Source: Roseovarius sp. (GTDB lineage Bacteria > Pseudomonadota > Alphaproteobacteria > Rhodobacterales > Rhodobacteraceae). From it: DNA of 64,000 nt. Shown one piece after another: positions 1 to 64,000 of this stretch. The notes beneath the pieces were generated by a model. It saw nothing but the letters and a program-made list of their open reading frames with translations. It ran no database searches and had not been told where the DNA came from. The stretch lies in the NCBI GenBank assembly GCA_029212365.1, contig JARGOC010000011.1, positions 1 to 64,000 of the forward strand. Reading direction: 5' to 3'. The position numbers were made by a program, and so were the translations under genes. Position 1 is the stretch's first letter; each line of letters starts with the position of its first letter.

Positions 1-143
1 AGACATGGCTGCGTAACTAAGACAAATCAGCCTCCGGCAAACCCGGCGCGGTTCACGCCGCATAATCAAACCAACAAGATGAGCCAAACGCTCTCTTAGC
101 TTAGGCAACCATTGGTGCTAAAAATCCTGACGACGGACAGGGT

Positions 144-1286
144 TTAGGCAACTTTGCTCCCTTGGCTCCAAACCCCACGCAACAGCGGTGTTCGACCAGT
201 CTTGCGCACCCTCAGGACATCGCCGCGCAAGCCAACTTTAAGTGCGCCACGGTCATTCAGATGTGCCGCTTTGGCGGGGTTGTTCGTCACTGTGGCAATC
301 GCGCGCGGCAGATCATTCCAGACGTCCGCGAGATGGAACGCGGACAACAGGAGCGCTGAGGGGACATAATCGGACGAAACGATATCTAACATGTCAGACC
401 GTGCCAGCTCTTCGGCGGCGACGTTGCCCGAATGCGAAGCGCCTCGGATCAGGTTTGGCGCGCCCATCATGACGGCTATGCCGTGGGCACGACAGGCCTG
501 CGCAGCCTCAATGGTTGTTGGGAACTCGGCAAAGCCGACACCGTTTTGTGCGGACGTCGCAACATGCGCTGAGGTCGTGTCATCGTGGCTGGCAAGAACC
601 GCGCCCAACCGTCCCGCCTCAGTCACGGCACCGGTTTCGTGTCTGGCTCCATAGCGTTTTTGCAGCGTCAAGAGGTTCTCCACATGCGTTGCAAATTCTG
701 AATCAGTCATGCCGCGCTTTTTGGCGATGTAGGTCTTTAGAGCGGCAATGTCGCGAAACTGACGTTGGCCCGGTGTATGATCCATCAGGCTGACGATACC
801 CACCCGGTCATCCGGGCCAAACGCGGCCAGCTCATCCAAAAGCGTTTCTGAACAGATTTCTGCCCGAAGGTGCAGGAAATGGCTGATCTTGAACAGCCCT
901 TTATCACGGGCCGACAACAATTCGTTGGCCAATGTGCGCGCATAGTCGATGTTGCGCCCTTTGCCGCTATGGATGGACCCCACGCGCATCGCGTCAAATA
1001 CTGTCGTGATACCGGTCGAGGCCAGTTCCGCGTCATGTGCAATAAGCGCAGGTACATGCGGCCAATCGACTTCTGGACGGGGTTCAATATGCCGTTCGAC
1101 GTTATCGGTGTGCAGTTCCACCAGACCGGGCAGGACAAAATCGCCAGCACAGTCAATGGCACCATCTGCAACATGGTCCCCCTCTTCAATCCCTGCGATT
1201 ACGCCTTTTTCGATAATCACGGAGCCAGCCAGCACCTGATCGGACAATACAATTTGCGCATTTGCCAGACAAAGGTCATTTGACAT
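144..1286 (-). CDS. phnM: PhnM, ribose 1-methylphosphonate 5-triphosphate diphosphohydrolase
   Basis: An amidohydrolase-fold enzyme of the C-P lyase pathway. PhnM removes pyrophosphate from alpha-D-ribose 1-methylphosphonate 5-triphosphate, giving the substrate of PhnJ. Metal-binding signatures are visible: ELHTDN near the N-terminus, SLMDHTPGQRQF in the middle, SHDD, and SSDYVPSALL near the end. An upstream ATG at 1337 would add 17 residues; the ATG at 1286 gives 380 residues, the usual family length, so it is preferred. The gene is on the same strand as phnGHIJKLN but is separated from phnN by an oppositely oriented DUF1045 gene whose start lies only 49 bp away. No promoter is obvious in that gap, so its own promoter would have to lie inside the DUF1045 gene. 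Confidence 0.95.
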   Translation of the reverse strand: MSNDLCLANAQIVLSDQVLAGSVIIEKGVIAGIEEGDHVADGAIDCAGDFVLPGLVELHTDNVERHIEPRPEVDWPHVPALIAHDAELASTGITTVFDAMRVGSIHSGKGRNIDYARTLANELLSARDKGLFKISHFLHLRAEICSETLLDELAAFGPDDRVGIVSLMDHTPGQRQFRDIAALKTYIAKKRGMTDSEFATHVENLLTLQKRYGARHETGAVTEAGRLGAVLASHDDTTSAHVATSAQNGVGFAEFPTTIEAAQACRAHGIAVMMGAPNLIRGASHSGNVAAEELARSDMLDIVSSDYVPSALLLSAFHLADVWNDLPRAIATVTNNPAKAAHLNDRGALKVGLRGDVLRVRKTGRTPLLRGVWSQGSKVA

Positions 1287-1335
1287 ATCGCTGTCACAAG
1301 CCTTTGCCAAAGAGGAAGCAGGGAAAATAGAATTC

Positions 1336-2007
1336 ATGTCATACTCTCGATTTGCAATTTACTATGTTCCGCCCATGGGCGCGTTGGCCGAGGCGGGTGC
1401 CGCCTGGCTCGGCTGGGATGTTGCCGCTGGTTGCGCAGTACCCCAGCCTGATCTGCCCGGTTTGCGTAACATCACGATGACACCTCAGAAATATGGATTT
1501 CACGCAACGCTGAAGCCGCCGTTCCGGCTCAACGATGGGACAATGATCGAGGATCTGGAAAACGCCACATCGGCGTTGGCGGCAACGCTTGCTCCTGCCA
1601 CGTTTGAGGGCTTGGAGGTGACGGTCTTGGGTCATTTTCTGGCGCTGACGCCGCGCGGCGATCTTGGGGCTGTGCACCGGATTGCCAGTGGCTGTGTTCG
1701 CGACCTTGACCGGTTTCGCGCACCTGCCAGTGAGCCCGAATTGGCGCGGCGTCGCAAGGCTGGACTGACCCCACGGCAAGAGACATTGCTGACGCAATGG
1801 GGGTATCCCTATGTGATGGAGGCGTTCAATTTTCACCTGACCCTCACAGGGCGATTGCCCGACGAAACGATCCCTATATGGAGGGAGAGGGTAAACAACC
1901 ACCTGCCCGAATTGCCCGCACCTTTTGTTCTTGATCAGATCGCCTTGTGCGGTGAGCGGACAGATGGCCGGTTTGAGATATTGCATCGCTATACCCTCAC
2001 CGGCTGA
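1336..2007 (+). CDS. DUF1045 phosphonate-cluster protein, 2H-phosphoesterase-like
   Basis: A 223-residue protein of the DUF1045 family that recurs in alphaproteobacterial C-P lyase loci. Two H-x-T motifs are visible, H56-A-T (YGFHATLKPPF) and H167-L-T (FNFHLTLTGRL). Their spacing resembles the paired motifs of the 2H phosphoesterase superfamily, which opens cyclic phosphates. No phnP, the usual phosphoribosyl cyclic phosphodiesterase, is present in the cluster, so this protein is a plausible substitute; that role is inference. The gene is on the + strand inside an otherwise leftward cluster. Its 3' end overlaps the 3' end of phnN by 19 bp and its 5' end faces phnM. Confidence 0.88.
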   Translation: MSYSRFAIYYVPPMGALAEAGAAWLGWDVAAGCAVPQPDLPGLRNITMTPQKYGFHATLKPPFRLNDGTMIEDLENATSALAATLAPATFEGLEVTVLGHFLALTPRGDLGAVHRIASGCVRDLDRFRAPASEPELARRRKAGLTPRQETLLTQWGYPYVMEAFNFHLTLTGRLPDETIPIWRERVNNHLPELPAPFVLDQIALCGERTDGRFEILHRYTLTG

Positions 2008-2549
2008 AGCAGGTCTGCACCACGCGCGACTGTTTCGCTCAGAGGGCCATCATTCGAAAGGTGAAGGACATCAAGACCTGCCGGTAAGGGTTTGTCGGCC
2101 TGCGCAAGACGTTTGCCGATTTCCTCATTTGTCTCGCGGGCTCTTCCGGCCAGACGCAAGGCGAGTGTCTCAGGGCTTGCGGTGACATTCAAAACGATAA
2201 AGCGTGGGAAAATCCCCGCTGCCTCGGCCAAGGCGCTACGGGAAAAGTTCACAAGACAATCAGTTCCCTTTTTTAGCCGATCTTTTACTGAAACCGGGAT
2301 CCCATAGCACAGACCATGGGCCTGCCAATGCACTGCAAAGGCGCTTTCACCTACCAAAGTTGCAAACTGCTCTGGTGTTGCCGCGTCGTAGTCTTCTCCG
2401 CCAAGGCCCGGCGCACGGGTGATCACCCGGCGAACCAGATGCATCTGGGGCAAAGCATCTGTAAGGCCCGCCATGACGCTGTCCTTGCCAACGCCAGAGG
2501 GGCCAACGACCGCGATGAGGCGTCCGCCAGACTTTGAGGCGAGCGTCAT
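1989..2549 (-). CDS. phnN: PhnN, ribose 1,5-bisphosphate phosphokinase
   Basis: A 186-residue P-loop kinase related to guanylate kinase. PhnN phosphorylates ribose 1,5-bisphosphate to PRPP, recycling the ribose moiety after C-P cleavage. The Walker A motif GPSGVGKDS is near residue 16, and a basic patch (RRVITRAPG) follows as in guanylate-kinase folds. The start overlaps the phnL stop by 4 bp (ATGA), showing translational coupling. It is the last gene of the uninterrupted phnGHIJKLN run and converges with the DUF1045 gene. Confidence 0.93.
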   Translation of the reverse strand: MTLASKSGGRLIAVVGPSGVGKDSVMAGLTDALPQMHLVRRVITRAPGLGGEDYDAATPEQFATLVGESAFAVHWQAHGLCYGIPVSVKDRLKKGTDCLVNFSRSALAEAAGIFPRFIVLNVTASPETLALRLAGRARETNEEIGKRLAQADKPLPAGLDVLHLSNDGPLSETVARGADLLQPVRV

Positions 2550-3229
2550 GCCGCAACACCGGGAGTAAAACGGCTAACGTCGATCTCGCTGTCGCAGACG
2601 CGGGCACGGGCTGCCTCGTCATGGAAAATACCGATGATTGCCGCGCCCCGCGCCTTGGCGTCTTCGATCAGCGACAGCACAACTTCGCGGTTTGCGGCAT
2701 CAAGGCTGGCAGTGGGTTCATCCAACAACATTGCAGGGTAAGGGTGAGCAAAGCCGCGGGCAATGTTCACCCGCTGTTGTTCGCCTCCAGAAAAAGTGGT
2801 GGGAGAAAGTGACCATAGACGCTGGGGAATGTTCAACTGTGTCAGCAACACCTTGGCACGCGCCTGCGCGTCCTGCTCAGTGCCCCCAACTGCCCGCAAA
2901 GGCTCAGCCACCACGTCCAGGGTTGGCACACGCGGAACAACCCGCAGGAACTGACTGACATATCCTAAAACCTCACGGCGCAAGGCAATCACTTCGCGCG
3001 GAGCTGCCTGCACCAGATCCACATCGCCAATTCGTATTTCTCCGGCTTGCGTCAGGTAATTGCCGTAAATCATCCGCATCAGCGTGGACTTTCCGGCACC
3101 CGAAGCGCCAGTAAGCGAAACACATTCACCGGGTGCGACTGCGAATGATACATCGTTGATCACTTCGATCACGGCGCTGCCCTGATTGTGCAGTGTGAAA
3201 GTCTTTGAAACGTTACGAAGATCAATCAT
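2546..3229 (-). CDS. phnL: PhnL, C-P lyase ABC-type subunit
   Basis: A 227-residue ABC-family ATPase that belongs to the C-P lyase machinery rather than to a transporter; in the known complex it joins PhnK on the PhnGHIJ core. It carries Walker A GASGAGKST, the signature FSGGEQQRVNIARG, and Walker B LLDEPTASLD. The start lies 3 bp after the phnK stop and the end overlaps phnN by 4 bp. The sequence is full length with no anomaly. Confidence 0.94.
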   Translation of the reverse strand: MIDLRNVSKTFTLHNQGSAVIEVINDVSFAVAPGECVSLTGASGAGKSTLMRMIYGNYLTQAGEIRIGDVDLVQAAPREVIALRREVLGYVSQFLRVVPRVPTLDVVAEPLRAVGGTEQDAQARAKVLLTQLNIPQRLWSLSPTTFSGGEQQRVNIARGFAHPYPAMLLDEPTASLDAANREVVLSLIEDAKARGAAIIGIFHDEAARARVCDSEIDVSRFTPGVAA

Positions 3230-3232
3230 GGC

Positions 3233-4003
3233 TCATACCTGCAAAACGGAACTGACAAGAAGCTGGCTATAGGCGTGCTGCGGATCATCGAGCACCTGAT
3301 CGGTCAGCCCGGCCTCGACCACGCGGCCTGATTTCATGACCATCAAACGGTCTGCCAGCAGGCGCACCACGGCAAGGTCATGGGTCACGATGATCGCCGA
3401 CAGCCCCATGTCGCGCACCAGACCACGCAGTAGATCCAGCAGGCGCGCCTGCACAGATACATCAAGTCCGCCGGTGGGCTCATCCATGAACACCAACCGT
3501 GGTCCGGTCACGAGGTTGCGCGCAATCTGAAGGCGTTGCTGCATCCCGCCCGAAAACGTTGTGGGTCGGTCGTCCACACGGGACGCGTCAATCTCGACCC
3601 GACCCAGCCAATCCGTGGCCTTGTCGCGGATATCGCCGTAGTGGCGTTCGCCCACGGCCATCAACCGCTCACCGACATTGCCGCCTGCACTCACGCCCAT
3701 GCGCAGACCATCGCGCGCATGTTGGTGCACAAAGGCCCAGTCGGTTCGACCCAGCATCCGGCGTTCTGGTTCAGACATGGTCAGGGTATCGCGCGGCCCG
3801 TCGGTGCGGGTGTCAAAGATCACCTGCCCCCCATCGGGGGTCAGATGCCCTGCCATGCAATTAAGCAAGGTAGATTTACCCGACCCGCTTTCGCCCACGA
3901 TCCCCATCACCTCGCCGGGATACAGATCGAATGACACATCCGTGCAACCGATATGGGTGCCGTAGCGTTTGGAGATGCCTTGAACGGATAGCAAAGGTGT
4001 CAT
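3233..4003 (-). CDS. phnK: PhnK, C-P lyase ABC-type subunit
   Basis: A 256-residue ABC-family ATPase. PhnK docks on PhnJ in the C-P lyase core and is needed for phosphonate breakdown in vivo. Walker A GESGSGKST, signature FSGGMQQRLQIARN, Walker B FMDEPTGGLDVSVQ and the H-loop TVTHDL-type segment (IIVTHDLAVV) are all present. It overlaps phnJ by 4 bp, so the two are translationally coupled. Confidence 0.94.
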   Translation of the reverse strand: MTPLLSVQGISKRYGTHIGCTDVSFDLYPGEVMGIVGESGSGKSTLLNCMAGHLTPDGGQVIFDTRTDGPRDTLTMSEPERRMLGRTDWAFVHQHARDGLRMGVSAGGNVGERLMAVGERHYGDIRDKATDWLGRVEIDASRVDDRPTTFSGGMQQRLQIARNLVTGPRLVFMDEPTGGLDVSVQARLLDLLRGLVRDMGLSAIIVTHDLAVVRLLADRLMVMKSGRVVEAGLTDQVLDDPQHAYSQLLVSSVLQV

Positions 4004-4866
4004 GCTGCGTCCTTTCCGCCATTGTCTTTACCCATGTGACCCGCCGCTTGGCGCGCCTCGCAATAATCGGTGTCCGAACAGACAAACATCCGCCCGCCCG
4101 CATCGTCGATGATCAGCTCATCGAGATAACTGTCGATCGCACCGCACATGCCGCAGGGGTGACCTGCCTTTGACGCCTCAAAGGGGTGGTCATCGAAGTC
4201 GAGGCTGACCACTTGGGTATAGGGCGGCAACGCGTAAATGCGCTGCTCTCGCCCTGCCCCAAAGAGCTGCACCGCAGCCATATCGCCCAGCTTCGGATTG
4301 TCGAATTTGGGGATGGGCGATGGATCCATCACATAGCGCCCTTCAACCTTGACCGGATAGGCGTAAGAGGTCGCGATATGCCCATGATGACTGATGTCTT
4401 CGTAAAGCTTCACATGCATCAACCCGTATTCCTCAAGGCTGTGCATCTTGCGCGTTTCACTCTCGCGTGGCTCCAGAAAGCGCAGTGGTTCGGGGATTGG
4501 CACCTGATAAACGAGGATCTGACCTGCGCTCAACGGCTCTTCGGGGATGCGGTGACGCGTCTGGATGACCGACGCATCACTGGTTGTGGTCGTTGTGTTA
4601 ACGCCTGCTGTGCGCTCAAAGAATGTGCGGATGGAGACAGCGTTGGTCGTATCATCGGCCCCCTGATCAATGACTTTGAATGTATCTTCCGGGGTCAAAA
4701 CGGCAGCGGACACCTGCACACCACCTGTTCCCCAGCCATAGGGCATCGGCATCTCGCGGCTGGCGAAAGGCACCTGATATCCGGGGATCGCAAGGCCTTT
4801 GAGTATCGCACGGCGGATCATCCGCTTGGTTTGTTCGTCCAAATAGGCAAAGTTATACTCGGTCAT
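4000..4866 (-). CDS. phnJ: PhnJ, radical SAM C-P lyase catalytic subunit
   Basis: A 288-residue catalytic subunit that cleaves the C-P bond of ribose 1-phosphonate 5-phosphate by radical chemistry, releasing the alkane and a ribose 1,2-cyclic phosphate. The four conserved cysteines occur as C238-x2-C241-x21-C263-x5-C269. This spacing matches the E. coli enzyme (C241, C244, C266, C272): three bind the Fe-S cluster and the last acts as the catalytic thiyl. The gene overlaps phnI and phnK by 4 bp each. All key residues are present, so the enzyme should be active. Confidence 0.97.
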   Translation of the reverse strand: MTEYNFAYLDEQTKRMIRRAILKGLAIPGYQVPFASREMPMPYGWGTGGVQVSAAVLTPEDTFKVIDQGADDTTNAVSIRTFFERTAGVNTTTTTSDASVIQTRHRIPEEPLSAGQILVYQVPIPEPLRFLEPRESETRKMHSLEEYGLMHVKLYEDISHHGHIATSYAYPVKVEGRYVMDPSPIPKFDNPKLGDMAAVQLFGAGREQRIYALPPYTQVVSLDFDDHPFEASKAGHPCGMCGAIDSYLDELIIDDAGGRMFVCSDTDYCEARQAAGHMGKDNGGKDAA

Positions 4867-5951
4867 TCCGCCGCCTCCTGCACCTGTTGCGCACCCGCTT
4901 CGCGACGGAGCTTGCGCACCAGCTCCAGTTCGGACTGAAAATCGACGTAATGTGGCAGTTTGATATGTTCGAGGAATCCCGTCGCCTGAATATTATCCGC
5001 GTGATACAGCACAAACTCAGCGTCTTGAGCGGGCGCACCGACGTTGTCTTCGCCCAATTCCTCCCACCGTAAGGCGCGGTCGACCAGCGCCATGGAAATC
5101 GCCTTGCGCTCAGTCTGACCAAAGACCAGCCCATAGCCGCGGGTGAATTGCGGCGGCTCGGTTTTGGACCCCTTGAACTGGTTGACGGTTTCACATTCGG
5201 TCAAGGTCACCTCGCCGATTTCAACGGCAAAGCCCAGTTCCGGGATATCCATTTCAACCGGGACCGCCCCAATGCGCAGCTCGCCCACAAAAGCGTGATT
5301 GCGCGCGTATCCGCGTTGGGTGGAATAGGCGAGACCAAGGGTGAACCCTTCGTCTGCGCGGGTCAGCGCTTGCAGTCGCAAGGCGCGCTCCGCAGGCATT
5401 TCCAACGGCTCGCGCGTCAGGTCAGGGGGCGGCGCATCATCATACGGGGCCTCTTCGATCAGACCCTCCCGATTTAGAAAACCCGTCACATGTGGCACAC
5501 AATCGGCGGCGGTTTCACGGGAAGGTGCTTCGGGCACGTCCCCATCGGCCGCCAGTTTGAAATCCAACAGGCGGTGTGTGTAGTCAAAGGTTGGCCCCAG
5601 TACCTGCCCGCCAGGCAAATCTTTGAACGTGGCCGAGATGCGTCGGTCGCAGGCCATTGCACCGGTATCGACAGGCTCGGACGCGCCAAAGCGGGGCAAA
5701 GTAGTGCGATATGCACGGATAAGAAAGATCGCCTCGATCAGATCACCACGCGCTTGCTTGATCGCCAGCGCCGCAAGATCGGGATCGTAAAGCGACCCTT
5801 CGGCCATCACGCGGTTCACCGCAAGGCTGAGTTGTTCCCGAATTTGCGCGATGCTGAGCTCTGCGATGTCTGTGTCACCCCGGCGCTCTTCGGCAAGCCA
5901 TGCATGGGCATTCTCGATTGCCCGCTCTCCGCCCTTGACCGCTACATACAT
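4863..5951 (-). CDS. phnI: PhnI, C-P lyase core/nucleosidase subunit
   Basis: A 362-residue subunit that, with PhnG, PhnH and PhnL, couples MgATP to the phosphonate to give ribose 1-phosphonate 5-triphosphate with loss of adenine; alone it has nucleosidase activity. The start MYVAVKGGERAIENAH is typical of the family. It overlaps phnH by 10 bp and phnJ by 4 bp. Length is normal and no disruption is seen. Confidence 0.95.
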   Translation of the reverse strand: MYVAVKGGERAIENAHAWLAEERRGDTDIAELSIAQIREQLSLAVNRVMAEGSLYDPDLAALAIKQARGDLIEAIFLIRAYRTTLPRFGASEPVDTGAMACDRRISATFKDLPGGQVLGPTFDYTHRLLDFKLAADGDVPEAPSRETAADCVPHVTGFLNREGLIEEAPYDDAPPPDLTREPLEMPAERALRLQALTRADEGFTLGLAYSTQRGYARNHAFVGELRIGAVPVEMDIPELGFAVEIGEVTLTECETVNQFKGSKTEPPQFTRGYGLVFGQTERKAISMALVDRALRWEELGEDNVGAPAQDAEFVLYHADNIQATGFLEHIKLPHYVDFQSELELVRKLRREAGAQQVQEAAE

Positions 5952-6514
5952 GATGTCACCTCCGTCGATCTGGGAAGCGCCGCGAGGCGATCACCACTGG
6001 TAAAGATAAAATCGAGCCCCAAGGGGAAGAGCGCATGGTTCGATTGAAAGGCTGCGACGTCCGGCAGCGATAATGCCGCCTTATCCTGGATGCCGGGGCC
6101 AGTCAGAACTGCGCCTATGTCGATAAGCTCAGGGCACTCAACGATCAGCGTAGCGGACCGGTCGGGATACTCGGATGTACCGATTGGATAAGCCGATAAA
6201 GGCGCAGTGGCGTGCCAAGTGCCGACCGCGAACTGGCAATGGGACGGGCCAACAAGGGGTGCGCCTGTGTGAAACGCGAGCCAGGAGCGTACCGCGTCGC
6301 AATTCGCGTCACCGGCCAGATACACCGGTGTTTCGGTGTCGCACAGTGTCAGCAAAACCGCACCTGCGGCGGGGGACAGAGGCGCAGGCGGCTTGGCACC
6401 ACTGATGTCATGCAAGGTGCCCGGACGCGCCATCGCTTCCATCACGCAGCGAAAGGCGTGGGCCGATTGGGTGGCCGGATCGGCAAATCCACCGGAAAGC
6501 GTTTGTGCCTGCAT
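5942..6514 (-). CDS. phnH: PhnH, C-P lyase core subunit
   Basis: A 190-residue subunit of the PhnGHIJ core complex. PhnH adopts a PLP-transferase-like fold without PLP and has a structural role in the complex. The N-terminal segment GGFADPATQSAHAFRCVMEA is characteristic. Its ATG shares one base with the phnG stop codon (TGATG), and its end overlaps phnI by 10 bp. Full length for the family. Confidence 0.94.
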   Translation of the reverse strand: MQAQTLSGGFADPATQSAHAFRCVMEAMARPGTLHDISGAKPPAPLSPAAGAVLLTLCDTETPVYLAGDANCDAVRSWLAFHTGAPLVGPSHCQFAVGTWHATAPLSAYPIGTSEYPDRSATLIVECPELIDIGAVLTGPGIQDKAALSLPDVAAFQSNHALFPLGLDFIFTSGDRLAALPRSTEVTSCM

Positions 6515-6969
6515 CAGTCTTCTCCTCGGGCCATGGTGAAGAAGTCGACCTTTGTCGCGGCCGCTTTGGCGGCGCGCGTGGACTTGGCGTGTTTCACCTC
6601 TGTCTCTAACGGAGCCAGAACTGCGGTGCGTAGCCTAGCCGCCAGCGTCGTCTGCATCATGGCATCCATCAGGGCGGCGGCCTCGGCATCTACTTTGCGG
6701 CGACCTTGGATATAGGCATGGCCAACCTCGCCAGTGCTCAGGGTCAACGCACAGCGAGTGACTGTCATTTCTCCGAGATTGAAAGGCGCGCCCGTCGCAC
6801 CTGCACGACCACGGACCATGGTGCTTCCGATCTCGGGCGCACGCAGCCATGTGAACGCTGGGCGCTCTTGTGCGGCGTCGAGCAAAGTGGCGACGCGGCC
6901 TTCCGGCGCCACCGCCAAAAGGCTCATCCAAGCTTGGCGAGGATTATTTTCGATCAAAGTGTCTTTCAT
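6514..6969 (-). CDS. phnG: PhnG, C-P lyase core subunit
   Basis: First gene of the leftward C-P lyase operon, encoding a 151-residue core subunit. An upstream in-frame ATG at 7005 would add 12 residues, but it lies beyond the tandem-octamer operator candidate. The ATG at 6969 (MKDTLIENNPRQ) gives the normal family length and is preferred. Its expression is probably controlled by the adjacent divergent PhnF through the repeat at 6989-7004. Confidence 0.92.
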   Translation of the reverse strand: MKDTLIENNPRQAWMSLLAVAPEGRVATLLDAAQERPAFTWLRAPEIGSTMVRGRAGATGAPFNLGEMTVTRCALTLSTGEVGHAYIQGRRKVDAEAAALMDAMMQTTLAARLRTAVLAPLETEVKHAKSTRAAKAAATKVDFFTMARGED

Positions 6970-6988
6970 CTCGACAACTTTTCCAATT

Positions 6989-7004
6989 ACTATACAACTA
7001 TACA
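6989..7004 (-). promoter_or_regulatory. Candidate PhnF operator: perfect tandem octamer
   Basis: Read on the minus strand, this is two abutting perfect copies of TGTATAGT, 20 bp before the phnG start and in the 81-bp gap between phnG and phnF. The TATAG core resembles operators described for HutC-type GntR regulators such as mycobacterial PhnF. AT-rich sequence follows immediately (7005-7020). Binding by the local PhnF is inferred from position. Confidence 0.5.
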
Positions 7005-7050
7005 TATATTAGCATATTTGCGTCCCCGAGACAGAGGAGTTTTGTGAATT

Positions 7051-7770
7051 TTGCGTGACAGTTCTGGCAAAACCCCAATCTGGCGCGCTATCGCTGACGC
7101 CCTGCGCAGCGATTTGGCCGAGGGGCGCTATCGCGCCGGAGATAAGCTCCCGACCGAAGCCGCTTTGGCCGACCGCTTTGGCGTAAATCGTCATACGGTG
7201 CGCCATGGTATTTCCGCGCTGGTCGAAGAAGGGCTGGTCCGTACGCGGCGTGGCGCAGGTGCATTTGTCGCGGCGACGCCGACAGATTATCCCATCGGAC
7301 AGCGCGTCCGGTTCCACGAAAACCTGATCGCGGCAGGACGCAGGCCAGAAAAGCGCGTGTTTGCGCTTGATACGCGTTCAGCGACAGACGGCGAGGCAGC
7401 CGCATTGCAGATCGCGGCAGGTGACATGGTTTGCGTATACCACGGGCTGTCATTGTCTGACCACCAGCCCATTGCCGTGGTTGAAAGCCTTTTTCCATTG
7501 GCGCGCCTACCAGGTATGATGGCGGCGCTACATGAAAACAGTAGTGTGACCGATGCGCTGAAGGTTGCAGGCGTCGCGGATTACACCCGCGCCTCGACCC
7601 GGCTGACGGCTGTGCGTGCAACGGCCACCCATGCGCTGCACTTGCAGATCACTGAGGGAGATCCCCTATTGCGATCAACCAGCGTTAATATTGATGACCG
7701 TGGGCGGCCAGTTGAGTACGGGCGCACATGGTTTGCAGGAGATCGGGTGACGTTGACGCTGGAGACCTGA
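7051..7770 (+). CDS. phnF: PhnF, GntR-family (HutC subfamily) regulator
   Basis: A 239-residue repressor-type regulator divergent from phnG. The N-terminal winged helix (residues ~5-75, with PTEAALADRFGVNRHTV and GLVRTRRGAGAFV) is followed by a UTRA ligand-binding domain (~90-235). The start appears to be TTG at 7051, preceded 11 bp upstream by AGAGGAG (7033-7039); no in-frame ATG or GTG fits better. It probably represses the phn genes from the operator candidate at 6989-7004. A weak 6-bp hairpin (7785-7790 with 7803-7808) lies after the stop. Confidence 0.9.
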   Translation: MRDSSGKTPIWRAIADALRSDLAEGRYRAGDKLPTEAALADRFGVNRHTVRHGISALVEEGLVRTRRGAGAFVAATPTDYPIGQRVRFHENLIAAGRRPEKRVFALDTRSATDGEAAALQIAAGDMVCVYHGLSLSDHQPIAVVESLFPLARLPGMMAALHENSSVTDALKVAGVADYTRASTRLTAVRATATHALHLQITEGDPLLRSTSVNIDDRGRPVEYGRTWFAGDRVTLTLET

Positions 7771-7846
7771 GTTAGTCTTTGGGGGGGCACGCCAGATCAT
7801 GGGTGCCCTGTCGGCGATCATGGTCAGGTTCTTATGATCCGAAAAA

Positions 7847-8464
7847 CTAACCGCCGTAGCGCTCCAGAAACGCTTCGGCTTTCAGGGACCTGAAATCCGC
7901 CAATGCCGCGCGTAATACACCATGCGGCCAGTCCCACCAGGCAAGTGCGACGAGACGGTCAGCAATCTCGCGGGGTTGGCGTAAGCGAAGCGGTTTGGCG
8001 GGTGTGCCCGCGACAATTGTATAGGGATCGACATCCTTTGTGACCACCGCTCCAGCCGCCACAACAGCGCCATGGCCAAGCGTCACGTCTGGCTTGATCA
8101 TCGCGCTTGCCCCAATCCATGTATCATGCCCGATGGTTGCGATGCGGGATTTTCGATGTGCAAAGAACGCTTCGTCGCGCGGTGCGTCATCCCAATAGTC
8201 GTCGGACCGATAGAGAAAATGGTGACAAGCAGCCGTGTGTAGCGGGTGGTCGGTTGCCCCGATCCGGGAAAAGGCCGCGATGTTGGAAAACTTGCCGATC
8301 CGCGCGTTTGAGATATCGGCGTAGCGGTCACAGTAGCTGTAGTCGTCCAGACTGGAATGCGCGACACGACTGCCCTTGCCGATTTCGACATAGGCTCCGA
8401 ACCTGCTGTCGATGATATCGCATTCCGGGTGAATGAAGGGGCTGTTTGCAGACAGGCGCGCCAT
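7847..8464 (-). CDS. Phosphonate-cluster hexapeptide-repeat acetyltransferase
   Basis: A 205-residue left-handed beta-helix acyltransferase of the xenobiotic/chloramphenicol acetyltransferase type that is recurrent in phn loci. Hexapeptide repeats are visible from residue ~10 onwards (for example IGHDTWIGASAMIKPDV, GHGAVVAAGAVVTKDV). Its ATG shares one base with the stop of the upstream phnE (TGATG), so it is the last gene of the phnCDEE transcription unit. It may N-acetylate aminophosphonates, taking the place of phnO, which is absent; that substrate is inference. Confidence 0.85.
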   Translation of the reverse strand: MARLSANSPFIHPECDIIDSRFGAYVEIGKGSRVAHSSLDDYSYCDRYADISNARIGKFSNIAAFSRIGATDHPLHTAACHHFLYRSDDYWDDAPRDEAFFAHRKSRIATIGHDTWIGASAMIKPDVTLGHGAVVAAGAVVTKDVDPYTIVAGTPAKPLRLRQPREIADRLVALAWWDWPHGVLRAALADFRSLKAEAFLERYGG

Positions 8465-9777
8465 CAGTTTTTGCGCCCGATCAGCTTGCCACGCAGCCAG
8501 CCCGAAAACCAGTCCATGAACATCACCATGGCGATGATCAGAATGATGTAGTAAGCGACCTCTTCCCAGTCTTTCTGGGTCTGAATGGCTTGGGTCAGCA
8601 TCAGGCCGATGCCACCGCCGGTAATGGCACCAATGATGGTGGCAGAGCGGGTATTGGATTCAAGAAAGTAGAGGATCTGTGCCAGCAGGACAGGCACAAT
8701 CTGCGGAATAACACCAAAGCGGTAGCGTTGCAGCGGTTTGGCTCCGGTCGAGGCGACGCCTTCGATCTGCTTTTGATCTACGTTTTCCAAAGCCTCGGAG
8801 AAGATTTTTCCGAATGTGCCCGTGTCCGTGACCAGGATCGCCAGCGCGCCAGTCAACGGACCAGGACCAAAGGCGCGGGCAAGGACGACTGTCCAAATCA
8901 GCGCATCTACGCCGCGCACGAAATCAAACAGACGGCGGGCGGCGGCACGCACGAGCATGAACGGTGAGAACCGTTTGGCTGCCAGAAAGCCCAACGGCAG
9001 GGCGATGATGGCTGCCCCCATCGTACCAAGGAAGGCCATCAGGATCGTCTCGCCAATCGCCCAGGCCACGTCCTTGTGGCGCCACATGGCATTGTTCCAC
9101 CAGTCCGATATCGCGCCTGAGACATTTGAACGGTTGGGATCCAGTTGATCGCCAAACAGGATCGTACCGATGCCCTGCCCATAATACGGGCTGTCCAGCG
9201 TGAACCAGAACAGCTCCCATCCGGGGAAATAGTTGAAGACCTCTGTGCGCGCGCCGGTCATCGTGATCCGGCCTTCCGGCGTTGTAATACTCACACGACG
9301 ATCAGACGCTGAAATCCATTCGGGCAGGTCTTCGGGCAAGTTGGTGGTGAGGCTGCGCCCTTCAGCATGCACTTTGATCAGCGAAAATCCTGGAATTTCG
9401 ATCTCGGTCCGGTTGTCTGGCAGATATCGCACAATATGCTCGCGCCCCAGATCAATGATGATAGCATCATCGCCGGTCACCCAATCGGGTCTTTGGCCTT
9501 CTGGGTAACGGCCCTTGCGTTCGCCTTCCACTGAGTAGCTGATCTCTCCTGATCGATTGTCGCGGGTCACATGCACCTTGTGGGACCAGCTGTCAGACGC
9601 CAGCGTCACGGCGTTTTCCATATTGGCGCGTCCGGCAAGACCAACCAGGTCAAACGCGAAGAAGATATAGACGAAATAAACTGCGATGACCGCAGGGATG
9701 CCAAAGCCAATCAAGCGTTTGCGCTGAAAGAGCTTTTCGGCCTCAAACTTGGTCGCGTCCAGATCAATTGTTGTCAT
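8464..9777 (-). CDS. phnE: PhnE, phosphonate ABC permease with large periplasmic domain
   Basis: An inner-membrane permease of the phosphonate importer. At 437 residues it is much longer than a standard PhnE (about 260-290). A first membrane helix (residues ~24-46) is followed by about 180 residues predicted outside the membrane (~47-225), with beta-rich, charged sequence. The canonical permease core then follows, with the EAA loop near EGVASTGAKPLQRYRFG. It overlaps the upstream phnE by 4 bp (ATGA). The two permeases probably form a heterodimer with PhnC. Confidence 0.92.
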   Translation of the reverse strand: MTTIDLDATKFEAEKLFQRKRLIGFGIPAVIAVYFVYIFFAFDLVGLAGRANMENAVTLASDSWSHKVHVTRDNRSGEISYSVEGERKGRYPEGQRPDWVTGDDAIIIDLGREHIVRYLPDNRTEIEIPGFSLIKVHAEGRSLTTNLPEDLPEWISASDRRVSITTPEGRITMTGARTEVFNYFPGWELFWFTLDSPYYGQGIGTILFGDQLDPNRSNVSGAISDWWNNAMWRHKDVAWAIGETILMAFLGTMGAAIIALPLGFLAAKRFSPFMLVRAAARRLFDFVRGVDALIWTVVLARAFGPGPLTGALAILVTDTGTFGKIFSEALENVDQKQIEGVASTGAKPLQRYRFGVIPQIVPVLLAQILYFLESNTRSATIIGAITGGGIGLMLTQAIQTQKDWEEVAYYIILIIAMVMFMDWFSGWLRGKLIGRKN

Positions 9778-10649
9778 TGGCCTTGTCCCTCAGTCAAACG
9801 ATTGCGGTAGCGGTTGGACACTTGATCGAAGAACATGATCGTGCTGAACAGGAGGATGAAAATCGCGGCGGCTTCATCAAAGCGGCCCGGTCCCCAAGCC
9901 ATGGAATTGCGCAGCTCATATCCCAGCCCGCCTGCGCCAACAAAGCCTAGTATTGCGGACGCACGAATGTTGATCTCGAACCGAAGCAAAGCGTAGCTCA
10001 CGTAGTTTGGCGCGACCTGCGGCAGCACACCCAGAAGCATCCGCTGCAACCATGTGGCACCCGTGGAGGCAAGCCCTTCGACAGGTTTCAAATCGGTATT
10101 TTCGGAAACTTCGGAAAACATCTTGGCCAGTGCGCCGGCCGTGTGGATGGCAATTGCGATCATTGCGGGAACGGGCCCTCCCCCCAGCACAAAGATCAAA
10201 ACCAGTGCAATGACGATTTCAGGCACCGCGCGCATGATATCCGAGATGCGGCGGAATATGGGGATCAGACGCGGCCATTTCGCCAAGCCGCGGGTGCCGA
10301 GCAGCGACAGAAACAAGCCGCCAATTGCCCCGATCAGGGTCGAGACAGCGGCAATGTTGATGGTTTCGACCAAGGCGGGAAAATACTTGGCGATCAGGGC
10401 GGGCAGATCGGCGCGTTTCTCCCACGCCTCTGACAGAACATCCGCTGGGTAATCGCCGATCTGATGCAGCCCATCCCAGAAACCGCCAGCGTTACGATCA
10501 TCTGCGACATTGAACCCGGAAACCATCAGGACAACAAAAATCAGCAGCGTCATCCCGCCATAGAGCCTGCGGCGCTGTACCTGCGCCATGTAGCTGGCCT
10601 GAATGCCGTCTACGTGGTGTGGCGTGCCACTAAGTGATATATCTGCCAT
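9774..10649 (-). CDS. phnE: PhnE, phosphonate ABC permease
   Basis: A 291-residue membrane permease of ordinary length. The ATG at 10649 (MADISLSGTP) has a strong GGGGGCAGG ribosome site immediately upstream, so the in-frame ATG at 10709 is rejected; that extension would also run through an intercistronic hairpin. The EAA motif reads EGLASTGATWLQRMLLGVLP. It follows phnD across a 66-bp gap and overlaps the second phnE by 4 bp. Confidence 0.93.
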   Translation of the reverse strand: MADISLSGTPHHVDGIQASYMAQVQRRRLYGGMTLLIFVVLMVSGFNVADDRNAGGFWDGLHQIGDYPADVLSEAWEKRADLPALIAKYFPALVETINIAAVSTLIGAIGGLFLSLLGTRGLAKWPRLIPIFRRISDIMRAVPEIVIALVLIFVLGGGPVPAMIAIAIHTAGALAKMFSEVSENTDLKPVEGLASTGATWLQRMLLGVLPQVAPNYVSYALLRFEINIRASAILGFVGAGGLGYELRNSMAWGPGRFDEAAAIFILLFSTIMFFDQVSNRYRNRLTEGQGQ

Positions 10650-10672
10650 CCTGCCCCCCGGACAAAGAAATA

Positions 10673-10696
10673 CCGGCAGCCCCAAGGGGCTACCGG
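10673..10696 (-). terminator. Intercistronic hairpin between phnD and phnE
   Basis: An 11-bp stem (10673-10683 with 10686-10696, one G-T pair) with a 2-nt loop, followed on the minus strand by TATTTCTTT. It sits just after the phnD stop. Such hairpins often stabilise or attenuate transcripts so that the binding protein is made in excess over the permeases. Confidence 0.6.
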
Positions 10697-10715
10697 ATGC
10701 CTCATACAAATTGTT

Positions 10716-11627
10716 TTAGTTTCCAATTACGGACTGACGTGCCGCTACAATGCTCTCGTACATCGCGTGGGTGACTGGCTGGAAACCCAGCGTTTCGCCC
10801 GCAGCGACCCCGTAAGCACATTCGGGGTCTGCTTCGTAAAGGCCATCAACCAGCGCAACCATTTTAACTTTGACATCATCCGGCAGGGCTTGACGCAGAA
10901 CAACGGGGCCTTCGGGGATCACGTTGGATTTCCAGATCTGAACCATGTCGTTCATGTCGACGAGACCTGCATCAACCGCTTTGCGCAGCGCGCCGGAATT
11001 GTAGCCGTCTTCCCAGTTGCCCTGAGCATCGGCCCAAGTCACACCGCCGTCGATATCGCCGTTGTTCACTGCGACGATGGTCTGCTCATGACCGCCTGTG
11101 AATTTGACTTCGCCGAAGTATTCGCCGGATTCCATGGTGATGCCGTCCTTGTACTGCGGGATCTCGATGGAAGGGATAAGGTAGCCGGAAGTGGAATTTG
11201 GATCACCGAAACCAAACACCTTGCCCTCCATGTCATCCAGCGATGTGACGCCGCTATCGACGCGGGCAAAGCCGATAGAATGGTAGCCGACTGAGCCATC
11301 AAGGTTGACCTTGATCAAAACAGGCTCAACCGCGTCCGCGTCCTGCAGGAATGTTGCAGCATAGGACGATGCACCCAACCATGCCATGTCGATGGTGCCA
11401 CCCAGAAGGCCCTGAATGACGCCATTATAGTCGGCAGGGGCGAAAAGCTTGGTTTCGACGCCGAGCGCTTCGGTCGTGTAATCCGCCAGACACTGGTAGC
11501 TGTTCATGCGGTCCTGGGCGTTTTCACCGCCAAGGATACCGATGCGAAATTCGGTGATCTCTTCTGCAAAAGCAGCAGTACTAAGGGCAGTTGTGGCGGC
11601 AAGCGCCAGTGCGAGGGTCTTTTTCAT
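10716..11627 (-). CDS. phnD: PhnD, phosphonate-binding periplasmic protein
   Basis: A 303-residue solute-binding protein of the phosphate/phosphite/phosphonate family. The signal peptide is clear (MKKTLALALAATTALSTA, cleavage after AAFA). The start at 11627 has GGAGAG upstream; a longer frame up to 11870 overlaps phnC and lacks a signal sequence, so it is not used. Features typical of PhnD include MAWLGASSYAATF and FGFGDPNSTSGYLIPS. It lies 61 bp after phnC. Confidence 0.95.
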   Translation of the reverse strand: MKKTLALALAATTALSTAAFAEEITEFRIGILGGENAQDRMNSYQCLADYTTEALGVETKLFAPADYNGVIQGLLGGTIDMAWLGASSYAATFLQDADAVEPVLIKVNLDGSVGYHSIGFARVDSGVTSLDDMEGKVFGFGDPNSTSGYLIPSIEIPQYKDGITMESGEYFGEVKFTGGHEQTIVAVNNGDIDGGVTWADAQGNWEDGYNSGALRKAVDAGLVDMNDMVQIWKSNVIPEGPVVLRQALPDDVKVKMVALVDGLYEADPECAYGVAAGETLGFQPVTHAMYESIVAARQSVIGN

Positions 11628-11688
11628 TGTTCTCTCCGTGTTGGGTTTGATGAAGGTGGCCCGCACTGAACGCGCGGGATGGCAGGGA

Positions 11689-12504
11689 TCAAGCATGGAC
11701 TTCTGCGTTTCGGGCTTCAGACCTGTCCAGTGTTTCGATTTCGGTTGATGTGGCAGCTTCGGAAAAATCCGCGCCAGCCCCGTATATGTCGCGAGCGACC
11801 CCAGTGGTGAGCTGTGCGGGAGTGCCGTCAAAGACGATCCGGCCATCGCGCATACCAATGACCCGATCACAATAGCGCCGCGCTGTGTCCAGAGTGTGCA
11901 GGTTGGCGATCACCATGCGCCCATCTTCTTCGTGAATGGCGCGTAACGATTTCATCACGACTTGCGCATTCATTGGGTCCAGGGATGCGATAGGCTCATC
12001 TGCGAGAATGATCTTGGGGTCTTGCATCAGCGCGCGGGCGATGGCCACACGCTGCTGTTGACCACCTGACAGGGCTTCGGCGCGCTTTGGGGCCTGTTCC
12101 GCAATGCCCAGCCGATCCAGGATCTCAATCGCTTTGTGGATGTCTGATTGAGGGTAGAGGTTGAAAAGCGTGGAGAAAGTAGAGCGCTTGTTCAAGGTTC
12201 CATGCAGCACGTTTGATACAACATCCATGCGCGGTACCAAATTGAACTGTTGGAAAATCATCGCGCAGCACGACTGCCAATCTCGCTTGGCGGCACCACG
12301 AAGAGCAGTGATCTCTTTGCCTTCAAAAGTGATGCACCCGGTCGTTGCATCGCTCAGCCGGTTGAGCATCCGTAGCAGTGTGGATTTTCCAGCGCCAGAC
12401 CGCCCGATGATCCCAATCATCGTCGGCTTGTCGACGGAGATACTGGCTGCATCCACAGCCGTTTTGTCTCCGAAGCGCTTGGTCAGCATATCGATTTGCA
12501 GCAT
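11689..12504 (-). CDS. phnC: PhnC, phosphonate ABC transporter ATPase
   Basis: A 271-residue ATPase with Walker [10 protein letters not shown], signature [15 protein letters not shown] and Walker [13 protein letters not shown]. The start at 12504 ([12 protein letters not shown]) follows a GGGGG ribosome site; an ATG at 12543 would add 13 residues and cut into the regulatory repeats. It is the first gene of the phnC-D-E-E-acetyltransferase unit and lies downstream of PHO-box-like repeats. Confidence 0.94.
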
Positions 12505-12541
12505 ATCGCCCCCATGTTTGAAGGCGGAATAATGGGCTTGC

Positions 12542-12603
12542 ACGACAGTCTCGTGACGGATTTAATGCAAATTGTTTACAGCTGTGCGAAAGAAATGTGA
12601 CAG
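12542..12603 (-). promoter_or_regulatory. Candidate PHO boxes upstream of phnC
   Basis: On the minus strand, 7-bp units recur at exact 11-bp spacing: CTGTCAC (12603-12597), CTTTCGC (12592-12586) and CTGTAAA (12581-12575). A second set, CCGTCAC (12559-12553) and CTGTCGT (12548-12542), ends 37 bp before the phnC start. This matches the direct-repeat architecture of PhoB sites (CTGTCAT-type units 11 bp apart). It suggests induction of the importer by phosphate starvation. Confidence 0.55.
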
Positions 12604-12717
12604 CTGCCGGCTGTGCTGCAGATCGCCGGTGTGGTGCCCTTGCACCCCTTGCCAGATTTATCCACAGGACGTCATAAAATTGTTACGTTAGGATTTTTTT
12701 GCGTCTAGCCTTGGCTT

Positions 12718-13017
12718 ATGGTGAAATTTGTTACTTTTACTCTGCTTCTTGGCCTTTCCGTTCCGGCTTCGCTGCATGCCAAATTGGCTGACGTCAGCTG
12801 TGACGACAGTGTCCGCCTGACGCAGACGTTGACACAAGAGATGGGCGCGGAACGGCAAGGCATGGGGCTGCGCGACCCTGAAACCATGTTAGAGGTATGG
12901 GTCACGCGCAGAAACGGCGATTGGATGATCGTTCAGAATTACGCGAATGGAACATCCTGCATTGTCGCCATGGGCGACCATTGGGAAACTGTCTCGGTCA
13001 AACCAGATCCAGCCTAA
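12718..13017 (+). CDS. Small secreted protein of unknown function
   Basis: A 99-residue protein with a signal peptide (hydrophobic residues 4-18, likely cleavage after SLHA). The mature part has two cysteines (DVSCDD and GTSCIV) that could form a disulfide, and a short EVWVTRRNGDWMIV strand-like segment. I recognise no family. No strong ribosome site is visible before the ATG. It converges with the aldo/keto reductase relic, overlapping it by 4 bp. Divergent placement next to phnC may mean shared control, but nothing shows this directly. Confidence 0.6.
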   Translation: MVKFVTFTLLLGLSVPASLHAKLADVSCDDSVRLTQTLTQEMGAERQGMGLRDPETMLEVWVTRRNGDWMIVQNYANGTSCIVAMGDHWETVSVKPDPA

Positions 13018-13440
13018 GCTGCCGCCTCTTCCAACCTGTCCGTCGCTGGTGCTGGACGCGGCGAAAGCGCTTCGATCCGAGCGTAAAGTTCATCTGATAA
13101 TGTCACGTCCTGCGCCGCCAAGGGTGGTGTCAACTGTTCAACGCTTCGCGCGCATAAAATCGGTGCCAAAACTGCCGGATATCGCCCGGCCATAGCGACC
13201 GCGAGCGTTGCGGGGGTCATTTCCATCTCTGCCGCGAGCTTTGACAAGCCTTTCACTGTCTCAAGCATCCAACCTTGTCCGTAGCGCGCAGCATAGCGTT
13301 TGCCCTGCGAAAGCCCCCTACCCCTCCGGCGGCGAGTTTTGCGATAAGCAAGCCACTGCCAAGGGGAATATCCGCCACACGACTTGCTTCGAACATCACC
13401 TGACTTGCTGCCACATCTGCTGTGCCACCAAATTGCATTC
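13014..13440 (-). pseudogene. Aldo/keto reductase relic with frameshift and central deletion
   Basis: Read leftward from 13438, one frame gives an AKR N-terminus (MQFGGTADVAASQVMFEA), then jumps directly to the C-terminal motif IPLGSGLLIAK. The matching continuation (GKRYAARYGQGWMLETV, then GLSKLAAEMEMTPATLAVA and SVEQLTPPLAAQDVTLSDEL) is in a different frame. The barrel centre with the catalytic tyrosine and lysine, about 170 residues in normal AKRs, is missing. So this is a deleted and frameshifted copy, not a functional gene. Confidence 0.75.
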
Positions 13441-13567
13441 ATCCAAACCACAAAGATGAGATGCTCGCGCCATCTTGAGCTTTGAAAACCGACATTTTCT
13501 TTGATCCGGATGCGTTATGACAGCAACGCTGACGTAGACCGCTTATATGATCGTTTGTGACAAAAGC

Positions 13568-14395
13568 TCATTCAGCAGCGACGTCCTTTGCCCAGTCCTC
13601 CCATCCGGTGCCTGTGGTGAAAACGGGACCGTCCCACGTGAATGGAATGTCGTGGATGATGGTGCCCGCCCCGCCAGTAAGGATCACTGCGTAGGAAGGG
13701 GCCATCGGCGCACCCTGTAAAAAGTGTTGTTCTTTGAGGTCCGGCAGAGATTGATTTCCAGTGGAGCGGACAGACGCAAATGGAATGCCGCAATAAGTAC
13801 CGTGGACAGGGGCGTGAACGTGTCCAAAGTGGATATAATCGATCCGATCCCGGTGTTGGCTCAGCAGTTCTGCAAGGGCTGCACGGTCTTCTGCAACCAA
13901 TGCGATCTTGTCTTCGGCAGGCAAACCGATGGGCATTATGTTGTGATGCATAAACAGGCGCGCGCGATCGTGCGATTGCAGCTCTGCCATCAGCCAATCG
14001 CGCCGCGCTTCGCAAAAATGTCCGACATGGGTACGCGGGGCAGTTGTATCCATATAGATCAAGCGGGTCCCTTCCACAGTCTCGGCGTAGTTGATGGACC
14101 CATCCGGGTCTCTTGGATGGTCCGGAAAAGCGGTGAGAAATGACTTGGGATCATCATGGTTGCCAATCAATAGCCGCACCGGACAGGGTAAGTCGGTCAA
14201 GGCCTCGCGCAGCGCTATGTAGGCTGCAGGTTCACCCCAATGGGTCAGATCGCCCGTGATGATGATCCGCGCGGCATCGCAGTGGTGGGCGCGGACATCT
14301 TCCAACGCCTGCGCAAAGCGCCGGTGAGGGTCGAGCCCGCCCATCCGTTCGCCGGGAATTGTCAGATGGATGTCTGAGATATGGACGAGTTTCAT
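13568..14395 (-). CDS. GpdQ/CpdA-like metallophosphodiesterase
   Basis: A 275-residue binuclear metallophosphoesterase with the class motifs in order: DIH near residue 8, GDLTHWGEP, GNHDD, FMHHN and GHVHAPVHG. Length and motif set fit GpdQ-type glycerophosphodiesterases and class III cyclic-nucleotide phosphodiesterases. No signal peptide is visible, so it should act in the cytoplasm. Its place as last gene after an UgpB-like binding protein favours hydrolysis of imported glycerophosphodiesters over cAMP signalling; substrate remains inference. Confidence 0.85.
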   Translation of the reverse strand: MKLVHISDIHLTIPGERMGGLDPHRRFAQALEDVRAHHCDAARIIITGDLTHWGEPAAYIALREALTDLPCPVRLLIGNHDDPKSFLTAFPDHPRDPDGSINYAETVEGTRLIYMDTTAPRTHVGHFCEARRDWLMAELQSHDRARLFMHHNIMPIGLPAEDKIALVAEDRAALAELLSQHRDRIDYIHFGHVHAPVHGTYCGIPFASVRSTGNQSLPDLKEQHFLQGAPMAPSYAVILTGGAGTIIHDIPFTWDGPVFTTGTGWEDWAKDVAAE

Positions 14396-14417
14396 AAATG
14401 GTCCTTCATCGTCAAGG

Positions 14418-14447
14418 GCCTGCCGCCTCTTATGCGGGGCGGCAGGC
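14418..14447 (-). terminator. Intercistronic hairpin between binding protein and phosphodiesterase
   Basis: A perfect 10-bp GC-rich inverted repeat (14418-14427 with 14438-14447) with a 10-nt loop, in the 59-bp gap between the binding-protein stop and the phosphodiesterase start. No T-run follows, so it more likely stabilises or processes mRNA than terminates it. Confidence 0.5.
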
Positions 14448-14454
14448 TATGGCA

Positions 14455-15702
14455 TCAGCCGTTCGGGAGAAGGTCGGCGACTTCTTCGACCATCTCTTGC
14501 TGCAGCTCTTTCATGTCAGTGGCATCGCCAGTGACGATGCGTTCGATGCTGTCATAGATCACTTGCGTGATGGCCAAGCCGTTGTCGCCGGGATAGGCAA
14601 GCCAGTCCCGCAGCAAAGGAAGCTGGTCAACTGCGGTTTGCTTGTTGGGGTTCTGCTCGTAGAAATCCGCAAGAATGATCTCGTTTGCGGCCTTGTTTGG
14701 CGGCATGTACCCGGTCGTTTTGGCCACTTCGGCCGCGCCATCGCCGGATGTGATGTACTTGAGCCATGTCCAGGCGGCTTCGCGCACTTTCGGATCATCA
14801 GACGTGGAGGTCAGCATCGCCGCATTTCCCCCCGCAGGCAGCCCCTTAGGCTTGCCATCCAGACCCGGGAAAGGGCCAGTCACGAGTTCAAAATCACCCT
14901 GGCTACGTTCAACGGAACCCAATGCGGAAGTGGACCAGAACATCATGCCAATATCGCCGGCGGAAAACGATGACAGCGCCGATTTCCATTCCAGGTTTTG
15001 CATCTCGCATTCGGTAAATATCTCTTGCATTTGCTCAAGGGCGACCAGCGTTTCGGCGCTGTCCAGCGTCACGCGGCCACCATCCACAATTGCACTGTCC
15101 TGAGACCACAGCAGCGCCTGAACAAACCAGTTGCCGGTGACGTTCCAACCCCAGAAAATCGGATTGTCGATGCCGTTGGCCTTCATGGTTTTGCAGGCCG
15201 AGATCACTTCGTCCCATGTTTTGGGCAGCTCTTTTATGCCGCCTGCGCGCAGGATATCCATGTTGTAGTAGCCGACAGGCAACGAGATAGAGAACGGCAG
15301 GCCATACACCGTGTCATCGAAGGTTGAAAGCGACAGCATGGCCTCGTGGTAGCCGTCTTTCTCAAAGTCCGCCTCAGCGGCGATGAAAGGATCAAGCGAT
15401 TGCGCGATGCCCTTGTCGATCAGTGGCGCCTGACGGTTCAGGCCTTGCATGGTCACATCCGGCAGGTTGCCCGCAACGGCTTCACGCAGAACGGTGTTTG
15501 TAGCGTCCTCATAGGATTCATACGTTGCGCGGAACTTCACTTCGATGTTGGGATGCGCCTCTTTGAAGGCAGGCATCATCGCTTCATAAGTGACGTCAAA
15601 AAGGTGGCTGTATGGATAGGCGAACTCAATCGTTACCGTGTCCTCGGCCCAAACGGCGCTGGCAGAAAGCACCAGGACCATTGCAGATGTGCTCAGTTTC
15701 AT
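14455..15702 (-). CDS. UgpB-like ABC solute-binding protein
   Basis: A 415-residue periplasmic binding protein of the sugar/glycerol-phosphate family (SBP family 1). The signal peptide is MKLSTSAMVLVLSASAVWA. The C-terminal segment with TTGYMPPNK, FYEQNPNKQTAVDQLP and an EELADLL-type helix resembles UgpB. It lies after the two permeases, with hairpins in the 99-bp gap and AGGAG before its ATG. A following GpdQ-like gene suggests that the ligand is a glycerophosphodiester or glycerol phosphate; a plain sugar is the alternative. Confidence 0.85.
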   Translation of the reverse strand: MKLSTSAMVLVLSASAVWAEDTVTIEFAYPYSHLFDVTYEAMMPAFKEAHPNIEVKFRATYESYEDATNTVLREAVAGNLPDVTMQGLNRQAPLIDKGIAQSLDPFIAAEADFEKDGYHEAMLSLSTFDDTVYGLPFSISLPVGYYNMDILRAGGIKELPKTWDEVISACKTMKANGIDNPIFWGWNVTGNWFVQALLWSQDSAIVDGGRVTLDSAETLVALEQMQEIFTECEMQNLEWKSALSSFSAGDIGMMFWSTSALGSVERSQGDFELVTGPFPGLDGKPKGLPAGGNAAMLTSTSDDPKVREAAWTWLKYITSGDGAAEVAKTTGYMPPNKAANEIILADFYEQNPNKQTAVDQLPLLRDWLAYPGDNGLAITQVIYDSIERIVTGDATDMKELQQEMVEEVADLLPNG

Positions 15703-15783
15703 TCAGTTTACTCCTGTTGTCGGGGCTGACGGTTTGGCGATTGGCGGACCCCGATGATTTTCCCCTGTCGGGGCTATGGGTAG

Positions 15784-15801
15784 GGCGGGACACATCCCGC
15801 C
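15784..15801 (-). terminator. Intercistronic hairpin after the permease gene
   Basis: A perfect 7-bp stem with a 4-nt loop (15784-15790 with 15795-15801) starts right after the permease stop codon. A second, weaker 6-bp inverted repeat is at 15749-15754 and 15768-15773. Together they separate the binding-protein gene from upstream genes and may set transcript ratios. Confidence 0.45.
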
Positions 15802-16764
15802 TTACTTCATTCCAGACAACGTGATCCCTTCGATAAAGCGGCGCTGCGCAATCAAAAAAGCGACAATCAATGGTGTGACAATGACGGTGGCAGTGGCCAT
15901 CATCGGACCAAAGAAAGATCCGTCGCCGTCCCCCTTGAATTCACGCAGGCCCAACGGCGGCGTAAAGAGGTCTCGGTTCCCGGTCACGACGATGCGCGGC
16001 CAGAAGTAGTCGTTCCAATGCGCTACGATGCTGAAAATGGCGAAGGCCAGCAGCGCAGGGATGGCAGTCGGCAGCATGACACGCCAAACGACGGCAAACT
16101 CGCTCATCCCGTCCATCCTTGCGGCGTCGATCAGATCGTCGGGCACGGTCATGAAGAACTGGCGCATCAGAAAGATACCAAAGACCGAAATCGTCCAGGG
16201 CACGACCAATGCAGCATAGGTGTTTGTAAGGCCTAACTTGGCCAGCAAAATATAGAGTGGCAGTGCGATGGCGTGGACCGGAATCAGCAGGCAGAACAGG
16301 ACCAGCCCGAATACAGCCTCGCGCCCCCAAAACTTGAGTTTGGCCAGCGCATAAGCGGCTGGTAACGCGACCACGACCTGGATCAAAAAGATCGAGACGG
16401 TCACGATCACGCCGTTCAGCAGATAGCGCATCAAAGGCGCTTCAGTGAACGCCTTGGTGTAGTTAAAGACGACCGGGCGCATGGAACAGGCCGCCTCGGT
16501 CTCTGCCTGGAGTTCGGCCTGAACACCCGCATCATCTTGTCCGGGAAACCGCGACCTTGCTGCTTCGATATCCGCGCGATCCGGTTGTCGCAGCGCGACA
16601 CAGCGCGGATCGATCATTATGTCCTGCCTGCCGAAAAAGCCACCCTCGCCCCGGTCAATCTCACCGGGGCTTTTGAAGGAATAGCTGAGCATCATGTAAA
16701 ACGGGGCCAGCACGATGAGCGCGCCCAGGATCAACACCAGATGTTTCCACCATTCCCGCGTCAT
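15802..16764 (-). CDS. UgpE/MalG-like ABC permease with a Cys-containing loop insert
   Basis: A 320-residue inner-membrane permease of the carbohydrate/glycerol-phosphate class, with six membrane segments and the EAA-type loop around DLIDAARMDGMSEF. Between the first helix and the second, residues ~34-100 form an unusually long, charged, extracytoplasmic insert with cysteines C55 and C93. Standard MalG-class permeases have a shorter loop here. It overlaps the upstream permease by 4 bp. Confidence 0.87.
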   Translation of the reverse strand: MTREWWKHLVLILGALIVLAPFYMMLSYSFKSPGEIDRGEGGFFGRQDIMIDPRCVALRQPDRADIEAARSRFPGQDDAGVQAELQAETEAACSMRPVVFNYTKAFTEAPLMRYLLNGVIVTVSIFLIQVVVALPAAYALAKLKFWGREAVFGLVLFCLLIPVHAIALPLYILLAKLGLTNTYAALVVPWTISVFGIFLMRQFFMTVPDDLIDAARMDGMSEFAVVWRVMLPTAIPALLAFAIFSIVAHWNDYFWPRIVVTGNRDLFTPPLGLREFKGDGDGSFFGPMMATATVIVTPLIVAFLIAQRRFIEGITLSGMK

Positions 16765-17735
16765 CCGTAGTGCACCTTGCGTTCTACCAGCCAGCGTTGG
16801 ATCAGGGTCAGGAACATCACGAAGATCAGGAACAGCACGGTGATCGCCGACCCCATCCCAATCAGGTTTTGCTGCACGCCTTTCTCAAAGATCGCGAACA
16901 TCATCACGTAAACGGATTTGTTCGGGCCACCGCCCTGCGGCCAGAACGCCTCGATCGTGTCAAAGACCTGAAACGCGCGGATGCATGAGATCGTGACGAC
17001 GAACACGGTCGTTGGCCCAAGCGCCGGCCATGTGACCAGCCAAAACCTGTCCCATCCAGATCTTGCCCCGTCCATTTCAGCAGCGTGATAAAGTTCGCGA
17101 TGCACTGACGTCAGTCCTGAGAGGAACAGGACCATGTTAAAACCAAAGCCCTGCCAGACCCCGATAAAGCACACGACCCAGATGGCGTAGTCACGATCAC
17201 CCAGCCAAAGGGGGAAGCCGTCATTACAGCCATTTGCGAAAAAGGGGATCACATCGAACCATGAGCCGCAGGCCATCGCCAGCGTACGGTTCACCATCCC
17301 AATGGTGGGATGCAACATGAACTCCCACGCAATGGCCATCGCCAAAAGCGTCGCCATGACAGGTAAAAAGTAAATGGTCTTGTAGATGTCGCTGATCCGC
17401 CCCAACGAGTGCACCAAAAGCGCGGCACCCAATCCCAGACCAACCGAGATGGGCACGACCGTGACGACATAGATGAATGTCGCAATGAACATCTTTTCAT
17501 AGGTGGAGCGCGTGAAGAGCCGTTCGTAGTTCTGGGTGCCGACCCAATCGAACCCGCTATTGCCGAGCGAATAATTGGTAAAGGACAGCACCCCGGCGAT
17601 GATCACGGGCACCAGGAGAATGAGGAACATCAGAGCCAGTGCAGGAGCGGCAAGCCCCCAGGCAGTACGTGCTTCATGGTTGATCGGTTTGGGGTGCGCG
17701 GCCACGCCCATGTCAAGCACAGCCATCTCAGGCAA
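16761..17735 (-). CDS. UgpA/MalF-like ABC permease
   Basis: A 324-residue inner-membrane permease, partner of the downstream permease. The EAA loop appears as ELYHAAEMDGARSGWDRFW. The extracytoplasmic loop after GMVNRTL is about 15 residues longer than usual and carries C156 and C170, paralleling the Cys-bearing insert in the partner. It overlaps the ATPase gene by 8 bp and the next permease by 4 bp, so all three are tightly coupled. Confidence 0.87.
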   Translation of the reverse strand: MPEMAVLDMGVAAHPKPINHEARTAWGLAAPALALMFLILLVPVIIAGVLSFTNYSLGNSGFDWVGTQNYERLFTRSTYEKMFIATFIYVVTVVPISVGLGLGAALLVHSLGRISDIYKTIYFLPVMATLLAMAIAWEFMLHPTIGMVNRTLAMACGSWFDVIPFFANGCNDGFPLWLGDRDYAIWVVCFIGVWQGFGFNMVLFLSGLTSVHRELYHAAEMDGARSGWDRFWLVTWPALGPTTVFVVTISCIRAFQVFDTIEAFWPQGGGPNKSVYVMMFAIFEKGVQQNLIGMGSAITVLFLIFVMFLTLIQRWLVERKVHYG

Positions 17736-18882
17736 CCTCCGGCGTCAAGCCAGCTATGATTTCAATCTTTCGCATCCGCTTTCCGTCTGCATCAAAGATG
17801 AGCGCGGCAGCGGCATCAAAGCCGAGGCCAACTTCGGCACCAAGCTCGATCAGCGGGCGTTCGGCGGGACTGGCACGCAGCGTGACGCGCAGCCCCTCAT
17901 CATTCAAAGCGATCTGGGCAAAAATCTCCGCACCAAGGTTTTCAATATGTGCCACCCGACCTTTGAAGTGCGGAGCGGATTGCGTCAAACGTAGCGCCTC
18001 AGGACGCAAGCCCATTTGCATGGCTCGCGTACTTTCGCCGATCTCGCGCCACTTCAGGGGCCTTCCAAACAGAGAAAGTTCTGCACCGGACTGCTCAATT
18101 GGCAGAATATTGATTTTGGGAGATCCGATAAACTCAGCAACGCGAATGTCGTCGGGATCTTCATAAATGATCTCAGGTGTTGCACATTGCAGGATTTCAC
18201 CGTCCATCATCACGGCGATCCGATCAGACATTGTCATTGCCTCGACCTGATCATGTGTGACGTAGACGAACGTCGCGCCCAATTTGCGGTGCAGTTCAGC
18301 GATCTCTGTACGCGTCTGCACACGCAGTTTCGCGTCAAGGTTCGACAAGGGCTCGTCCAGCAAAAACGCCGCCGGGTCACGTACCAAAGCACGCCCCAAG
18401 GCAACACGCTGGCGCTGCCCGCCCGACAATTGTCCGGGTTTGCGACCCAACAACGGGCCAATCTCAAGCATGTCTGCTGCGCGCGCAACGGATTGCGCTA
18501 TGCTGTGCTTTTGACGGCGCGCACCGGGCATAACGCCACCAATCACCGGCACTCGTTGCAAACTGGTCATTTCGCGCATCCGCAGCGGAACGGCGATGTT
18601 CTGTGCGACGGTCAAATGGGGATAAAGCGCATAGGACTGGAACACCATCGACAGGTTCCGGTCCGCCGCCCGCGTGTTGGTCACCTCAGCCTTGCCGATG
18701 GTGACGGTGCCGCTGTTTGCTGTCTCTAAGCCCGCAATGATCCGCAACAGCGTAGATTTCCCGCAGCCTGATGGCCCAACAAGCGAGACAAACTCACCAT
18801 CCGCAATGCCGAGCGTTACACCCTTTAGCACGCGTGTCTCACCAAATTGTTTGGTCAGCGATGTGACCTCAAGACCAGCCAT
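17728..18882 (-). CDS. UgpC/MalK-like ABC transporter ATPase
   Basis: A 384-residue ATPase, first gene of the leftward importer operon. It has Walker A GPSGCGKST, signature LSGGQRQRVALGRALVRDP, Walker B FLLDEPLSNLDAKLR and a C-terminal regulatory OB-like domain (~240-370). Between LRMREM and the helical region there is an insert of roughly 15-18 residues (around VPVIGGVMPGARRQK) not seen in typical MalK proteins. Divergent from the LysR gene, which probably regulates it. Confidence 0.88.
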   Translation of the reverse strand: MAGLEVTSLTKQFGETRVLKGVTLGIADGEFVSLVGPSGCGKSTLLRIIAGLETANSGTVTIGKAEVTNTRAADRNLSMVFQSYALYPHLTVAQNIAVPLRMREMTSLQRVPVIGGVMPGARRQKHSIAQSVARAADMLEIGPLLGRKPGQLSGGQRQRVALGRALVRDPAAFLLDEPLSNLDAKLRVQTRTEIAELHRKLGATFVYVTHDQVEAMTMSDRIAVMMDGEILQCATPEIIYEDPDDIRVAEFIGSPKINILPIEQSGAELSLFGRPLKWREIGESTRAMQMGLRPEALRLTQSAPHFKGRVAHIENLGAEIFAQIALNDEGLRVTLRASPAERPLIELGAEVGLGFDAAAALIFDADGKRMRKIEIIAGLTPEVA

Positions 18883-18988
18883 GTGATTCCCCCGGTGTTT
18901 GAGGCAAAGCTAAATCCGATACGCTTAACTTTTGTGACGTCATATTAGTGAAACCGATGGGTCGTATAGGTCATGTGAAAGGACCAAA
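18883..18988. promoter_or_regulatory. Divergent promoter region with 8-bp palindrome
   Basis: The 106-bp gap between the ABC operon and the LysR gene must hold both promoters. A perfect TGACGTCA palindrome is at 18935-18942 in an AT-rich stretch. It could be a regulator site, but it does not have the usual T-N11-A spacing of LysR boxes. No convincing PHO box was found here. Confidence 0.3.
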
Positions 18989-19852
18989 ATGCGCCCAAAT
19001 CACCATCAGTTCGAAGCGTTCGCGTATATCGTGCGAGAGGGTAGTTTTTCTGCGGCGGCCGCGCGTCTGGGGGTCACGCAATCAACGATCACCCAGCACA
19101 TCACCAAATTGGAAAAGAGAGTTGGGACACTACTGCTGGTGCGGGGCAGAGATGGTGTCGAGCTGACATCTGCCGGACAGGATTTTTACGACTTGGCCGA
19201 TCGCATGGTCGCCCTGGATGCCGAAGTGTCCGAGCGCCTCGAAGGCTTCAACGCGATGAAGCAAGGTCGGCTTAAGGTCATCGGCAACGCGCCTCAGCCC
19301 GCACTTCGAATTATCGCGCGATTCAGAGAGCAGTTTCCTGAAATCAGTATCGATTTTGGCCTGCATGATTGGACAACGGCAACATCTATGATTGCAAACC
19401 GTCTTTCTGACGTAGGCTTGATTACCGATGCGCCAGAGAATGTTGCCTGGGAACGGATTCATATCGAAAGCCTTCCCTACGTTGTCTATTGTCAGGCGGA
19501 GCATCCGATCTCGCAATCCGCGAGGATATCCCTAAGGGATCTGGCCGATGAAACCGTCATCTTACCCGAAAAAGGGTCTCTGACGCGCCGCCTTGTCACG
19601 CAAACCTGCCGCAAACACGACATTACGCTCAACCGGGTTGTTACCATGACCTCCTTTCCTCTTATGTGTGAAGCCGTCCTTCAAGGCATTGGCGTGGCTG
19701 TCTTTATTAAGAACAGCAGTCTGATCAAAGAGAACCTGTGTGAGATCGAGCTGAGTGAAATGCTTGAACCGAGAAGTACCAGTCTAATTGCAACGAAAGA
19801 CCGAGCACGATTGAGACTCGTCGAGGCTTTCATCAACGCAGCGATATCATGA
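18989..19852 (+). CDS. LysR-family transcriptional regulator
   Basis: A 287-residue LysR-type regulator. The N-terminal winged HTH (residues ~4-62, including SFSAAAARLGVTQSTITQHI) is followed by a periplasmic-binding-like effector domain (~88-285). It lies divergent to the UgpBAEC-like operon and probably senses the transported compound or a breakdown product. No truncation. Codon use looks like that of its neighbours. Confidence 0.9.
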   Translation: MRPNHHQFEAFAYIVREGSFSAAAARLGVTQSTITQHITKLEKRVGTLLLVRGRDGVELTSAGQDFYDLADRMVALDAEVSERLEGFNAMKQGRLKVIGNAPQPALRIIARFREQFPEISIDFGLHDWTTATSMIANRLSDVGLITDAPENVAWERIHIESLPYVVYCQAEHPISQSARISLRDLADETVILPEKGSLTRRLVTQTCRKHDITLNRVVTMTSFPLMCEAVLQGIGVAVFIKNSSLIKENLCEIELSEMLEPRSTSLIATKDRARLRLVEAFINAAIS

Positions 19853-20117
19853 TCAAAAAAAGGGCAAACACTGCGTGGTGTACGCATCAGCACTATGAAA
19901 TCTTGAGGCTGACAACGGCCGTTGGGTTCTTTGCGGCCCGATACACCCATAGAAAGGCCGAGGACCGGTGCCTTTGAGCAGCGGTGATCTCATTCAATGA
20001 TATGCTCTAGCTGTCGGCGCGGCGCTGATGTTTGGGCATGGAGAGAGGATTGGAGGGCATAGTATGCCAAGGGTCCAACTTCCCGCAATCACCCAGAAAC
20101 ATCGAGCCTGGATCTAA
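19853..20117. other. Gene-poor interval before mobile-element relics
   Basis: No convincing gene, RNA or repeat was found here. Short open frames exist but none shows a recognisable motif or ribosome site. It separates the LysR gene from the recombinase relic. Confidence 0.5.
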
Positions 20118-20345
20118 GGTCTCATCATCGGTCAGAAACGGCCCCTGCTTCCCAAACAGGTCGGGGCCATTCGCGCGCGCTTCGAACTTGCGGACCATCT
20201 TCGCGGACTTGCACTGTTCAATGCTGCGATTGATTGCAAATTGCGAGGCTGTGATTTGGTCAAATTGGCGGTCAGTGACTTGTCTGAGGTGTTTTGCGTG
20301 TCACGACCGGCCATCTATCGGACCCTAAAGCGGAACCAGAGCTGA
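20118..20345 (+). pseudogene. Recombinase relic, tyrosine-integrase-like N-terminus with resolvase-like tail
   Basis: An open stretch without a start codon, beginning just after a TAA at 20115, encodes KRPLLPKQVGAIRARFEL and LALFNAAIDCKLRGCDLVKL. These match the N-terminal arm of a common XerC-like integrase family. The reading then changes abruptly to SDLSEVFCVSRPAIYRTLKR, which resembles the C-terminal HTH of serine resolvases, and stops at 20343. No catalytic residues of either family are present. It looks like a junction between two decayed mobile elements. Confidence 0.6.
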
Positions 20346-20409
20346 CTTTCGCTGCGCCGAACATGAATTGGTAAGATGCGGACAAAATCGACATACTCTT
20401 GGCTGAAAA

Positions 20410-20470
20410 TGTATCCCGTCACGACCTTTGAGACAGAGCAGCAGTTTTGCTGAGCGAGAGTTTTCGGTCC
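20410..20470 (+). mobile_element. Solitary IS3-family left end (copy 1)
   Basis: About 61 bp starting with TGTATCCCGTCACG are repeated at 33467-33527 with two mismatches and the same orientation. The second copy continues into an IS3-type orfA start, so this sequence is the left end of that insertion sequence without its transposase. What follows (20471-20659) shows no recognisable gene. Confidence 0.7.
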
Positions 20471-20659
20471 AAGAAGGGGAAGAAGAGCGGAAAGCGTGAA
20501 TTTGCTGCAGGCGCGAGCCAATCATGCCGGGACGGATGAAGCCGACTTTCAGCCTGCTGAGAAACAGGAACTATTGCCGCCCCGCCGCAAGTCGGCTCAG
20601 GGCCCAAACCTGCGAAATGCTGCCAACGGAATGAATGTCAGCTTACTCCGCCTTGTGGT

Positions 20660-20681
20660 TTGTTACTTTATAAAATAACAA
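20660..20681. promoter_or_regulatory. Zur box candidate upstream of zur
   Basis: A 22-bp near-perfect palindrome: TTGTTA and TAACAA arms around TTTATAAA, differing only at one symmetric pair. It resembles the AT-rich Zur boxes of alphaproteobacteria (TGTTATA-TATAACA type). It ends 25 bp before the zur start, where a bound repressor would cover the promoter. This predicts zinc-repressed, autoregulated expression of zur and the genes behind it. Confidence 0.65.
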
Positions 20682-20706
20682 TTTTCTAGATCGTTGGAGG
20701 ATGGAC

Positions 20707-21093
20707 ATGCGCAAACAGGCAGCGGTGAGGCAAGCGGACATTCTGAAAGTGCTGAGGTCGTCTGAGGGCCCTTTGACGGCCTATCAGATTTTGGATCAGC
20801 TGCGTACAGATGAACCTGACATTGCCGCCCCGACGGTTTATCGAGCCCTGTCCGCGCTGACGGATCAAAGCAGAGCGCATAAACTTGAATCCTTAAAGGC
20901 CTTTGTTCCGTGCCGATGCAAACACGACAAAAGCCTGCCGGTGCTGACCATCTGCGATGATTGCGGGTTGGTCGAAGAACATGACGGCAAAACTCTGATG
21001 CACAAGCTTTCCTCATTGATCGCGCCCAGCAATTTCACGCCTGCGCGGCATATCGTTGAACTTCACGGTCAATGCAGCTCCTGTGCTGCCTGA
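20707..21093 (+). CDS. zur: Zur, Fur-family zinc-responsive regulator
   Basis: A 128-residue Fur-family repressor. The N-terminal winged helix includes AYQILDQLR and AAPTVYRALSALTD; the C-terminal part has two CxxC pairs (CDDC and CSSC) that form the structural zinc site in Zur/Fur. GGAGG at 20696-20700 abuts the ATG at 20701, so the ATG at 20707 is the better start. It heads a zinc operon and is preceded by a Zur-box palindrome. These two facts make Zur far more likely than Fur or PerR. Confidence 0.88.
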   Translation: MRKQAAVRQADILKVLRSSEGPLTAYQILDQLRTDEPDIAAPTVYRALSALTDQSRAHKLESLKAFVPCRCKHDKSLPVLTICDDCGLVEEHDGKTLMHKLSSLIAPSNFTPARHIVELHGQCSSCAA

Positions 21094-21123
21094 TCCATAA
21101 TTCCCACACTCGAAAGGCCCAAC

Positions 21124-21759
21124 ATGAAACACGCAATTCCCATAATCCTGACGATGCTCGCCCAGCCTGTGATCGCAGGAGAAACGCGCGAGCTTGATGC
21201 GCACGAACACGGCGTGGGTGAGCTGAACATCGCAGTCGAGGGAGACACAATAGCGATGGAACTGCATGCCCCGGGTGCCGACATCGTAGGATTCGAATAC
21301 GCGGCGAAAAGTGCTGAGGACCGGGCGGCCATCGATGGGGCCGTTGCAGCCCTTGCAAAACCGCTGGAGCTGTTTGTCTTTCCCGCATCGGCGCAATGCA
21401 GTGTGACGCAAGCCAGCGCAGAACTCGAAAGCGACGACCATGAACACGAGGATCATGCGGACGAAGGAGCACACGAAGAGCACGACGACCATGACGACCA
21501 TGATGACGGGGAACATGCTGACGCCGACGTGCATGACGACCACGAAGAGCATGCGGAAGGCGCAAGCCACACAGAGTTTCATGCCGAATACACACTGACT
21601 TGTGGCAACCTGGATGACGTGTCGAAAATCGAATTCGCTTATTTTGATGTGTTCTCCAACGCGCGCGAGCTTGAGGTGCAGATCCTTACTTCATCGGGCG
21701 CACAGGCGTATGACGTTGAGCGTGGTGATCCGACACTTGATCTGCGTGGCATGTTCTGA
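21124..21759 (+). CDS. zrgA: ZrgA-like (DUF2796) periplasmic zinc-binding protein
   Basis: A 211-residue exported protein with a signal peptide (cleavage near PVIAG). The family motif DAHEHGVGELNIAVEG is near residue 26. Residues 106-153 form an acidic, histidine-rich segment with 13 histidines, a probable zinc sponge. Two cysteines (C92, C160) flank it. In Vibrio, ZrgA belongs to a zinc uptake system with an ABC pair and two DUF3299 proteins; the same gene set follows here. It lies 30 bp downstream of zur. Confidence 0.88.
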   Translation: MKHAIPIILTMLAQPVIAGETRELDAHEHGVGELNIAVEGDTIAMELHAPGADIVGFEYAAKSAEDRAAIDGAVAALAKPLELFVFPASAQCSVTQASAELESDDHEHEDHADEGAHEEHDDHDDHDDGEHADADVHDDHEEHAEGASHTEFHAEYTLTCGNLDDVSKIEFAYFDVFSNARELEVQILTSSGAQAYDVERGDPTLDLRGMF

Positions 21760-21761
21760 AC

Positions 21762-22463
21762 GTGGCTACGGCTGACCCTATCCTTGGGCTGAAGGACGTC
21801 CAATTCCGCTGGCCGGGTCGGTCGTCTTTCGCTGTGTCAGTTCCTGAGTTTTCTGTAGCATCCGGAGAAACTGTTCTTTTGCTCGGCGAAAGTGGTTCGG
21901 GGAAATCGACACTGCTGTCATTGATCTGTGGCACTGTTCTTGCTGATGAAGGCCAGATATCGGTGTCGGGCACCAATCTGTCGACTCTGCGCAGTGGCCA
22001 GCGGGATCAATTTCGGGCCGAGCACATAGGAATGATCTTTCAGCAGTTTAATCTGCTACCGTTTGGGTCCGTTCTGGACAATATCCTTTTGCCATTGCGC
22101 TTTGCCCCGACGCGGCGGACACGCACAAAAGAGCCCCGTCACGAAGCATGTGCTCTCTGCGCAGCCTTGGGGCTACCGGCTGATATCACGTCCGCCAAGG
22201 CCTCTGATCTCAGCGTTGGCCAACAACAGCGCGTGGCCGTGGCGCGTGCGCTCATAGGCCGCCCGCCGATTATCATCGCGGACGAACCGACATCAGCGCT
22301 GGACGCTGACAGCCAGTCTGCCTTTCTTGATATTCTCTTTGGTCAGGTCAAAGCCTACGGCACCACCCTCCTGATGGTCAGCCATGATCAGCGCCTTGCC
22401 GGCCATTTTGACCGCGTGGTTCGGATGCAGGACATCGCCCATATCGAACGGCGTGCGGCATGA
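21762..22463 (+). CDS. Zrg-type ABC ATPase (MacB/LolD-like)
   Basis: A 233-residue ATPase with Walker A GESGSGKST, signature LSVGQQQRVAVARAL and Walker B IIIADEPTSALD. The subgroup pattern is that of MacB/LolD exporters rather than ZnuC. The start is GTG at 21762, 2 bp after the zrgA stop. It overlaps the FtsX-like permease gene by 4 bp. Predicted to power the Zrg zinc system with that permease. Confidence 0.88.
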   Translation: MATADPILGLKDVQFRWPGRSSFAVSVPEFSVASGETVLLLGESGSGKSTLLSLICGTVLADEGQISVSGTNLSTLRSGQRDQFRAEHIGMIFQQFNLLPFGSVLDNILLPLRFAPTRRTRTKEPRHEACALCAALGLPADITSAKASDLSVGQQQRVAVARALIGRPPIIIADEPTSALDADSQSAFLDILFGQVKAYGTTLLMVSHDQRLAGHFDRVVRMQDIAHIERRAA

Positions 22464-23710
22464 TCGTGCGGCTGGCCATTGGATCGCTCTTTGCACGGCT
22501 GCTGACGGTCAGCATGACGGTGCTGGCGATTGGCTTGTCCGTGGCGTTGTTTCTTGGTGTTGAAAAGGTACGCACCGGTGCCAAGGCCAGCTTTGCCGAT
22601 ACGATTTCAGGCACAGATCTGATTGTAGGTGCGCGCTCGGGCTCAGTTCAGCTTTTGCTGTATTCCGTGTTCCGGATCGGGAACGCCACCAACAACGTCA
22701 CCTGGAAAAGCTATCAGGACATTGCGGCGCGCCCCGATGTAGAATGGATTGTACCTATCTCGTTGGGCGACAGCCACCGTCAGTTCAGGGTGATGGGCAC
22801 AAGCACCGCGTTCTTTGAGCATTACAAATACAGGCAGGGCCGCGATCTTGCTGTTTCGGATGGTGCGATTATGGCAGATTTGTTTGACGCTGTGATTGGC
22901 TCGGATGTGGCAAAGGCGCTGGGATATAAAGTTGATGATCCAATTGTGGTGGCCCATGGGCTGGCGTCCTTCACGGAACACAAAGATCAACCATTTCGTG
23001 TGTCCGGCATTCTGGAAAAAACCGGCACACCAGTAGACCGGACGGTCATTGTCAGCATGGAAGCGATCGAGGCGGTCCATGTAGATTGGAAGAACGGCGC
23101 GCAGAGGCCGGGACAAGCCACACCCGTGGACGCAATAAGGCAGATGGATCTGACCCCGAAGGCCGTGACCGCGGCATTAGTGGGCGTTAAAAGTCCGCTT
23201 AAAACCTTCGCGTTGCAGCGCGCGATCAATGAGTATTCCGAAGAGCCACTGTTGGCAGTTCTACCCGGCGTCGCCCTGCAAGAGCTGTGGGCTATCGTCG
23301 GTGTGGCCGAAATTGCACTGCTTGGGGTGTCGGCAATGGTGGTGGTGACGGCCTTGATCGGCATGATGGCCACGATCTTCTCCAGCCTGAACGAGCGACG
23401 CCGCGAGATGGCAATTTTCCGCGCGATGGGCGCACGCCCCACCACGATCTTTGGCTTGCTGATCCTAGAGGCCGTTCTGACCGCAACCATCGGCGCGTTG
23501 CTCGGCTTGTGCTTGTTGTATTTGGGGTTGTTCATCGCCCAACCCCTCCTCGACAGTGCATTCGGGCTTTGGCTGCCGATTGATGCGCCATCTCTGCACG
23601 AGCTATGGGTGTTGTGCAGTGTGGTGGCCGCTAGCGCAATTGTGAGCTTGGTTCCGGCACTTCGGGCCTACCGACTTTCATTGGCAGATGGTATGATGGT
23701 GAGAACATGA
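22460..23710 (+). CDS. Zrg-type FtsX/MacB-like ABC permease
   Basis: A 416-residue permease with one N-terminal membrane helix (~15-35), a periplasmic domain of ~230 residues (~40-275) and three C-terminal helices (~285-410), the layout of FtsX/MacB-type proteins. The C-terminal region has the conserved cytoplasmic loop NERRREMAIFRAMGA. It overlaps its neighbours by 4 bp on both sides. Such mechanotransmission-type permeases do not usually import metal ions themselves, which makes its role in zinc acquisition interesting. Confidence 0.87.
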   Translation: MIVRLAIGSLFARLLTVSMTVLAIGLSVALFLGVEKVRTGAKASFADTISGTDLIVGARSGSVQLLLYSVFRIGNATNNVTWKSYQDIAARPDVEWIVPISLGDSHRQFRVMGTSTAFFEHYKYRQGRDLAVSDGAIMADLFDAVIGSDVAKALGYKVDDPIVVAHGLASFTEHKDQPFRVSGILEKTGTPVDRTVIVSMEAIEAVHVDWKNGAQRPGQATPVDAIRQMDLTPKAVTAALVGVKSPLKTFALQRAINEYSEEPLLAVLPGVALQELWAIVGVAEIALLGVSAMVVVTALIGMMATIFSSLNERRREMAIFRAMGARPTTIFGLLILEAVLTATIGALLGLCLLYLGLFIAQPLLDSAFGLWLPIDAPSLHELWVLCSVVAASAIVSLVPALRAYRLSLADGMMVRT

Positions 23711-24225
23711 CACATTCAACACGCAGGCACTTTATCGCAGCAGTAGCAGCAGCGGCTGCTGGTGCCGCATTGCCCAGCCGACTGCGGGCCCGCACCGCAC
23801 GTGAAATCACTTGGGACGATCTTATCCCGCCCGGCGTTCCCTACTCTGAAATTATCGGCGAGGGAGACATGGATGAAGCCAGTGACACCTGGAACCCGAT
23901 CTTTGACGCCAATGCGACCAAGCTGAACGCAGCGTTGGATGGGATGTTTATCCGCATGCCTGGATATATTCTGCCTCTTGAACAGAGCTCCGAAGGGGTG
24001 ACGGAATTCGTATTGGTGCCCTATGTCGGTGCCTGCCTTCACGTGCCACCTCCGCCACCAAACCAGCTTGTTCTGGTCCAAACCCCCAAGCCTTGGCCGA
24101 ACAACAAACTGTGGGAAGCCATCTGGGTCACTGGTACGATGCGTGCGATTTTGCAATCTACTGAGGTGGCCGAGACGGGCTACACTTTGTCAGCCGAAAG
24201 CCTGGAGACTTACGTATGGGAATAG
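23707..24225 (+). CDS. DUF3299 protein, Zrg operon (first copy)
   Basis: A 172-residue exported protein with a Tat-like signal (RRHFIAAVAAAAAGAALP). The DUF3299 core has MPGYILPLE and VPYVGACLHVPPPPPNQ, where C and H could bind metal. In the Vibrio Zrg system two such proteins accompany ZrgA. Its start overlaps the permease stop by 4 bp. Export by Tat would suggest folding or cofactor loading in the cytoplasm. Confidence 0.83.
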   Translation: MTHSTRRHFIAAVAAAAAGAALPSRLRARTAREITWDDLIPPGVPYSEIIGEGDMDEASDTWNPIFDANATKLNAALDGMFIRMPGYILPLEQSSEGVTEFVLVPYVGACLHVPPPPPNQLVLVQTPKPWPNNKLWEAIWVTGTMRAILQSTEVAETGYTLSAESLETYVWE

Positions 24226-24725
24226 ATCGTTTGTCACGTCGGCAGGCACTCGGTCTTTTAGCGGCGTGTTTGTTGATACCCAGATCAGCCTTGGCCAAAA
24301 CCATTATTGATTTGGGCTGGAATGATCTGCTCCCCAAGGATGAGCCCTTTGTCCCAAACGCTGTGCGCGGTTTGATTGATCATGATGGTCCCGACCTGTC
24401 ACGTCAGCAGCCTGCATCATATGGCATAAGAACAGATTGGAATGAGAAAACCGTCCGCTTACCGGGGTTTGTAGTCCCCATCGACCAACGCGGCACAGGT
24501 GTGGAAACCTTTATCTTGGTGCCTTATGTGGGCGCTTGCATCCACGTCCCGCCTCCACCTGCAAATCAGTTGGTGTTTGTGACCACCGAAGATCCCTTTG
24601 AAAGCAGCGGCATGTTCGAGTCAGTTACCGTAACAGGGATCATTAGAACCTCGTCCATTTCGACCGACCTGGCTCAAGTTGGGTATTCTTTGATTGCAGA
24701 AAAAATTGTGCCCTATCAGGACTGA
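24216..24725 (+). CDS. DUF3299 protein, Zrg operon (second copy)
   Basis: A 169-residue paralogue of the preceding gene, overlapping it by 10 bp. The signal SRRQALGLLAACLLIPRSA is Tat-like. It shares the core LPGFVVPID and VPYVGACIHVPPPPANQ with conserved Cys and His. The tandem pair suggests an old duplication and probably a heteromeric periplasmic component. It is the last gene of the zinc operon. Confidence 0.83.
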   Translation: MGIDRLSRRQALGLLAACLLIPRSALAKTIIDLGWNDLLPKDEPFVPNAVRGLIDHDGPDLSRQQPASYGIRTDWNEKTVRLPGFVVPIDQRGTGVETFILVPYVGACIHVPPPPANQLVFVTTEDPFESSGMFESVTVTGIIRTSSISTDLAQVGYSLIAEKIVPYQD

Positions 24726-24789
24726 AACATGCGCTTCGGGTTAGTTTTGTCGCCGGTTTTTGAGTTTTACTGGACTAGTCGCGTCGATA

Positions 24790-24822
24790 GCTGACATTCG
24801 AGCAATTCAACTGAATGTCAGC
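24790..24822. terminator. Hairpin after the zinc operon; contains a repeat also found before zur
   Basis: A perfect 10-bp inverted repeat (24790-24799 with 24813-24822), loop 13 nt, followed by TTTGT on the + strand, 65 bp after the last zinc gene. It may act as a terminator. The segment TGAATGTCAGCTT at 24812-24824 also occurs at 20632-20644, just before zur, so the operon is bracketed by this 13-mer. Confidence 0.45.
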
Positions 24823-24824
24823 TT

Positions 24825-25324
24825 TGTCGGCGTTGTGTGCATTCGGTCGTCGCAGAATTATGCTGGCGCAGCGAATGGCAGGTTTGACGGGTCGCACCGC
24901 AGCGTTGGTGGGCGAAGAGCAATGGCTGCAAAGGGCCGTTTGAACAACTTAACCGCCCAGATGCTCTGGCAGCAACATCGTCTGCTGGCGGTCCCAACCT
25001 TCGATAAATTGCGTCATCAACAACCACCGTATTGATTACAGAAATCATACCATCATCTGGGCAAAGAGGGTGAGTTTTCACACACCCTTTGGACGAACCG
25101 GACTGGTGCACTTGCCGCTTTTTCTGACGCAGAAAACGTTTGTATTTGCAGCGCCCCTCGGCTGGCAGTGCAGCATACGTCACCGAACCAGTCGTTCAAT
25201 CTGCCCGCTCTCACTCGATCTCAGACTAACCTTTTACTGCATCATGTCAGATTTCGCACCTGGCGGGTTTCACTGCGGCTCGAGCAACGGATTTGCATGT
25301 CTGCGACCAACCCAAACCTGCACT
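24825..25324. other. Gene-poor interval between zinc operon and DUF1348 relic
   Basis: No supported gene, RNA or repeat was found in these 500 bp. Short open frames lack ribosome sites and recognisable motifs. The composition and the nearby relics suggest decayed mobile or accessory DNA. The 220 bp from 25540 to 25759 likewise show nothing. Confidence 0.5.
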
Positions 25325-25539
25325 CGATGATCAATATCGCGGCTTCACTTCGCCTTTAGAAACGCTTCGGCCTTTTCGCGGTTGGTGACAACGGTTGCGC
25401 GATTGCGCCATTTGGTGTCCAGCGTGTTGGCGGCGGCGACTTTGGCAGCGTTACGGGTGTTCTAGCCGTCTTCGGCGAGACGCACCTTTTAAATTGCGGT
25501 CTCACGGGTGAAAGGCGGCAATTGGAGCCGGTTTCCCAT
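25325..25539 (-). pseudogene. DUF1348 (NTF2/SnoaL-like) relic with in-frame stops
   Basis: Reading leftward from the ATG at 25539, the frame gives LPPFTRETAI, then a stop, KVRLAEDG, a stop, NTRNAAKVAAANTLDTKWRN, REKAEAFLKAK, a stop, and SRDIDHR. This lines up with the start of DUF1348 proteins (LPPFT...KV..AEDAWNTRD...WRNR...FL..KWSRELDYRL). At least two of the stops (TAG and TGA) fall where the family has tryptophan. The remaining two thirds of the gene are absent. Confidence 0.7.
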
Positions 25540-25759
25540 GGCAAGGTTTCCTTTCTGGTTCAGGTTTCAGAATTTCTGTTCAAGCCGTGCCGGTTGTACA
25601 GCAGGCATGTATCAGAGGACCGGGTGACACTTTCAGATCAGGCACATGGGCCACTTTGGCCCAAGAAACACTGACGATAAGTGCATAGAATTTCCCGATC
25701 ACAGCCATGTTTTGACCCTCGCAGTCAAACACGCGCTTTTCGGGTGTAAGATTGGTTGA

Positions 25760-27043
25760 TCATACAGCAGACTTCATGCGCTTGCTGACACTGTCATGCC
25801 GGTGCGCAATCATCTTGGCCACATAGGCCGCATCTTCTGCCACTCTGAGGAAACGACCCGACCCCCATGTGTTGAGCCAGCCCAGGCCCAAGAAATAGAC
25901 GCCATCCTCATCACAAACGCCGCGCGTGTGCACAGGACGGCCCCGCCGATCAAGACAATCGACCTGCAGCCAGTCATAATTCGGGCGAAAGCCGATGCAC
26001 CATAGCACAGAGGTGATCCCTTCAGCGGCGGCATCAATTTGCGTGATTTCAGTGTCTGGATGCCAGACTTTTTCGAATGGCGGCTCAGGCGGTGCATCAA
26101 TCCCTTCGCGCTCGATGTAATCATCAATCATTGTGCGGATACCAACATAGCTTTTGTCCGCATCATCAAGGTTTTGCCCCAAGTCTTGCAGGAATCGGAT
26201 TGTCGTCCCATCCATGTCCGAGACAGAACCGTAAAGCTGCAACCCATCCAGCGCAAAACGGCGTAAATCGATCTCGTGGCCCCCATCGCGGCCTGACATG
26301 TAGTGGTTGGTCTTTGCCTCGGTCGCTTGCGGGTCTGGTTGCTGTGCAATTGTAATGTCATAATACCCCATTTGATGCAGCCAGTCCGTTGCATCCTTGC
26401 CGCGATACCACCGCGGACTGCGCGGAGCAGGACCAACAGCAAGCTGCACTTCACGTCCGGCGATGTGCAGGTCCTCCATCAGCTGCACGCCCGATTGACC
26501 CGTACCAACGACAAGACAAATGCCCTCAGGTATGTCCGACGGGCGACGATATGATTTGGAATGTATCTGTGTAATTGTCGGGTCCAGCTTGCTGGCGAAG
26601 GACGGTGTGACGGGCCGGTCATATCCGCCGGAGGCAATGATCACATGATCAGCAGACCACAGTCCCTGATCGGTATCGACTTCAAAAATCCCGTCAATTT
26701 TCTCAATACGGGTTACTGTCACACCTTCGCGCAGCGGGGCATCGAAACTGTCACAAAAGGCTTCGACGTAATCGATGATTTCGTCTTTCACCATAAAGCC
26801 CGTTGGGTCTTCGCCGCGATACGGGAAATCCGGCAATTTGCACTGCCAGTTTGGCGTCACCAGACAAAAGCTGTCCCAACGATCCTCTTTCCATGCGTGA
26901 AAGCGTTGGTGGCGTTCCAGTACGACATGATCGATATCTGCCTGGCACAAATAATAGGATGCAGACATCCCAGCTTGACCAGCACCAACGATAACCGTTG
27001 TGACATGGGTGCGCGGCGCGAGCGTTACTGGATTGACAGACAT
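25760..27043 (-). CDS. nitH: NitH, nit1C flavin-dependent oxidoreductase (MSMEG_0569 family)
   Basis: A 427-residue flavoprotein monooxygenase-like enzyme. The FAD-binding GAGQAGMSASYYL is near residue 21, and an NADPH-type GTGQSGVQLMED is near residue 178. It belongs to the family found only with the nitrilase cluster nit1C, which in pseudomonads and others is linked to growth on cyanide. It is the last gene of the leftward nitB-nitH operon and overlaps nitG by 19 bp. Substrate unknown. Confidence 0.88.
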   Translation of the reverse strand: MSVNPVTLAPRTHVTTVIVGAGQAGMSASYYLCQADIDHVVLERHQRFHAWKEDRWDSFCLVTPNWQCKLPDFPYRGEDPTGFMVKDEIIDYVEAFCDSFDAPLREGVTVTRIEKIDGIFEVDTDQGLWSADHVIIASGGYDRPVTPSFASKLDPTITQIHSKSYRRPSDIPEGICLVVGTGQSGVQLMEDLHIAGREVQLAVGPAPRSPRWYRGKDATDWLHQMGYYDITIAQQPDPQATEAKTNHYMSGRDGGHEIDLRRFALDGLQLYGSVSDMDGTTIRFLQDLGQNLDDADKSYVGIRTMIDDYIEREGIDAPPEPPFEKVWHPDTEITQIDAAAEGITSVLWCIGFRPNYDWLQVDCLDRRGRPVHTRGVCDEDGVYFLGLGWLNTWGSGRFLRVAEDAAYVAKMIAHRHDSVSKRMKSAV

Positions 27044-27303
27044 ATGACAGTTTCCTCAGGTTTGTAGCGGGCGATTGCGCTGGCAAGCTTTGCGGCCTGT
27101 GCGTCGGCAGAGCTACAGCGAAACCCGTATTTTGCCTCAACACGTTGGGCGGCAAGCTCAAGTGCAGTGCGACTGCGCGTGCCGAAATCATCTACGCGAT
27201 ACGTCGCACCCGCCGTCAGGTGGTCGTGGATCACGGTCGATGGAGAATAGCACTCTTCTTCAACCCCATCGGGCCAGAGGATGCGAAACATGGTTTCAGG
27301 CAT
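27025..27303 (-). CDS. nitG: NitG, nit1C small protein (MSMEG_0570 family)
   Basis: A 92-residue protein annotated in relatives as a nitrogen-starvation response protein; no biochemical role is known. The start at 27303 (MPETMFRILWPDG) overlaps the nitF stop by 8 bp, while an upstream ATG at 27351 would extend deep into nitF and is rejected. Sequence features are a compact DGVEEECYSPS segment and a basic middle. Confidence 0.83.
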   Translation of the reverse strand: MPETMFRILWPDGVEEECYSPSTVIHDHLTAGATYRVDDFGTRSRTALELAAQRVEAKYGFRCSSADAQAAKLASAIARYKPEETVICLSIQ

Positions 27304-28270
27304 GGGACAACTCCTTGATCGAGCCAAGTCCAAGGTAGGGGGCGGCCGCATGATCCCAGATCATGTGTTGGGCCGCACCATCCATGAGGCTCAGCGTGCT
27401 GCCGACACCAACGTTACCAATGACGGCCGCGTGAATATCACGCTTTTGAAACCGTGATAGAATGGTGGCTGCGTTTTCGGGTTTCGCTGTCAATAGAAAG
27501 CCATAACTCGGAAAGGCCGTCATCCAGCGGGTCAGGTCGCCATCCGGCGGTGAAATGCGGTCAGGTTCAATCGTGATGCTGACACCAGAGCATTCCGCGA
27601 GCATCAGCGCTGTTCCGGCAATTCCGCCCTGACTGATATCCTTGCCCGCCGTCACAAGGCCGTCTTCGGCCAGTGCGGGCAGGATTTCCATGTCGCCGCG
27701 CAGCCGCGCTTTGGGGGCATCAAGGAAAGCGGGAAAGTTGCTGCTGTCACCTGCATAGGCGCCGCGCATGTCCGCGCATGCAATCAATAAATCACCCGGT
27801 TGCGCGTCAAAGCTGGTGATCAAAACCTTGGCGTGCCCCCAGATCGCCGCCGCGAGTTGCGGCTGTGCGGTGCGCAGGTTCGTATGCCCCCCGACAATCG
27901 GGATACCATAGGTCTCTGACGCCTCTTTCATCCCGCGCAAAATCTCCTGTGCGGTGGCTGCATCGGGTGCCCAGAGCGCATTGGTTACGGCGGTCGGTCT
28001 ACCACCCATGGCAAGGATATCGCTCATGTTGACCATGACTGCACACCAGCCCGCAAACCACGGCGCGGAAGCCACAAAATCGTTCATGAAACCTTCTGTT
28101 GCCATCAGTTGCCAGCCATCACCGTCAGAGATCGCGGCTGCGTCATCGCCAGGACGCCCGCAGCTGTTCTGCGTCAAGTCAAGGGCTGCGCAGGCCACGT
28201 CGATGTCACGCTTTCCGGTCACATGCGGATGCGCGAGCAAATGCGCAACAAGGTCGGCTATGTGTGTCAC
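27296..28270 (-). CDS. nitF: NitF, AIR-synthase-like protein (sll0787 family)
   Basis: A 324-residue protein of the PurM/SelD-like ATP-binding superfamily. The N-terminal half has GDDAAAISDG and a MVNMSDILAMGG segment typical of these ATPases; the C-terminal half has ISQGGIAGTALMLAE. It presumably activates a substrate by phosphorylation. In some species the domain is fused to the GNAT domain; here the two are separate genes that overlap by 4 bp. Confidence 0.87.
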   Translation of the reverse strand: MTHIADLVAHLLAHPHVTGKRDIDVACAALDLTQNSCGRPGDDAAAISDGDGWQLMATEGFMNDFVASAPWFAGWCAVMVNMSDILAMGGRPTAVTNALWAPDAATAQEILRGMKEASETYGIPIVGGHTNLRTAQPQLAAAIWGHAKVLITSFDAQPGDLLIACADMRGAYAGDSSNFPAFLDAPKARLRGDMEILPALAEDGLVTAGKDISQGGIAGTALMLAECSGVSITIEPDRISPPDGDLTRWMTAFPSYGFLLTAKPENAATILSRFQKRDIHAAVIGNVGVGSTLSLMDGAAQHMIWDHAAAPYLGLGSIKELSHA

Positions 28271-28809
28271 GCAGCGCTCCGGGTCAGTGCCATCCAGCCG
28301 CGTACAGGATCAACCACAGGCGGATAAGCCGACAGATCGGCCTGCATCAGCATATGGGGGTGGCCGTGCAGGTTTTGCTCACCCTGCGGCTGCCAGTTCA
28401 ATTTCTCAAAAAGGGGGACATTCTGCATTTGGACATGGGCAAGGAATGTCATGCAGCCGCGCGCATGTGCTGTGCCCACGGCAAGGCGGATCAGCTCTGC
28501 CCCCAGCCTGCCAACACGACGATAATCGGGTGTGACGGCCAGACGCGATCCCCACCAAACGCCGGGGGTGTCTTCGTGAATACGCACAGTGCCCACGACC
28601 TCATCAGCTTCCGACGCAATCGTCGAGACCGCCACCAACGGCAAGGCCTTGCGATCAATCGCATCGCGGTCGTGATTGGCAAAGATTGCCTGTTCCATAA
28701 CGAAGGTGCGGTGCCGCAAAGAGGCAGCGCCACCAATTTCCCAGTTTTCTGTGGCAAGGCGGATCAGAAATTCCGGTGTCACGAAGGCGGATGGGCGTTC
28801 GATGATCAT
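28267..28809 (-). CDS. nitE: NitE, GNAT-like protein (MSMEG_0567 N-terminal family)
   Basis: A 180-residue acetyltransferase-fold protein. The acetyl-CoA-binding region appears as RLAVTPDYRRVGRLGAELI. It overlaps nitD and nitF by 4 bp each, so synthesis is coupled. Found consistently in nit1C clusters; the acceptor is unknown. Confidence 0.86.
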   Translation of the reverse strand: MIIERPSAFVTPEFLIRLATENWEIGGAASLRHRTFVMEQAIFANHDRDAIDRKALPLVAVSTIASEADEVVGTVRIHEDTPGVWWGSRLAVTPDYRRVGRLGAELIRLAVGTAHARGCMTFLAHVQMQNVPLFEKLNWQPQGEQNLHGHPHMLMQADLSAYPPVVDPVRGWMALTRSAA

Positions 28810-29930
28810 GAAACGGTTTCCATCTTGGGGCGTTTGTACTTTTCAAACGCGGAGAGGGCCGAACAGGCACCACAGCGGCCACAACCTGCCTTTATGTCTT
28901 CGGCCCGCATCCCTTGATCGACGATCATCTGCGACAAAGGACCAAGCACATTGTGCATAAAGGCTGACGATGGCGCGGGGTGGCTTTCTAGCGGGGTGCC
29001 AGCAACGGGTACAAAAGGCACCACAAAAGGATATACGCCAATTGCGGTAAGGCGCGCGCACATCGCCAAGATCGTCTCTTCGGTGTCACCTAAACCCGCA
29101 AGGATGTAGGTCGAGACTTGACCCCGACCAAAGACCTCGACTGCTGCTGCAAAGCTGTCGAAGTATTTTTCCAGCGACACTTGCGCTTTGCCGGGCATGA
29201 TTTGCTGGCGCAACTCAGGTGTCACGACTTCAAGGTGCATGCCAAGACTATCAATACCTGCGTCTTTCATCCGGCGGTGCCAGGCGTCGTCCTCGGGGGG
29301 TTCGCACTGGGCCTGCAGGGGCAGATCAACGGCCGCACGGATCGCTTCGGCGCTTTCGGCCAGAACTCTGGCCCCGCGATCTTTGCCCGCAGGGGTGCCG
29401 GTTGTCATCACCATATGTTTGACCCCGTCAAGCATGACCGCGGCGCGCGCGACTTCGGCAAGTTGTGCAGGTGTTTTGTGGGCAATCGTACGACCGGCGG
29501 CAAGGCTTTGACCGATAGCGCAGAACTTGCAGGTTTTCTTCCGGCTTTCGTACCGGATACAGGTCTGCAATACCGTTGTCGCCAAGACATCTTTGGCATG
29601 CAGCTGTGCGATGTGGCTGTAGGGCACACCCTCGGCTGTGGACAGATCAAGAAACTTTGCACGCGGCGGGAATTGCACATCTGTAAAGAACGCGCCGTCT
29701 TTGAGGACACGCGCATTGCCCGCCTCATCGGGTGCTTCGACGAGATAGGGCGAGTCAAATGCTGTGGCCGTGTGGACCGGGATCATCACGGTCATGCCGC
29801 CAATCGTGACGGCTTTATGATCGGTTGGCCCCGCCCCGCCCCGCCTGCTGTCGGCCCCCGCGTTGGGATCGACAAGTCGCATGCCACGGGTTTGCAGGTC
29901 GTTGATCAGATCGCCGGTTGCTACTTGCAT
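28806..29930 (-). CDS. nitD: NitD, radical SAM protein (MSMEG_0568 family)
   Basis: A 374-residue radical SAM enzyme, somewhat similar to biotin/lipoyl synthases. The cluster-binding cysteines are C124, C134 and C137, that is C-x9-C-x2-C instead of the standard C-x3-C-x2-C. A second motif, C350-x2-C353-x2-C356, is near the C-terminus and could bind another cluster. The gene starts 1 bp after the nitC stop. It probably makes the unidentified product or cofactor on which the cluster acts. Confidence 0.88.
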   Translation of the reverse strand: MQVATGDLINDLQTRGMRLVDPNAGADSRRGGAGPTDHKAVTIGGMTVMIPVHTATAFDSPYLVEAPDEAGNARVLKDGAFFTDVQFPPRAKFLDLSTAEGVPYSHIAQLHAKDVLATTVLQTCIRYESRKKTCKFCAIGQSLAAGRTIAHKTPAQLAEVARAAVMLDGVKHMVMTTGTPAGKDRGARVLAESAEAIRAAVDLPLQAQCEPPEDDAWHRRMKDAGIDSLGMHLEVVTPELRQQIMPGKAQVSLEKYFDSFAAAVEVFGRGQVSTYILAGLGDTEETILAMCARLTAIGVYPFVVPFVPVAGTPLESHPAPSSAFMHNVLGPLSQMIVDQGMRAEDIKAGCGRCGACSALSAFEKYKRPKMETVS

Positions 29931-29931
29931 A

Positions 29932-30897
29932 TCAATCCTCCAATGGGATCGGCTGAAATTGCGGGCCAGATGCCGTCACGTGCCGTGTGAGGGTCGTATC
30001 GGTGTTATGATGCAGAGAAAGGAGCTCGGGGCGGGCATAGTGGCCCACTGAATCCATCATCCGTTTGCGCTTGGTCACAAGCGCCATGTCCAGATCGCCA
30101 TACAGAATGCCTTCGCCGCTGGTCAAAGGCGGCACGACATGGCGGCCTTCGGGCGTGATGATGCATGTCATGCATCCGTCGCGCAGGGCCTTTTGCAAGG
30201 TGCTGTCGGCTGTGATGCTCTCTATCTGTTCATCGGTCAACCAACCCGTCGCGTTCACGACAAAACAGCCCGCTTCAAGGGCATGGTGGCGCATTGTGAC
30301 TTCGATTTGTTCCCCAAAGATTGGCCCGACAAGCGACCCCGGAAACTGCGCAACATGGATTTCTTCGTGTTGCGCCATGAGCGCATAGCGCGCGAGCGGG
30401 TTGTAATGCTCCCAGCAGGCCAAAGCGCCGACGCGCCCGATCCGGGTGTCAACAACCTGCAGGCCAGCACCATCGCCTTGGCCCCAGACCATCCGTTCGT
30501 GATAGGTCGGGGTGATCTTGCGCCTTTTCAGCAAGAGCGTTCCGTTGGCGTCGAATATCAGCTGGGCATTATATAACGAACCGTGATCACGCTCATTCAC
30601 GCCAAGCACGACGACAACACCCTGGTGGGCGCAGCGCTCAGCCACACGCCGTGTTTCATCGGACGGAACTGTGACGGCCTCTTCATACAAATGAAGGTGT
30701 GGCTTGCCTTGCTGACACGGCGGGAGAACAAACGAAAAATACGGATAAAAAGGGACAAAGGTCTCAGGGAAAACGATCAAGTCTGCGCCGTTGCCAGCCG
30801 CTTCGTCTATGGCATCAAGAACGCGGACCAGCGTTTTTTCGCGGCTCGTAAGATCCGGTGCAATCTGGACGGCTGCCGCCTTGACGATCCGTGACAT
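29932..30897 (-). CDS. nitC: NitC, Nit1-type nitrilase
   Basis: A 321-residue nitrilase-superfamily enzyme. The Glu-Lys-Cys triad is visible: E in [11 protein letters not shown] in [17 protein letters not shown] and C in [11 protein letters not shown]. Nit1 nitrilases of nit1C clusters are required for cyanide use in studied bacteria, though the true substrate is unsettled. A 54-bp gap with a hairpin separates it from nitB. Confidence 0.92.
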
Positions 30898-30918
30898 GTT
30901 GTCTCTCCGAAAAGGTAG

Positions 30919-30941
30919 GCCGGGACGTCAGGCGCCCCGGC
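30919..30941 (-). terminator. Intercistronic hairpin between nitB and nitC
   Basis: A 6-bp GC stem (30919-30924 with 30936-30941), extendable past a bulge, in the gap between nitB and nitC. No T-run follows. It may partially attenuate transcription so that NitB is made in excess. Confidence 0.35.
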
Positions 30942-30951
30942 AACTCGATTA

Positions 30952-31434
30952 TTAAAGCGTCCAGGTGTCGACGATCACTGCATTGTCGCGCACATGTAGC
31001 AGCTTGAGGTCCAAAACATCTTGTGGCGCAATCGGAATGATGCCGGGCAGCAGCGACGCTTCGCCGTGACCATAAAGCGCCTGCAAGGCGAAACGGCAGG
31101 CATAGATTTTACTGCCTTCCGCCATGAATTTATTCAAATTATCGGCAAAGTTCTGGTGTCCAGGAAATGCCGCATCGCCCAAAGTGGGAAAACCGCGCTG
31201 CAGACCAAGCGTCACACCGGGCCCATAAAGCAGGATGGACGTTTCGTAGCCCTTTCGGGCTAAGCGGATGGCGTTCAGCATGTTTACCAGACCAATAGAC
31301 CCTTCGAAGGCAACGGTGTGGAATGTAACCAAGGCTTTTTGGCCCGGTTCTGCCTTTACGTCTTCAAATACCTTGTCTTCGTAGTCGACGAAAAAGTCGC
31401 CATCTTTGTGTTTTTCTTGTGTGACTGCGGGCAT
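30952..31434 (-). CDS. nitB: NitB, nit1C leader protein (MSMEG_0572/sll0783 family)
   Basis: First gene of the nit1C operon, encoding 160 residues. The ATG at 31434 ([12 protein letters not shown]) has AGGGGAA upstream; the ATG at 31473 would add 13 unsupported residues. The protein has a DsrE-like look ([29 protein letters not shown]), with one cysteine in YACRF. Annotated elsewhere as a nitrogen-starvation response protein; no activity is known. Confidence 0.86.
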
Positions 31435-31567
31435 AACAGCTTCCCCTAAAATTGATCGACCTTGACTGGTCATGTTGCTTTTCCAGTCTGCCTTGCAGCT
31501 TGAAATCCGATCAATTTATGAGTCAATTATGCATACAATATTACGAACCGTACCGGGTTTATTGCTT

Positions 31568-31584
31568 GATAATTGGGATAATTG
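31568..31584. promoter_or_regulatory. Direct-repeat operator candidate between nitB and the MocR gene
   Basis: Two perfect copies of GATAATTG (31568-31575 and 31577-31584), one base apart, lie in the 249-bp intergenic region, 100 bp before the MocR start. MocR-type regulators often bind direct repeats in the shared intergenic region. The surrounding sequence is strikingly AT-rich. Confidence 0.4.
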
Positions 31585-31683
31585 ATCACTGCTTATGCTT
31601 CCAAAAAAATAATTGCGGGCGGTTTTTTGAAAAATCCATACAAGTTGCTTCAATTTCGCAGAGCAACGATATACCGTTAGGGG

Positions 31684-33045
31684 ATGACAGATTGGACACC
31701 GATTCTGCGGCGTGACGGGCCCGCCCGTTATTTGCAACTTGCCGAAGCCATCTCTGATGGGATCGCGGACGGGACCTTGCGGGACGGTATGCGCCTCCCG
31801 CCTCAGCGCAGGCTTGCTGATAGGCTGGGCATCGATTTTACCACAGTGTCCCGCGGCTATGTGGAAGCGCGTGAACGCGGCTTGGTAAAGAGCCACGTCG
31901 GGCGGGGCACTTTCGTGATCGGCACAAAGCACCCCGAACCTCAACGCGAGCAACGCAGACACGCTGACGTCGATCTCACCATGAACCTGCCTCCTGAACC
32001 GGACGATGCAAAGCTGCTCGCAATGATGGAAGGAGGTGTGCAGACCGTCACGGCCAATCTGGTTGATTTGCTGCGATACCAATCGTCGACTGGCGGCGAA
32101 ATCGATAAAGAGGCCGCATCCACATGGCTGTCCCTGCGTGGATTGGTGCCATCGCTTGACCGGATTGCAGTCACACCGGGTGCGCATCCGACAATTCTTG
32201 CTATCCTCATGAGCCTGACCAAACCCGGGGACGTCGTTTTGTCAGAGGATGTCACCTATTCTGGTATTCGCAACATCTGCGCCCGACTGAACCTGCGCCT
32301 TGTGGGGATTCCGGGCGACGCAGAGGGGATTGACCCCGCAGCACTTGAGGCGGCTATCAGCGAATATCGCCCCCGCGTGCTTTATCTGAACCCCACACTC
32401 AACAACCCGACGACGCGGACGATCTCTCTTGCACGGCGTCAGTCCATTGCAGATGTGATTATTGCTCATGGCCTCCCTTTGATCGAGGATGACGCCTACG
32501 GCTTTATACCGCCCAACCCGCCCGCGCCGCTTGCCAGCTTTGCGCCAGACCTGGTCTGGCATATTGGTGGGCTTGCCAAATGTATCGGTGCAGGGTTGCG
32601 CCTTGCATATACCGTCGCCCCCGATAGCCATGCCGCCCGCGAGTTGGCACATCAGATCAAGACTATTTCTGTGATGCCTTCGCCTTTGATGATGGCGCTT
32701 GCAACGCGTTGGATCATCGACGGCACTGCAGATAGTATCCGGCGCTTTGTGCGCGAGGAAACATTTGCGCGACAGGCCATCGCATCCCAAGCTTTGGCAG
32801 GTTTCAACTTTGAATCTGCTCCAAATGCCCTCAATATCTGGCTACACCTTCCCGAAGGGATATCGCGGGCGGAAATCATCGGACGCATGACCGGCACGGG
32901 CGTCGGCATTATGCCTTCGGATGCCTTTATCGTATCGGGAGATCCCACCGAATCGATCCGGGTATGCTTGGGGGGGCAGGTTCAGCAATCCCAATTGCGC
33001 GATGCGATCGGCCTTCTTGCCTATATCATGTCAAGTACGACCTAG
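31684..33045 (+). CDS. MocR/PdxR-type regulator (GntR HTH fused to aminotransferase domain)
   Basis: A 453-residue protein with a GntR winged helix (residues ~10-80, RLPPQRRLADRLGIDFTTVSR) and a class I aminotransferase-like domain (~100-450). The PLP-lysine position appears as HIGGLAKCIGAGLRLAY, so PLP binding is likely. Such proteins sense PLP or amino compounds and usually control the divergent neighbour, here nitBCDEFGH. The usual nit1C regulator NitA, an enhancer-binding protein, is absent, which makes this gene the best candidate. Confidence 0.88.
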   Translation: MTDWTPILRRDGPARYLQLAEAISDGIADGTLRDGMRLPPQRRLADRLGIDFTTVSRGYVEARERGLVKSHVGRGTFVIGTKHPEPQREQRRHADVDLTMNLPPEPDDAKLLAMMEGGVQTVTANLVDLLRYQSSTGGEIDKEAASTWLSLRGLVPSLDRIAVTPGAHPTILAILMSLTKPGDVVLSEDVTYSGIRNICARLNLRLVGIPGDAEGIDPAALEAAISEYRPRVLYLNPTLNNPTTRTISLARRQSIADVIIAHGLPLIEDDAYGFIPPNPPAPLASFAPDLVWHIGGLAKCIGAGLRLAYTVAPDSHAARELAHQIKTISVMPSPLMMALATRWIIDGTADSIRRFVREETFARQAIASQALAGFNFESAPNALNIWLHLPEGISRAEIIGRMTGTGVGIMPSDAFIVSGDPTESIRVCLGGQVQQSQLRDAIGLLAYIMSSTT

Positions 33046-33103
33046 GGCTTTTGCAGTGTCGGCTCAGATCAAAAGGCGATGGACGCACTGTCGTGCACTC
33101 GGG

Positions 33104-33425
33104 TGGTAATCCCCCCTAAAATTATTGGTGTTCAACAGTAGAATTTTCTCGGCAAGATACCTGAGGAGATTTGCGATGAAGAACAGACGTTTTAGCGATG
33201 CGCAGATCATGGCCGTGCTGAAGAAGGTGGAGGGTGGTGCATTGAAGTGGACTTCTCGCTGCCCGCAGAACAGGTTGTACGAGTTTAAACCAGATCATTG
33301 AATGGCGCAGTCAACCGCAGACGATACCTGTCGATATCGGCCCCGAATAAATCAGCAGAAAGCTGATGGAATGGGCCAAAAAGCATGGCGTTCACCTCGA
33401 ACATATCCAGCCCCTCCCTCATACA
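33104..33425 (+). mobile_element. Decayed IS3-family element (orfA start joined to orfB core)
   Basis: A TGGTAATCCCCCC end is followed by an orfA start at 33176 (MKNRRFSDAQIMAVLKKVEG) that breaks after about 25 codons. From ~33285 the + strand encodes part of an orfB integrase core: NQIIEWRSQPQTIPVD, GPE, a stop where a tyrosine codon is expected, then ISRKLMEWAKKHGVHLEHIQ. Most of both genes is deleted. Non-functional. Confidence 0.72.
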
Positions 33426-33466
33426 TGCGTGCATCTGTTGCCGTGCAACGGGACAAGCCACAACAG

Positions 33467-33705
33467 TGTATCCCGTCACGACCTTTGAGACAGAGCAGCA
33501 GTTTTGCTTAGCGAGAGTTTTCGGTTCATCGTAATCCTTGAAGGGATACGAGATGAGAGCGAAGACAGGGCCGAATGGATCAGCAGACAAACATGTTAAA
33601 GAGATCAAGCGTAAGACGCGGCGACAATTCTCTGCAGAAGTGAAGATCCGGATCGTTTTAGTTGGCCTGCGAGGGGAGCAGTTCAATTTGCAAAAAGCTC
33701 TTTGA
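33467..33705 (+). mobile_element. IS3-family left end with truncated orfA (copy 2)
   Basis: The 61-bp end shared with 20410-20470 is followed by an orfA start at 33553 (MRAKTGPNGSADKHVKEI, then RQFSAEVKIRIVLVGLRGE). The homology ends near 33677 and a stop occurs at 33703. The rest of the element is missing. With copy 1 it brackets the zinc and nit1C cassettes in direct orientation. Confidence 0.72.
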
Positions 33706-33853
33706 TTTCACAATGATCACCATTGTTTCTTAATTCCCCACAATCGCCTTAATCAAGACACCTTTCACGGCGAAGTTGTAAAAAGAAAGCAAATATCTTG
33801 CCTCCTATTATGGGGTATTTGCAAAGAAACAACCGCTTCGAAAGGGCGAGGAA

Positions 33854-34846
33854 ATGCATTTACTGGCAGTCGATGACGACCCGATCATCCTAGAACTTCT
33901 TGTGGAGTTTGTGCAGTATCTTGGGAATCATACAATAGAGACTGCAACATGCGTGACAGATGCTCTGGAACTCGTAGCGCGAGAAAATGGCGAGAAATTC
34001 GATTGCTTCTTGCTCGATATTCAGATGCCCGGCACCGATGGAATAGAGCTGTGCAAAATTCTACGCGGCCGTCCGGATCATAAATCCACTCCGATTTTGA
34101 TGCTCACGGCGATGTCCGATAAAGCATATATCGACCGGGCCTTTGGCGCCGGAGCAAATGACTATGTTACCAAACCATTTGAGATCGACGAACTGCGAGG
34201 TCGTATTGGTCTGGTAGATAGTCTCATCACGCAACAATTGAAAGAAGCCGGAGAAAATCAGCAGTCGTTCGGAGACGCCGAACTGAATTCTGAAGATACC
34301 GCAAATGAGATCAAGCACCCGCTTTATGAACCCTTCAAGATCCACGATGTAGACGGTGTGATTGAGCATAATGCGCTTGAAAATTACGTTTCCCTCTTGT
34401 CTCAAAAACAGCTCTTTGGGTCGACCGTATTTGCATTCTGCATTCGCGGAATTGCAGATCTTTATAAGGAAACCAGTGGTTTCGAGTACCAATGTCTCAT
34501 CACCGACGTTTCCGAAGCAATCGCCAGCAGCCTTGAGAAAAACCAGTTTCTTGTCTCCTATGCGGGCAGCGGCGTTTTTGTATGTGTTGTTGAGCGAGGC
34601 TGGCAACCAGATCCTTGCTCCATCACTGACCGTGTTAACTTGACCCTTCATCACATGGGGTTGTGTTTCAACGACGGCAAGCCAATGAAAGCCTCGGTTT
34701 CTACTGGAGAAATGGTACGTCTGGTTTGGAAATCGGGTGACAAAGCGATTGACGCGCTGGCCACAGCTTTTGAAAGCGCCGAACGCGAAAGTAGCCGGTT
34801 TGCCCAAAACCTCGAAGATTTCTGGTATGCAAGGCAATCCGCATGA
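33854..34846 (+). CDS. Response regulator, receiver plus degenerate GGDEF-like domain
   Basis: A 330-residue protein. The receiver domain (1-120) has the acidic pair DDDP, phospho-acceptor D in CFLLDIQMPGTDG, the conserved T (MLTAM) and K (VTKPFE). The C-terminal part (~170-325) resembles a diguanylate cyclase fold, but the catalytic GGDEF site appears as YAGSGVF, so it cannot be a normal cyclase. It may be a binding or scaffold module. The stop overlaps the Hpt gene by 4 bp. Confidence 0.82.
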   Translation: MHLLAVDDDPIILELLVEFVQYLGNHTIETATCVTDALELVARENGEKFDCFLLDIQMPGTDGIELCKILRGRPDHKSTPILMLTAMSDKAYIDRAFGAGANDYVTKPFEIDELRGRIGLVDSLITQQLKEAGENQQSFGDAELNSEDTANEIKHPLYEPFKIHDVDGVIEHNALENYVSLLSQKQLFGSTVFAFCIRGIADLYKETSGFEYQCLITDVSEAIASSLEKNQFLVSYAGSGVFVCVVERGWQPDPCSITDRVNLTLHHMGLCFNDGKPMKASVSTGEMVRLVWKSGDKAIDALATAFESAERESSRFAQNLEDFWYARQSA

Positions 34847-35205
34847 CCTCAGCAATAGTATCAATGCCAGGCATCGAGCGAATTCAAAATCGGTTTCTTC
34901 AAAAACTTGATCAACGCGAAGTGCGCCTCTCCAATGCGATTCATGTGTCGTGTGAAAACGATTCAGAGCGAGAACGGAAAGAGGCGTTACGTGAGTGCCA
35001 ACAAATCCTGCATAAATTGGCCGGTTCGTCCGGCACAGTGGGGTTTAAGGATCTAGGTGAAGGAGCACGCTATTGCGAAGAATTGATCGAAGCCTATTTG
35101 GCGGGGCAAACATCTGGCAAAGACCAGATGTACGAGATGCTTACCTGCTTCCTAAAGGGCGTTGAAGCAATGCCTGAACGCAAAGGTCATCGCACGGCCG
35201 TATGA
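34843..35205 (+). CDS. Hpt-domain phosphotransfer protein
   Basis: A 120-residue helical protein with the Hpt signature LHKLAGSSGTVGFKDLG, where the first histidine is the phospho-acceptor. It is translationally coupled to the response regulator. It probably relays phosphate from the hybrid kinase at 36974-40198 to receivers nearby. Confidence 0.85.
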   Translation: MTSAIVSMPGIERIQNRFLQKLDQREVRLSNAIHVSCENDSERERKEALRECQQILHKLAGSSGTVGFKDLGEGARYCEELIEAYLAGQTSGKDQMYEMLTCFLKGVEAMPERKGHRTAV

Positions 35206-35316
35206 CCACCGCGCAAGCGGCATGTGCCGGTCTCATCAAGACGAACTAGAATTGATGTATCATAGGGTTCGATCTGGTCTCAGATTTTGCCCCCCCTGAG
35301 TGGGGGTGCGTTGCGA

Positions 35317-35700
35317 TCAAACCGAATAATCGTGTGCGTGCAGAATCTCTACGATCGTGTCTGACAACTCAACCGCTTCGAAGGGTTTGATGATCACATC
35401 CAGAACCCCGAACTGTTTGTATTTCTCGATTTCGTTGGGCTGCACACGTGCTGTCATGAAAATCGCGGGCACGTGTTCCAGCCCTGCGATTTCCCGCAGT
35501 TTACGAAGCGTCGTCTCGCCACTCATCTCTGGCATCATGATGTCCAGCAGGAAAACCTGCGGATCATAGCCCGAGGCAACGCCAATCGCCTCTTGTCCGG
35601 AAGAGCATTGGCGGACTTCGAACTTCCCACTCATTTCCAGCGACATCAACGCTACTTCTAGGATATCTTCGTCGTCGTCTACATGTAGAAGGCGGTACAC
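35317..35700 (-). CDS. Stand-alone receiver protein (CheY-like)
   Basis: A 127-residue single receiver domain with DDDED, phospho-acceptor D in VFLLDIMMPEMSG, T in MTARV and K in IKPFEAVE. No output domain. It lies 7 bp after the PAS histidine kinase gene and so is most likely its partner. All catalytic positions are intact. Confidence 0.88.
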   Translation of the reverse strand: MYRLLHVDDDEDILEVALMSLEMSGKFEVRQCSSGQEAIGVASGYDPQVFLLDIMMPEMSGETTLRKLREIAGLEHVPAIFMTARVQPNEIEKYKQFGVLDVIIKPFEAVELSDTIVEILHAHDYSV

Positions 35701-35707
35701 AGCAATC

Positions 35708-36835
35708 TTAACCTCTGGCTACAGAATTCATTTCACCATCCTTAACAGCAGTTGTCGGCAAATGGAAAAAGAACGTAGAGCCTTCAAATTCTTTGCTGGT
35801 GAAACCAACAGTGCCACCTTGTTTTTCAACGATAGTTTTAACAATACTTAATCCCAGCCCAGTCCCGCGCATTCGGGGCGCAGATTCCGACGCTAACTGG
35901 CTGAACCGTTCAAATATTGCACTTTGTTTTTCTTCGGGAATACCTTTGCCCTGATCACTGACTTCCACGCGCAAGCCTGTTTCGGTCGGGCATAGTTCGA
36001 CCACCACCTTGCCGCCGGTAGGAGAGACCTTTACCGCATTTGAAAGCAGGTTCGTCATCACTTGCATCATGCGATTGTGATCAAAGTAGGCCATAACCGG
36101 CGCGTCCAGTCCCTGCGTGATGACATTGACATCAAATCGATTTGAGAAAGGGCCGATCGCTTCGACAGCTTCGCGCAACATCTCCGACATATCCTCGATT
36201 TGGTTGTCAAAGACCATTGCGTTAGCATCTAGCTTTTCCAGGTCGAGGATATCATTGATTATCAGTATAAGCCTGTCCGCGTTTCGGTGGGCAATTTCCA
36301 GAAGATCACGGGTTTTGTCAGTCACCTTACCTGCCGCACCTGAAAGTACCAGACCCATTGCCCCTTTAATGGAGGTCATGGGCGAGCGCAGTTCGTGACT
36401 GACAGTGGATACAAATTCCGACTTGATCCTCTCGCTTTCCAGCCGTGCAGAAGCATCGCGCATGACACAGACGAATTGATCAGCAACATCTTCATTGCGG
36501 ATGAGCTGAAGGTCGGCGTCATAGGGCCTCCCATTGAAAACGAATGTGCGGTTAACTTGAACCGCCTCGTTCATCAGTAAAGGCTGAGCGATAACGCGAA
36601 ATTTTTCTTCATCAAAACCCCGTGTAAGGTCACTCATGCTTTTTTCGGATATTTTGTCGATGGACCAACCAACGCTCTTAAGCGCTGCATCATTCAGATA
36701 ACTGAACCGAAGAGTTTCAGCATTGAAAATATAGACCTCGTCCCTCAAACGCTTGAGGATTGAAACCAAATTACGCTCGCTTTCCAGAACATCCGTACTG
36801 GAAATGGCATTCACATTTTCTACTTCTCTGCTCAT
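35708..36835 (-). CDS. PAS-domain sensor histidine kinase
   Basis: A 375-residue soluble kinase: a PAS-like domain (~20-130), HisKA (~135-200, phospho-His in VSHELRSPMTS) and an HATPase (~245-365; NLLSNAVKVS, DQGKGIP, GTGLGLSIV). No membrane segment is visible, so it senses a cytoplasmic cue. Its kinase part is closely related to that of the hybrid kinase next door, suggesting duplication. Co-transcribed with the single receiver gene downstream. Confidence 0.9.
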   Translation of the reverse strand: MSREVENVNAISSTDVLESERNLVSILKRLRDEVYIFNAETLRFSYLNDAALKSVGWSIDKISEKSMSDLTRGFDEEKFRVIAQPLLMNEAVQVNRTFVFNGRPYDADLQLIRNEDVADQFVCVMRDASARLESERIKSEFVSTVSHELRSPMTSIKGAMGLVLSGAAGKVTDKTRDLLEIAHRNADRLILIINDILDLEKLDANAMVFDNQIEDMSEMLREAVEAIGPFSNRFDVNVITQGLDAPVMAYFDHNRMMQVMTNLLSNAVKVSPTGGKVVVELCPTETGLRVEVSDQGKGIPEEKQSAIFERFSQLASESAPRMRGTGLGLSIVKTIVEKQGGTVGFTSKEFEGSTFFFHLPTTAVKDGEMNSVARG

Positions 36836-36973
36836 ATCGCCCTACCTTTGGGTCAGAAAACTGGAACACAACCCAACGTTTGATCGCTGTTTTTATAACT
36901 CAATTGTTTACAGTCTATCTATTGAAAGAGGCAAGATTAGGACGATGAGGTGGTCTCGTGTGGTCACAAATAA

Positions 36974-39900
36974 TCACGCCGATTGTGCATATTGATTTAT
37001 CGTCTCTACAATTCTCTTAAGATCCTTCTCTGATTTGACTAGCTCTTGGCACACCCGCTTGTCAGGTTCTCGCGCATTGCCCGCAGACAATCCTAGGACT
37101 GCTGCCTGAGGCTGATAACGTTCGAAATCATCAAGCAATTCAGATCGATTGCCATCTGGCAAGCTCCAATCCGCCACGATCACATCGTAACGGTTTGATT
37201 TTAAGCAACCTCGCGCCTCATTTAGGTTTTTTGCAAGTGTCGCATCAACCCGGCCATCAAATCCTGACATTATGACGTTTGCGAAATACGGATCGTCTTG
37301 AATGTGAAGCACTTTGATGAGATTCGATTCTTGAACATCAGCAATAGGTAGACGTGGTGCAATGGCCGTTCTTGGGCTGGTGGGAATACAAAACCAAAAC
37401 ACCGTTAGCCCTGTTCCTGGGCTTTCAAACCCAATTGATCCCCCCATCCGTTCGACGAGTTCTCGAGTGATGCTGAGCCCCAGACCAGTGCCGCCTTTCA
37501 TCCGTGTGTCAGACCCATCCACCTGCGAGAAAGGTTGGAAGATGTCAGACCGGAACGACGTTGGTATTCCATCGCCATTGTCCATGACATAAACAACCGC
37601 TTTGCCATCTAGAAGCTCCGCCTTCAGTTGCACGATCCCTTCATCGGCAGAAAACTTGCAAGCGTTTGACAACAAATTAGCCAGCACTTGTGCCAGCCGA
37701 ACCGGATCAGCTTCAATATAGATAGGCGCGTCTGGGAGATCGAGATTGATTTTGGCGCCGTGAGTTTCGGCCAGAGGTGCGATCAGTTGAACGGCTTCTC
37801 GGATGGCGGCTTGGAGATCACACTCCGTCTGGCTGAATTCCAAATTGCCCGCCATCAATTGCTCAAAGTCCAGGATATCATTCACCAGTTCAATCAAGCG
37901 GTCCGTGTTTTTGTAGGCGATGTTGATTAGGCGGTCGCGTGTTTTGGTGTTTTCGGACTCTAAATTGGCTTGCACCAAACCAAGTGCGCCTTTGATTGAG
38001 GTTAACGGCGTTCTGAGTTCATGGCTGATAGTAGCAATAAACGAATTTTTGAGCTGCTCGACTGTCTTTTTCTCAGTGATATCCTGAATTTGGGCTATGT
38101 AAATGTCGCGTTCTACAATTGGGTCATGCCCCCATGAAATAGATAGCAATCCCCACTTTTCGGTACCGTCCTTGTGACGGATAAGGTGCTCATCCTGATA
38201 GGTTTGAGATCTGGTTGCTGATTTACCACCAATGGCCTTGATGATCCTAATTCTGTCCTCATAGGAAACGAGTTCCCCAAAGTTGTAAGTATTCTGAAGC
38301 TCGGCCTGAGAAAAACCCACAAAATCGCTCAATGCGCTATTCGTTCCGACAATGAGTCCGCCCTCGTTAAGAATGGCCATACCCACTGGAGCATTCTCCA
38401 ACTGCAGGCGAAATCGTTTGTGACTCGCCTCCAGCGCTGCTCGAGCTCTGCGAATATCAGTGATATCGGTTTGGGCTCCGATCATCCGCAAGGCGTCTCC
38501 ACCTTCATCGCGTTCGACGACAACCGCGTCAGACCTCATCCAAGACCAATCGCCATCGTCAATCTTGATCCGGAATTCCGTGACTGAACGATCGGTATCG
38601 CCCCGAATACATGCGGCGTCGTTGGCCTGCAGTTTGGGCAGGTCTTCGGGATGCACGCGCGATAAGAAATACTCCTGCGTGTCGCCAATATAGTCCTTTG
38701 ACAGGTGCAGCAAATTCCGCCAGGTTTGCGATACGACCGATGTTTGAGAGCGCAGATTAACATCGAACACTCCAATCTTAGCCCCCCTGAGTGCTAGATC
38801 CCATCGTTGTTCAGTTTCTGCCACACGTTGAGCCGCCTCACGTTCCTCCGTCACATTTTGAACGATCATCGTCGTGCGACCATCACCGTTCGGAGCCGTC
38901 CACCTGTTTCGTTGCACCTCAAGCAATAGATAGTCGTCATCCAATACAACCGCTGCAAGGCCACTGGCCGAGGTAGAGCTATCGATTTCAACACGTCGCG
39001 ACAGACAGTTGGCGATCTCTTTGTATCTTGCCGATCCAGGTGGCCCCATAAGATGCCGTGCCGCGGGATTATCGTTGATCACCTGGCCCTCGTCATTCAG
39101 AACAAGGATAGGTACGACTGCATTCTCCCAAATTGCGCGTGTTTCATCCTGAAGTGATTTAAGCGCGTGTGTCTTAAGCGCCACACGGTCAGATATCACA
39201 CGCTCGCGCCGCAAGGATATCTTGATGAACCCAAACATAAGCGATGTCAGGACAAAGCCCGAAAACAGAATGAGGAAGGGCCCGATATTACTTCGCGCGG
39301 ATTCAAATTCGGGCGTGCTCTCCCACTTGATCGACCACGGTTGGCCGAACACATCCACATTTTCAGTATGCGTAAACTGTGGATCGTGAGAAACGGGCGC
39401 TTCGCTCTGGTAAATCAAGTTTTCCTGCGTGGGTACATCCCCCTCATAAGCGGCAATTGTGAAGTTTATGTCTTGGTTGATCGTCAAACTTTCTAATGTC
39501 TTTGCCCCGATAAAAGGCATGTAGACCCAGCCAAGGTGGGCGTTGCGACGTTCTTGCACTGTCCGCAGCAAGGCATCCTTCCGATAATGAGGGCGAAGCA
39601 ACAGAAATCCAGGCTTGCGAGTGTCGTCCTGCACAAGTTCAATGCGCTGAGTCAGCCGCAGTGTCCCGGTATCACGTGACAGGTTGGCTGCGTTGCGTCG
39701 ACCTTGCTCAAACGCAATATTCAGCCCGACAGCTTGGCGGTTATCAGCCAAAGGTTCTATGTATTTAATAACATAAAGCGGGCCTTCGGTCTCTTTTGGG
39801 TGAATGTTCAGGTGCTGTACACCGTCGCGTGTGACCTCGGCCAGAAAACTGTCGGTAGCGTCGCGATCAACCGGAACGATGTAGCCCAGACCAAGCATGC

Positions 39901-40198
39901 CGGGCACTGACAATTCCACATGAAGGGTCTCGGTAAAAGTGGCCCAGTCCTGTAGTTTCACTTCGTCCATAGCAGCAAAGAGTGCCGCACCACTGTCCAG
40001 CACATCACTATACCGCGCCATCTTCGCTTCCAGGGCACCAAAAGCGTCTCTGGCCAGAAAGCGAAATGCTTCTTCCCCCTTACTCTGTTCCAACTTAAAG
40101 GAATAGGCAGACGCCATCACAGAGAGCAAAAGGCACGATGCGCTCACAAACACCCGAATGGATGTGTAGTGGGAGCCGCCTAATGAGAAGACTTTCAT
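36974..40198 (-). CDS. CHASE-PAS hybrid sensor histidine kinase
   Basis: A 1074-residue membrane sensor. Order: membrane helix (~14-34), periplasmic CHASE domain (~70-300; HLGWVYMPFIGAKTLE), second helix (~310-330), three PAS-type regions (~345-710), HisKA (SHELRTPLTSIKGALGL), HATPase (NLLSNACKFS, DNGDGIP, GTGLGLSIT) and a C-terminal receiver (~955-1070). The receiver has a plausible phospho-Asp in VIVADWSLPDG and K in LVKSEKDL, but is divergent around the acidic pair (QDDP). CHASE domains sense small extracellular ligands. Likely passes phosphate to the nearby Hpt. Confidence 0.9.
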   Translation of the reverse strand: MKVFSLGGSHYTSIRVFVSASCLLLSVMASAYSFKLEQSKGEEAFRFLARDAFGALEAKMARYSDVLDSGAALFAAMDEVKLQDWATFTETLHVELSVPGMLGLGYIVPVDRDATDSFLAEVTRDGVQHLNIHPKETEGPLYVIKYIEPLADNRQAVGLNIAFEQGRRNAANLSRDTGTLRLTQRIELVQDDTRKPGFLLLRPHYRKDALLRTVQERRNAHLGWVYMPFIGAKTLESLTINQDINFTIAAYEGDVPTQENLIYQSEAPVSHDPQFTHTENVDVFGQPWSIKWESTPEFESARSNIGPFLILFSGFVLTSLMFGFIKISLRRERVISDRVALKTHALKSLQDETRAIWENAVVPILVLNDEGQVINDNPAARHLMGPPGSARYKEIANCLSRRVEIDSSTSASGLAAVVLDDDYLLLEVQRNRWTAPNGDGRTTMIVQNVTEEREAAQRVAETEQRWDLALRGAKIGVFDVNLRSQTSVVSQTWRNLLHLSKDYIGDTQEYFLSRVHPEDLPKLQANDAACIRGDTDRSVTEFRIKIDDGDWSWMRSDAVVVERDEGGDALRMIGAQTDITDIRRARAALEASHKRFRLQLENAPVGMAILNEGGLIVGTNSALSDFVGFSQAELQNTYNFGELVSYEDRIRIIKAIGGKSATRSQTYQDEHLIRHKDGTEKWGLLSISWGHDPIVERDIYIAQIQDITEKKTVEQLKNSFIATISHELRTPLTSIKGALGLVQANLESENTKTRDRLINIAYKNTDRLIELVNDILDFEQLMAGNLEFSQTECDLQAAIREAVQLIAPLAETHGAKINLDLPDAPIYIEADPVRLAQVLANLLSNACKFSADEGIVQLKAELLDGKAVVYVMDNGDGIPTSFRSDIFQPFSQVDGSDTRMKGGTGLGLSITRELVERMGGSIGFESPGTGLTVFWFCIPTSPRTAIAPRLPIADVQESNLIKVLHIQDDPYFANVIMSGFDGRVDATLAKNLNEARGCLKSNRYDVIVADWSLPDGNRSELLDDFERYQPQAAVLGLSAGNAREPDKRVCQELVKSEKDLKRIVETINQYAQSA

Positions 40199-40232
40199 GA
40201 AGCTTGATACATTTCACATGCCCGCGTTTAGC

Positions 40233-40261
40233 TTCACCCTTTTTGGGTGAATTGTTTTTTT
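40233..40261 (+). terminator. Terminator-like hairpin upstream of the hybrid kinase
   Basis: A 7-bp stem (40233-40239 with 40245-40251), loop TTTTT, followed on the + strand by TTG and a T-run. It is a textbook intrinsic terminator for + strand transcripts. On the minus strand it would be in the hybrid kinase leader, where the T-run would precede it as A residues. Confidence 0.5.
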
Positions 40262-40493
40262 CTAGGTTACCTTATGCGTGCGGAAAATCAAATAGGATAC
40301 GTAAAATATTTAGTTTACTGTCCATCCTCGACATTTCAGTCTGAACTGCTCCGTCGCCGTGGGTGCGACGCGCCCCCGTCGTGCTGTCATTCGCCCTTTC
40401 CGCAATCGGCCTAGCCCTGCTCAACACCATGCCCAACGCCGCACCTGCAGGGCAAATCGCCATGGTCCCGCATGCCAGAGCGCCAAAGCACGC

Positions 40494-40566
40494 CGCAACA
40501 CCCACCTTGGCTGGGTCTACATGCCTTTTATCGGGGCAACGACATTAGAAATGTTTGACGGTCAAC
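40494..40566 (+). repeat. Inverted duplicate fragment of the CHASE coding region
   Basis: These 73 bp match the reverse complement of 39476-39547, inside the hybrid kinase gene, with about four differences. The + strand reads RRNTHLGWVYMPFIGATTLE, against RRNAHLGWVYMPFIGAKTLE in the kinase. The rest of a CHASE domain is not present, so this is a fragment. The flanking interval 40262-40828 contains open frames (one from 40363 with a hydrophobic start) but nothing I can support as a gene. Confidence 0.75.
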
Positions 40567-40828
40567 TCTCCCTACATTGCAATGTGGACCGGATTCGCGT
40601 CTGGGTTGGAGAGACAATAGATTTGGAGGCGCTAATGCGTATTGCAGAGTGCGTGCAGTATCACACAAAACCAAATGCGCATGTGGGATCAAATGTCGGG
40701 CCAGTCAAATCAACCACAACACCAATCATTTATGATCAGCTATTTTGAGCTGTATATAGCGCAAGTGAGAGGGCGAACTTAGAACCAAACCAGCCTCAAG
40801 TAGCCGAAGGCGGTAGGCAAAACAAAAA

Positions 40829-40914
40829 TGGTGCGGTCGAGAAGACTCGAACTTCCACGGGTGTTACCCCACAGCGACCTCAACGCTGCGCGTCTACCAT
40901 TCCGCCACGACCGC
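40829..40914 (-). tRNA. tRNA-Leu (GAG)
   Basis: An 86-nt tRNA on the minus strand with encoded CCA (40829-40831). The acceptor stem pairs GCGGTCG with CGACCGC. The anticodon stem CAGCG/CGCTG closes the loop TTGAGGT, giving anticodon GAG. A long variable arm, as in class II tRNAs, and a T-arm with GTTCGAG are present. Confidence 0.95.
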
Positions 40915-41027
40915 ACGTGATCAGGTAGTCGTGCGCGATATAGACGAGGGGCTATCAGATGTGAAGGGGCAAATTGGCCTTGCCACACGGGTTTTCATCC
41001 TCGTGCGACGGGGCTATCACCAGCGCT

Positions 41028-41681
41028 ATGGTGGAATGGATCACAACCCCGGGCCTGACCGATTATCGTGCGGCCGAAGACTTCATGGAAACCCGCGCAG
41101 CTGAAATCGCGGCGGGCACGGCCCAAGAATGTATCTGGCTGGTTGAACACCCCCCCCTTTATACCGCCGGCACCAGCGCCAAACCCGCTGATCTGACTGA
41201 TCCGGACCGCTTTGACGTGTATGAGACCAAACGCGGTGGCCAATATACCTATCATGGCCCCGGACAGCGGGTGGTCTATGTCATGCTGGATGTGGGGGCA
41301 CGCGGGCGCGATGTGCGAGCCTTTGTGCAACAGCTTGAGGAGTGGGTGATCGCCACGCTGGAGCGGTTCAATGTCACCGGTGCCATCCGTGAAGGTCGTG
41401 TGGGTGTCTGGGTCACGCGCGACGACAAGCCCCTGACCGCCACCGGGTCACCCGCCGAAGACAAGATTGCTGCCATCGGCATACGCCTGCGCAAATGGAT
41501 CAGCTTTCACGGCATTTCGATCAATGTCGAACCTGATCTGAGCCACTTTAGCGGCATCATACCCTGCGGCATCACCGAGCACGGCGTGACGTCTCTGGTT
41601 GATCTGGGCCTGCCGGTCACGATGGACGATGTGGATGTGGCCCTGAAACAGACTTTTGGGCTGACGTTTCATACCGCCTGA
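41028..41681 (+). CDS. lipB: LipB, octanoyl-[acyl-carrier-protein]:protein N-octanoyltransferase
   Basis: A 217-residue enzyme that transfers octanoate from ACP to lipoyl domains of oxo-acid dehydrogenases. Family motifs: [12 protein letters not shown], the catalytic cysteine in [13 protein letters not shown] and the lysine in KIAAIGIRL. The ATG at 41028 (MVEWITTPG) gives normal length; the ATG at 40974 would add 18 residues. Transcribed divergently from the tRNA. Confidence 0.94.
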
Positions 41682-41814
41682 GCCTGCCATAGCTCAAATG
41701 CCCGGCACAAATGCGCCAACTGCGACATTCTGCATACCTTTGTATCCTTGTTTGTTAGGAAATGAAGCCTATTCTCGCCCCCAACTATCCCCGTTTAATG
41801 ACTTGGAGATCATA

Positions 41815-42255
41815 ATGAAAACCCTTCTGTATACATCCGCTTTGATCTTGTCCTTCACGGCCCCTGCATTTGCAGAAGGTGATGTTGGTGCTGGCGAAAA
41901 GGCGTTCAAGAAATGTAAATCCTGCCACATGATTGCACCGGCTGAGGGCGACCCCATCGTCAAAGGTGGCAAAACCGGCCCCAACTTGTACGGCGTGATT
42001 GGCCGGGCCGCGGGAGCTCAGGAAGGGTTTAAATACGGCAAGTCGCTGGCCGCCGCAGGCGAAGCCGGGCTTGTCTGGAGCGAAGAAACCCTTGCCGAAT
42101 ACGCCAAAGATCCAAAAGCGTTCTTGAAGGCTGAGCTGGATGATTCCAAAGCAAAATCGAAAATGACCTTCAAGCTAAAGAAAGGCGGCGAGGATGTAGC
42201 CGCCTATTTGGCGAGTCTGGCCCCTACCCCAGAAGCAGAAGACACTGATTCCTAA
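41815..42255 (+). CDS. cycA: Cytochrome c2/c550-type electron carrier
   Basis: A 146-residue periplasmic cytochrome c. Signal peptide MKTLLYTSALILSFTAPAF, heme site C-K-S-C-H (FKKCKSCHMI) and probable Met ligand in KSKMTFKL. GGAG 9 bp before the ATG at 41815 supports this start; an open extension to 41698 lacks any signal. Likely shuttles electrons from bc1 to the oxidase encoded next (ctaD). A strong terminator follows. Confidence 0.9.
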   Translation: MKTLLYTSALILSFTAPAFAEGDVGAGEKAFKKCKSCHMIAPAEGDPIVKGGKTGPNLYGVIGRAAGAQEGFKYGKSLAAAGEAGLVWSEETLAEYAKDPKAFLKAELDDSKAKSKMTFKLKKGGEDVAAYLASLAPTPEAEDTDS

Positions 42256-42271
42256 TACTTATTCTTCGATT

Positions 42272-42303
42272 GTGGCCCCGTGCACCCTGCCGGGGCCACT
42301 TTC
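42272..42303 (+). terminator. Intrinsic terminator after the cytochrome gene
   Basis: A perfect 9-bp GC-rich stem (42272-42280 with 42291-42299), loop 10 nt, followed by TTTC, 17 bp after the cytochrome c stop. It separates this gene from ctaD, which must have its own promoter in the next ~140 bp. Confidence 0.75.
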
Positions 42304-42444
42304 AAGAGGGTGCGACAAATTATATTGATCCAAATCAAACTCTGACATTGCCCCTGTGCCCCAAGCATTCTAAAAACGGAATGGAACGAGAGTGCCCGTG
42401 CAACGCGGGCTTGCGCCAATAAACTTACCAGCAGGAGGCAACAC

Positions 42445-44118
42445 ATGGCAGACGCAGCCATCCACGGCCAAGACCATCACGACGAGCGCGGTTTCTTCAC
42501 CCGCTGGTTCATGTCCACCAACCACAAAGATATCGGGATCCTGTATCTGGTGGTGTCGGCCTTTGTCGGCCTGATCTCTGTTCTCTTTACCGTCTACATG
42601 CGGTTGGAGCTGATGGAACCAGGTGTTCAATACATGTGCCTGGAAGGCGCGCGCTTTATTGCGGATGCAGCCAGCGAATGTACACCAAACGGACACCTGT
42701 GGAACGTGATGATCACCTATCACGGCGTCCTGATGATGTTCTTTGTGGTTATTCCGGCACTCTTCGGCGGATTTGGCAACTTCTTCATGCCGCTGCAAAT
42801 TGGCGCGCCTGATATGGCGTTCCCGCGGATGAACAACCTGTCGTTCTGGCTTTATATTGCAGGTACATCTCTGGGTGTGGCCTCGCTGCTTGCCCCCGGT
42901 GGCAATGGTCAGCTGGGGTCCGGTGTGGGCTGGGTTCTCTATCCACCGCTGTCCACTTCCGAGGCCGGTATGTCCATGGACCTTGCGATCTTTGCGGTGC
43001 ACGTCTCTGGTGCCAGCTCGATCTTGGGTGCGATCAACATGATCACCACCTTCCTGAACATGCGCGCCCCTGGCATGACCCTGTTCAAGGTGCCGCTGTT
43101 CAGCTGGTCGATCTTTGTCACCGCCTGGTTGATCCTGCTGTCGCTGCCTGTTCTGGCTGGCGCGATCACCATGCTGCTGACAGACCGCAACTTTGGTACA
43201 ACCTTCTTCCAGCCCTCTGGCGGCGGTGATCCTATCTTGTATCAACACATCCTGTGGTTCTTTGGCCACCCAGAAGTGTACATCATCATCCTGCCCGGCT
43301 TTGGCATCATTTCCCATGTTATCGCCACGTTCTCGCGCAAACCGGTCTTTGGCTACCTGCCAATGGTCTGGGCGCTGATCGCCATTGGTGCACTTGGCTT
43401 TGTTGTCTGGGCACACCACATGTACACGGTTGGTATGTCGCTGACCCAGCAAAGCTACTTCATGCTGGCCACGATGGTTATCGCGGTGCCAACAGGGGTG
43501 AAAGTGTTCAGCTGGATCGCCACCATGTGGGGCGGCTCGATCGAGTTCAAAACACCCATGCTTTGGGCGTTCGGGTTCCTGTTCCTCTTTACTGTGGGCG
43601 GCGTCACCGGCATCGTTCTGTCACAGGCGGGCATCGACCGGGCGTATCATGACACCTACTATGTTGTGGCGCACTTCCATTATGTGATGAGCCTTGGTGC
43701 CATCTTCGCCATCTTTGCGGGCATTTACTTCTACTTCCCAAAGATGACTGGCCGCATGTACCCTGAATGGGCAGGTAAACTGCACTTCTGGGCGATGTTC
43801 ATTGGTGCAAACCTCACCTTCTTCCCACAGCACTTCCTGGGCCGTCAGGGCATGCCACGCCGCTATATCGACTACCCCGAGGCCTTCGCGCCTTGGAACT
43901 ACTGGTCGTCGATTGGTGCGTTCATCTCCTTCGCCAGCTTCGTGTTCTTCTTCGGGATTGTGATCTACTCTCTGACACGCGGCGCACGCGTGACGGAAAA
44001 CAACCCATGGAACGAGTATGCAGACACACTTGAGTGGACCCTGCCCTCGCCTCCCCCAGAACACACGTTCGAAACCCTGCCAAAGCAGGAAGACTGGGAC
44101 AAACAACCCTCGCATTAA
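42445..44118 (+). CDS. ctaD: Cytochrome c oxidase subunit I (aa3-type)
   Basis: A 557-residue integral membrane protein with 12 predicted helices, the catalytic subunit of the aa3 oxidase. Visible ligands: heme a H in [10 protein letters not shown], CuB H and cross-linked Y in [13 protein letters not shown], the HH pair in [10 protein letters not shown] and the two H in [11 protein letters not shown] strong AGGAGG precedes the ATG. As in many Rhodobacteraceae, it stands alone, away from the coxBC genes. Confidence 0.97.
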
Positions 44119-44144
44119 GCCAGTGGTTGACATGAATTGAATTT

Positions 44145-44171
44145 GGCCTCGGATCACTCCGGGGCCTTTTT
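44145..44171 (+). terminator. Intrinsic terminator after ctaD
   Basis: An 8-bp stem (44145-44152 with 44159-44166, one wobble pair) with a 6-nt loop and a run of five T (44167-44171), starting 27 bp after the ctaD stop. Nothing gene-like occupies 44172-44358. Confidence 0.85.
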
Positions 44172-44358
44172 CATATCTGCGCAGGTCTGCGTTTCACTCA
44201 AACAAGGGCCAATCCCCTCCAAAGCGAGACCGGCACGCAAGAGCCGGACGAGCAGAACCTTGCCGCTCATGGGGCCCTGCCCGTCGCATTCTCCCTTTCA
44301 CCCATGGCGCGCCACATGCTATCCCCGCCTGAGCATTCCTTTCCGCAGGCCCCATCCT

Positions 44359-45288
44359 ATGCCCAGTGAAATCCGCCTCGCCTTTGAGCATCCCAGCGCG
44401 CGCGCCGACGCCACAGCCCCCAATGGCCCATTGGACCGCATCTCACTACGGGATCATATCGTTGAGGTCGAAATCGGTGCCTTTCAGGCCGAACGTGGCA
44501 CAACGCAACGCATCTGCTTTAACGTCGTGGTTGAGGTCCGCCCTCTGAAAGACCCAATCGACGATGATGTTGATCGCATACTGTCTTATGACCGCGTCAC
44601 CGAAGCCATCTCCGCAGAGCTGGCCGACGAACGCCTGAACCTGCTGGAGACCCTGGCCGAACGCATTGCCGAACGTATCCTGCTAGAGCCCCAAGCCGTG
44701 CGCGCATTCATCCGTATTGAGAAACTGGATCGCGGCCCCGGTGCCTTGGGGGTCGAGGTCGTGCGCTCGATCAATGACTTTAAAACCATGCCAGCATCCA
44801 CACATTCTGACATCACGCCCCACCCGCATCTGGTGTATCTCACCAATGCCGCCATCCGCTCGTCAAACCTCATGCAATGGATTGATCAGCTGCAGGCGCG
44901 GGCCGAGCCAGTGATCCTGTGCGTTGGCCAATCCGCCACCGTCAGCCCCAAAACCGGCCACAAGATGACCCAGCGCCGGGTGGATCTTCTGGCGATTGAA
45001 CAAAATGCCTGGGTGCTGGCGGGACGTGATGACCGATGCGTTGTCGTGAACACCCGCACAGAGCTGGACTGGGCCATGAAAAATGGCCAGATCAGCGTCT
45101 GGGCACCCTCCAAAATCGTGCTCGATGCAGTTGACGGGCCCTCCGTTGGCCCCAATGATCCTGTGGCCCTCGCCGCTTGGTTTGCTGGCCATATTGAGGC
45201 CTCCGATCTGTTGTTGATCGGTGAAACGCCTCCGGATAATTCTCCGGTGCCTGTCCTGATCCAGGACATTGCGCACGCCGGACTCTGA
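44359..45288 (+). CDS. folB: FolB dihydroneopterin aldolase fused to an amino-acid-kinase-like domain
   Basis: A 309-residue protein. Residues ~25-135 are a dihydroneopterin aldolase domain (folate pathway; ISLRDHIVEVEIGAFQAER, ILSYDRVTEAI, ETLAERIAERILLEP). Residues ~155-305 form a second domain whose pattern (WAPSKIVLDAVDGP, then NDPVALAAWFAGHIEASDLLLIG) resembles the C-terminal lobe of amino-acid-kinase-fold proteins. E. coli FolB has only ~120 residues. The function of the extra domain is unknown. folP follows after a 12-bp gap. Confidence 0.87.
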   Translation: MPSEIRLAFEHPSARADATAPNGPLDRISLRDHIVEVEIGAFQAERGTTQRICFNVVVEVRPLKDPIDDDVDRILSYDRVTEAISAELADERLNLLETLAERIAERILLEPQAVRAFIRIEKLDRGPGALGVEVVRSINDFKTMPASTHSDITPHPHLVYLTNAAIRSSNLMQWIDQLQARAEPVILCVGQSATVSPKTGHKMTQRRVDLLAIEQNAWVLAGRDDRCVVVNTRTELDWAMKNGQISVWAPSKIVLDAVDGPSVGPNDPVALAAWFAGHIEASDLLLIGETPPDNSPVPVLIQDIAHAGL

Positions 45289-45300
45289 GCCGTGTCGCCC

Positions 45301-46302
45301 ATGACATACTATCGGCCCATCCCCCGGACGGATCACGCGCGCCCCGCCGCAGGCTTGCCCTTGGCCGGGGGGTGGTGCTGGTTCGATACGGTTGAGGTCA
45401 TTCAGCGCAATGCCCCGCCGCAGCTGATCCCGGCGGCTGATCTCCCCACAGCGATGCACGAGCGCCTGACATCTGCGCGCGCCTCCATCTGCGACATCAC
45501 TTTTGATGCCCCCTCGCTCATGGGTATTCTCAACGTCACGCCTGACAGTTTTTCCGATGGTGGCCTGCATTTTGATGCAGATCACGCCTTGGCCCATGCC
45601 CGCGCCATGCAAACGGCAGGGGCGCAGATCATCGACATAGGAGGGGAATCCACCCGCCCCGGCGCTCTCGAGGTCTCGGTTGAGGAGGAAATACAGCGCA
45701 CAGCACCGGTGATTGCCGCTTTGCGGTCTGAAACTGCGCTGCCCATCTCGATCGACACCCGCAAAGCCGCCGTCGCGCGCGCAGCCGTTCAGGCGGGCGC
45801 CGCGCTTGTAAACGATGTGGCCGGGTTCAGCTATGACCCTGCCCTCGCCCCGTTTTGCGCCGAGGCCCAAGTGCCGGTCTGTGTCATGCATGCACAAGGC
45901 ACGCCAGAAATCATGCAAATTGATCCGCGCTACGACAACGTATCGCTCGATATTTTTGATTACCTGTCAGACCGGGTGGAGGCGCTGATTACCACCGGCA
46001 TCGCGCGCGAACAGATCATTGTTGATCCCGGCATCGGCTTTGGCAAAACTATGCAACATAACCTAACGCTACTGCGAAACCTGTCACTGTTTCATGGGTT
46101 GGGTTGCCCCATCCTGCTGGGTGCCTCGCGCAAACGCTTCATCGGCACTCTCAGTGGCCAAGATCAGGCAAGCAAGCGTGTACCTGGCTCCATTGCAGTG
46201 GCTTTGGCCGGGGTCGCGCAGGGCGTTCAGATGTTGCGCATTCACGACGTGGCAGACACCGCCCAAGCTTTGGCGCTATGGCGCGCCGCCACGATCACTT
46301 AA
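45301..46302 (+). CDS. folP: FolP, dihydropteroate synthase
   Basis: A 333-residue folate-pathway enzyme condensing the pterin pyrophosphate with p-aminobenzoate. Signatures: LMGILNVTPDSFSDGG, IIDIGGESTRPGA, DPGIGFGKT and LLGASRKRFIG. A GTG at 45292 could add three residues, but the ATG at 45301 (MTYYRPIPRTD) is more typical. An N-terminal extension of ~75 residues before the TIM barrel is normal in this group. Converges with the transporter gene (4-bp overlap). Confidence 0.94.
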   Translation: MTYYRPIPRTDHARPAAGLPLAGGWCWFDTVEVIQRNAPPQLIPAADLPTAMHERLTSARASICDITFDAPSLMGILNVTPDSFSDGGLHFDADHALAHARAMQTAGAQIIDIGGESTRPGALEVSVEEEIQRTAPVIAALRSETALPISIDTRKAAVARAAVQAGAALVNDVAGFSYDPALAPFCAEAQVPVCVMHAQGTPEIMQIDPRYDNVSLDIFDYLSDRVEALITTGIAREQIIVDPGIGFGKTMQHNLTLLRNLSLFHGLGCPILLGASRKRFIGTLSGQDQASKRVPGSIAVALAGVAQGVQMLRIHDVADTAQALALWRAATIT

Positions 46303-47216
46303 CGCCGGAACAAGCGCCGTAGCGCGCCAAGTTGGCTCAACATGACTCCCCCCAGGATCAATGCCATGGCTGTTATCAGGCTGGGTGGCAGCGGCTCGGC
46401 CAGAAGCAGCACACCAAAAACCACAGACCAGATTGGCACCTGATAATTCACCAGACTCATGAACACAGGCCCCGCATCCCGGATCACCTGAACCAATAGT
46501 ATCTGTGCCACACCCGTGGGCAGGATACCCAAATAGAGCAGCGCAATCAGGCTCAACCCGCTGACATCGCCGGGCAGCACCTCATTCAACAGTGCATAAG
46601 GGGTAAAGATCACCGCCGCCAACAACAGCGTTGCCGCCGCCAGCCCCAGACGATCCACATCGGGGCAAAGCCGGGTGCAAATCGACCCCACAGCATAACA
46701 GCCCGCGGCCCCGACACAGGCCAGCCGCGCAAACATTTCCAGTGAGTTACCCGTCGAGGCAAACGCCTGCGGGCCAATCAGCACCGCAACCCCGATAGTG
46801 CCGATCACAAAACCCACCAATCGGCGCAGGCTCATCCTGTCGCCCGGCACTGCAAAATGTGCCAGTGGCAACACCAATAGCGGCACCACAGACATGCACA
46901 CCCCCGCAAAGCCCGAAGCCACGAATTGCTGCCCCCAAGTCAATAACGCAAACGGCACCGCATTGGAAAACACGCCCATCGCCAAGGCGAAGGCCCAAAT
47001 GATGCGCCCGTTGCGGCCTTTGATTGGCGGCAGCCCATTGCCGATGCTGTAGGCCAGCCCCAACAAAAACACAGCCCCCAGCGAGATCCGTGCCGCCACG
47101 ATCATCAGCGGCCCCACCGTTTGCAACGCGACGGAAACAAACATGAAGGAGGCGCCCCAGATCACACCCAAAATCGCAAGTTTGGCCCAGTTCTTTGCGG
47201 CAATACTACTTGGCAC
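46299..47216 (-). CDS. EamA-type DMT superfamily transporter
   Basis: About 305 residues with ten membrane segments in two EamA repeats (~1-140 and ~150-300). A GTG start at 47216 has AAGGA 8 bp upstream and gives normal length; an ATG at 47285 would add a 23-residue hydrophilic extension. Substrate cannot be told from sequence; family members export amino acids or other metabolites. Confidence 0.87.
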   Translation of the reverse strand: MPSSIAAKNWAKLAILGVIWGASFMFVSVALQTVGPLMIVAARISLGAVFLLGLAYSIGNGLPPIKGRNGRIIWAFALAMGVFSNAVPFALLTWGQQFVASGFAGVCMSVVPLLVLPLAHFAVPGDRMSLRRLVGFVIGTIGVAVLIGPQAFASTGNSLEMFARLACVGAAGCYAVGSICTRLCPDVDRLGLAAATLLLAAVIFTPYALLNEVLPGDVSGLSLIALLYLGILPTGVAQILLVQVIRDAGPVFMSLVNYQVPIWSVVFGVLLLAEPLPPSLITAMALILGGVMLSQLGALRRLFRR

Positions 47217-47457
47217 AGCGTGTATCCTTACAGTTTGAGGGGGCAAAGACGCGGGCACATATGTCTTGGCACGCCCCTCTGCCAAAGCACCTTAGCTGCG
47301 CATCTTGTGATGTAACAGGGTTGGCACAACCAACTTGCGACTTCGTGTTTTTTCAGCAGGCCCGCCAGCGAGCAGAATTTGATCTGCGCCCATTGCGATT
47401 GGGATCAACTGGGCGAGCCTCGCGGGGTCGGGCCTTGCAGTGCGGACAATCCCGAAT

Positions 47458-47496
47458 GAGGGTCTGCATCTCACGAGGCAGACCCCTCTTTTTCTT
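47458..47496 (+). terminator. Orphan + strand terminator in the 47.3-47.6 kb intergenic region
   Basis: A 10-bp stem with one bulge (47458-47467 with 47478-47488) followed by TTTTTCTTT on the + strand. No + strand gene ends here; the nearest upstream + strand gene is folP, 1.1 kb away. It could end a small RNA transcribed from within 47290-47460. The rest of the interval 47217-47567 shows no gene. Confidence 0.5.
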
Positions 47497-47524
47497 TGCC
47501 AAGTTGGGACAAACCCCGGCAAAT

Positions 47525-47556
47525 GGGGCGTGGCTTAGCTGTCTAAAGCACGCCCC
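47525..47556 (-). terminator. Hairpin downstream of ilvC
   Basis: An 8-bp perfect stem (47525-47532 with 47549-47556), extendable past a bulge, 12 bp after the ilvC stop. Only three T follow on the minus strand, so it would be a weak intrinsic terminator or an mRNA 3' end protector. Confidence 0.45.
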
Positions 47557-47567
47557 AACCGCATGGA

Positions 47568-48722
<1,155 letters not shown>

Positions 48723-48724
48723 TC

Positions 48725-49180
48725 ATGCTTGACGATATAGACCGGCGCATTCTGCGCTACTATCAATACGACCCTACGCTGAACCCGGCAGAACTGGCGG
48801 AGCGGGCAAACGTGACGTCGCCCACCTGCGCGCGGCGCATCGAGAGGATGCGCAGCGCGGGTATCATCCGTGCCAACCGTGCAATTATTGATTGGCGTGC
48901 GTTGGGGTATGAGGTTGAGGTGTCTTTGCGCATCACGCTGGACAAAACCAACCCGCGCGCATTTGAAGAATTCAACGCCGCCGCGCGCGATGTTCAAGAA
49001 GTTGTCGAAATCCAAAGCTTCCTGGGGCGTGTCGATGTGCGCCTTTCGGTCATTGCGCGCGATATGGCGCATTATCAACAGATCTATCGCAGCGCCATTC
49101 TGACCTTGCCGCATATCGCGGATATTGAGGCCCTGATGCATGTTGCGCGGATCAAATCTGACGAAGGCTTGCCGCTTTGA
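48725..49180 (+). CDS. Lrp/AsnC-family regulator (first of a pair)
   Basis: A 151-residue regulator: N-terminal HTH (~1-60, PAELAERANVTSPTCARRIE) and C-terminal RAM ligand-binding domain (~65-150). It lies divergent to ilvC over an AT-rich intergenic region. Its stop overlaps the TTG start of the next Lrp gene, so the two proteins are co-translated and may form mixed oligomers. Confidence 0.9.
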   Translation: MLDDIDRRILRYYQYDPTLNPAELAERANVTSPTCARRIERMRSAGIIRANRAIIDWRALGYEVEVSLRITLDKTNPRAFEEFNAAARDVQEVVEIQSFLGRVDVRLSVIARDMAHYQQIYRSAILTLPHIADIEALMHVARIKSDEGLPL

Positions 49181-49635
49181 TTGATCTGGATGCAACCGAC
49201 CGGATGATCCTGCGCGCCCTGAGCGAGGATGCGACCCAACCCGCCAGCACCATTGGCCGCACCCTGGGCCTATCGCAACCCGCCACATGGCGACGCATCA
49301 AACGATTGCAAGACAGTGGCGTGATCCAGGGCCGGCGGCTCGATCTGGATCACGAACAGTTAGGCTTTGGTGTCACGGTCTTTCTGGGGGTTAAACTGGC
49401 CACCAAGGGCCGCGTTAGCCTTGACGATTTTGAGCGGGCCGTCTGTGCCATCCCCGAAGTGCAGACCGTGGAACACATCCTTGGGCTTTATGATTACCGC
49501 CTGCGTGTGGTGGCCCGCGATATTGCCGATTTTGAACGGGTATTGCGCCGCCGGGTCATGATGCTGCCCGGTGTCGGCGATGTAGAGGCGAATGTGCTGC
49601 TCAGCGAAGAGCGCCGCCCCGGCCCTATAGGATAG
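49177..49635 (+). CDS. Lrp/AsnC-family regulator (second of a pair)
   Basis: A 152-residue regulator with the same architecture (HTH with IGRTLGLSQPATWRRIKRL; RAM domain). The start is TTG at 49177, overlapping the previous stop by 4 bp. Paralogue of the preceding gene but clearly diverged. An aminotransferase gene follows after 78 bp and may be a further target. Confidence 0.88.
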   Translation: MIDLDATDRMILRALSEDATQPASTIGRTLGLSQPATWRRIKRLQDSGVIQGRRLDLDHEQLGFGVTVFLGVKLATKGRVSLDDFERAVCAIPEVQTVEHILGLYDYRLRVVARDIADFERVLRRRVMMLPGVGDVEANVLLSEERRPGPIG

Positions 49636-49713
49636 CCCCGACACAAAACTAGGCTTTGCGTTGCCCATCTCTTCGCGCTAGCAAAGACGCAACGCCATCA
49701 GGAGAACCCAGTT

Positions 49714-50841
49714 ATGCCCGCCCTTTTGCCCGATATCGATCCCGAGGGATTGCAGGAATTCTCGGTCGTGTTCACCGACCGCTCCCTGAACCACATGAGC
49801 GCGTCATTTCAAAAGGTGATGAACGACATCTCAGGCATGTTGAAAGATGTATACAATGCGGATGCAGTGGCCCTGGTGCCCGGCGGCGGCAGCTATGGGA
49901 TGGAATCCGTTGCACGCCAGTTTGGCCGCGATGCCCATGCCCTGATTGTGCGCAATGGCTGGTTCTCCTACCGCTGGACCCAGATATTTGATGCAGGCCA
50001 GTTCACCTCTGACACCACCGTATGTATGGCGCGTCAAACCGGAAATGGCGTGCAGGCCCCTTTCGCCCCTGCCCCGATCGAAGAAGTCACCGCCAAAATC
50101 CGCGCGGCAAAACCCGATGTGGTCTTTGCTCCGCATGTGGAAACCTCGGCCGGGATCATTCTGCCCGATGATTATGTCACCGCGATGGCGGCTGCCGCGC
50201 ACGACGTCGGCGCGCTGATGGTACTCGATTGTATTGCTTCGGGGTGTGCTTGGGTGGATATGAAGGCCACCGGTGTTGATGTGCTGATCTCGGCCCCACA
50301 AAAGGGCTGGTCAGCCTCTCCGTCTGCCGGGCTTGTGATGATGTCCTCCCGCGCGGTTGAGCGGATGCAATCCACCACATCCGACAGTTTTGCTCTGGAT
50401 CTGAAAAAATGGCATTCGATCATGCAGGCCTATGAAAATGGGGGGCATGCCTATCATGCCACCATGCCCACAGATGCCCTGCGCGCGTTTCGTGATACAA
50501 TGCTGGAAACCCGTGACTATGGCTTTGAAAAACTGCGCGATGCGCAATGGGAGCTGGGCAATTCAGTGCGCGATATGCTGGCCGCCAAAGGCATCACCTC
50601 GGTCGCGGCAGATGGCTTTGGCGCGCCGGGTGTTGTGGTGAGCTATACCACCGATGCGGATGTGCAAAACGGCAAGAAGTTTGCAGCACTTGGCATGCAA
50701 ATTGCAGCCGGAGTACCACTTGCCTGTGAAGAGCCCGAGGGTTTCATGACCTTCCGGCTGGGGCTGTTTGGCCTTGATAAGCTGTATGATGTGCCCGGCA
50801 CGATGGCACGGCTGCACGCGGTGATAGACGAGGTTCTCTGA
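49714..50841 (+). CDS. Class V aminotransferase (alanine/serine-glyoxylate type)
   Basis: A 375-residue PLP enzyme. The PLP-binding lysine is in ISAPQKGWSASPSAG, and the Asp that contacts the pyridine nitrogen is in MVLDCIASGCAWVD. The N-terminal PGGGSYGMESVARQ segment fits the alanine-glyoxylate/serine-glyoxylate group. It lies behind two Lrp-type regulators, consistent with a role in amino-acid metabolism. Exact amino donor uncertain. Confidence 0.87.
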   Translation: MPALLPDIDPEGLQEFSVVFTDRSLNHMSASFQKVMNDISGMLKDVYNADAVALVPGGGSYGMESVARQFGRDAHALIVRNGWFSYRWTQIFDAGQFTSDTTVCMARQTGNGVQAPFAPAPIEEVTAKIRAAKPDVVFAPHVETSAGIILPDDYVTAMAAAAHDVGALMVLDCIASGCAWVDMKATGVDVLISAPQKGWSASPSAGLVMMSSRAVERMQSTTSDSFALDLKKWHSIMQAYENGGHAYHATMPTDALRAFRDTMLETRDYGFEKLRDAQWELGNSVRDMLAAKGITSVAADGFGAPGVVVSYTTDADVQNGKKFAALGMQIAAGVPLACEEPEGFMTFRLGLFGLDKLYDVPGTMARLHAVIDEVL

Positions 50842-50892
50842 GGGCGGCAGGAAAACACGTGTTTTCCGGGCCGTTTTCCATATGGAAAACGT

Positions 50893-52095
50893 CTACCCGC
50901 GCATCCCAAGCCCCATCTGCATCAGTGTTTTGCGCACAGGCGCCAGTGCATAAATCGCATTCAGCCCCATAGCGCGCGCATCGCGCAGGGGCTGGCTGTG
51001 CAATTGTGATGCACGGTTGAGCATATCAATTCCGGCCACGCGCGTCTTGATCTCCAAATGCCGCTTGCGGTGATAGGCCTCCAACATTTGCCGATCACCC
51101 AGCCGCTCAGGGGCCTCCAGCGCCAAATCCAAAAGCGCCTGCATATCGCCCAGCGACATATTCAACCCCTGCGCACCGATGGGCGGCACCACATGCGCCG
51201 CTTCCGCCACCAGCGCCACACGCTCTGCCATCATACGCTCGGCCACCTGCGAGATAATCGGCCAGACCGTCCGGCGCGAGGCCAGCGTCAATGGCCCAAA
51301 CAAGTGGCACGACCGCGCAGTCATCTCCGCCTCAAACTCCGCCACCTCAAGCCCGGCCAAACGCAGCGCTTCGGGGCCATCCTCCATCCAGACCACGGCA
51401 GAGGATGGACGCCCCTGATACTCAGGCAGAGGCACAAGAGTGAATGGCCCGCCTGAGCGGTGGATCTCGGTCGATACATTGCCATGTGGAATGGGATGCG
51501 TCACCGCAAAGGCCAGCGCCTTTTGCCCATACCGTGTTGTGTTCACGTCAATCCCTGCTGCTTGTCGGATCATTGATCCACGCCCATCAGCAGCAATCAC
51601 CAGACGGCAACGCACTTGGGTGCCATCGCTTAGCGTCACGCGTGCCTCGGCCTGGCGCGTGAACAGCGATGTGGTTTCAACACCCGCCCGAAACGTCACG
51701 CCCTCCAGCCCTGCAATATGCGCCAGCATTTCACGTCTGAGCAGCCAGTTGGGCAGGTTCCAGCCAAACGGTTGGTCTGAAATATCAGCGGCGTCAAACT
51801 CCCTCACCACCCTTGGTTCTGCCACTTCGCCCCCGGCATCAACAATGCGCATGATTTGCAAATCCGAGGCGTGTTCTGCCAGACGCTCCCACAGTCCCGC
51901 ATACGTCAGCAATGCCTGCGCGGGCTGCAAAAAGGCCGTGCTGCGCAAATCAGCACCCGCGCTGTCGCGCTCGGTCACGGGCGGGGTGGGATCCACGCAT
52001 AAAACCGAGAACCCAGCCTGCCCAAACACAGCCGCCGCCGTCAGCCCGGCCACACCACCACCGGAAATTACAATGTCATATCGGGAATGGGTCAT
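50893..52095 (-). CDS. UbiH/COQ6-family FAD-dependent hydroxylase
   Basis: A 400-residue flavin monooxygenase of ubiquinone biosynthesis. Motifs: GGGVAGLTAAAVFGQAGF (FAD), VIAADGRGSMIRQ and AAHVVPPIGAQGLNMSLGD. The ATG at 52095 (MTHSRYDIVI) has AGGAGG 5 bp upstream; the ATG at 52131 is rejected. Which ring position it hydroxylates cannot be told. Confidence 0.9.
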   Translation of the reverse strand: MTHSRYDIVISGGGVAGLTAAAVFGQAGFSVLCVDPTPPVTERDSAGADLRSTAFLQPAQALLTYAGLWERLAEHASDLQIMRIVDAGGEVAEPRVVREFDAADISDQPFGWNLPNWLLRREMLAHIAGLEGVTFRAGVETTSLFTRQAEARVTLSDGTQVRCRLVIAADGRGSMIRQAAGIDVNTTRYGQKALAFAVTHPIPHGNVSTEIHRSGGPFTLVPLPEYQGRPSSAVVWMEDGPEALRLAGLEVAEFEAEMTARSCHLFGPLTLASRRTVWPIISQVAERMMAERVALVAEAAHVVPPIGAQGLNMSLGDMQALLDLALEAPERLGDRQMLEAYHRKRHLEIKTRVAGIDMLNRASQLHSQPLRDARAMGLNAIYALAPVRKTLMQMGLGMRG

Positions 52096-52152
52096 CGGGC
52101 CTCCTGCCCTATGAGATAAGGCAATTTTCAACCATGTCCAAGCGACAGCCTG

Positions 52153-52797
52153 TCACAGCAGCCGCGCCAGAAAACCAGACAGGTCATCGGTGTGATGGTG
52201 GATGTGGCGCGCTATATGCGCCTCTGGGGCCACATGCACGGTGCGCATGCCCATGTCATGCGGCGCAGACAGGTTGCGCGCGTCATCCTCAAACATAGCG
52301 GCACGTTTGGGCTCTATCCCGTCCAGTGCAAACACCGCCTCAAACGCACCTTGCTCGGGTTTGGGCAAAAACCCTGCATGTTCAACGCCGTACACCGCAT
52401 CAAACACACCAGACAGACCACGCGCCGCCAACACCCGTTCTGCATAAGGCGCACAGCCATTGGTATAGACAATCTTGCGACCGGGCAGCGCGCGGATATT
52501 GCAGGCCAACACTGGATCTGGCTCCAGATGATCCAGTGAAATCTCGTGCACGTCGCTCAGATAGGGACCGGGATCAACATCATGTTCGCGCATTAACCCC
52601 GCAAGGGTGGTGCCGTGGGTGTGCCAATACTGCGTGCGCAATCTGTCGGCCTCGGCACGTTCCACCCCAAGGGCCTCCATGACAAAATCCGTCATCTTCA
52701 CCTCAATCTGATCAAACAGGCGCGCAGCAGGCGGGTATAGCGTATTGTCGAGGTCAAACACCCATTGCTGTATGTGATGAAAATGGTCCTTCGGCAT
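52153..52797 (-). CDS. HAD-family pyrimidine 5'-nucleotidase-like hydrolase
   Basis: A 214-residue HAD hydrolase of the SDT1/PHM8-like pyrimidine 5'-nucleotidase type. Motif I is FDLDNTLYPP, motif II is IVYTNG, and motif III/IV is MFEDDARNL. A helical cap lies between residues ~25 and 95. Nucleotide monophosphates are the likely substrates. Confidence 0.86.
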   Translation of the reverse strand: MPKDHFHHIQQWVFDLDNTLYPPAARLFDQIEVKMTDFVMEALGVERAEADRLRTQYWHTHGTTLAGLMREHDVDPGPYLSDVHEISLDHLEPDPVLACNIRALPGRKIVYTNGCAPYAERVLAARGLSGVFDAVYGVEHAGFLPKPEQGAFEAVFALDGIEPKRAAMFEDDARNLSAPHDMGMRTVHVAPEAHIARHIHHHTDDLSGFLARLL

Positions 52798-52905
52798 GGG
52801 GTGAACTTAGGTCGGCTTTACACCGGGTGCAACGCTCAGGGTTGAAACCGTGGCGGTTCCGCGTCTAGGGTCGCGCAAGACTTATGCCAGAGGGACCTGA
52901 CGCGC

Positions 52906-53550
52906 ATGAAATCGCAACCAACCGATGCTTACACGCTGATCCTCGATGCCATTGACAGCGGCGTTTACAAACCCGGTGACCGGCTGGTTGAAAGCGATCT
53001 GGCAGATCGGCTGGGTGTGTCGCGCACCCCCATTCGTGAGGCGTTGCAACGTCTGGAAACCCAATCATTGCTCACCCGGGACGGGCGTTCTTTGATTGTC
53101 TCATCGCTGGATCACAATCAATTGGCCGAGCTTTATGTGGTGCGGGCTGAACTTGAGGCGCTGGCCGCAAATCTGGCCGCGCGCCATGCAACTGACGAAG
53201 AAATACAAGTGTTGCGCGATATGGTCGAAGAAGACCGCTCGTTGATGGGCAATCCCGATGCGATGTCACGCGCCAACCGGCGGTTCCACAAGCAGATACA
53301 TCTGGCCTCGCACAACCGGTTTCTCGTGCAGCAGCTGGATCTCGTGCACCGCTCAATGGCGTTGCTGGCAACCACATCACTTGCTGCCGTAGGCCGTGAT
53401 GAAGCCGCGATTGCCGAACATGACGCCATCGTTTCAGCGATTGAAGCGCGTGATAGCTCCCGTGCCGCTGAGGCGCTGAAGGCACATATATCCAAGGCGT
53501 TTGTCACGCGGTTGAAACTGGATTCAGGGGAAGTCGACAGCACTGTCTGA
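52906..53550 (+). CDS. GntR-family regulator with FCD domain
   Basis: A 214-residue FadR-type regulator: winged HTH (~5-70, VESDLADRLGVSRTPIREAL) and an all-helical FCD domain (~75-205) with the metal-binding His pattern (FHKQIH, EHDAIVSAI, AHISKAF). No obvious operon partner. Its 3' end overlaps the convergent glycosyltransferase gene by 27 bp. Confidence 0.9.
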   Translation: MKSQPTDAYTLILDAIDSGVYKPGDRLVESDLADRLGVSRTPIREALQRLETQSLLTRDGRSLIVSSLDHNQLAELYVVRAELEALAANLAARHATDEEIQVLRDMVEEDRSLMGNPDAMSRANRRFHKQIHLASHNRFLVQQLDLVHRSMALLATTSLAAVGRDEAAIAEHDAIVSAIEARDSSRAAEALKAHISKAFVTRLKLDSGEVDSTV

Positions 53551-55428
53551 AGGCTTTGCCCCAACCACCGCGAGCGACAGCCCATGCGTGGTTTTATCCC
53601 AGTAAAACGGTTTAAAAACAAGCTCATACAGCGCCTTATACGCAGCAATAGCACCCAGCGGAGAGTAGAAATGCATGGTCGGAGACCATAGCATCAAAAA
53701 CCTGTGCTTGGCCCCTGAGACTGCCGTAGTGTGGATGGCGATATTCAAAACCTCAATCAATAAGAAGAGGCTGCCAATCACAGCCAGAGCCGAGCGTGAC
53801 ACCAAAGGATCAAGCGGATGTGGCAAGCCAAACAAGACGAGCCAGAATGACCACAAGACCGGCGCCAGGATAAACTGCGACAACGCTGTCAGAAAATGCG
53901 CCTGAAACCCCAAAAATTTCCATGCGCCCAGCTGGTGAAACAACTGCACTGGATTGCGCATATGCACCAGATAGGTGGTCATGTAGCCCTTGAGCCAGCG
54001 TGAGCGTTGCTTGATCCACGGCCAGAAGCGGCAGTTCGCCTCCTCTTCGGTGATGGTATGCACCATTTCCGTACGATACCCGTGACGCGCCAGACGAAAG
54101 CCCAGATCCGCGTCTTCGGTCACATTATGGGCATCCCACCCGCCAAGCGCTTCAAGAACATTCCGCTTGAAATAGAGCGTCGTACCGCCCAGTGGAATGG
54201 CAAATCCAAGCCGCGCCATGCCGGGTAACATCACCCGGAACCATGTGGCGTATTCAATGGTGAAACACCGTGCCAGCCAGTTTTGGCTCGGGTTATAATA
54301 GTCCAAAATACCCTGCAAACAGGCCACGTCGTCCGGGGCGTGTTGAAACCGGCGCGCGACTTTCGTGATCTGGTCCGGGTCGGGTGCGTCTTCGGCATCG
54401 AAAATGCCCACAATATCCCCTTCGCAAAAATCCAGCGCATAATTCATTGCGCGCGGTTTTGTACGAGGCTGGCCATCAGGGCAAATCACAGCGCGAATCC
54501 ACGGGGGCAAATCAATTTCGGCCAAAGTGGCTTGGGTCAGCTTGTCTTCTTCCTCAAGCACAAGGATCACATCCAGCAAACACTTAGGGTATGTTAGAGT
54601 TGAAAGCCGTGCCACAAGTGCATGTAAAACCTCTGTTTCTCGGAAAAGCGGCACAAGAATTGATACTTTGGGCAAAGGCTTGTGTTGCAATGATTCCGGT
54701 GCGGGGGGCGCATCAGGTTCTGCGGTGATAGCAGATACAAACGCGGCCGTTTTCATGCCCGCCGTGACCACCAGGGTGAAGGCAGCCCAGATCGCAAAGA
54801 TCGAAAAGATCACCGTGGGGAAGGCCAGGATCACAACAGCCAACACAAGCAGACATGTGAGGATGGCGGCCACCCGGCGATGCGCCCGATCGCCCCAATG
54901 GCGGCAACTTTCAGCTTCCTGCACACGCGTTTCGGCATAAAAGGACAAATCGGTGCGAAAATCATCAACAATTCGGTTTTGGATGTCCTGCCGCCCTGCC
55001 AACACGCGCGGGGCGCCTGCAATATGCAGTGGCAAATCAGAGGCATACTCCCGAAACTGATCAGGATGTGCAGTGACCACAACAGGCCGACCACGAGCAT
55101 CAGACAGCGGGGCAAACCCGTGCTTGATCATGTCACGAGGATCAATCCCATCTGCCAGCAGTTGAGACGCTTTCAGATCATCCGCCGATAACGTCAGCGT
55201 GTTTAAACGGTTCGCATGAGCGTCCAGCAATTGCCGTTCGCTGGCCAGACCCTCAGCGCTAAAAATACGCTCAATAGAAGTGTCACAGCGCCCTTTTACC
55301 AGTTGCGCCAACAGTGCATCTGATTTTGAAATTGTGCCCGTTTTGACCAGCTCATCCCCCAATGTGCTGGTCTCACCGGCATATTTCAGCGCCTGCGTCC
55401 CCAGTTGGCGCAGTTCCGAAATCCCCAT
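53524..55428 (-). CDS. GT2 glycosyltransferase with GspE-type N-terminal domain
   Basis: A 634-residue membrane protein. Residues ~10-155 resemble the N-terminal domain of type II secretion ATPases (GDELVKTGTISKSDALLAQL). Two helices follow (~190-240), then a GT2 domain (~260-490) with FDAEDAPDPD, TEDADLGFRL and the QRSRWLKGY motif of processive synthases. Three or four C-terminal helices follow. The combination resembles NfrB-type and cellulose-synthase-like proteins. Probably makes a surface polysaccharide; acceptor unknown, no other polysaccharide genes nearby. Confidence 0.86.
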   Translation of the reverse strand: MGISELRQLGTQALKYAGETSTLGDELVKTGTISKSDALLAQLVKGRCDTSIERIFSAEGLASERQLLDAHANRLNTLTLSADDLKASQLLADGIDPRDMIKHGFAPLSDARGRPVVVTAHPDQFREYASDLPLHIAGAPRVLAGRQDIQNRIVDDFRTDLSFYAETRVQEAESCRHWGDRAHRRVAAILTCLLVLAVVILAFPTVIFSIFAIWAAFTLVVTAGMKTAAFVSAITAEPDAPPAPESLQHKPLPKVSILVPLFRETEVLHALVARLSTLTYPKCLLDVILVLEEEDKLTQATLAEIDLPPWIRAVICPDGQPRTKPRAMNYALDFCEGDIVGIFDAEDAPDPDQITKVARRFQHAPDDVACLQGILDYYNPSQNWLARCFTIEYATWFRVMLPGMARLGFAIPLGGTTLYFKRNVLEALGGWDAHNVTEDADLGFRLARHGYRTEMVHTITEEEANCRFWPWIKQRSRWLKGYMTTYLVHMRNPVQLFHQLGAWKFLGFQAHFLTALSQFILAPVLWSFWLVLFGLPHPLDPLVSRSALAVIGSLFLLIEVLNIAIHTTAVSGAKHRFLMLWSPTMHFYSPLGAIAAYKALYELVFKPFYWDKTTHGLSLAVVGAKPSDSAVDFP

Positions 55429-55583
55429 TTTGCAGTCCTCACTTACCCTTCAGCAATTGAGTGTGCCTGCTATAGGTTAATGGAAAGTAAATACTTCCTT
55501 AACAATACGTTAATGACGGGACGTAAGGTATTAAGATCAGGAGTTTTTCAGCCCGCTCAGCGCAGGTGACGGGCTGACTGACA

Positions 55584-56732
55584 TCAAGCCGACATCGACG
55601 CTGCAAACCGTTCAAACAGATAAAAGCTGTCTTGAGGTCCGGGGCTGGCTTCGGGATGGTGCTGCACCGAAAACACCGGGCGGTCCTTCACCCGGATTCC
55701 GCAGTTAGAACCGTCAAACAACGACACATGAGTTTCCACCAGCTTGGCTGGCAAGGTTTGACTATCCACCGCAAACCCATGATTCATTGAGGTAATTTCA
55801 ACTTTACCTGTTTCCAAATCCTTCACCGGATGGTTGGCCCCATGATGACCGTGATTCATTTTGACGGTCTGTGCCCCAAGCGCAAGCGCCAGCATCTGGT
55901 GACCCAGACAAATGCCAAAGATTGGTAAATTCGCGGCCAAAATCCCCTGAATCATGGGCACCGCATACACGCCCGTCGCCGCCGGATCACCGGGGCCGTT
56001 GGACAAAAACACACCATCAGGTTCATGCGCCAGTATTTCATCCGCTGTGGCGGTTGCGGGCATCACTGTCACCTCACACCCGGCCGAGGCCAGACAGCGC
56101 AGGATGTTTCGCTTGGCACCAAAATCAATGGCGACAACCTTGTGTATCGGCGCGGTCTGGGGGGCATAGCCCTCGGGCCAGGCCCAGCGCATCTCATCCC
56201 AGCGATAGGATTGTGCACAGGTCACATCCTTAGCCAGATCAAGCCCCTCAAGCCCGCCAAAGGCCCGCGCCCGGGCCACCAAAGCGGCCACATCAAAATT
56301 ACCATCCGGGTCATGCGCCAGTGCTACATGAGGCGCGCCTTGTTGGCGGATGGCGCGGGTCAGGCGACGGGTATCAATGCCGCCAATGGCAATACGTCCA
56401 CGCCGGGCCAGCCAATCGGCCAGATGTTCACTTGCGCGCCAATTGCTGGGCAGGGTCGGATCCCATTTCACCACCATGCCTGCGGCCACCGGATCAGCGG
56501 CCTCATCATCCTCGGGGTTCACGCCGACATTCCCGATATGCGGGAAGGTAAACGTGACCACCTGCCCTGCATAAGAGGGATCAGTCATGATTTCCTGATA
56601 CCCGGTCATGGCAGTGTTGAAACACAACTCTGCCGTGGTTTCGCCGACAGCGCCAAAGCCCTTGCCATAAAACAACGTTCCATCCGCGAGGGCCAAGCAG
56701 GCGGTTGGGTGAGACTGAGGCGCATCGGCCAT
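55584..56732 (-). CDS. carA: CarA, carbamoyl-phosphate synthase small subunit
   Basis: A 382-residue glutaminase subunit feeding ammonia to CarB for arginine and pyrimidine synthesis. The C-terminal class I amidotransferase domain has the catalytic Cys in FGICLGHQML and the His-Glu pair in VQHHPEASPGP. GGAGAA lies before the ATG at 56732; an open extension to 56870 is rejected. carB is not in the window. Confidence 0.96.
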   Translation of the reverse strand: MADAPQSHPTACLALADGTLFYGKGFGAVGETTAELCFNTAMTGYQEIMTDPSYAGQVVTFTFPHIGNVGVNPEDDEAADPVAAGMVVKWDPTLPSNWRASEHLADWLARRGRIAIGGIDTRRLTRAIRQQGAPHVALAHDPDGNFDVAALVARARAFGGLEGLDLAKDVTCAQSYRWDEMRWAWPEGYAPQTAPIHKVVAIDFGAKRNILRCLASAGCEVTVMPATATADEILAHEPDGVFLSNGPGDPAATGVYAVPMIQGILAANLPIFGICLGHQMLALALGAQTVKMNHGHHGANHPVKDLETGKVEITSMNHGFAVDSQTLPAKLVETHVSLFDGSNCGIRVKDRPVFSVQHHPEASPGPQDSFYLFERFAASMSA

Positions 56733-56918
56733 GATCGGGATTCTCCGGGGGGTGCAAATTGTCGGGAAACTACGGAGGCCCACGGCGCGGGTCAAGTGCC
56801 AAGATGCACCCAAAGCCGGACGTTTGGTAACGCTGCAAATCCACATTCGCGCGCTTGCCTCCATCTGCAACTTTGGCTAGGGTCGTCAACTTGTGACCAA
56901 CCACTCGGGATGAATGAA

Positions 56919-57383
56919 ATGAATTTGCGCGAGCAGGTCAATACGGCCGTTAAACAGGCTATGAAAGACAAAGCAGCTGATCGGCTGACAACATTGCGCC
57001 TGATCAACGCCGCGATCAAAGATCAAGACATCGCAGCGCGGGGCAATGGCAACGAAACCGGCGTGAGTGATGCGGACATCTTGCAAATCCTTGGCAAAAT
57101 GACCAAGCAACGCCATGAAAGCGTGCGCGCCTACGAAGAAGGCGGACGCATTGATCTGGCCGAACGCGAGCGTGCTGAAATCACGGTGATCGAAGAATTC
57201 CTGCCGCGTCAGTTGAATGGCGACGAAGTGAGCAGCGCCATCGACAAAGCCGTCAGTGACACAGGCGCCAGTTCCATCCGTGATATGGGCAAAGTCATGG
57301 GCGCATTGAAAGAGCTATACACCGGCCAGATGGATTTTGGCACGGTTGGCCCCCTGGTGAAAGACAAGCTCTGCGCGGGGTAA
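56919..57383 (+). CDS. GatB/YqeY-domain protein
   Basis: A 154-residue protein similar to the tail domain of the GatB amidotransferase subunit. Typical segments: KDKAADRLTTLRLINAAIKD and ITVIEEFLPRQL. The ATG at 56919 has GGGA 8 bp upstream; another ATG at 56910 is possible. Divergent to carA, a common arrangement in this group. Function in tRNA-dependent amidation or RNA metabolism is suspected but not shown. Confidence 0.9.
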   Translation: MNLREQVNTAVKQAMKDKAADRLTTLRLINAAIKDQDIAARGNGNETGVSDADILQILGKMTKQRHESVRAYEEGGRIDLAERERAEITVIEEFLPRQLNGDEVSSAIDKAVSDTGASSIRDMGKVMGALKELYTGQMDFGTVGPLVKDKLCAG

Positions 57384-57435
57384 GCCCTGTAGACGGTGTT
57401 GTTGACGCCCGCATTCAAGCCAAAAGCCTTGCCGT

Positions 57436-57942
57436 TTACTCTCGGCGGATCGCCTTCACCCGGCGCAGCGTATCTGACAGCTCTCCATATAGTGCCTTGC
57501 GTTCATCCTCGGACAGGAATGCGCCGATCTCAACCTCGCGGCCTTTGCCTGACAGTGTGACATAGTTTTCCACTGGCCCGCCCTTGGCATGGAGCGCCAC
57601 TTGCACCCAATAGCTGTTGCATTCCCATTCCTGCACCTCCCCCGAGGGATTGGTGCGCACAAGATGTGTCATCTCAGGATCAAGGGTCAAAACCTCTTGT
57701 ACCCTGGCGGTTTTGTAGGAATGTTCCAATCCCCACCAAAGCCCCGCGACCGTCAGCATCAAAAACGGCAACAGACCCCAGACCAGTGCCGTGCCCAACA
57801 AGCCATAAAGCGGAATGGTGATCAGCGTGAAAGTCCCAAGAATAAAGGCCGCGAACCCTTTGCGCGGCAAGGAGCGATGAGGCCAAAGCTCAAGTGTATT
57901 GGGATCAGACGTGTCAGAGGTGGCGGACCAAACATAAGGCAT
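57436..57942 (-). CDS. DUF2244 integral membrane protein
   Basis: A 168-residue membrane protein with two adjacent helices (~30-75) and a C-terminal soluble part with EWECNSYWVQV and LPVFGKGREVEIGAFL-like strand patterns, typical of DUF2244. AGGAGG upstream supports the ATG at 57942. In alphaproteobacteria this family is often found near respiratory genes, but its function is unknown. Confidence 0.85.
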   Translation of the reverse strand: MPYVWSATSDTSDPNTLELWPHRSLPRKGFAAFILGTFTLITIPLYGLLGTALVWGLLPFLMLTVAGLWWGLEHSYKTARVQEVLTLDPEMTHLVRTNPSGEVQEWECNSYWVQVALHAKGGPVENYVTLSGKGREVEIGAFLSEDERKALYGELSDTLRRVKAIRRE

Positions 57943-58044
57943 ACTGAGCAGATTACCTCCTAATTTCAGCAAGGAACATGGCCGAATACCGATGTGCAAA
58001 CCCTAACAAAACCCAAGGCGCCCTGCCCTCAGGGCCGCACTTGG

Positions 58045-58515
58045 CTAGAGCGTTTTCTCCATCACATAGTTATGGATGCGAACGCCATTGCGCTCAAACT
58101 CCTGACGCCGCACTGTGCCAAACCCCTGAGCGGTGAAAAAGCGGTGCGCAGCTTCGCTTGCCTCAACAAACAACCGGACCTTCTGACGCGTTGTCGCCAC
58201 GCCTTCTAAATGTTGATAGAGAGCCGCCCCAACGCCCGTTCCCACCCGATCAGGACGACAATAGAAACAGTCGATATGGCCGCTCGCTTCAAGCTCGATA
58301 AAGCCGATGGCCGCATTTTCATCACTCAGCGCGACAAACACATCGCGCCCGTCACCAACCCGTTGGGCAAATGAATTTGCGTCTATGGGCCTAGGGCTCC
58401 AGGCGGCCAATTGGGCATGCGAATAGTCCTGTGCACCGACCGCGTGCACCGAATCGTGCAGAAGCTGCGCCAAAATCGGTGCATCCTGTGGCTGGAAAAG
58501 ACGAATGCGCGTCAC
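58045..58515 (-). CDS. GNAT-family N-acetyltransferase
   Basis: A 156-residue acetyltransferase. The acetyl-CoA site is at CRPDRVGTGVGAALYQHLE, and AHRFFTAQGFGTVRRQEF follows as in ElaA/YafP-type proteins. Substrate unknown. It lies 7 bp downstream of the cell-wall hydrolase gene and may be cotranscribed with it. Confidence 0.87.
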   Translation of the reverse strand: MTRIRLFQPQDAPILAQLLHDSVHAVGAQDYSHAQLAAWSPRPIDANSFAQRVGDGRDVFVALSDENAAIGFIELEASGHIDCFYCRPDRVGTGVGAALYQHLEGVATTRQKVRLFVEASEAAHRFFTAQGFGTVRRQEFERNGVRIHNYVMEKTL

Positions 58516-58522
58516 ATCAAAC

Positions 58523-59131
58523 CTAGTTCGATGAAACCCGCGTGGGTTGCTTGTAAAAGTGGTGCACCCCGATCGTGGTCGTGCGCGGAAACGTGCGTGA
58601 CCATTTTGGGCTGACCGCGCGCGTGTGATAATGCGTGGCCCCCTTGGTCAGCGGCCGTGAAGCCCCCTGAACCATCAGATTGGCCACCCGGCCCACCTGT
58701 TTGAACGCCGACGGCTCAGAGATCACCTCCTTGTGCCCATCACATGTATAGGTGAACTGGCAGCCATATTTGCGCCCGGTCCCCTGATGGATCACACCAC
58801 ACACCGAATTGGGATAGCGCGCGTGGTCCACACGGTTCATGATCACTTCGGCCACCGCAAACTGACCTTTCACGCTTTCGCCGCGCGCTTCAAAATACAA
58901 GGCCTCGGCCAGACAACGCCACTCTGGGCCACCCTCAGCCACACTGTTATTGGCCAGCCATTCGCGCGAATAGCTGACATCGGTGTCCGCATGTTTGAAC
59001 AACGCCTCGCGCTTGCCCGCCGACAGGGCCTGAAGAACGCGCTGTTCCTGCGCCACAAGTTTTTTCACAGGGGTATCCGCAAAGGCGGTCCCGGACCAGA
59101 TCAGGCCCAAGATCATAGCAATTCGCAACAT
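58523..59131 (-). CDS. SleB-like cell wall hydrolase
   Basis: A 202-residue exported protein. The signal peptide is MLRIAMILGLIWSGTAFA and GGAGAG precedes the ATG at 59131. The Hydrolase_2 domain (~75-195) has the catalytic glutamate in LAEALYFEARGES, then VAEVIMNRVDHARYPNSVCG and ATHYHTRAVSPKW. Such enzymes act as lytic transglycosylase-like peptidoglycan hydrolases. An open extension to 59245 lacks a signal sequence and is rejected. Confidence 0.88.
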   Translation of the reverse strand: MLRIAMILGLIWSGTAFADTPVKKLVAQEQRVLQALSAGKREALFKHADTDVSYSREWLANNSVAEGGPEWRCLAEALYFEARGESVKGQFAVAEVIMNRVDHARYPNSVCGVIHQGTGRKYGCQFTYTCDGHKEVISEPSAFKQVGRVANLMVQGASRPLTKGATHYHTRAVSPKWSRTFPRTTTIGVHHFYKQPTRVSSN

Positions 59132-59287
59132 GAATGTCTCTCCGTCCCACCCAGGGAATTTAGGAAAACTTTGCCGCGATTTATCGGAAATGAGGCATTG
59201 CGTCCACCCCAGGGGCCTGCCAGCGACGAATCGACGCGACGGCACGGCCCTGCACTTGGCCCATGTTGTGGGATAAAGCGGCCTGCC

Positions 59288-61834
59288 CTACCCGATCTTG
59301 TCACGCACCGCTAATTGGGCTGCGGCCAATCGCGCCACCGGAACCCGGAACGGCGAGCATGAAACATAGTCAAATCCCGCATCCCTGCAAAATGCAATTG
59401 ATTCGGGATTGCCGCCATGCTCACCACAAATCGACATCACAATATCAGGGTTGCTTGCTCTGCCGCGCTCAATCCCCATAAGTAACAATTCCCCCACACC
59501 GTCGACATCCAACGAATGAAACGGGTCTTCGGGATAGACGCCTTGCCGCACATATTCGGACATGAATTTGCCCGCGTCATCGCGCGACAACCCATAAGCC
59601 ATCTGCGTCAAATCATTGGTGCCAAAGCTAAGGAACGAGACCAGAGGCGCAATATCACCTGCCCGCAAAGCCGCCCGCGGTGTTTCCACCATCACGCCCA
59701 GCCGGTAAGTGAACGTCCGCCCGGTTTCCAGGCTCACGGCGGCGGCCACGGCATCCACCTTGGCCTTGACCAATTCAACTTCGCGCTTGGCGCTGACCAA
59801 CGGGATCATGATCTCGGGCACCACAGGTGCGCCTTCACGGCTGGCTTCGACTGTGGCCTCAAAGATGGCACGCGCCTGCATTTCGTAAATTTCAGGAATG
59901 GCGATGCCCAGACGCACACCACGCATACCCAACATAGGGTTATATTCGCTCAGCGCCTCAACCCGTCGGGTCACATCCGACATTGGCAAATCCAGCGCCT
60001 CGGCCAGTTGCAATTCGCCCGCGCGGTCCGTGGGCAGGAATTCATGCAAAGGCGGATCAAGTAGACGGATGCAGACCGGCAAGCCCGACATGATGCGGAA
60101 CAGATCAATGAAATCCGCGCGTTGCATCGGCAACAGCCGCTCCAGCGCCTCGGCGCGGTCCGTAGAGGTGTCGGCAAAGATCATCTCGCGCATCACGGTC
60201 AGGCGGTCGGCCTCAAAGAACATATGTTCCGTGCGGCACAGCCCGATACCATGTGCCTTGAACCCGCGCGCCACTTCTGCATCGGCGGGTGTGTCGGCAT
60301 TGGCGCGCACTTCGATATCACGGATGTCATCGGCCCAACTCATCAGTGTCTTGAGCGCCGTCTCACGTGCCGCCTCCAGCATTGGGGCTTCGCCCAGCAA
60401 AACCTCGCCAGTGGTGCCGTCAATCGTGATGACATCGCCTTCCTTGAAGATGCGCCCGCGTGGGCCCTTCAACTGCTTGCGACGCTGTTGGAACTCAATG
60501 TCTGAGGCCCCCACAACACACGGCAGGCCCAGACCGCGGCCAATCACAGCTGCGTGGCTGGTCATGCCGCCTTTTTCAGTCAGCACCCCGGCGGCGGCAT
60601 GCATACCACGGATATCTTCCGAACTGGTTTCGCGCCGCACCAGAATGCAGGCCTCTCCCCGCGCAGCACTGGCTTGCGCTTCGGTGGCTGTAAACACGAT
60701 GTGCCCGCTTGCAGCACCGGGGCTGGCGGCAACACCGGTGGCGATGATGTCGCGCTCGGCTTCGGGGTCAACCTGGCGGTGCAGCAGCTCATTCAATGCG
60801 CGGGGTTCAACGCGCATCAGCGCCTCTTCGCGCGGGATAATCTGATCCTCGGCCAAAGCCACGGCGATACTGACAGCCGCGCGGGCATTGCGTGCCACAC
60901 GCACCCCGTCCAGCAGGTAAACCTTGCCGTTCTCAATGGTGAACTCTGCCTGCATTTCCTCGCGCAGCTTCACGCGCATCAGGGCAGTGTGGGCCTTTAA
61001 CTCGGCAAACGCCTCAGGGGCCTGTTCTTCCAAAGAGGCCCCGCGTGCATCCTTCTCCAGATACAATGACCCCGCCGATTGCCCCAACGCGTCACGTCCT
61101 TGGGATTGCGACAAATACCGCCCGGTGATCTGGCGCATGCCGGTTTCACTGTTCACCAGCTGGATAACACCCGAGCCGCTCTCTGCGTCGCCCTGGCCTA
61201 ATCCCAGCACCAATGCCTGCACCACAAGGCCAAGCCCGGCATCCGCCGGCGCCCCTTTGGCCTGGCGCAACAGCCGGGCCGAGGTGCCTTCCCACGCCCG
61301 CGCCATCGAGCGCAAAACCTCAGTCAATTGCACTGCCGGCTCTTGCGGGAACACCTCATCGGTCTCCACCTCATAGGCTTGCAGCGCTTCAGGCAGGCCC
61401 ACTGTTGGGTCACTGGGCATGTCGTCAAACAGATCAGGATCAAGCCGGGCCACGTCAATCGCGTAGGATTGAACAAACCGCAGATAAAGAGCAGCGGCGG
61501 CGGCTTTTCCGATCTGATTTGACAGCTCGGAAAAGCGGTCATCATTCATCCCAATATTCAGGATCGCCCCCGGCCCGCCCCAATCTGGATCTTCCGACGA
61601 GGGGCGCACGCACAACATTGGCTTATCCCCAAAAGGGGATAAAATATGTTGCATATCAAGGGCTTCACCAGCTGCCAATTTGTGCACCGCTGCGAATGAC
61701 AACGCAATGGTGGTGGGCACAGGCAAATCAAGCCGCGCCAACCGCTGCAAACATTTCGCCCGCCCGCCATGGGTTTCGGCCGCCATCGGGGCATCGGGCG
61801 TAATCAGTGTGATATGTTCGTCATTATTCTGCAC
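59288..61834 (-). CDS. ppdK: Pyruvate phosphate dikinase-like enzyme
   Basis: An 848-residue protein with the PPDK layout: ATP-grasp-type N-terminal domain (~1-330), swivelling phosphohistidine domain (~370-475, GGMTSHAAVIGRGLG) and PEP-binding TIM barrel (~490-848, FGTNDLTQ and CGEHGGNP near the end). The N-terminal nucleotide site is unusual: canonical SVRSGARASMPGMMDTVL is replaced by CVRPSSEDPDWGGPGAIL, although the following LNIGMND is kept. It is also slightly shorter than typical PPDK. It may be a divergent PPDK or a related PEP-dependent enzyme. It follows glyS. Confidence 0.85.
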   Translation of the reverse strand: MQNNDEHITLITPDAPMAAETHGGRAKCLQRLARLDLPVPTTIALSFAAVHKLAAGEALDMQHILSPFGDKPMLCVRPSSEDPDWGGPGAILNIGMNDDRFSELSNQIGKAAAAALYLRFVQSYAIDVARLDPDLFDDMPSDPTVGLPEALQAYEVETDEVFPQEPAVQLTEVLRSMARAWEGTSARLLRQAKGAPADAGLGLVVQALVLGLGQGDAESGSGVIQLVNSETGMRQITGRYLSQSQGRDALGQSAGSLYLEKDARGASLEEQAPEAFAELKAHTALMRVKLREEMQAEFTIENGKVYLLDGVRVARNARAAVSIAVALAEDQIIPREEALMRVEPRALNELLHRQVDPEAERDIIATGVAASPGAASGHIVFTATEAQASAARGEACILVRRETSSEDIRGMHAAAGVLTEKGGMTSHAAVIGRGLGLPCVVGASDIEFQQRRKQLKGPRGRIFKEGDVITIDGTTGEVLLGEAPMLEAARETALKTLMSWADDIRDIEVRANADTPADAEVARGFKAHGIGLCRTEHMFFEADRLTVMREMIFADTSTDRAEALERLLPMQRADFIDLFRIMSGLPVCIRLLDPPLHEFLPTDRAGELQLAEALDLPMSDVTRRVEALSEYNPMLGMRGVRLGIAIPEIYEMQARAIFEATVEASREGAPVVPEIMIPLVSAKREVELVKAKVDAVAAAVSLETGRTFTYRLGVMVETPRAALRAGDIAPLVSFLSFGTNDLTQMAYGLSRDDAGKFMSEYVRQGVYPEDPFHSLDVDGVGELLLMGIERGRASNPDIVMSICGEHGGNPESIAFCRDAGFDYVSCSPFRVPVARLAAAQLAVRDKIG

Positions 61835-62109
61835 TGCAGCACCCTTATGTATCGGCGCAGCATACGCGGGATAACATGCAAAGCAAGGGCAGCTTTAGGA
61901 TCGGCTGGCCATTCCGGCCGAGCTGTACACAAGCCGGACCATCGCCATCCTATGGCGTGGCGAACCGGCATATGTTCAACGGCACTTTACCCACGAGTAT
62001 CCTCGGATAGGATTAATGACGCGCTGAGACACACCTGTCGCCAGCCAAAGGGAGGGGCTGGCGTTGGACCGCCGGCTTTGCCCTGATTCCGGGCAGACGT
62101 TCTGCTGAA

Positions 62110-64000
62110 TTATCCCTCGATCCGGGCCAAATCTGCCGCTTGCCCGCAAATCTGGCGGATGCGTGACAGCAGGTTTAACCGGTTGCGCCGGATCACCTCA
62201 TAGTCCGTGTTGATCTGTACGGCTTCAAAAAACGCATCAATCGGGGTGCGCAATGTGGCCATCGCCGCCATGGCAGCGGCAAAATCCTCGGCCTCTATGG
62301 CTGTGGTGATCTGCCCCTCTACCGCATCAAGCGCTGCAAACAACGCGCGCTCCTCGTCGGTTTCGGAAAACTTCACATCCGCGCCATAAGAATACTCGAC
62401 CCCGTCCTTTTCCTCGGCCTGAGTCAGAATATTGTTGGCCCGTTTGAACCCCTGCACAAGGTTTTCACCATCATCGGTTTTCAACGCATCACTCAGGGCA
62501 GTGGCCCGGGCCACAATCAAACTCAGATCATCCCCCCGACCCAGTGTCAGACAGGCGTCAATCACATCGTGGCGCACACCCCGGTCACGTAGATACACCT
62601 TCAAGCGATCATGAAAGAACGCCAGCAAGTCGGTGGATAGATCCGGCAGCGCGTCACCAACAGTGCGCAACACACTGCCCTCAGAGGTATCCGGGGCCGC
62701 TTCTGCTTTGGTGCGCCTGTCAATCACCGTATGCAACGCCGCTCCAAACACGCCATGATCGGCAATTTCATCCAGAACCTCTTCGAGCGTATCAATGTCG
62801 CCGCTGCTGGCTTTGGCGCGGTGCAGCGCAATCTTGTGTTTCAACAACTGACTGTCCAGAAAACGGTCCAACGGCAAACGCAAACCGTTCTCCAACACCA
62901 ACCGAATAACCCCCAGCGCCGCCCGGCGCAGGGCAAACGGATCCTTCGATCCGGTCGGCTTCTCATCAATCGCCCAAAATCCGGTCAACAGATCCAGCTT
63001 ATCCGCCAAGGCCACCGTGACCGACACGAGCCGTGTTGGCACCTCATCAGAGGGGCCCAGCGGAGAGTAATGCTCTTCACAGGCCATCGCCACGTCTTCG
63101 GGCAGGCCGGCCTCGGCCGCATAATAGCGCCCCATCAACCCCTGCAATTCGGGGAATTCATAAACCATCTCAGAGCTCAGATCAGCCTTGCAGACCTTCG
63201 CCGCCTGCTCGGCCACATCGGGGTCAGTGCCAACCGCCGGGGCCAGCTCCTTAGCCAAGGCAGCAATCCGGCTGATCCGCTCGGCCTGTGATCCAAGTCG
63301 GCGCTCAAACGTCACGTTTTCCAGCTTGGCCATCCACTCGCCCATGCCTGCCTTGGCAATGCGCAGATCGTTCTCCCAAAAGAACACCGCATCCGCCAGT
63401 CGCGCAGACAGCACCCGTGAATTGCCCGCCAGAATGGTTGCCCCCTGATCGGCCGTTTCAACATTGGCAACGGTGATAAAACGCTCAATCCGCTGGGTCT
63501 TGGGATTGCGCACCGAAAAGAACTTTTGGTGTTCACGCATCGAGGTTTTCAACACTTCGGACGGCAGGTTCAAAAACGCCTCGTCAATCGTGCCCATCAG
63601 CACCACAGGCCATTCCACCAGCCCGGCCACTTCGGCCAGCAGGCCCTTGTCTTCAACCACGTCCAGCCCGTTGGCGAAGGCCTGATTGGTGGCGTCCTGC
63701 CAGATATGTGCCGCGCGCTCCTTAGCGTCCAGCACCACCTTGTTGCGCTTCAACTTGGCGGCGTAATCTTCAAATGAGGTGACGGCAAAGCGCCCTTCCC
63801 CCATGAACCGATGCCCCTCAGTGGTGTCGCCCGCCTTAAGGCCATCAACGTCCAGATCGACAATCGAAACCTCGCCCGCGTCATCCGTCAGAATGCACAG
63901 GATCGAGTGCAAAGGCCGCACCCACCGCAAAGAGCCATTGCCCCAGCGCATGGATTTTGGCCACGGAAAGTTGCGGATCACATCGTCCAGCACGTCGGCG
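62110..64000 (-). CDS. glyS: GlyS, glycine-tRNA ligase beta subunit (partial, runs off the right edge)
   Basis: At least 630 residues of the C-terminal part of the beta subunit; the true start lies beyond 64000. Characteristic segments are HRFMGEGRF, PSEVLKTSMREHQKFF, HYSPLGPSDEVPT and KDPFALRRAALGVIRL. The C-terminal anticodon-binding region has MPIDAFFEAV-like sequence (LRTPIDAFFEAVQIN). It forms the alpha2beta2 glycyl-tRNA synthetase with GlyQ outside the window. A 275-bp gap without visible features separates it from ppdK. Confidence 0.96.
   Translation of the reverse strand, partial: ADVLDDVIRNFPWPKSMRWGNGSLRWVRPLHSILCILTDDAGEVSIVDLDVDGLKAGDTTEGHRFMGEGRFAVTSFEDYAAKLKRNKVVLDAKERAAHIWQDATNQAFANGLDVVEDKGLLAEVAGLVEWPVVLMGTIDEAFLNLPSEVLKTSMREHQKFFSVRNPKTQRIERFITVANVETADQGATILAGNSRVLSARLADAVFFWENDLRIAKAGMGEWMAKLENVTFERRLGSQAERISRIAALAKELAPAVGTDPDVAEQAAKVCKADLSSEMVYEFPELQGLMGRYYAAEAGLPEDVAMACEEHYSPLGPSDEVPTRLVSVTVALADKLDLLTGFWAIDEKPTGSKDPFALRRAALGVIRLVLENGLRLPLDRFLDSQLLKHKIALHRAKASSGDIDTLEEVLDEIADHGVFGAALHTVIDRRTKAEAAPDTSEGSVLRTVGDALPDLSTDLLAFFHDRLKVYLRDRGVRHDVIDACLTLGRGDDLSLIVARATALSDALKTDDGENLVQGFKRANNILTQAEEKDGVEYSYGADVKFSETDEERALFAALDAVEGQITTAIEAEDFAAAMAAMATLRTPIDAFFEAVQINTDYEVIRRNRLNLLSRIRQICGQAADLARIEG

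Follow-up and report, generated by a model that had tools for sequence, protein, structure and literature searches.

A zinc-starvation (zrg) operon in a roseobacter relative, led by what appears to be its own Zur-family repressor

Introduction

Which regulator controls a zinc-starvation operon when its first gene encodes a Zur-type protein and the same cell carries another one, and what might an ABC machine of the MacB/FtsX type contribute to zinc supply? These questions are raised by a locus in a 64,000-nucleotide stretch of DNA (the window) from an alphaproteobacterium related to roseobacters, which carries this known but poorly understood gene set. Our main reading, to which we assign a probability of roughly 0.7 for its regulatory part, is that the zrg operon is a zinc-starvation operon under its own Zur-family repressor. 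The operon type is already known, as is alphaproteobacterial ZrgA, which has been noted as a group (PMC7731109); the putative dedicated regulator, with an operator of its own, is the addition made here. The name zurZ was coined in the present analysis as a label for the gene of this regulator.

Results and Discussion

Organization of the zrg operon

All parts listed in the earlier note were found closely packed between positions 20661 and 24725 (Table 1): the operator, which is palindromic, is followed by a gene of the Fur/Zur family, by zrgA, by genes for an ATPase of the MacB/LolD type and a permease of the MacB/FtsX type, and by a pair of DUF3299 genes. The genes had been described as tightly overlapping; this holds for the last four, where a gap of 2 nt between zrgA and the ATPase gene is followed by overlaps of 4, 4 and 10 nt, but not for the regulator gene and zrgA, which are 30 nt apart. 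No space is left between the operon genes for zrgD (DUF2607). The proposed identity as a Zrg zinc system is supported by an NF047873 score over the cut-off, by PF10986 and PF11736, and by the structural relatives 7ahw and 4hsp. The open reading frame of zurZ begins at 20701, and the start common to its relatives (MRK) lies at 20707. A promoter scan detected no sigma-70 consensus site near the operator. Of the three genes scanned beside the operon, one encodes a UgpC-like ATPase, one a LysR regulator and one a flavin oxidoreductase.

Table 1. Features of the zrg operon (positions in the window)
Feature	Coordinates	Strand	Evidence or remark
Operator (Z-box) TGTTACTTTATAAAATAACA	20661..20680	+	20-bp palindrome, core TTTATAAA
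zurZ, putative dedicated Fur/Zur-family paralogue	20701..21093	+	PF01475, 32.4 bits (cut-off 23.1)
zrgA, periplasmic His-rich zinc-binding protein	21124..21759	+	PF10986, 170.3 bits; NF047873, 212.5 bits (cut-off 185)
zrgC, ABC ATPase of LolD/MacB/FtsE/DevA type, GTG start	21762..22463	+	PF00005
zrgB, MacB/LolE-like permease, large periplasmic domain	22460..23710	+	MacB_PCD and FtsX domains
D1, a zrgE-like DUF3299 paralogue with an OB-like fold and RR in its signal region	23707..24225	+	PF11736 (130.4 and 131 bits for the DUF3299 pair)
D2, a zrgE-like DUF3299 paralogue with RR in its signal region	24216..24725	+	PF11736 (pair scores as for D1)

The system had been introduced as best known from Vibrio. 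Vibrio zrg genes are indeed known and linked to zinc starvation (PMC9817125, PMC9820375), but that account omitted PA4063-PA4066 of Pseudomonas aeruginosa. The operon resembles zrgABCDE of V. cholerae and V. parahaemolyticus in ZrgA, the ATPase, the MacB-like permease and DUF3299; it differs in including a regulator gene, in having two DUF3299 paralogues and in lacking zrgD in the gene gaps. Most Vibrionaceae have ZrgD, but some, such as V. fischeri and P. profundum, are named as lacking it (PMC9817125); it is not a defining part of the Zrg system. PA4063-PA4066 contain the same four component types, and PA4063 (7ahw) and PA4066 (4hsp), both with crystal structures, are sequence relatives of the window proteins. 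That cluster consists of four genes with no regulator and a single DUF3299 gene, and is described as Zur-controlled (PMC11481552).

A second Zur-type protein in the host genome

Four Fur-family matches were obtained in the host genome, two of which are Zur-type proteins. One of these two (G000:C23:26121-26471) adjoins znuC and znuA and is the canonical Zur, which rules out the leading gene of the zrg operon as the sole Zur of the cell. The locus had been called Zur-led. A Zur-family gene does stand first, but its product is a paralogue of Zur that has an operator of its own and a changed sensor site, and the canonical Zur is encoded elsewhere. The closest named model for zurZ was that of E. 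coli Zur (NF008646), with 85.3 bits under a cut-off of 167. The 37 zurZ sequences formed a clade of their own, apart from znu-linked Zur, with a support of 99/92 and in all 200 bootstrap trees.

zurZ was present in 18 of 394 family genomes (scores of at least 213 bits), separated by a clear gap from the next score (at most 156 bits), and each of the 18 encodes a canonical Zur as well. The one genome of the same genus that was searched (G278) gave no zurZ match, and decayed copies were seen at loci L077 and L136, the former with a canonical box. ZrgA scored over the cut-off in 25 family genomes, seven of them with zurZ. Fifteen of the other 18 served as controls for the Zur, Z-box and ZnuA tests; G043 and G020 (no zrgB around the match) and G118 (cut by a contig end) were left out, and the ZrgA matches of G045 and G096 lay under the cut-off. 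Canonical Zur and ZnuA matches were found in all 33 zrg genomes tested; because all of them have a ZnuA match, zrg is not a replacement for znu in these genomes. Neither a zrg-linked Zur nor a second Zur of this kind was found among the literature matches listed. Judging from these sequence comparisons, the regulator leading the zrg operon appears to be a dedicated second Zur copy and not the general zinc sensor of the cell.

Remodelled candidate metal-sensing site of zurZ

Like the canonical Zur proteins of E. coli (4mtd) and Paracoccus denitrificans, zurZ belongs to the Fur family and has H60, C71, E93 and the four cysteines of a Cys4 structural site (C85, C88, C125, C128), all of which were kept in 37 of 37 sequences. 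It differs from them in its operator, in lacking the N-terminal extension carried by the canonical Zur of the same genome, and in its candidate metal-sensing site. This site is remodelled: C73, H75 and H94 are invariant, and the motifs C71-x-C73-x-H75 and E93-H94 are kept in 37/37. The canonical sensor His, at position 78 in the numbering of the window protein, which we take to be a metal ligand by analogy with E. coli Zur, was lost in 36 of the 37, whereas it was present in six of seven znu- or zrg-linked canonical sequences and in both references. L159 is the sole zurZ that retains this residue, and its box is near-canonical. In E. coli Zur, the corresponding regulatory site has been given as three His and one Glu (PMC5387054).

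The invariant CxCxH and EH motifs, together with the loss of the sensor His, would also fit a regulator that senses something other than zinc supply, such as a different metal or the oxidation of thiols in the CxCxH motif; the operon would then serve this purpose. We regard such sensing as distinctly improbable, since ZrgA and the operon relatives are zinc-linked, and since H60, C71, E93 and the structural cysteines have all been retained. zurZ looks like a locally rewired regulator, predicted to have zinc as its ligand and a single operon as its target.

The Z-box and the canonical Zur box

The predicted zurZ operator TGTTAYTTTATAAARTAACA differs from the canonical box. Within the window, TGTTAYNTTATAANRTAACA at up to three mismatches matched at 20661-20680 only (chance mean 0.01), and the 18-bp pattern GTTAYTTTATAAARTAAC at up to one mismatch has a single occurrence in the host genome. 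At the same threshold the 18-bp core was found in 15 of the 18 zurZ genomes, at 16 sites, one per zurZ operon and each directly upstream of a zurZ match by coordinates; it was missing from three zurZ genomes (G165, G286, G335) and from all 15 zrg genomes without an intact zurZ. In 33 zurZ operons, the box carried 1.65 bits per column, versus 0.24 in the 40 nt to the left and 0.38 in the 20 nt to the right, a contrast partly raised by construction as the profile was anchored on the best box match of each operon.

Box type was further compared with the presence of zurZ in 100 operons, three operons with identical ZrgB being counted once. Operons with zurZ comprised 24 with a Z-type box, four with a canonical box (L117, L122, L125, L159) and two that were too short. 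Operons without zurZ comprised none with a Z-type box, 27 with a canonical box, 42 with neither, and one, L149 (no zrgA upstream), that was not scored; the canonical class is strict (TGTTAYNNTATAACA, up to one mismatch), and some operons in the 'neither' class, such as L062, have looser canonical-like boxes. Regulator and box were associated with a Fisher p of 9e-12, uncorrected for descent. In an underpowered pairs test on the tree (three pairs on starred branches), a mean of 1.8 pairs differed in the same way, 0.0 in the opposite way and 1.2 did not differ. On a quick ZrgB tree in which two long branches were joined, 14 changes of the zurZ label were needed, three of them forced by well-supported branches.

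An ordinary Zur box was rejected as the best reading of the operator: the core TTTATAAA occurs in the box only at zurZ operons, yet it is one mismatch from canonical. Because the Z-box of the window matches the canonical 15-mer with one mismatch, canonical Zur might also bind it. From this similarity, and from the four zurZ operons with canonical boxes, it could be argued that canonical Zur controls the operon, with zurZ as a duplicate that is redundant or has only a weak modifying effect, and that the difference between the boxes is cosmetic. Such a role of canonical Zur is very unlikely in view of the conservation of zurZ with its invariant unusual residues, of the box type that tracks the regulator (24/4 versus 0/27), and of the missing Z-box in the control genomes. 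The canonical pattern GTWAYNNWATAACAW without mismatches was found only at the zur/znuA site of the host genome. At one mismatch it gave 15 matches versus 38 for a reversed control pattern, and canonical-box sites at hisI and a porin gene are therefore candidates only.

Under control by a dedicated repressor, zinc-loaded zurZ would sit on the 20-bp Z-box upstream of the first gene when zinc is sufficient, and would keep the whole operon off, zurZ included. A drop in cytosolic zinc would release the zrg operon separately from canonical Zur, which would keep znu, and perhaps a hisI gene, via its ordinary box. For roseobacters we propose, tentatively, two insulated zinc circuits, one consisting of canonical Zur and znuABC, the other of a single-target paralogue with a remodelled CxCxH/EH sensing site, its own operator and zrg. 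The operon may have moved back and forth between them, operator and regulator switching together, and the second sensor may read a different zinc threshold or signal. The locus is a compact natural setting in which to ask how the paralogue of a metal sensor turns private to one operon. Two regulators and two kinds of operator occur side by side in its cell, and relatives that keep or have lost zurZ, the basal L159 with its intermediate features and the decayed copies at L077 and L136 provide further material. In addition, the zrg machine may be separated from the general zinc response, so that releasing zrg by itself could be a way to study what the machine does.

The ZrgB-ZrgC machine

The best NCBIfam models for ZrgC were DevA, YbbA, LolD and FtsE, all under the cut-off. 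An AlphaFold model of ZrgB (mean pLDDT 80.9) matched the folds of 5xu1 (Z 25.4), LolE (Z 22.6), HrtB (Z 19.9) and MacB (5nik, Z 18.6; 5gko, Z 18.2) and, among type VII machines, also FtsX. To our knowledge, none of LolE, MacB, HrtB and FtsX is an ion importer. The earlier note had called a MacB/FtsX-type machine odd for zinc import, and these matches bear it out. ZrgB shares the permease fold of LolCDE, MacB, HrtBA and FtsEX, and the ATPase is separate as in LolCDE, HrtBA and FtsEX; unlike these machines, ZrgBC is encoded together with zinc-binding ZrgA and OB-like DUF3299 proteins. Known machines work with the partners LolA, MacA or EnvC, none of which was found among the genes scanned next to the window operon.

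In four SAR11 loci, znuA, znuC, zur and zrgA-C-B-DUF3299 lie together, and znu and zrg are adjacent in L057 and L160; these arrangements link zrg to zinc. ZrgABC might be a true zinc importer, with ZrgA as binding protein and ZrgB moving zinc into the cytoplasm. In V. parahaemolyticus, zinc limitation strongly induces the system (PMC9817125), and V. cholerae needs zrgA under zinc limitation in a znuA-deletion background (PMC9820375); both observations would agree with such a function, and the latter also speaks against a pure hand-off to ZnuA. We nevertheless consider import unlikely, given the type VII fold of ZrgB and the ZnuA match in 33/33 zrg genomes tested.

Alternatively, ZrgBC could be an exporter of the MacB type, with a metallophore or a chelated metal as its cargo. 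P. aeruginosa data have been interpreted as metallophore-cobalt export, with a MacB-type export role proposed for PA4063-PA4066 and pyochelin-cobalt for PA4064-PA4065 (PMC11481552), and the MacB fold matches of ZrgB are consistent with it, as is an outer-membrane-factor-like ORF, judged by sequence only, downstream of the operon in one relative (L062). Export seems rather improbable here: none of the three genes scanned next to the window operon encodes MacA or TolC, and the placement of zrg with znu in SAR11 fits zinc better than a siderophore. The pyochelin-pathway marker TIGR01803 scored 47 bits in the genome of the window (cut-off 73.35); it is not specific, matching at E of at most 0.001 in 32 of 33 zrg genomes (five over the cut-off) and in 10 of 14 control genomes.

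The reading that we favour, still tentatively, is a hand-off of zinc in the periplasm. ZrgB and ZrgC would assemble into a type VII ABC machine of the MacB/LolCDE kind, and its ATP-driven movement would act on periplasmic partners. ZrgA would gather periplasmic zinc, and ZrgBC might drive the passing of this zinc between ZrgA, the DUF3299 proteins with their OB fold, and acceptors further downstream, instead of channelling ions into the cytoplasm.

ZrgA and the DUF3299 proteins

ZrgA has 17 His in 211 amino acids. Its structural relatives are 7ahw (PA4063; E 6.9e-23) and 8ezw, which is named a zinc-binding protein (E 7.5e-17) and is presumably V. cholerae ZrgA. D1 and D2 matched 4hsp with E values of 1.7e-29 and 6.8e-24, respectively, and are 34% identical to each other. 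The motif GAC.H.PPP..NQ was invariant in all 61 DUF3299 sequences, and RR preceded the DUF3299 core in 52 of them. An AlphaFold model of D1 (pLDDT 89.8) had 4hsp as its sole strong fold match (Z 18.8). No functional clue was drawn from these comparisons, in which the other matches listed were OB folds of different proteins (MCM, tRNA synthetases, RPA; Z of at most 8.0), and in Foldseek CcmE appeared at rank 9 (E 6.5e-3).

Organization of the zrg operon

The complete zrg-type gene set that an earlier note had described at 20660-24725 is present, with all six genes and the operator. A Fur-family gene (zurZ) is followed by zrgA, the genes for an ABC ATPase (zrgC) and a MacB/FtsX-type permease (zrgB), and two DUF3299 genes (D1 and D2), with gaps of 30 and 2 nt and then overlaps of 4, 4 and 10 nt. 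ZrgA exceeded the curated NCBIfam cut-off of 185 bits (212.5 bits). Its sequence relatives with solved structures are PA4063 (7ahw) and 8ezw, the latter presumably V. cholerae ZrgA; PA4066 (4hsp) is a sequence relative of both DUF3299 proteins. The three flanking genes scanned encode a LysR regulator, a UgpC-like ATPase and a flavin oxidoreductase and are unrelated to zrg.

Two variations in layout were observed in other genomes. One genome (G013) carries two zurZ-led zrg operons (L060 and L061) separated by about 209 kb; both have a Z-box of their own, and in one of them D1 is broken into two ORFs. Ten distinct operons have an additional gene, roughly 350-430 aa long, between the permease gene (or D1) and D2. 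Its product has a signal peptide followed by Cys-(Ala/Ser/Gly)-Phe-His in 8/10 cases and by Cys-x-Phe-Asp in 2/10; no Pfam family scored over cut-off in the four members scanned.

Coordinates and loci of features
Feature	Location	Remarks
zrg unit	window, 20661-20680 (operator) through 24725	plus strand
Flavin oxidoreductase, MSMEG_0569 family	window, 25760-27043	convergent with zrg operon; TIGR04046, 591.6 bits, over cut-off
Canonical-type box, one mismatch	G000:C28:84610-84626	just upstream of likely start of hisI (phosphoribosyl-AMP cyclohydrolase)
Palindromic Zur-like box, one mismatch	G000:C19:49055-49072	between an ORF we take to be imelysin-like and a weakly porin-like gene downstream of the box (PF13609, E 0.0031, below cut-off)
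Extra gene before D2	L062:10501-11547	
Extra gene before D2	L170:7631-8923	same as L063:10497-11789
Extra gene before D2	L068, L079, L120, L133, L148, L172, L174, L181	
znu + zur + zrg cluster	L187, L190, L193, L194	SAR11 (Pelagibacteraceae), reduced genomes

A second Zur protein with a probably altered metal site

This operon type is already known; the window seems to hold a novel regulatory form of it, apparently combining a private Zur paralogue, a private operator and an altered sensor. No report of a private zrg-linked Zur paralogue was found in the literature searched, most subscription journals being outside its coverage. The operon had been called Zur-led, and a Fur/Zur-family gene does head it, but this is not the canonical Zur of the cell. 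Among four Fur-family matches in G000, the genome carrying the window, the canonical Zur is encoded on contig C23, where its gene adjoins znuC and is oriented divergently to znuA; the box GTTACCTTATAACAT lies in the interval between zur and znuA and agrees with the Paracoccus Zur motif of PMC5387054. Over the aligned part, zurZ and this canonical Zur share 32% identity. Canonical Zur was matched in 18/18 genomes with zurZ and in the 15 zrg genomes without intact zurZ (33/33; the copy in G009 has one in-frame stop), as was ZnuA in all 33.

With a profile built from seven zurZ proteins, zurZ was found at 213 bits or more in 18/394 genomes of the family (19 places), the next group scoring at most 156 bits. 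The sole genome of the same genus among those drawn, G278, gave no zurZ match. In a class-wide sample, zurZ-level matches occurred in 2/385 genomes, namely the window's own and another member of its family; eight more fell between 125 and 156 bits. A tree of Fur-family proteins (58 rows) showed all 37 zurZ rows to be monophyletic (support 99/92; 200/200 bootstrap trees) and separate from both znu-linked Zur and a third group. The latter (zurY, L103-L114) is 42-49% identical to zurZ, with an adjoining ABC ATPase ORF in 9/12 loci and a canonical-type box upstream in 9/12, as judged by eye; L212-L219 have similar zurZ-profile scores and perhaps belong to the same group.

H60, C71, E93 and four structural cysteines are invariant in the 37 zurZ proteins, as in canonical rows. 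C73, H75 and H94 are likewise invariant in zurZ. The first two recur in 5/12 and 3/12 third-group rows, respectively, and are absent from the seven canonical rows and two references; among all these rows, H94 is confined to zurZ. At position 78 of the window's zurZ, 6/7 canonical rows and both references have the canonical sensor His; 36/37 zurZ proteins have S, A or R instead. We infer from the alignment that the zurZ metal site is altered.

The Z-box and its probable regulator

Upstream boxes were classed in 100 operons, each with a distinct ZrgB. The zurZ-led operons comprised 24 with a Z-type box (core TTTATAAA), four with a canonical-class box and two cut too short, versus none, 27 canonical-class, 42 neither (strict rule) and one not scored among operons without zurZ (Fisher p 9e-12, kinship not corrected). 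In 33 zurZ operons the box carried 1.65 bits per column and the sequence beside it 0.24 and 0.38, a contrast partly produced by anchoring on the best box match. Genome-wide, the 18-bp Z-box with at most one mismatch was found in 15/18 zurZ genomes versus 0/15 zrg genomes without intact zurZ, and a reversed control pattern had no match in the 33 genomes. By motif, then, zurZ would have one target, its own operon, because all 16 sites (two operons in G013) stand, by coordinates, directly upstream of a zurZ match. The remaining zurZ genomes, G165, G286 and G335, have weaker boxes with 2 or 3 mismatches at L095, L098 and L096. Since the Z-box of the window differs from the canonical 15-mer at a single position, cross-binding is possible.

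The only exact canonical-type box in G000 is the zur/znuA site. The boxes at hisI and the porin-like gene are candidate Zur targets only, because the canonical pattern at one mismatch matched 15 times versus 38 for the reversed control. Zur-regulated hisI copies such as hisI2 are known elsewhere (PMC6103462).

Fitting the zurZ label to the ZrgB tree takes 14 changes, three of them forced by well-supported branches, so that the history of regulator and operon may not be one of simple joint inheritance. Co-switching of regulator and box is consistent with an independent-pairs test, in which three pairs on well-supported branches, too few for significance, on average gave 1.8 agreeing, 0.0 disagreeing and 1.2 not differing. 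A search of 66 operons without zurZ revealed two remnants: L077 has a decayed zurZ lacking its middle, with a canonical box, and L136 retains a C-terminal piece. Four further matches were canonical zur of SAR11. L159, which branches off first within the zurZ clade, retains the canonical sensor His alongside the new Cys and His residues; its regulator lies about 1.4 kb before zrgA and its box is near-canonical.

Zinc linkage and role of the machine

A zinc linkage of the operon is supported by its neighbourhoods, because znuA, znuC, zur and zrgA-C-B-DUF3299 form one cluster in four SAR11 loci and znu and zrg stand side by side in L057 and L160. A COG0523-type GTPase gene, identified from sequence, adjoins the operon in L063 and L077. 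SAR11 has minimised its metal uptake with the exception of high-affinity zinc uptake, as noted in PMC4771312.

For the machine itself, periplasmic hand-off is the reading ranked first, at a probability of roughly 40%. Import ranks second and appears doubtful. In V. cholerae, zrgA aids growth of a znuA deletion strain under zinc limitation (PMC9820375). The view of the earlier note that an FtsX/MacB-type machine is unlike an ion importer gains support from the AlphaFold model of ZrgB (mean pLDDT 80.9), which matched permeases of type VII, namely 5xu1 (Z 25.4, rmsd 5.0 over 356), LolE (Z 22.6, 6.9 over 368), HrtB (Z 19.9, 5.2 over 327) and MacB (Z 18.6, 7.7 over 354). Export, the reading given to the corresponding Pseudomonas operon in PMC11481552, with pyochelin-cobalt as the cargo of a MacB exporter, is unlikely and ranks third, and any other role is rated more improbable still.

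The fold of the DUF3299 proteins is OB-like, with 4hsp matched at Z 18.8 and the other rows at no more than Z 8.0; PMC8561739 describes it likewise. The motif GAC.H.PPP..NQ, with its Cys-x-His, is invariant in 61/61 rows. In the alignment D1 and D2 appear to fall into distinct groups, and either can be missing from an operon. RR precedes the core in 52/61 rows, which suggests Tat export, and hence folding before export, in Rhodobacterales; the nine rows without it all come from Hyphomicrobium, Pelagibacteraceae, Rhodospirillales or Proteobacteria loci.
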